The translations under genes were made by a program, and so were the position numbers. A stretch of DNA of 27,287 nucleotides from Antrodiella citrinella (Eukaryota; Basidiomycota; Agaricomycetes; Polyporales; Steccherinaceae), in contig SGPM01000356.1 of NCBI GenBank assembly GCA_004802725.1, positions 1 through 27,287 on the forward strand, read 5' to 3'. Below, in pieces: positions 1 to 27,287 of this stretch (positions are counted from its first letter, which is position 1; every line of letters starts with the position of its first letter). Under the pieces are notes generated by a model. That model was not told where the DNA came from. It made no database searches and saw nothing but the letters and a program-made list of their open reading frames with translations.

Positions 1-70
1 CATCATCATCCATAGTATTACCAAGCCTTTCTGCTTATTCCTTTACTTTGACTCAGCATATCTGTACCAG

Positions 71-131
71 TATATAAACCTGTAGTCTCGCTGAGGACTA
101 TCTTCAGCTTGACCTCCTTTGTTCATTATAC
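71..131 (+). repeat. LTR-like core promoter, copy A
   Basis: A TATA box (TATATAAACCTGTA, from 71) is followed after about 20 nt by CAGCTTGACCTCC (105-117) and then TTTGTTCATTATAC. The same order and spacing occur at 1487-1545 on this strand and at 2641-2700 on the other strand. Three diverged copies of a TATA-containing module suggest solo or truncated LTRs of one retrotransposon family. No coding domain (gag, RT, integrase) is visible nearby, so the element type is unknown. Confidence 0.45.
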
Positions 132-1486
132 AAAGTGTCTTAAGCAAGAACCCAGATACACTCAGACTAGACTTGACAGGCTTAACATGCTTTGTCGTAA
201 CATAGCGGAGGAAGTACAGAGATGTTGTGGATGTCGCTGATAGCTCCGATAGCGAGTACAGAAGTACCGTTGAGAAGTTCAGAGGTGGAGTGGAGTCAGT
301 CGGATGGATACCGGAACAAAGAGAAGGGAGAGGGAAGGGCGAAACGAAGGGGACAAAAAGGAGGGGCGACGGTCGGACAGAGACGGGGTACACGAACACC
401 ACACAGTGGTGGGTGACAAGCTGTCGAGCTCAAGTAAGGATAGAGGGTTGGAGGCCCGAGGGAAGAAACACAGAAGAAACGTTAATTTACGAACTGAAGA
501 ATCGGTACAGTCCTGTCGTAGCTACTTATACTAACGGGGTACCCTACGGAGAATGGACAAAGACCGGATCGGAGGCAGATAATAGATAAGCAGAAACATG
601 TAGGGGGCGAGGACTGTGACCAGAGGAAGGGGTAATAAAGGAAAGAGGAGTCCAATGGGTAAAACATACTGGAGCACGGAGGTCTCTGAAGTAGCTCCGA
701 ATGTCTGGTAAGAAAACGTGAGCTCAACGGGAAAGCTCAGTAGATCATCACAGCATAAAACCCATGAGCTCAACATTCCTCAGTCAGAACGGACGCTACC
801 ACGGAGGTGTCCTAGTGAACCTCAGAGGCCGGGCTCAGAGGGGTCTGGGCGGTAAGTCTGCATGAATATTACAATTGCTTGGTCAAGGAAACCTTCTGCT
901 TCATCTAAAGTTTGAAATTTCTTGATCTTACATTTTCTTGTTCTGCATTTTCACCTTTTTTTTATATTCAATCCCTTCATAAGCAAGACAACGTCTCTAC
1001 AGAACACGTCACTTTCATCCTCTCTCTCAAGCTATCACATCTTATAAATGGTGTCATCCTCCCTTGAACTGCTTTCCTTCTGACCGTCACCATCTCCCGT
1101 CCCCTGTCTCATCCCCTAAAGCTGTCTGTTTACCTCTTCTGCTCTGTCTTGTGGGTTACTGGTCATGCAGGACCGTCAAAAGATGTGATCCGACTAGTGT
1201 TACAAACACGCGTGCGCTCTTATTCTTTTTCCCTTTCTTTTCCCTTTACTCCTCGTTATCCCCTTATTCTCTCATCCACTTCCTTCGTCGTACCCTTACC
1301 CGCATATGGACTCCCATACGTATACCTAGTACGACTCACCCCCTTTCTTATTCCCTTACTGCGGATGAACCACCTTCGTTGACGCTCACCGTTCCAACGG
1401 TTCCCCTTCGAACGATCCTCCTTTTACCTCCGCAGTCCTTTAGTACTCGAACGATCCTCCTTCAGATTCCGCAGTTCTCATACTTG

Positions 1487-1545
1487 TATAAATACCTGTA
1501 CGCGTCGGTCAAGTTGTTCCCCAACTTGACCTCCTTGTTAATAGA
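1487..1545 (+). repeat. LTR-like core promoter, copy B
   Basis: TATAAATACCTGTA is followed at the same spacing as in copy A by CAACTTGACCTCC and TTGTTAATA. Just upstream of the CTTGACCTCC block is GTCAAGTTG, so GTCAAGTTG and CAACTTGAC form a perfect 9-bp stem with a short loop. The stem lies about 20-45 nt downstream of the TATA box, near where a transcript would start. The matches to A and C are in blocks, as expected for an old repeat. Confidence 0.45.
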
Positions 1546-1782
1546 GGTTATCTTCCACTCTGAACATTGTCCTCATCTGCACATTGTCCTCATCATCTCA
1601 CTTGAACCTCGTCCTAGTCAGAACTCGTGCCGAAGTTACACCTCACATAACATAGTCTGTATGGGACATCTATTTTTTATTCTGACTCTGAAGGTGTATG
1701 TAAAGTGTGGTACACTACTATATAAATATGTAGGAAGACCTATGATGGCTGTAGACAAGACCCAAAATATGCCAAAAATCAG

Positions 1783-1783
1783 N
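1783..1783. other. Ambiguous base (N)
   Basis: A single N sits in a gene-free AT-rich stretch. It is a consensus or assembly ambiguity and affects no supported gene. Confidence 0.95.
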
Positions 1784-1928
1784 CATGTATACTGTAGTAC
1801 CAGAGAGGGTCCAGAAGGCAATATTCTGAGGTTTTGAAGCAAAAAATCCCCCTGGCACCCTAGGAAGGGTGGAGGGGTGAGTGAGGGTATGGTGGAAAAT
1901 ATAGCAGTGTTAAGTGGAAGGGTGAGGT

Positions 1929-2014
1929 AGGGTGAGGTGGGGTGGGTGGAAGGGTATATAGCCTCACAGGTGGACCCTCCCACCATTCCACACAAATCCA
2001 CCCCACCTCACCCT
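1929..2014. repeat. 17-bp perfect inverted repeat, 52-nt loop
   Basis: AGGGTGAGGTGGGGTGG at 1929-1945 is the exact reverse complement of CCACCCCACCTCACCCT at 1998-2014. The left arm is part of a G-run cluster (1920-1946: GGG, 7 nt, GGG, 6 nt, GGGG, 1 nt, GGG) that fits the G-quadruplex pattern on the plus strand. The arms could instead pair as a hairpin. No target-site duplication or terminal inverted repeat of a MITE was found by eye. Confidence 0.7.
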
Positions 2015-2100
2015 CCCTCCAAAATATACCTAAATGGTATAACTATGGGTTGTTAGGATCAACCTTATAGGTTATAATGTAGGTGCACTGAAGTGCTATC

Positions 2101-2490
2101 TGGATGGATACGTAACATAGGCCTCATCGGAGAAGTGAGTCATTGTCCTTGTTTTGCGTAGACCCAGGTGGTAGTACTCACTCTTGTAGTAATAGGAATC
2201 CAACGTCAGTACCACTGATCTCACTGCTTCCTTGTTGCACAATGGTATCCTGTTTCGCGGCATCCAAGTTGGCACTGTTTCACAGTATGTACCGTACTTC
2301 GCATATACCACTCTGATACCAACACAGTGACACAAACAGATTCGAGGACATGAACCATCCTATCGTCTCTCACAAGATTGTCCCTGTGGTCAACAAAGTC
2401 TTCATTTATGAAGAGGCTAAAGAGGCGTACAAGCACATGGAGAGCCAGACACATGTTGGGAAGATCGTCATTCGCGTGGCAAGCTCGTAA
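2101..2490 (+). pseudogene. Decayed 3' fragment of MDR dehydrogenase, relic 1
   Basis: This fragment matches the last three exons of the intact dehydrogenase at 12953-14429. It starts with GWIRNIGLIG (the intact gene has [11 protein letters not shown]) directly followed by a GTGAGTCATT donor as in the intact gene. It continues with a frameshifted exon ending in a GILFRGIQVGTVSQ-like reading, an intron, and then [17 protein letters not shown] through VGKIVIRVASS and TAA at 2488-2490. The 5' two thirds of the gene are missing and the middle exon needs a frame change, so it cannot make the enzyme. The 3' flank also resembles that of the other copies, so this is a DNA-level duplication with introns kept, not a retrocopy. 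Confidence 0.8.
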
Positions 2491-2640
2491 AGGACGAGGG
2501 ATAGAGATAAATTCGGTTTGTGTCTATAATGTAAGCGACATCCCAATTGTCCAAGTGTTACGATGAAGTGTAACGAAGGCGGACAAGTTTGAGAACGGGG
2601 TTCAGACAAAGGGTTCAGTGGTTCTATGTGGCAAGTACCT

Positions 2641-2700
2641 CATATATTGAACAGGAGGTCAAGCTGGGGATCTACCTCAGCTTGACTGGCCTTATATACT
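2641..2700 (-). repeat. LTR-like core promoter, copy C (inverted)
   Basis: Read on the minus strand this is TATATAAGGCC, about 20 nt, CAGCTTGACCTCC, then TGTTCAATATATG, the same block order as copies A and B. It contains a near-perfect stem, GTCAAGCTG pairing with CAGCTTGAC. Its position between two dehydrogenase relics suggests that transposon insertion accompanied the break-up of those copies. Confidence 0.45.
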
Positions 2701-3028
2701 AATATGCTACGCTGAGTCGTAAGGACCGAGTAAGCGTAATTGGATGACTAACAATAGAGAAAGAACAATAGAGAACAATGAAGAAGGAGAACAGAGACAT
2801 GTGACAGGAATAGAACAATGGCGCGAGAGAGTTGAATCACAATAGCCATACAGGTGGTTGAGCACAATGAGCGAGCGCGAGAGGAAAATGGGAGAAAAGG
2901 AAAGTAATAGCGGAAGTTTGTAACACCAAGTGGTTCGAGTTCAAATGTTCTCCTCAGAAAATGTACCAACCCAGATTCAGAGAAGTAGTAGACAAATATC
3001 CAAGGTCGAGCTCACTCACCAGCATGAG

Positions 3029-3491
3029 ACGGCGTCACTGAGCCATATCATCGAAGTCGGTGGTCCCAATACGCTCCTCAAATCCATTAAGGCCGTTCGC
3101 CACGCGGGATGGATTCACAACATAGGCTTCATCAGAGGGTTTGTGAGTCTTCAAGAAATTGCTTTGTAATCATTTGATGTTCACGCTGTAACAGGAAAAC
3201 AACGTAAATGTTGTTGAAATCACTGTTGGTATACTGCTCAAGGGTACCATCTTCCAAGGAATTCAAATCGGAACTGTGTCACATGTCTCTGATGCACTCA
3301 CCTGAGAATGCAAACTGACAGAATGGCAAAACAAATCACATATTCGAAGACATGAACTGCCTTAATCAGCTCTCACAAGATCGTCTGTCGTCGACAATGT
3401 CTTCGTATTTGAGAAGGCCAAAGAGGCGTACAAGTACCTCGAGAGCCAGAAGCACGTCGGAAAGGTTGTCATCCGCGTGAACAGCTCTTGA
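3029..3491 (+). pseudogene. Decayed 3' fragment of MDR dehydrogenase, relic 2
   Basis: This second fragment starts at [20 protein letters not shown] (the intact gene has [20 protein letters not shown]). It continues GWIHNIGF, then an intron with GTGAGT and AACAG ends, then a VEITVGILLKGTIFQGIQ-like exon, another intron and a last exon ending [11 protein letters not shown] with TGA at 3489-3491. A frame change is needed in the last exon, where the reading shifts between SQDRLS and [19 protein letters not shown]. Everything upstream of the HIIEVGG exon is absent. It is closer to the intact gene than relic 1 over the last exon. Confidence 0.8.
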
Positions 3492-4056
3492 ACTTGAAGC
3501 GGGAGGTAGGATAGAAGTGAATTTGATTTGTATCTAATAATCTATAGCATGAGTGACACCCCGTGTGTAGAAGTGGTACTTAGGATGTACGATTGGAGCA
3601 TGGAATGTATGTCGCTGCGATTGTGAAGGCTCCTCCAAGCCTCTACACTTCATGACCCATTGATCATTGGAGTGGTTTCAACATGGCTTCTGTGAAGTAA
3701 TTGGTGATGAGTTTGTCCGTATACTTATACCATCAGCAGTAAACCATTGCACGTCTTCTTGGTACTCAACACATCTGTCTGTAATGAATTGCAAAACAAG
3801 AAGCGATACTGTAGATTAGGATTTCCAAAACATGCCATGCATACATATCTGTAACAAGCCAGGGAGAGCGAAAGATACAATAGGCCAAATACATATGATA
3901 GATATGCCTCTGATGAGGCGAGCAAGATAGAAAGCGGCAGTGTGTATCAAAACCTACAAACGCGAAGACAACAACATTCTTTGATCAGAACATACGCAGA
4001 TGAGTGGATGGTAGAGGAACTCACGAATACGACGACAACATAGTCTGTGGACGGAA
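3492..4056. other. Intergenic: relic 3' flank and Galpha 3' flank
   Basis: No gene is seen. The first about 60 nt resemble the 3' flank of the intact dehydrogenase (a GATTTGTATCTAATAAT-like block). The rest lies downstream of the distal Galpha terminal exon on the minus strand and probably includes its 3' UTR. I found no third copy of the Galpha terminal exon here. Confidence 0.6.
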
Positions 4057-4109
4057 TTACAAGATCAGATCAGCCTTCTGCAGATGCATGCGCAAGATAC
4101 CGTCCTCAA
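4057..4109 (-). other. Distal alternative last exon of the Galpha gene
   Basis: On the minus strand a good acceptor (CTAAT branch-like site, long T-rich tract, CCTCTAG) precedes a phase-1 exon that reads VEDGILRMHLQKADLIL and ends in TAA at 4057-4059. It joins in phase to the donor at 4436/4435 (GCCG|GTAAG). That is the same donor used by the proximal last exon at 4286-4335, which reads VEDGILEMHLRSIDLM. Both exons encode the Galpha alpha-5 helix end and stop. Using this exon would give a 483-aa protein through a 326-nt intron. An old silent duplicate would be expected to have lost frame, acceptor or stop, and this one has kept all three. Confidence 0.75.
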
Positions 4110-4285
4110 CTAGAGGACAAAAACGTGAAAAGAAGGAAATATTAGCACAATGATATACAATAACACGAATCAGAATGAAAAGAGAGCTGACGGTGAATGT
4201 GCCGTGCGAGCGTTACGAGGTGCTGAGAGAGGAGAGGAACGTAAATTGAAGGTAATGTTGCAGGTGTCATGAAGTCGTGACAGGC

Positions 4286-6361
4286 CTACATGAGATCGAT
4301 GCTACGCAAGTGCATTTCCAAGATACCGTCTTCGACTGCAGGGCATGAATGAGATGCAAAAAGATGGTGAGAGCAAAGAGTGGATATGTAAATAGAAGCA
4401 AGCCTGATACAAACGAGACAGAAATGCAATCTTACCGGCGTGAAGGGTTACAGCTGTGGCTCTCGTGTCCTACGAGTGCGAATGTTAGAAACGTTGAGAG
4501 AAGTAAGTGGCGTCGGCGTACTATGACAGAGGTAAGGTGGACGCGGAACGGTCGCGGTTGGGGTGAACATTGTTTCGAAATCTCCTTGAAGTGTTGTGCA
4601 AAGTCTGCGAAGTCCAGCTAATATGAGCGTATGTTCAGTTGGAGACAAACAAGCTTACTACTCACATTGTGACACAGTCTGAGCATCATTTTTACGTTTT
4701 CCAAAGCTAGGAACATAGTCTTTCACTTGGATCCCTAGGCGGAGCTTCTTCTCTAACAGATCACATCTTGCAAACCAAGAGTCAGCTTTGACTGCATGAA
4801 AAGAACTGATGATGACGCACTTGTTCAAGAACAAAATGATTTGAGATTTGGCAAGCAACTTCGACGAGCAGATCTCTCGCCACAAGGCATAGCTATCCTC
4901 AAGACGATTCATCCGCCTGTCTTCAACCAGCTTCTCGTCGAAGCAGCTGATAGGTGCCAGGAAGATGATAGCATCACAATCATCGAAGTAAGGGGTCCAT
5001 GCCGCCCGCTGTCGACAAACGTACGTTAATATCTGCGAACTTCCAAGTTACAATCTGAGTTTCACTGGCGTACCTGAGTGCGAGAACCACCGACGTCATA
5101 TAGAACCCTTGAGAAGTCACGGAGATGAGCCTATCACTTGTATCAGGATCACAAAATGTTGACGTACCAGTCCATACCGGCGGCAGGTCCTAATGGATTT
5201 TAGATTCAGCACGATGACCACAACCGCAGTGTGTAACATCATACCTGTATCGAAGTGAATGTGGTATTCTTGTACACCCAGTGTACGTAGCCGCGCTCGC
5301 ACGACATCTTCGTTCGTAGGTACATAGTCGCGTTTCGTGATCCGCATCACGTCCGCGATAAAACTGCAAGACGATCAGTCTGAGACGTAACAAGATACGG
5401 CAGACAATCGTGCTCACAAGCCAGGTAGCGTGTCCATTCTCACTTTCCGACGTCTCAGCATCTCCTGGACTGCCTCGTCATCCCATAGACTTTTGATAGT
5501 TTGCGCTAGCCCAGCCAATATCTCGTTCGTTTGGAGGACTTCCGCCTCACGATTTCGCTTTGGAAGTCCAACCGCAGCTTCCGAGTTCCTCCTCCCGGGC
5601 AGCAAGGACGCTTTCCAGATACTACTTCGCACGAACGTTTCCTGCCCATGTTTCTTGGCCAGCTTCTCCTCTTGACCCGTGGGTTCGCTAGATGAAGCAC
5701 CTAGACGACCTTCAAGATCTTTCTGGACTTGTCGGAGGGGAAGAAGTTGGAGTTTGAGCAGGCGGTGTTTCTCATTGAAGATGAGGGGCGTTCGTCTTCG
5801 AGTAGGACTCGCTGGTGGACCGGAAGTCGCCTCGCCGTCATTCTCGCTGCTGCTATCCTCCTCATCTGAAGATGCCCTCTCGTTCTCCAATGCATCCGTC
5901 AACAGGTCAATAATGGTATGGACGTTGCGAAGGAGATTCCACTGGATGACTGTCCGCCACGAAAGGAGCTCTGCTTCCCAGGCAGCTTGAGAGTACGCGA
6001 GCTGAAAGTCTGGACCGTGATCCCGTCAACGAAGTTTCATCGTACCAATAATGAACTCACTTTTCAGCGTCGTTGACTTGCCTGTCCAGAACCACGTTAA
6101 TAATAGAACATTCCAAAGGAACATGAAGGAACAGAGAAATTAAAGAGCGTGCTTACCACTCTCGCTTTGACCCAACAAGAGAACCTTCACGTTTGGTTTC
6201 TTCTTCTGCGTGTTCTTCGCCGCCTTGATCTCCTCGTCGATATCGTCGCTGATCTTCCGCGCCTTTGCCTCCTCCTTCAGCCGCTCCTCCCGCTGCTCTG
6301 GCGTCTCATCTGGCGGTGGCGATATGGCGAGGGTGAGGGGGTCGTCGTCCACACGGCCCAT
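4286..6361 (-). CDS. Heterotrimeric G protein alpha subunit, insertion-bearing type
   Basis: This is a membrane-associated GTPase that relays signals from seven-helix receptors. Eleven exons sum to 1449 nt (482 aa): 6157-6361, 6061-6081, 5418-6009, 5245-5363, 5168-5189, 5074-5107, 4821-5008, 4666-4766, 4522-4604, 4436-4469, 4286-4335. Visible motifs are the P-loop GQSESGKST (64-72, split by intron 1), the switch I Arg297 and Thr300 in RLRTLGV, DVGGSR (324-329), NKCD (393-396) and TRAT (457-460). Ordinary Galphas are about 350 aa; the extra length is mainly an acidic/Ser-rich then basic stretch in the helical domain (roughly residues 110-220). The start at 6361 gives Met-Gly, which fits N-myristoylation, though position 6 is Asp rather than Ser/Thr and no Cys sits at position 3. 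Reading further upstream finds only a GTG. The catalytic switch II Gln is Ser328. The last exon has a second version at 4057-4109. Confidence 0.93.
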
Positions 6362-7627
6362 GGTCCTTGACGGTAAATAGAGACGTTCTGGCGGGTTTGT
6401 GACACGACTAGAGCTTCGTGGGGTGTTGGCTTGTGAGACCCTCCCTCCTTCGAGTGTCACGCGAGACGGGTCGTTGTGGAATACGACCTGAAATTCAGAA
6501 CGTCGTCCGTCTTGTTTGGCACGAGACCGGTGTCGAGAGAGAAATGGGATGTGGTGGGAGTCGCAATGGTGAAGTTAAAGAATACGACGAGCGATAGCCG
6601 ACTGACATTTGTAAGGCACCGAGGTATAAGTAAGGTATCAAGACATCTCCGACTGTCAAAGCCAATATTGGGGTCACTTACCCGCGGCTCGCGTAGTGGC
6701 GTATCCGGTTAGTCGCTGCTTCAACACGACCTCTCCCAGGGTACAATCTTGAATCTGCTACAGATTGTTCCACCCACAACTTTTTCTGTTCGTTCGAGCG
6801 TCGAATAGAGGGTAGCAAAACCAAACACGACGCCGAGATGCTGCACAGATGCAACACAATAGAAAAGCAAATCCAACCAAGGACGCCGGTGGCAAACGGG
6901 GATATGTAAACGAGAAACGCTAACGAGTGTGTAGGTTTCAGCAAATTTGACACTGACAGCAACGGAGTGCGGTAGGGGCGCGTGGCGTCCAAGGTTTCCG
7001 CCATTCAAAATAGCCGACCGTTCCTCAGGCCTAACGCGTGCACTTGAGCTCAAACATCGTTCGACATAGACTCGCATCCTGGCCTTCACAAGAGCGCGAT
7101 GACCCTGCTGTTACCATAGTTTCGCGTCGAGGTATCGTAAGTACATGTTACCGACGATTCAGAGCCTCGCGCCGTGCCTGTTGTCTCCTGCATCGCGCCC
7201 GGAGTCAGATGTCTGGGCCCTCCGAGCCCTTGGTCTCATACTAACGCGTAACAAGCTACCGCAGACAGCGGAGCGTCTTGAAAGTGGAATAGAGCCCTGT
7301 CAGTGACAATTGGTTCAAGCTACACACGGAAAATAAGAAACCCCATGAATTTCGCAGTTCTGTACCCGAAGAACCAGCTCCGACGGATCCGCCATGTACA
7401 TCGTCTATAGTTGTGGTCTATGGTCATCTAGAAGTCGTAACATACCTGCCTGACGTGTCGTTTACGTTATAAGATTCCTCGTCTTCGTGCCTTGTAGGGA
7501 CGCCTCTCCTCTCCTCCAAGGACTCCGCACAGCCTCCTCTACAAGTTGACAACCGATTAGGGACTGAGTCGAGGAGGGAGCCTGAAAGCACGATGAATGC
7601 GATGACAGCCACTTTCGCAAGCTCAGT
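6362..7627. other. Intergenic: Galpha upstream region and transporter 3' flank
   Basis: No gene is recognised in these 1.27 kb. It should contain the promoter and 5' UTR of the Galpha gene (reading left) and the 3' UTR of the transporter. The open frames here match no family; the one at 7424-7612 begins with GTG and has no ATG. Confidence 0.6.
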
Positions 7628-9875
7628 CTAATACACAGCGATCACTTTCGGCTCTCGCTTGAAACGAGCTGCATCACCGGAACTTTCGTGAGCATGAGGA
7701 GGAGTAGATAGAGATGTGATGTGTACCATAAAGCAAAAAGATGGCACCCAACACTTGCAAGCCGCCCATGATGCAAGCTACGGCCGTCCAATTATGATTC
7801 GTTGCTTTGAGCAACGCACCAGCAACTGGTGCGCCTGCACCGTTCCCTGAAAAGAATAGCCAGTCAAAGTCAGGATCAGTTTGTGATTAATGAAACCAAG
7901 AGGAAGGGTAGTGGCAAGCTTTGGAAACATGGATAGTGGCCGTAACAGCTAACCTGGCATGTTGAACATGAATAGCATCCCAGAGAGGCCCGCTAGACGA
8001 CTGGGGCCATATATTCGTGCAGCAACAGCAGGGGTAAGTGAGATGAAGCAGCCGCAGTTAAATCCATAGAGAATCGCGAAGGCAATCTGTATGGAATAAC
8101 GAGCGACACGGAGAAATGTCAGTGTGGGCCTCAAACTTGGGTACAGGGAAACAAAAGAGAAAGGAGAGCCTGCGTACAATGCCGCCATAAGTCGTCACGA
8201 ACGACCAGACAACCATCTGACTCAGGCCGGAGAAGAGTGTAACTAGGAAGAGCGAATTAACAGGTCCGAAACGGTCCGCCACGAAACCGATGATGGTTCT
8301 GCCCGTCGCAGCTGCAAGATTCAAGATCGTGATGGTCAAGGCTGCTTTCTGCATAGATGGGTCAGCGTAATCCCTGCATCTGCATAAACTATAGCCGCCA
8401 CAGCCTCAGACGGACTATACGCACAAAATCACTGATACCCGGAACTTTCTCCTTCGTAAATTGAGGCAAGTAGAATATTGGGGTCAAGTAGCCGCTGTGA
8501 TCTCCCCGTCAGCTAAGATGGATACCGGCGAACTGAAACACGCAACATACAAAACAGTTACCAGAAAGCAAGCCCCAAGGCTCCAGAATACTGGGTCGGA
8601 GAAGAAGCTTTTGTCGAACCACACGATGGGACTCCGAGTGCCCGGCCTTCTCCTTTCCTTCACAAGTAACAAGGCCAGGATCAACGCCGCAGCGTCAATG
8701 CATGAGTAGATGGCCAAAGTTTTCCGTTGGCCCAAACGCGTCAACATGATCTCTATGAGCAGTGACCCTACAGCGCCACCTACGAACAGCACCAGTGCCA
8801 CCAGAAGAGAAATTAGGAAATGGAACGGGATCCGAAGTTTGTGGCAACTCACCCATCGAAGAACCCGCCACGACGATCCCGATCGCCAGTGCACGTCTTT
8901 TCAAAAACCACTGGGCAGGTACAGCAACCTGTCAATCAAGACAGACGTCAAAATCCGAAAACCCACGCCACAACGTTATTTGGTAAGGCCGGTTCCGAGG
9001 ATAAAACATGACGCACAACGATTGGGAAGACGATGGCACAGGAAAGACCCTGTAGGACACCCTGGAACAAAAATGAGACATGCATCACGAGATACTTAAT
9101 CGGAAATAAGCGTAGAGCATACCTGAGTCAAGAAGAAATGCCATAGCTTTGTACTGAAGGCCGAACCGAGTATACCAGCCAGCCACACGATGGATCCGAC
9201 CAGTAGGAATGGCTGCGAGATGTTCAGATCCGGTGTTTCAGCTAAATAGCTGTCGAAAGACTCACTCGGTAGCCACTGTCGATAACAACAGATCAACACA
9301 TATTCTGGCGCAGATAGAAGGATAAACTCACTACCGGTCCGCGAGTTTGCCAAATACCCCTCCCAGGGCTGTTAGGAGCTACTCGAAATTATTTGAGGGA
9401 ATTCAAGAAGGACAATAGAACGGACTAACTAGACCAGACAAACTACCCAAGAAACTGAGCAGTGAAGGCGACACATTTGCAAAGAGATGCGCCTGATAGT
9501 AGTCTTGGAACACGCCCCAGACCTGTGTATGTCAGCCAAACATCGCAGGGAATTGGCATGGAAGTACTCACAAGACTGTAGAGCGCCCAAATAGCACGTG
9601 CACAAACGTCAGAACGTGCACAACTCATAAAGCGTTATAGCAAACACGCACCCCCAACCCGCCGTGACAGCAGCGAAGATAAAGCAGCCGGCCACTACCA
9701 GCCAGCTATGCGGATCGTCCCACAACGGATCCCAGTCCTCTTCTGTCGCTGCGACCTTTTGCTTCTCACTAGATTCCAGAGGTACTACGTCGGTGAGAAC
9801 AGCGGATGAATCTGAAGTGGCAGGGAACTTTTCGTTGTCGTTTTTAGCCGTGTTCTGAGAGGCCGACGAATCCAT
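7628..9875 (-). CDS. MFS transporter, monocarboxylate (MCT/Mch) type
   Basis: This is a predicted 12-helix membrane carrier of the monocarboxylate-porter-like branch of the major facilitator superfamily. Fungal members move monocarboxylates or riboflavin, and the substrate cannot be told here. Fourteen exons sum to 1338 nt (445 aa). The N-terminal tail is hydrophilic and leads to WLVVAGCFIFAAVTAGWG and then WGVFQDYYQAHLF. The loop 2-3 MFS signature reads LADRYGYR (residues 114-121), followed by FLLVGSIVWL. Later blocks include PAQWFLKRRALAIGIV, YLTPIFYLPQFTKEKVPG and TGRTIIGFVADRFGP. The C-terminus ARFKREPKVIAVY is reached only by splicing an intron that starts at LLYG (7726); without it the frame stops at 7674. 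Two exons are tiny: 9572-9575 (4 nt) and 9266-9275 (10 nt). The start at 9875 is the ATG of MDSSASQN. Confidence 0.9.
9572..9575 (-). other. Probable 4-nt microexon in the transporter gene
   Basis: The first exon ends in phase 2 at TGG GG|GTGCGTG, and the WGVFQDYY exon starts in phase 0 after TACACAG, so joining them directly breaks the frame. Between them lies CTACAG|TCTT|GTGAGT. Including TCTT gives W-G-L-V-W-G-V-F in frame, with consensus splice sites on both flanks. The total coding length is divisible by three only with this exon or with a different donor such as TGC|GTGTTT. Confidence 0.55.
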
Positions 9876-10628
9876 CTTGCTGTCCGTATGAGTCGTGATT
9901 CGTGGGAAGGGGAAGATAGGCCCGGGGAGTATCTGACAGTGACGGCAGTCCAGCGACAGTCCTTTATGAGACAGACCGACTGTTGAGAGCACGTTTGAAG
10001 GGAGGTTTTATGTCCTCCTGTGAATAAAATCATGAGTCCGAGTGTGCACCAGCTGTTCATTTCAAAAGACTTCGTAATTCGAGGGTTATTGAGCAGACAC
10101 CCCCCAGTGAGTCATGAGGCCTTGAGGCCCGAGGACCAGACCTGGGCAGTAGTGACAACATTTTATCCGTATGGAAGAGAAGTAAGCCATGTATGGTCCG
10201 TACGTGAGGAACAAACTGAGGAGGCTGCTGCATCGGATGACCGGGCCGGCCACGGGATCGTCGGTCTTTCGGCCTTCTTGCAGACGTATTCAGCGGCCTC
10301 ACAAATTCTTTCGTCGACAGAGATGACCGCAAACACTTCTCATTGGCTATTCTGAACTTATAGGACGTATTCAGAACGTACCTTCGGAGAGCCGCACCCG
10401 CGTATCATGATTTTCGACGAGTCTGTCTTCGTTATCTTTGCCCAGACTCTATACAAGCGATCAGCTGGACTATCTTGAGAGCGATCTTTATGCTTCCCAA
10501 TCTTCTTTATGAGCGCATTGCGTAAAGGAACACTGGCGGATTCGATTTCCTTATCCTGTGAAGTGTTTGGACATGCTGTTGCTCGACCACTTGTCCTTGG
10601 CTCCGAAATAATCTTACGTAGTCTTCGT
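9876..10628. other. Intergenic: transporter upstream region, esterase 3' flank
   Basis: No gene is recognised. It should hold the transporter promoter (reading left) and the esterase 3' UTR. The plus-strand frames at 10020-10355 and 10509-10772 resemble no protein family. Confidence 0.55.
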
Positions 10629-11824
10629 TTAGCTGAACCAAGTTGTCCACCTGCCCGACTCGCGCAATATACCCGCAGCAACTTCTCTGGCTACTACCCT
10701 GTCTGCCTGCTCAGATGGGTGCAGCTCGTCGAACCTAAACCACACGATGAAGAGTCAACTTACGACTTCTAGTACGCCACAGAGCGACCGAGCTTACCAA
10801 AGGAAGGAATCCACATCTGTGCCGGTCGCAATTGTACATGCAGCCAGGTTGGTGTCGGAGGGATCTGCGCCCTCAGGGAATACGCAAGAACGGACTGCGC
10901 CGGTGATGTTCAGGGGTGCGGTTCCGTTGAGGTACAACTGAGGATGAGCGAGCATGTCTGTGAAGAGTGCATGCGAATCAAATAGGCCTGTTGTACGTAG
11001 TAAGTTCTCGTATTCATAATGAGACCAATTCGTCACTAACCAATATGTGCACCGGGAAGGGAGGATGGAAGCGCTTGCAGCATGAGTCTAGCAATCTCAT
11101 TACCGCCCTGCGTCAACTCCGTCATCATAATGCTCCATTCTGTCGTGTTCCGCGGTAACGTCCAGAAGCGGTTTGGATAGGAATCTGGCGAGTAGAGAAT
11201 GACCTTCTGAAGAGGGATCATCTGAAATGCGGCAGTCAGTACGTTCAGCCGCGGACATGAATGGATGCAGACTGACGTTTTGAAACAGGAAATTCCTTGC
11301 TCCCTTCTGGTATAAAGTGTTCACCCAGTTCACCGCGCAGCTCACGGTATCCACGATGGTGGGACTGTTGCGACCGTTGCCAGTCAACAACGCGCCTACA
11401 CCGACATCATTGGTACCAATCCACAACGTGTAAATCGTGTCGCTGGGGTTCAGCCCGCGTACCGTCCCGTTAGCTTCTTCCGTAAAAAGGAGAGGAAGCT
11501 CATCCTCGAAGACGGAGGGGAAAGCTCGTGGGGTGATATTGTTCGAGCATGTCGCCCCAGAACGTGCGAATGGGAAGAGTTGGAAGCGACCATCACGAGC
11601 AGCATAGACTGGCCATGCTGTGCCGCCATCACCAGTCTCTACCTACATATCGGATCAGCGCATTGAAGATACATCTACGTCACTGGACTCACCACGTCCG
11701 TGTAGGAGTCCCCGAATGTCACGAGATTTTTTACCTGCCCGGGAAGGGGACCTGCAGCCAGAGCCGCCTGGACCACAGTCAAGCATGTCACCAGAGACAA
11801 GAATGAGGGCTGGAATGCGAACAT
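10629..11824 (-). CDS. Secreted GDSL/SGNH esterase (CE16-like)
   Basis: This is a predicted extracellular esterase of the SGNH hydrolase fold. Relatives in wood-decay fungi, including carbohydrate esterase family 16, remove acetyl groups from plant polysaccharide fragments. Five exons sum to 975 nt (324 aa). Residues 1-23 form a signal peptide ending QAALA|A. Block I is FGDSYTD with catalytic Ser40, block III is GTND (120-123), and block V is DELHPS with Asp292 and His295, so the catalytic set is complete. Between them are TGDGGTAWPVYA and FARSGATCSNN, typical of this family, and several N-x-S/T sites (NNIT, NGT, NTT). The last exon, which carries the catalytic Asp/His, is joined through W290 after a GTAAGC donor. 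A TATA box lies 42 nt upstream of the ATG. CE16 membership is from recalled similarity. Confidence 0.88.
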
Positions 11825-11865
11825 CTTGATGATCTACTCTGCTAGTCAGCATCCCTTCGACTCAT

Positions 11866-11872
11866 ATTTATA
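11866..11872 (-). promoter_or_regulatory. TATA box of the esterase gene
   Basis: TATAAAT on the minus strand (within CATATAAATATG) lies 42 nt upstream of the esterase ATG. That is close for a fungal TATA box and leaves room for only a short 5' UTR. Confidence 0.5.
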
Positions 11873-12354
11873 TGCGATCCTCTTGTCGTTGTCGATGTTG
11901 AGGGTGCGAGGATACGACCTCGAACGGATTTCAGTCCGTCAAAAATATCTCGGTCTCAGTGTATCCTCATGCATGCTATGAGAGTAGTTTTGTGCGCGAA
12001 TGCATAATCGCGTACAGCTGATACGTGGAGTAGTCGTCCAAGATGTTCTGAGAAGAGGAAGCGAGACGAAAAAAAGCCACATGACCTCGGAGAAAAGATG
12101 GAGACACTTCAGGTGACATACCGGAGAAGGTGGGCTGAATGGAGTTCCATCTATAGATTGTTCCCGATGGCTTGAAGAACAGAACGGCGTCGGGAAGCCC
12201 TGTAGCGCAGTAGAAACCATACTCCGACTAGGAGACCTAGAAGAACGTCGTTACTCAACAGGTGCCTGCAGACTTCCCTGTATACGTCAAGGAGACTGTT
12301 CGAATTTCAGCAGTTCAGAGGGCTCTCTCGTGTTGTATGTAGCCGAAATTCGGC

Positions 12355-12361
12355 TATAAAA
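12355..12361 (+). promoter_or_regulatory. TATA box without an assigned gene
   Basis: TATAAAAGG follows directly on the palindrome GCCGAAATTCGGC (12342-12354). An ATG with a nearby GTGAGT donor lies downstream (about 12377), but I could not build a convincing spliced gene from it. It may belong to a non-coding transcript, a lost gene, or be chance. Confidence 0.25.
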
Positions 12362-12952
12362 GGCGGAAGAACAGAATGTCGTTTATCCTGTGAGTCCACC
12401 AAACGTTACGGGCACAATAAACACTCACGTACTACAAAAGCACCATCTGGGAGAAAAATTTAGACCGCGTTACTGACATTATGGACTAGCAGGACATTCC
12501 AGGAAGCCTGCCAGAGAACAGAGGTTTGAAGCTCTGAGGTGTCATTTCGGACACGGCGCGGGTCGCGAGGAGATGAGCCTTCGAACCGAGTGACAGTGAG
12601 TAGTTCCCAAGATATCCATTGATTCATAGAATGCGGAAAGGGCCTATAAGCTCGAGGAAGTATGGCCACAGTCAAGTCTGCCAGTGAGTGTCCAAGGGTT
12701 TGAAAATTCTAGATCTTCAGTCACTAGTAGTACTGGCCCGGGCACCTCTTCAGCGCTTCACTTGCTGTGGCGTGAGATCGGGAATACCCGAAATAGCGGG
12801 AGATGCCGCGTCCCTCCCACAACCAGGCAACCAGAGGTTCAAGTTGCGCACGAGACAAACACCAATCTTTCATATTACTACATGATAATTCTCAGGATAT
12901 ACTTGCAAGCTACAGCTTCGATACAATTCAGATTAATCACTCCCAAACCTCT

Positions 12953-14429
12953 TCAATTGCTCGCCACGCGAATGACAACCTTTCCAACGTGCTTCTGGCT
13001 CTCGAGGTACTTGTACGCCTCTTTAGCCTCGGCGAATTCAAATACCTTGTCAACCACAGGGACGATCTTGTGAGAGCTGATAAGGCGGTTCATATCCTCG
13101 AATCTGTTGGTATCAATTTGTCAATTTCGGGCGGCGCGTACGTTCGGAGTAAATCACTTACTGTGAAACGCTTCCAACCAGGATGCCGCGGAAGATTGCA
13201 CCCTTGAACAACAGGGAGCCAGTGATCTCAGCTGGTTTCACGTCGGAATCCTATTATAGAGTATTACTATCGAACGGTCCAATGGGGATATGTAAATGAC
13301 TCACGAAGCCAGCGAGGAAACCAATGTTATGGATCCATCCGGCATGACGAACAGCCTTGATGGACTTGATAATTGTGTTTGTACCACCGACTTCAATGAT
13401 GTGGTCGACACCCCTTCCATCAGTCTGAAAGATACTGTTATTGTGAGACAAAGAATAACGGAAACCACTATAATCACGCACAATCTTGAGCACATCTTGC
13501 TCCCAATCGGGGTTCTCTTTGTAGTTGATCACGAAGTCCGCACCCAACTTCTTGGCGACCTTGAGCTTTTCGTTGGAGGATGACGTCGCGATGATGGTGG
13601 CTCCGAGAGCGTGAGCAAATTGAATACCGAATCTGCAAAAATTCGCGCGGTGTTAGCATCTACGCACAAAAGTTTCGATACCGAAACGCAACGTACACAG
13701 AAACACCTCCAGTTCCCTGGACGAGAACATAGTCTCCACCCTTCAGAGGGACAGGACCTTGCAACGCGTTCCACGCTGTTACGCCTGCACACGGAAGAGT
13801 TGCGGCTTGTTCAAATGTAAGATGGTCGGGGATGCTGACCACGGCCTGATGCGAAAGAATTTCTGTGAATCAGTCTACGTGGGTATCGCGCGGCGAAAGT
13901 GGAGACTTACCTCTGCAGGGAATGATCTGTACTCTGTAAGGGTACCATCGGCATTAGCACCTAGTGAATGAGCCATGATTGCGGGAGTAATATCGCCGTG
14001 CAGATGAGCAGTGCTAAAGTTGACCGTGACGCGGTCGCCGACTTTCCACTTGGTCACTCTGTCTCCGACGGCGACGACCTCACCAGCCGCATCAGAGCAA
14101 GGGATAGTGTTCTCCTTTGCACCAGGGTAAAGGCCTAAAACCAACATAAGATCGCGGTACTGTCACAGAAATGGCGAGCTTAGAATCCAGTTCAAAACTT
14201 CGGAGCGGAAAGAAAAGACTTACGTTCAATGACACCGCACGTATTTTGACCAGGACATCGTTTGCAACAGGTGTAGGCACCGGGACGTCTGAGATCAACG
14301 TCAGCGCGTCGATACTTCCAAGCCCGCGCTGTCCGGAAGATTATTAGCGCCGATCTGCGACTGAATAGTATATGTCACAGGGCATACCTTTGAGACACGA
14401 TATTCGCGAGTTATTGAGGGTAGAGTCAT
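12953..14429 (-). CDS. Zinc-free medium-chain (MDR) alcohol dehydrogenase / quinone oxidoreductase-like
   Basis: This is a predicted soluble NAD(P)-dependent oxidoreductase of the medium-chain dehydrogenase/reductase superfamily. Its specific substrate is unknown. The spliced protein is about 351 aa, the usual size. The N-terminal catalytic domain has LNYRDLM (48-54) and [16 protein letters not shown] (from 69). The Rossmann dinucleotide motif is [11 protein letters not shown] (from 174), followed by [14 protein letters not shown] replaces the zinc-ligand Cys region and I see no catalytic or structural zinc cysteine set, which fits the quinone-reductase-like MDR branch. The start is the ATG of [14 protein letters not shown]; that short first exon joins through a GTATGC donor to [11 protein letters not shown]. 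The last exon ends [12 protein letters not shown] at 12953-12955. Three truncated copies of its 3' half lie in this window at 2101, 3029 and 15291, so this is the only intact member here. Confidence 0.9.
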
Positions 14430-15290
14430 GTCGACGTCTTAGATCGTAGGTGCAGGCGAGAGGGAAAGTAGTTGAATGACGAAATTTACGTCGTCGTCGT
14501 CGTGGCTTTCCAAGATATACTAAGACGTGACAGCTTAATCATTCGCCCCTCTCAGGCCTGAACTGTTCATCCTGTTCTTGATCTAAAGTGGCTCCAGTCT
14601 GTAGAACATTCTGATTCAGCTCAAGTCCGAGAGAGAGCGAATGTTGTTTCTTTCACTTAGGGTTGTCCCGTGTCCTCACGAATTTGTAAGCATAAGATTA
14701 GATGCCTTGGGATCCGTGTGATTCGGGACAAAATATATGGTACTGAGTATTACTGACGCAATGCTCGCCACAGCTCCTATATGTGCTGTATATATACATT
14801 GTCAATTCGTATCCTTGTCAGACGAACTTCCAGAGCTCTCCCACTGACGTCAACTGTGATATCGACATTTGAGAGGTCGAAAGGAGCAAACTACGAGAAG
14901 TTCGTGATCTTTGAAGAGATCTTCCTCTCGGCCGGCATCGACGACCACGAACCATGTTTTATTGATTCTACGATGATCGATATCAGTGGCAGGACACCTC
15001 TAGTAAGGAACGACTGTCTTCCGCACCGAGTTCAGCCAAGGAGACTAAGTAGCAGGGCATCGTTGTTCAACGCTAAAAAGTTGAATCAACAGCAGCAGTA
15101 GCAACATACCTTCCACGTCGTCTTTACTCCTGGCGCGTCGATCCTGTTTCTTCATCGCCCATATTCCAGGTCCCGGAAAATGGGATGGCGTGTCATTGCA
15201 CGCTACACAGGCCTCACTTTGACATCTGATATGTAACTTGCGCACTGTAGATACAACCTGAACTTTCCCATGGATCCGGTCCTCTTTGCG
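14430..15290. other. Intergenic upstream of the dehydrogenase
   Basis: No gene is recognised. It should contain the dehydrogenase promoter. The plus-strand frame at 14781-15101 has no family resemblance, and part of the region lies downstream of relic 3 on the minus strand. Confidence 0.55.
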
Positions 15291-15535
15291 GGTGTGAATA
15301 GCGATCTTTCTCACATCCACATGTTGCTGACTTGCGAGGTATTTGCAGGCTTCCTTGGCTTCGGCAAACTCGAAGTTATCATGCACATCAAGGACGATCC
15401 TCTGGGACGGGGCGTGGAGGATCCATGTTGAGCCTATCAGTGATAGACGGTTGCAAACAGCCTGGTTCTTGGAGAGTAGAGGTGGGTACGTACTGAACAA
15501 CTTTGCGACTGCTTCTTGTGAAGCGTTCCGTACTC
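15291..15535 (-). pseudogene. Decayed 3' fragment of MDR dehydrogenase, relic 3
   Basis: On the minus strand the last exon of the dehydrogenase can be followed: [20 protein letters not shown], then CKYLASQQHVDVRKIAI. The intact gene has [20 protein letters not shown] and then [17 protein letters not shown]. An NASQ-like remnant of the GSVSQ exon end and a possible intron precede it. The normal stop is gone and the frame runs on into unrelated sequence. All upstream exons are missing. It is the most diverged of the three fragments and the only one on the same strand as the intact gene. Confidence 0.7.
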
Positions 15536-16174
15536 AGACAGTAGCACGTGGAAATGCCTGATCGTGTGTACGTATACGTTCTTGTTATATCGCGATATTC
15601 TGTCGAGGTCGGTATCATTTAGTGCTTGTGCTGTGCAGTGTATGCAACGAAAAGGTTCTCAGCGTGATCAACGCGATGTTAGATTGCGACTGGTGAGCTT
15701 GCATGAACGTTCATTCCTGAAGTTCTCTGTATTTGCGCCTTGGATACCAGTTTGCCCGGTGAATTATGAGTTAGCGTCCTGGGAGTGTTCAAGGTTGAAA
15801 GAGATCAAGAGGAATGCTGCGATTCATGCAGACCTTCAGCCAAAGTCGATGCACAAGTTAATGAACCTGAACTGTTATGCGCTCAGTAAATGAATCTTCT
15901 TAGTAACATGTGCGTCTAGTGAATGTCGACACAATCATCTCAGAATTCTAGAGAGAGACGTCATCAGCACGGCGCACATTCAGCAAGCATCGACGTACCT
16001 TGGACGTCTGTCAACACAAGACCCCTGTTGAACGTCGAGGGTTGGTGGGGTTTTCCAACGACATGCAAGAGTCATGATAAGCTAGAAATATATGAGCACC
16101 TACGTGCATTATGATACAAGCATGATAATCCAGGGCCGCGCATACGACTGCCTTCAGCACCCCAACCCGACACC
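15536..16174. other. Intergenic
   Basis: I see nothing gene-like here. The plus-strand frame at 15564-15893 has no recognisable domain. The right end is the 3' flank of the F-box gene. Confidence 0.55.
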
Positions 16175-18770
16175 TCACGTCTCCAGACCCGGCATCTCAT
16201 AATCCATAGGAACGTCCTTCCTCTCCAACCACGTCGCATCCTCCCCGCCTAGATCAACACCCTTCCCGCAATCTAGCCTCCTCCGCGCCGGCAGCTCTTT
16301 CAGCTCTACTTTGTCGCCTCCCCGACTCCAAATCGCGCCGCCACCCGACCGGACGACGACGTAGTGCTCGCCGTGCCAACCTACGAAGTCAAGGGAAGGA
16401 ATAGTGACAGCGATGTTCCGGGCAGACGACATCCAGATGTCGGTGTGCACCTGGAAGTCTTTCTCGGATAGCAAATTTGGCTGTGGTCGTCGATGAGATT
16501 GGCCATGCAGATGCAGGATCGACAGGCCCGTGAACCGTTTGAAGATATACGCGTACTCGTTCTATGGTGGCCATCAGCTAGTACATACAAACACATTCAG
16601 TGTGAAACGTACCAACGGCTTATCAGACACGACCATAGCAAGATGGATAGCCGCCATCTCTACAGGCAACGTCTTTACCAGAGTGCTCAATGCAATCTGG
16701 TTCAGGTTCGCTATCCGCACCCTGAGGACCCTCAAACTCGTCAATCCCGGCAACACACTCAACACGAGTTCCCATGGGCAATTCCCCACGTCCAGCCGCC
16801 TCAACTTGGGCCGATCCCTCAAGAAGTTGGCCACGCTCTGAAAAAGGGTTAGGTCGTCGTCATGGCCTACCATGACGAAACGGAAGACTTCCAAGTGTGG
16901 GAGGAAGGTATGCTTCCCATCGATCATATGATCAGACTGGAACACAACGCTTGCTGAACACGGTTCTTCGAATGTGCCGTGTAGAGTCAAGCTTTGCAGA
17001 CTATGTGCATGGGCGATGCGTGCTAGCACGGTATGTGAGATGCGCGTGTCCACTAAGTCCAAGTGCGTGAGATGTCGGATGGACACGCTCTGGAAAGTGC
17101 TGTCCCAGGAGTGGGTGCGCTGCAGGTAGGCACCGAGCGTGAGGTGACGGAGGGTATGCTCGTTGGCATCAAGGACCGTCTTGATCTCGTCCATGTCTGC
17201 GAAGCCATCGTCGTCCTCGGCGCGCAGGGTGAACTTGCGCAAGTTCCGAAAACTACTCACACCGACGGCGTCAAAGTGCCACCCGATGAGACCGAGAGAA
17301 CGGAGGTGAGAATGGGACGCTGACACGGCCTGGACCATGTCTGCGCGTAGCTCTGGGTATCCGATCCACTCGAATTCTTGAAGGGCCTTGAAGGCAGGCA
17401 ACGCGGTGAGGAAGATACCTAGTAAAGACATCAGAGGATGGGACAGGGAAAGATGTGACAACGCACGGGTCATCAAATCCAGCATGTCTCCTTCCTCGTA
17501 TGCCCAATGTAAGCGTAAGATTTTGATTCTGCCAGCAAAGATTGGGTCGGCCTTTACTCTGTCAAACATGTCGAGCCCACGGTTCAGATTCTCGCGGACA
17601 TTATCCTGGTCTTCGCCGAAATACAGATCGACTGTATGAAAGATGATACGAAGGGCGATATTCCTAGGAGCAGGCGGAATGAGTAAGCGATTACAGATGT
17701 AGGTAATGATGTTGGTGTGTACCGATGGAAGGCTGAAACGAACAGCCAGGTTCTAAGATGATAGCGAGGAATGAACCCTGCAATCCGTTCCCATATTTCA
17801 GGCGGTGCACGGTGGGAAGCCGGTTCGCCCACAAAGTGAATTTGCTAGCAATCTGCGGTTAGTTTGCGGAAGGAAAGGTATAGCTGGGATGCTCAAACAA
17901 GGAGCATGGGAGAGAATTCTGAGATGCCCAAGCCGGGAAGCAAGCTGCGCGCGAATATGTCTGGATCAACAGGTCCCATAACCATGAACTCTCGTAAGGG
18001 GTTAGATACTCAAAAAGCACCGGGAGCTTCATCCGTCAACATGAGCTTAACATAGTTCACTTGTCAAAGTGAACCATGAGCTGCGACTCCACAGTGGCCC
18101 TCAAGATGGAGCTTTGCTCCTGTCGTACCGTACCGTCGAAGGTCCTATTCGTGTGCCAGATCCGTCTGTCCAGGAACGGCCACGGGCAGTCAACAAATAC
18201 GACCGATCGGGGACCCACTGACGGTGCTCGTTGACCGCCACACCAAGGCTCTGGAACGCTGCACCCACGCTCCCCACAGTACCAAAAATGGCGCATGCAC
18301 TCACCACGTTCCCTCGTCGTAGATACGCTTGTAGGTCCCGGTTGGAAGGGTCTAACTTCGCCACGGCTTGGAAGTCTGCCGTGACACATGCGGGTCAGGA
18401 TGTGGGCCAAGCACAAAGGCCAACGACGGTGCATACCTTGCTGAGCTTTTGCAAGCAGACGTTCTCCAGCCACCTTTCGTGCATTCCCTCTCGCTAACAG
18501 CGCTTTCGCAACATCTTCTCGGGGTAAGCCCGGCGTGCGTAGGTAGACCTCGAGATAATTCTCCACCTGTTCGCCGTACCTGTACCAAAACGATACGATT
18601 TTGTCAGTTCTTTGTGAACGCTACCCAAAGGCCACAATCACGCACTCTCCGGCCTCGATCAACGCCAGTGCGTTCTCCAACAGGAAGGTGGCCTTGCGTA
18701 ACGGCGACAGACTCTCGATGGCGCCAAATACGGTAGCGGTGAGCTCGTCCTGACTACCTGGGGTCGACAT
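16175..18770 (-). CDS. F-box and leucine-rich-repeat-like protein
   Basis: This is probably a substrate adaptor of an SCF ubiquitin ligase; its target is unknown. Seven exons sum to 1872 nt (623 aa): 18625-18770, 18437-18579, 18305-18375, 17723-17844, 17467-17663, 16613-17418, 16175-16561. The first 120 residues (MSTPGSQDELTATVFG..., ...LPREDVAKALLARGNARKV) form a helical region of no known domain. The F-box-like segment follows at about 132-161 (APPEIWERIAGFIPRYHLRT). The rest is LRR-like, with repeated short blocks such as LTHLDLVDTRIS and LQSLTLHGTFEE. The C-terminus is ...YEMPGLET. The F-box half has no ATG of its own (it would have to start at GTG 17832); splicing across the 460-nt intron 17845-18304 (GTGAGT...GCTAG) solves this and joins RRGNV to QIHFVGEPAS. 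I recall similar full-length Agaricomycete proteins, which supports one gene rather than two. Confidence 0.85.
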
Positions 18771-19315
18771 GGAGGTTTGTGCAGATGGACGAAACATGGT
18801 GGGAACCCATAAGTATTGCTCATTGTCCTTCCGGAAGCTCTTGCCTCAGTTCCCTTTGTTCGCCCAGGAGTATGGTATCCGTTCCACAACTTCCACGCAC
18901 GGATGTAGGCCCCTGAGAATCAAGCCAGGCGATTTGATTGCGACGGATGTTTCGTGGCCGGGAGGCAGCCACATGAGTTTTATTTCGCCGGTCGTAACGC
19001 TGGAAGTCGAGAGATCCCTTCGTGTGCAGTCTCGAAAAATGCAAGTATCGTAGACATGGACGTTGAGAGCCCCAAGCTCATTCACACGACGAGAATACCT
19101 GAGCAGTCAGCGAGTAATGTTTCGGCCATTTGTCCGGAGGTTCGCCGGATTTGCCCCGTTGTTCACCGGTAAGTGGCGCTGCCGACTGCCATCACCACGG
19201 CACAGGCGGGCGCCGGTCTAAACCCGAACCCACGGCGCACACATTGCCGTTTTCGGTCAAACTTTAGTCGTTTTCGGCGATCCGGGAATTTTCGTTTTCC
19301 CATCACGTGTAGTCA

Positions 19316-19330
19316 TCACGTCGACGCGTC
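19316..19330 (+). promoter_or_regulatory. MCB-like element (ACGCGT) upstream of RNase H1
   Basis: TCACGTCGACGCGTC contains ACGCGT, the core bound in yeasts by the MBF cell-cycle factor that controls DNA replication genes. It lies about 180 nt upstream of the RNase H1 ATG. The same 15 nt recur exactly at 27235-27249. Function is inferred; ACGCGT occurs elsewhere in the window at roughly chance frequency. Confidence 0.3.
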
Positions 19331-19424
19331 TGGCAGCGCGTTCATTTCCCTTTCCCGAGTCATATCTCCTCTTTTGTTCTCCTCAAGACTCGTGTAGGAC
19401 ACGTTGCCTCAAGACAGCGTACGG

Positions 19425-19431
19425 TATAAAA
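19425..19431 (+). promoter_or_regulatory. TATA box of RNase H1
   Basis: TATAAAA within GGTATAAAAGGCAG lies 79-85 nt upstream of the RNase H1 ATG at 19510, a normal distance for a fungal TATA promoter. Confidence 0.55.
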
Positions 19432-19509
19432 GGCAGTCTGGCTATCAGATTCCCGCGTTTCTGGCCCCCCCGAGGACTCCACCCTCTGCCACGGACGACT
19501 CGATTTGCA

Positions 19510-21471
19510 ATGTCGAAAGCTGGTGGCACAAACTACTATGCAGTCGCGAGAGGATGGACGGCAGGTGTCTACACGACCTGGTGAGTATTTTACGTGAAGT
19601 ACCCACCTAATCCAAACTGAATGAGACGTCGGTGTCAGGGAAGAATGCGAGGCTCAGGTCAAGGGCTTCGCAGGCGCCAAGTACAAGAAATTCCACTCGG
19701 CTGAGGAAGCTGAAGACTGGAAAGCACAGTCCGATGGAGGAGTATCTGCCGCGAAGACTATGGATGCAAGATCTGCTGCCAAGCCTTACCCGGATGCTCA
19801 TGCGTCGACGAGCAAAGGCAAAGGACCCGCCGACGCTGCAGAGCACGCTGGGAAAGATGTTGTGTATAGTGACGGGGCGTGCAAAGGCAATGGGAGGGTT
19901 GGGTCTGTTGCTGGAGTGGGTGTGTGGTGGGGTCACAGGGATCCGCGGAATATAGCTGAGCGCTGTCCTGGTTCTCAGACAAACAACCGTGCAGAATTGA
20001 TCGTATGTTCTCTTGACATTCTTGACGAGTGTGATCTACAACTGTCTTTCAGGCCATTATACGTGTGCTCGAAACCACCCCGCGATCTGAACGTCCGTTG
20101 CTCATTCTGACAGACTCTCAGTATAGTATCAAATGTGAGCGGCAGCCAGCGCGCCGTTTTCTGGCTATCTCATCATGTTATTCTAGGTGTCAGGGAATGG
20201 TTACCCAAGTGGAGAAGAGATAACTTCAGAACGTCTAAAGGCACTCCGGTAGCCAACCAGCCTATCATCAAATACCTTGATGCCCTGATCGGTGAGAGGA
20301 AACAGTACGGCCAGTCGGTGAGCCATTACCTTACTATGTCATATACTGCATTAACTTTGCAATTTTCAGGTCGACCTGGGATACGTTAAGGGACACGTGG
20401 GCATCGAAGGCAACGAGGGAGCAGATGCGCAAGCTAACCTCGGCTGCGAGCTGCCAGAAGTAGAAGATCCTGACTGGGAGGCAAAAGGGCTTGCAGTCCA
20501 GCGACGCATCACAGACAGCGGCGCGGTCTCAGCGCTCCCCCACACTCCTGTTGCTTCGACATCTACCAACGCAGTTATGCCCGACCCTGTCAAGCACGGA
20601 GCTATTCTAGCTGCACCTGCGGAAGTCTCACCAGGTGCGGGGAAGAAAACGCGGAAAGATCGGATAGCCGATGCCATCGAAGAGTCGATGAACGCTCCAG
20701 TGCGAGCAACAGCTAGTGCGGCCCCAATCATGTCCTCGTCTGCCACAAGCCGTTTCAAGCCCTCTTCGACACCCGTCGCTGGAGCATCTAAGTCCACTAG
20801 CGCTGCTGCCTCCAGTTCCATTCGCCAACAACGCCTCGAACAAGTCATCGAGGAATCTTTACGATCTCCACCCCCTCCAGATCGCCGCCCTCCCGGCCCT
20901 GTCACACCGACCAAGACCCCAACAGCCCGCGCTGGCCCAGGAGAAGCCATCACCTCCCGCCTCGCAGCGTTCACACCCACCCGCCCCTCACGCGCAGCAG
21001 CAGTGAACGCCGCAGCTCTGACCCCCGATGGAGGGGTGTTCGCTACCGCTGCGGCGCGTGCAGCCTTTACCGACCCTCGTCGTACGCCCAACGAACGGAA
21101 TCGTGAGGCAGGCCCGTCCACCACGCCTATCGTAGCCTCTCTGCGCCGTGGCCGCCCGCAAGAACCGACGTACAAGGATATCGGGATCGAGGCGAAGTTG
21201 TGTGACTGTTGTCGAGACGGGATGCACCGCCGGAACAGCAGGAGCGCGTCGCCGCCTCCTCGCCGAACGACGAGGGAGAGGGAGAGTCAGGAGAGCGCGG
21301 CGAAGGCGCCGTCCATTACGGAGTCGGATCTGAACGTTCGTGCCCTATTTTGTGTTTGTCTGGGATCTTACGTTGCGTTTGTTCTCACTGTTGTTGTTTT
21401 CTTTTGTGTTGCAGGCGTACGCGGCTGGGTTGGTTCCTGATGATGAGTTACTCAACGACCTTAGCTTCTGA
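19510..21471 (+). CDS. Ribonuclease H1 with long disordered C-terminal tail
   Basis: It degrades the RNA strand of RNA-DNA hybrids, in the nucleus and possibly mitochondria. Six exons sum to 1671 nt (556 aa): 19510-19580, 19639-20002, 20053-20134, 20187-20317, 20370-21335, 21415-21471. The N-terminal hybrid-binding domain is at about 8-52 (YYAVARGWTAGVYTTW, then FAGAKYKKFHSAEEAEDW). The RNase H domain runs from about 98 to 245, with catalytic Asp102 (YSDGACKGNG), Glu143 (NNRAEL), Asp166 (LTDSQYS) and Asp235 (GNEGADAQAN), all present. Eukaryotic RNase H1 proteins are usually near 290-350 aa; the extra 300 residues are Pro/Ala/Ser/Arg-rich. They hold two copies of an IEES block (315-322 IADAIEES, 372-379 LEQVIEES) and a CDCC cluster (494-497). 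A last 19-codon exon encodes AYAAGLVPDDELLNDLSF. The last intron uses a weak GTTCGT donor. Confidence 0.93.
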
Positions 21472-21916
21472 AGTGCTGTTCGGGCATGACCTGTCGTGTC
21501 TTTGGGAGCATGGAGATGCTGAACGTATATATATACACTCACTGTACCATTTGCTATGAACTCGGACTAAATGTACAATATACCACCCCTCGCATGATAC
21601 ATGACATGCGCAACACGTTTATGTGATAAGGAGCTCGGAGAGATGATCAAGCCATCATGAGTAACGGTAGATGATTCGACGACAAACTATACGGAGGGAT
21701 AAGGCAATACATAAGGGAAGAAGTACAAACCAGGCACTGTAAATCCTGATTAGAGTCCTCGGGAGACGAGTCAACATACAGCGAATAGTATACAAATAGA
21801 AGAATGGAGGCGGTTGGGAAAACAAGGGAGAAGGAGAACACAAAAGGCGAATAAACATTACGATATCAATGAAGAGACGACGAGTGCGTGCGACGACATA
21901 AAACCCCTGAAGGCTC
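21472..21916. other. Convergent 3' intergenic region
   Basis: RNase H1 (plus) and the bHLH gene (minus) converge here, so both 3' UTRs share these 445 nt. No gene is seen. An alternating AT run (ATATATATA, about 21525) lies just after the RNase H1 stop. Confidence 0.6.
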
Positions 21917-23422
21917 TCACTCGGTGCGCGGTCGCTTCCCCGAATCCCCATCCCCCGCACCTTCCTCTCCCTCTCTGGGCCGCTTGTTGCCATCCTTCGC
22001 CCCGTCTGCCTTCCCCGCATCCGCGTCGGTCGAACCCTCCGCCGGAGGAGGCAGCCCCTTCAAAACCGAGACCTCGCTCTCCAGTCGTTGTCTCGCCGAC
22101 CGCTCCTCCTCCCACAGTCGCCGCATCTCTTCGAGCTGGGCTTGCAGGTCGCCCATCGCCTGGTCCATGAGGAGTTTCTCCAGCGTCCACTTCTCGATAT
22201 TCCGCGCTTCGTTCTCCTTGAGGTGGTGGATGTACTGGACGGCTCGGTTCAGGATAGCACCCTTAGCTTTCTCTCCGGAGCCGTTGGGGACGATACGACC
22301 GAGCTCGTTGATACCTTCGTTGATGTTGCCACGCCTACGACGCTCAACCTCTTTCTGTAAAAGACAAAAGAGAATCGTGAGTATACAAATGAACCTCGGC
22401 GTCAGTGATACTGTGGCGAGACTTACGTGGTTGTCTTTCCGTTGTCTCGTCCACTCTTCGTTCGTCATAGTTGCATTACGTCCGCTGCGACGCCCGCTGA
22501 GACCCTTAGAGTTTTTATCCGACTCGTCTTGGTCGTCGCCGCCATCCATCTGCTCCTGACTGTCGTCTAGAGGCTGCGTCTGCTCGCCTCCATCGGACAC
22601 CTCTGTCCTTATGGAAGAGGTATGAATCGGTTGGCCCATGTTCGGAGGGCCGTTAGGGTGTGAGGCAGGTCCGGGTTGCTGAAGAGGTGGAATGACAGCC
22701 TGGAATTGGTGTTGCATGGGAAGCTGACTGTTGATGGCGGATTGGAAGCTTGATTGAGACAAGTCGGCAAGAGCCTCAGCCGCTGTCGAGTCTTTCGGGT
22801 CACCGGTCTGTGAATATATCGGTCAGTCTCACGAACATCACTGACTCCAGTATCAAAGAAGACGAGGAAGGAGGAATGCGCACGTTGAGTGCGGCGTCAT
22901 TCGTCGCCTACCTCCCAGCGTCGCAGAAGAAGCGTCGGGAAACCAGTAAAAAGTCCGAGCCTTGCTTCAATCGCCATGGAAGAATTCCCAGACGAGATGA
23001 CGCTTTGAGAGAGGTCTATGTCATCTGTGACAACCCCCGAAGGTATTCATAGACCGCAAATCGGTAGAGCAACTCCTTCCTCGACGCGAACGTGACCGTG
23101 TCGAGGATCACGTGGAGTGATTTCCTCGGAACTCTGGAGTCTGTACTGGGTTATACAGGCTCCAGGGCATTGGTACGACAACGACAAAGAGGTACAAGCC
23201 TGGAAATGATGATCCATCAATGAGAAGCAAGAAGCTCACCCTGCTAAAGACCCCTGGGAGATGTTTCAATAGCGCCATGACCTGCTCCTGCCCAAGACCA
23301 AGTGGTAGGGTCTGGGGTACCTCCGTGCTAGTAGACGGGGCGGTCTGGGGAGCAGGTGCATTCGACGAAGATGCAGCAGAAGCTTGTTGTTGGGTGAGTG
23401 CAGGATCCTGCGTCGTGGCCAT
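21917..23422 (-). CDS. bHLH transcription factor, Cbf1-like
   Basis: This is a nuclear DNA-binding dimer. Yeast Cbf1 binds CACGTG and controls sulfur metabolism and centromere function; the role here is inferred. Three exons sum to 1002 nt (333 aa): 23240-23422, 22427-22807, 21917-22354. The N-terminal half is Gln/Ser/Pro-rich and includes a GQEQVMALLKHLPGVF block. The basic region RKDNH|KEVERRRRGN is split by an intron at His188, and the loop and helix 2 follow (INELGRIVPN, KGAILNRAVQYIHHL). His188, Glu192 and Arg196 match the H-x3-E-x3-R pattern of CACGTG binders. A coiled coil follows (about 240-285, DLQAQLEEMRRLWEEERSA), then an acidic/basic tail ending KRPRTE, a possible nuclear localisation signal. 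Intron 1 (432 nt) is long for this genome and could hide a small exon, although direct joining keeps frame (SR|TGDPKDS). Confidence 0.88.
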
Positions 23423-24341
23423 AGTTGCTAGTTACGGCTCCGGAGCAATATAAATGTGCACAGAGACGTTCTGAGGTGATAGGAGTCGCCAAAAGCCGAT
23501 CGAAAGGCGGGCTCTAGCGGGGGCGAGCACAAGGAGGCTACAGATATATGTTTGGAAGAGAAAGTCGCGCTCGCTGTTGTCGACGGCGAGGACAAGGGTT
23601 GCTGAGAGACAGGAAGCGAGCACACGGGAGGTGATCACGGGGGATTTGGGCAAGGTCACGAGAGGGGCACCTGCTCTTTTTCTAGTCCGCACGTGCGAAT
23701 CAGCGCAAGCAGTCGCAAATAACGTCAAGCAAGGACAACCCAGACTCTGTCGAGATCTAGCTCCTTCTGGCAACATTGCCCTTTTAGAATGAATTGCTCC
23801 ACGTGGCATCATGCAAGTCGACTGCAACGTTCCAGTGCAACGATTACTATCTCATGGCCTGCGAAACACACCCTGTGATCTCCTGTGCGACGATCATTAT
23901 CTGCATTGTGGAAGTGCTGCTGCTGCAAGGAATCTATGTACCATCGTGTCGAGATCTATCGAGAGATCGTCGTAGACGCGCTTGTGTAAATGAAATCGAC
24001 ATCACCTGAATATTTGCAAAATATTTGCCTCGAAGGGAGTCAAGTGGTACAATTCACAGTGTAATGATCACTGCCTAATAGCTTCAGCTTCAGTGCATGC
24101 ATGATATCTAATTGCATGGTATCTAATTGACCTCGAGATCCTGGAGTCTGTACCGTGATTCGTTTTGACTTTGGATCAATGTATTCGTGTAAGCGCCCAA
24201 TTATGGCAGTTTGTGGGCGCGGTGCAGCGACTACGGTCCTGGACACGACGCTCACATCCTCTGGTTTTCTCCCGCCTCCGTCATCAACGACAACGACGGC
24301 TTTATTGCTGGCGACGAGTAACGAGTAAGCCGAGCACGACT
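23423..24341. promoter_or_regulatory. Divergent promoter region, bHLH gene / Na+/H+ exchanger
   Basis: These 919 bp lie between two genes that diverge. CACGTG E-boxes, the expected site of the bHLH product, occur at 23690-23695 and 23800-23805, with another inside its intron 1 at 23109-23114. The number of CACGTG sites in the whole window is about what chance predicts. No gene is seen in this stretch. Confidence 0.5.
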
Positions 24342-27003
24342 ATGGCAGGCACTCCGTCCCTCGCCATGCTCCAGACCCCGTCTCCGACGCCCAGCTCACC
24401 GGTTGCTGAGGAAGAAGAGTTCTACTCGTCATGGTCTCTCTTCCTGGTCTGCATGCTCCTGATTCTCTCTCTATGGACGTCGTACTGGTTGCAGATCCGG
24501 AGAATACGCGCGGTGCACGAAACTTTGGTCGCTATCGTGGCAGGAATGTTTGTAGGCTTGATTATTAGGCTGGCACCGGGGACTATGATTCGTGAAATGC
24601 TGGTGAGTTTCCCTCTTCATTCGGATCTGTTTCTGTTCGTAAGGTGGAAGGCATTGGTTGTACGGGAGGGAGGAAGCAAATTGGTATCGAGGAGGGCATG
24701 TTCTCATGGGTATGTCCTCTAACATGTGTGCTATTTATACCTGAAATATCTGACTTGAAGCCTTTGCCCTACGTCCATGTATCAATTCTACTCTCTAGAT
24801 ACCTCTAGCCGCACCAATCAATTCTGCTTATGAGGGACAGGGAGTCTCCTCTGCGCTGCGCAGCCTCACTTCTAGTCAAATGCTCTCCTGTTCCACTTCA
24901 CCGGATGTCATGTTTAGTCTGGCCAGTAATATGATGTAGTTGCTCATTCCCTCACCTTTTCTAGACATTCAAACATACCTTGTTCTTCAACCTACTGTTG
25001 CCTCCGATTATCCTGAACTCTGGGTACGAACTGAAACAGGTACGTGGCCTACACATGATTTTGTGCAATCCCTTGTTTTGTTCGCTCATGTCGCCCTCAG
25101 GAAAACTTCTTCCGGAATTTTGGGTCTATCCTCATATTCGCATTCCTCGGTACCTTCATATCCGCTGTCGGAGTCGGGTGAGAGCTCTCCCATTCTTGCG
25201 TCACGATGTATATTGACCTTACAGCCATATAGTGTTCTGGTCTACATATATTCCTTCCTGGGATTGGAAGGACTCGAGGTATCCTTGATTGAATGCCTCA
25301 TCTTTGGTTCTACTCTTTCAGCGACAGATCCGGTCACGATTCTGGCTATATTCAATCAATACAAAGTCGACCCGAAGCTGTACACGGTCATATTCGGTGA
25401 AAGCTTGTTGAACGATGCCGTCAGTATCGTCATGTACGAGTGAGTACCTGTCAGTCTTTTCACCGCAGATCTGGGTTCTGACCACGCGCGAAGGACATTG
25501 ACCCAGTTCCATGGAACGGAGATCTTCGTGTCTTCCCTGGCTCACGGAGTCGGCATCTTCTTGCTGAATTTTAGCGTTTCCATGGCTCTCGGCGTCACCT
25601 TCGGACTCGCCATGTCACTCCTTCTCAAACATTCTTCTCTCGCTCTCTACCCAGGTATTGAGTCGTGTCTGGTCGCACTGTCGGCATACACGTGCTACTT
25701 CTTCTCGAACGGTATCTCGATGTCCGGCATCGTGTCTCTGCTTTTCTGCGGCATTACCCTCAAGCATTACGCGTACCACACAATGTCACGTCGCACACAA
25801 CGTACTACCAAGTACATCTTCTCCACGCTCGCTCAGCTCACGGAGAATTTCATCTTCATCTACCTCGGCCTGTCGCTCTTCACCAGCCCTCCCTCCTCCA
25901 CCAAAGTGACCAACTACGTGAAGCCGCTATTCATCACGATCACCACGGTCGCCGTTGTGTTCACACGATACGCCGCCGTCTTCCCGCTCTCCGAGGCGAT
26001 CAACTTCTTCCACCGGCACGTACGCGGGCAGAGGACCGAGGAGCTGCCACATTCCTACCAAATGATGCTCTTCTGGGCCGGTCTTCGCGGAGCCGTCGGG
26101 GTTGCGCTTGCTGCTGGATTCAAGGGCGAAAACGCACAGACCCTGCGGATCACTGTGCTCGTTGTCGTGGTGCTAACTGTTGTCGTTTTTGGCGGAACCA
26201 CGGCGCGGATGCTGGAAGTGCTGGGCATCCGGACTGGCGTGGAGGACGAGGGGGCGAGCGACTCTGACGATGAAGAGTATCTTGCGCGGAATCCCTGGAT
26301 GCGGCGGAATGGGCGATGGCAGGATGAGGAAACGTACATGCCTCCACAGTCGTCTACTTTCGGCGGCCGGATGTCTGGTCGCGGACAAGTGGGCGTGCAC
26401 TACGAACCTCGAGTTCAGATCCCGAGGAGCTTCAACCATCAAGCACAGTCCCCAGTATCTCCTTTGAACAACAACACTATCTTCTCCGCTGCGTCCTCGG
26501 ACTCGTATGAATCGGATGGCGGCGAGGTGCTTCCCATGGCTGTAACCTCCCCCATGATTGACCACCACAAAGCGGTGGCAGCAGCAGCAAGAGAAGGCAG
26601 AGAGTCAGGAAGATCAAGCCCGATCGTAGCTGGAACTTCTCAAGAAGCACAGTGGTTCCAAGCGTTAGACGAACGCTACCTCCTTCCCCTATTCTCCAAC
26701 GCTACAGCCAGCCGTACATTCCACGCGCGCAAAGCCCGACGATCTCTAGGCCATCCTCGGGATCCATCGCAGCTGGGTGGGGGGAGTGGGAGCAGGTCTC
26801 CTGCGGACACAGATGACGAGGGGGACGGCGCGGAGTTAGATTTGACGCAACACGCGGGGAGGCGGACGTCGTCGCCTGAACACGCCGGGATGACGTTCCC
26901 GCCGCAGAATGGCTCGAGTGAAGCGAGGATGGAGCGCGGGTTGGCGAGTCCGATGTTGAGGCGGGACAGCGAGGGGGCAAACAGCAGGGATCGGGGGTCA
27001 TAA
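24342..27003 (+). CDS. Sodium/hydrogen exchanger, CPA1 family (Nhx1/NHE type)
   Basis: This membrane antiporter swaps Na+ or K+ for H+. Fungal Nhx1 relatives act in endosomes and vacuoles and set luminal pH and salt tolerance. Five exons sum to 2130 nt (709 aa): 24342-24602, 24965-25039, 25101-25177, 25233-25439, 25494-27003. Visible motifs are [10 protein letters not shown] (94-103, the amiloride-contact region of NHEs), SATDPV (167-172), [13 protein letters not shown] with the ion-binding Asn198-Asp199, and [14 protein letters not shown] (GLRGA at 403-407). About a dozen hydrophobic helices run from residue 28 to 450. A hydrophilic tail of some 250 aa follows, with an acidic SDSDDEEY patch and many Ser/Arg. 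The start is the first in-frame ATG ([10 protein letters not shown]); the frame upstream has only TTG. Intron 1 is 362 nt, but the protein reads [14 protein letters not shown] across it, as in relatives, so no exon is missing. Confidence 0.94.
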
Positions 27004-27287
27004 GGTTTTCTTGTCGTTTCGCTATCGCTATCGTGGTTCTCATACAGTCATATTTGTTGCAGCAAAATTGGACGTCGTAGAAATACTTATGATACTAGTC
27101 TCGGTACCAGACGGATCTACCCGGTCGGAGAATGAAAGAACTGAGGGCACCGACTACGGTAGAACGTCTGGTGAGTTTCGTCTGACCGGGTGTGGGTGTT
27201 CCCCACGTGATCGTTCCTTCGCTGTCAAGACGCGTCACGTCGACGCGTCGCGTTCCTTCCCAGTGTCACTGTAGTGTTCCTCCTCAT
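27004..27287. other. Right-edge intergenic sequence
   Basis: It contains the 3' flank of the exchanger gene. At 27231-27249 two ACGCGT cores lie close together, CGCGTCACGTCGACGCGTC, the second within a 15-nt exact match to the RNase H1 promoter (19316-19330). A CACGTG lies at about 27204. These may belong to the promoter of a gene beyond the window. Confidence 0.4.

Follow-up and report, generated by a model that had tools for sequence, protein, structure and literature searches.

Tandem last exons in a Gα gene of Antrodiella citrinella, an apparent old duplication that may provide two receptor-facing tails

The window analysed here, the whole stretch of 27,287 nucleotides of contig SGPM01000356.1, contains a complete Gα gene on its minus strand, EUX98_g7798 of Antrodiella citrinella (Steccherinaceae, Polyporales). 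When the exons of its body were joined and translated, all introns were of the GT-AG type and the frame stayed open throughout the ten exons (Table 1). The body runs unbroken into either of two complete last exons that follow one donor in phase. With the proximal exon, it gave a protein of 482 amino acids that is letter-for-letter equal to the annotated protein P0001; with the distal exon, it gave a form of 483 amino acids that carries no annotation. Two in-phase last exons at one Gα donor had been the central claim of a first-pass annotation of this DNA, and its coordinates, phase, acceptors, reading frames and peptides were all reproduced by our splicing and translation. The two exons are homologous, adjacent, of the same phase and of nearly equal length, as is characteristic of tandem duplicated mutually exclusive exons. 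Each has its own stop, so that the two can never be translated together in one frame.

Table 1. Features of the Gα gene in the window (positions count from the first letter of the window; a slash marks the splice point)
Feature	Position	Strand	Remarks
Gα gene, common part	4436-6361	minus	ten exons; 466 whole codons and one further base, which opens the codon finished by either last exon
Gα exons 1-5	6361-6157, 6081-6061, 6009-5418, 5363-5245, 5189-5168	minus	
Gα exons 6-10	5107-5074, 5008-4821, 4766-4666, 4604-4522, 4469-4436	minus	
Penultimate exon	4436-4469	minus	bears the donor GCCG/GTAAG (4436/4435) common to both last exons
Intron to proximal exon	4336-4435	minus	100 nt; branch-site candidates CTCAC and CTCAT; acceptor TGCAG
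Proximal last exon	4286-4335	minus	VEDGILEMHLRSIDLM-stop; annotated; derived tail kind
Intron to distal exon	4110-4435	minus	326 nt; acceptor CTCTAG with 14 pyrimidines among the preceding 17 bases; CTAAT as branch-site candidate, 32 nt away
Distal last exon	4057-4109	minus	VEDGILRMHLQKADLIL-stop; unannotated; ancestral tail kind, R7 and A13
Possible 3' UTR intron	3954-4024	minus	GTGAGT ... CTGAT ... TTTGTAG; follows the distal stop closely; weak, partly read by eye

The body is that of a Gα protein. Pfam family PF00503 (G-alpha) matched it with 313.5 bits over profile positions 2-332 of 333, and its best sequence matches in the PDB were Gq, G13 and Gi. A predicted model, examined by structure comparison, adopted the Gα fold with the terminal α5 helix present; among the 50 structure matches listed, a G protein was named in 48 titles and the other two were receptor complexes. 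Helix α5 occupies residues 457-478 of the model and the last exon begins at V467. The view that both exons encode the end of α5 was upheld by the model and by the PDB sequence matches. The catalytic Gln of the DVGGQ motif is a Ser in P0001 (residue 328, window 5083-5085). Among the best 120 of 2017 related records this Gln was found in none (Thr in 70, Ser in 40, Ala in 9, His in 1), and the switch-I Arg was present in all 120. Atypical Gα proteins without the catalytic Gln exist, and since this Gln is a catalytic residue and not a feature of the fold, its absence does not bar membership of the family. Judged from their sequences, the Gα proteins of this Gln-less group may hydrolyse GTP slowly or by another way. 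As to N-terminal lipidation signals, 77 of the 120 aligned records (again the best 120 of 2017) have a Gly as their second residue, and 5 have a Cys among residues 1-12. An acidic, Ser-rich insertion was seen in the region of the helical domain (window 5414-5902). This insertion, about residues 106-229 of P0001, has no counterpart in the best PDB sequence match; model confidence was below 50 at residues 183-186 and 188-199.

The proximal and distal tails differ at residues 7, 11, 12, 13 and 16, and the distal one has a 17th residue in addition. Residues 7 and 13 are Arg and Ala in the distal exon, Glu and Ile in the proximal one. From residue 7 to the end the net charge is −1 for the proximal and +1 for the distal tail, in agreement with the charge difference pointed out by the first-pass annotation.

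The likeness of the two exons is far beyond what chance produces in this DNA. To build a tail profile, we took 54 distinct tails from relatives other than Antrodiella; we then scored every AG in the window, on both strands, behind which 16 codons in the phase of the donor are free of stops (2050 positions). The distal exon scored best of these 2050 acceptor positions with 40.1 bits, the proximal exon came next with 28.2 and the third-best position reached only −2.2. With a profile made solely from the 34 distinct tails outside our Polyporales list, the scores were 38.4 and 26.2 for distal and proximal and −0.1 for the next. At the DNA level, the best ungapped match of the proximal exon within 4285-3700 comprised 31 of 47 bases, against a maximum of 27 in 2000 dinucleotide shuffles. 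Chance resemblance is ruled out by the profile ranking together with the shuffle test. No further match to the motif, and hence no third tail exon, was found at 4435-3000. An artefact of assembly or a second allele is likewise ruled out, the copies lying on one contig, differing at 16 of 48 bases, and the 413-base stretch that holds them matching the genome once.

The Gα profile found 44 matches on 16 contigs of the 30 Mb assembly, this contig counted, and one may ask whether one of the tails was captured from a paralogue. We do not favour this origin, because the best DNA match of each copy was the other copy (32 of 48 bases); the eight paralogue exons available for comparison shared 18-28 of 48 bases with either tail exon. 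Two paralogues, L007 and L016, also share 32 bases with each other, so that this number by itself is weak proof against capture. Those eight exons come from 8 of the 14 other loci scanned (L004, L007, L012, L014, L015, L016, L019 and L020), each with a single last exon of the same phase. Tandem tail exons were found at none of these eight, where a diverged copy could hide at L004, L015 and L020, whose tails are far from the profile. At the six remaining scanned loci (L001, L002, L003, L005, L006 and L021) no last exon of the same phase was found; C577 and C581 lay outside the scan. As far as the test is applicable to these loci, the putative duplication of the tail exon is particular to EUX98_g7798.

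The pattern of changes between the two copies points to constraint at the protein level. They have 11 of 16 residues in common, and identity at codon positions 1, 2 and 3 is 13, 12 and 7 of 16. The method of Nei and Gojobori counted 7 changes per 9.67 synonymous sites and 9 per 38.33 nonsynonymous sites (dS 2.53, dN 0.28), an estimate from 16 codons with a nearly saturated dS, from which no date is derivable. Fisher tests gave p = 0.0097 for synonymous against nonsynonymous changes (rounded counts) and p = 0.025 for third positions against the other two. Selection on each exon had been suggested before, and these counts fit purifying selection. In a neutral simulation at the third-position distance of 1.04, at least 11 of 16 residues were kept without a stop in 0 of 20,000 runs; at shorter distances the same outcome occurred in 0.7% (distance 0.5) and 23% (distance 0.25). 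If the divergence is split over both copies, the simulation becomes less extreme, as the value at distance 0.5 indicates. The flanks downstream of the two stops were identical at 10 of 30 and 14 of 60 bases. Upstream of the exons, 15 of 30 and 27 of 60 bases were identical, above a quarter, but both stretches are pyrimidine-rich; a common origin of the two upstream introns is conceivable. Taken at the level of sequence, the exon pair fits an old tandem duplication of which both copies have been constrained as protein.

The relatives allowed us to ask which tail is the older in kind. They were the best 120 of 2017 proteins, clustered at 90%, so that isoforms of the same species sit behind one record. 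A complete tail was available in 112 of them (P0002, P0007, P0032, P0033, P0065, P0089, P0111 and P0112 being left out), 33 of which belong to a Polyporales list compiled manually on the basis of record names and the tree, with P0006, P0009 and P0011 carrying no species name. Outside this list Arg was found at residue 7 in 79 of 79 tails, Ala at residue 13 in 78 and both in 78. A Val, Ile or Leu at residue 13 occurred in 12 of the 33 tails on the list, the annotated one of Antrodiella counted, and in 0 of the 79 others. The protein records on the list thus divide into 12 proximal-type tails, 20 with R7 and A13, and one unlike either. The combination of R7 and A13, nearly universal outside the Polyporales list and absent from the proximal exon, marks the distal exon as the ancestral kind and the proximal one as a derivative. 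It is therefore the unannotated distal exon, and not the annotated proximal one, that looks ancestral in kind.

Elsewhere on the Polyporales list, the proximal exon was best matched by tails like VEEGILQAHLRSVDLI (11 of 16 residues; records of Wolfiporia, Fibroporia and Taiwanofungus), the distal exon by tails like VEEGILRDHLQRADLL (12 of 16; Trametes-type records). Eight of the 112 complete tails have a 17th residue as the distal tail does, among them that of P0035, which ends HLRRADLIL. Protein searches with each tail region alone returned the same three proteins for both. At a body identity of 0.60-0.75, proximal-type pairs shared on average 10.1 tail residues (n = 50), other Polyporales without Lenzites 11.3 (n = 55) and non-Polyporales 14.1 (n = 1318), from which we conclude that tails change faster in Polyporales.

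Antrodiella citrinella is the one species in which we observed the distal exon directly, and the protein records of its two closest relatives show a proximal-type tail only. In Steccherinum ochraceum (P0003) the tail ends VEDGILQSHMKRLDLM. The second relative, P0002, filed as Cristinia sonorae, reads through the donor into a C-terminal peptide unlike that of any Gα protein. One frame over, however, its codons can spell VEDGILQTHLRSLDLI-stop straight after a CAG, 107 nt past the donor. Among 114,638 placements over the 120 proteins, a shifted frame allowed a loose tail motif to be spelled 4 times, and only the one in P0002 lay near a C-terminus. Over its whole length this hidden exon matches the proximal tail at 12 of 16 residues and the distal tail at 11, a nearly equal likeness, and its assignment to the proximal type hinges on residues 7 and 11-13. 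A proximal-type exon is then assigned to two close relatives, to P0003 by annotation and to P0002 by inference from its codons. In the body tree, computed by a quick method from 57 of the 120 bodies, P0002 grouped with Antrodiella and Steccherinum with an SH-aLRT of 100; Cristinia sonorae stands in the Agaricales in the taxonomy, and the label or the placement is doubtful. The same holds for P0032, filed as Pleurotus ostreatoroseus, which groups among records of Phanerochaete and Phlebiopsis.

A hint that the arrangement may reach further comes from two other records, P0036 of Lenzites betulinus and P0027 of Trametes gibbosa. Their bodies are 92% identical and sisters in the quick-method tree (SH-aLRT 100), but their tails, VWDKIFAKNLKDADLA and VEEGVLRDHLQRADLL, have only 5 of 16 residues in common. 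Of 172 pairs with bodies at least 80% identical, the 8 that include P0036 share 5-6 tail residues and the other 164 share 13-16. This mismatch would be explicable by a gene finder that chose another last exon, and equally by a mis-predicted exon. Tails of Laetiporus and Amylocystis end ADLA, those of their tree neighbours SVDLI or SVELI. We also observed that Ganoderma sinense P0112 ends VDGGIFHYS and its near twin G. boninense VEEGILRDHLTRADLL, perhaps by use of another last exon and perhaps by an error of prediction.

Intron length and splice signals pull in different directions. The nine other introns of the gene measure 51-75 nt, and the intron to the distal exon, at 326 nt against 100 nt for the proximal one, is of a length that speaks against efficient distal splicing. 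Distal splicing is favoured by the CTAAT candidate and by the pyrimidine tract, with 14 pyrimidines in the 17 bases before the acceptor, the most of the eleven acceptors of the gene, compared with 12 for the proximal exon. The intron-like stretch at 3954-4024 could bear on mRNA decay of the proximal form.

We propose, with a probability of roughly 0.7, that these are tandem-duplicated last exons spliced in a mutually exclusive manner and giving rise to two isoforms with different receptor-facing ends. The final 16-17 codons, comprising the second half of α5 and the C-terminal tail, lie on a separate phase-1 exon that would have been duplicated in tandem long ago, presumably before Antrodiella split from the other Polyporales with the same derived tail. 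The shared donor would join the nearer copy, or skip it and join the farther. The farther copy would retain the ancestral tail of the family and the nearer one would have diverged. Such isoforms would share their nucleotide-binding and effector surfaces and differ in the end that is shown to receptors, and a single gene could serve two sets of receptors or couple with two strengths. We are rather confident that both last exons are used. A difference between the isoforms in receptor coupling has, in our estimation, slightly less than an even chance. More tentative again is the idea of an exchangeable cassette of last exons that extends over much of the Polyporales, with the ancestral R7/A13 tail, a derived tail ending in -[VIL]-x-L-[IM] and perhaps a third, ADLA tail, by which one G protein might be re-aimed through splicing; it is hinted at by the Lenzites and Trametes gibbosa records, so alike in their bodies and so unlike in their tails.

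Use of the proximal exon only, the distal one being a displaced ancestral copy in the 3' UTR that has not decayed so far, would account for the annotated protein, which contains the proximal exon, for the proximal-type tails in the records of close relatives and for the unusually long intron that the distal exon requires. We nevertheless consider it unlikely, since a copy drifting free of constraint retained 11 of 16 residues in none of the 20,000 simulated cases at the observed divergence and rarely at half of it, and since the distal exon has the better fit to the family profile as well as a strong acceptor. If disuse of the distal exon were only recent in this lineage, the neutral simulation would be no counterargument. 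The converse, a dominant distal and a minor proximal exon of which the annotation program simply picked the nearer, appears the least probable of the alternatives. The distal tail is indeed typical of the family, with the higher profile score and the better pyrimidine tract, but 11 further records on the Polyporales list (best 120 of 2017) show the proximal-type tail. They include P0006, whose contig of 1768 bases has no room for a gene with such introns as EUX98_g7798 has and is therefore probably a transcript.

It may also be that both exons are spliced but that the switch tunes abundance, stability or localisation of the mRNA through different 3' UTRs, possibly with decay of one form by way of a 3' UTR intron, and not the choice of receptor. 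The UTR-intron-like stretch that follows the distal stop (4024-3954), with the proximal stop about 260 nt upstream of it, would suit such a role. The pattern of changes, however, indicates constraint on the protein sequence, and the differing residues fall within the C-terminal ten or eleven, the region where Gα proteins contact their receptors. We regard this purely regulatory role as improbable, a little more so than use of the proximal exon only.

Parallels to the proposed exon switch are known from animals. In mammalian GNAO1, one gene provides GoA and GoB through alternative C-terminal exons, with different receptor partners reported; this is an animal Gi/o gene, and its differing exons span more of the C-terminal part than those of Antrodiella. 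In KRAS, the 4A/4B tail is directed to membranes, not to receptors. KRAS resembles the Antrodiella gene in encoding a GTPase with alternative terminal exons and two C-termini, although it is a small GTPase; its forms 4A and 4B are described as arising from alternative fourth exons (PMC9882654). GαoA is named as the commonest splice variant in a passage of PMC3285607. A close parallel is amphioxus preGNAS, whose last two exons, encoding α5, are duplicated and for which the authors proposed an effect on receptor diversity, so that tail exons of this kind are known in animal Gα genes (PMC5896119). As in Antrodiella, the C-terminal Gα exons of preGNAS are mutually exclusive, and the second set is longer by one residue, like the distal exon; in contrast to the fungal gene, preGNAS is an animal Gs gene with two exons per set, in which α4 and β6 differ as well (PMC5896119). 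Likeness between the preGNAS copies is 80-81% at the protein level and 88-89% at the DNA level (PMC5896119); the Antrodiella pair is less alike, with 11 of 16 residues and 32 of 48 bases. In passages on insect Gαq (Anopheles, Lygus, Drosophila), homologous exons of one gene are alternatively chosen as well, one form being head-specific and linked to phototransduction; there, several exon pairs of an animal Gq gene are swapped (PMC4553527).

For fungi, intron retention is described as the commonest event of alternative splicing (PMC5034255). In Schizophyllum commune, an Agaricomycete as well, mutually exclusive exon events were reported in 171 genes, mostly in untranslated regions; the passages on mutually exclusive exons do not mention homologous tandem exons, and 'G protein' or 'G-protein' does not occur in the main text (PMC5034255). 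No switch of a fungal Gα tail was found among the titles and passages that searches of open PMC papers listed, for some searches a part of the hits; this is weak evidence of its absence from print and consistent with the first-pass annotation, which knew of no described fungal case.

In conclusion, the sequence of EUX98_g7798 shows a fungal Gα gene whose paired alternative last exons are real, seem to be old and are probably both used; precedents for such a pair exist in animals. A receptor switch is plausible as the best single guess for the purpose of this pair. To our knowledge, the pairings of receptors and Gα proteins in mushrooms are largely unknown, and two swappable receptor-facing tails would make the choice of receptor addressable with only the last 16-17 residues varying. 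If our proposal is true, the gene would represent a clear instance of fungal alternative splicing yielding two conserved proteins, and an independent parallel to the tail exons of animal Gα genes.
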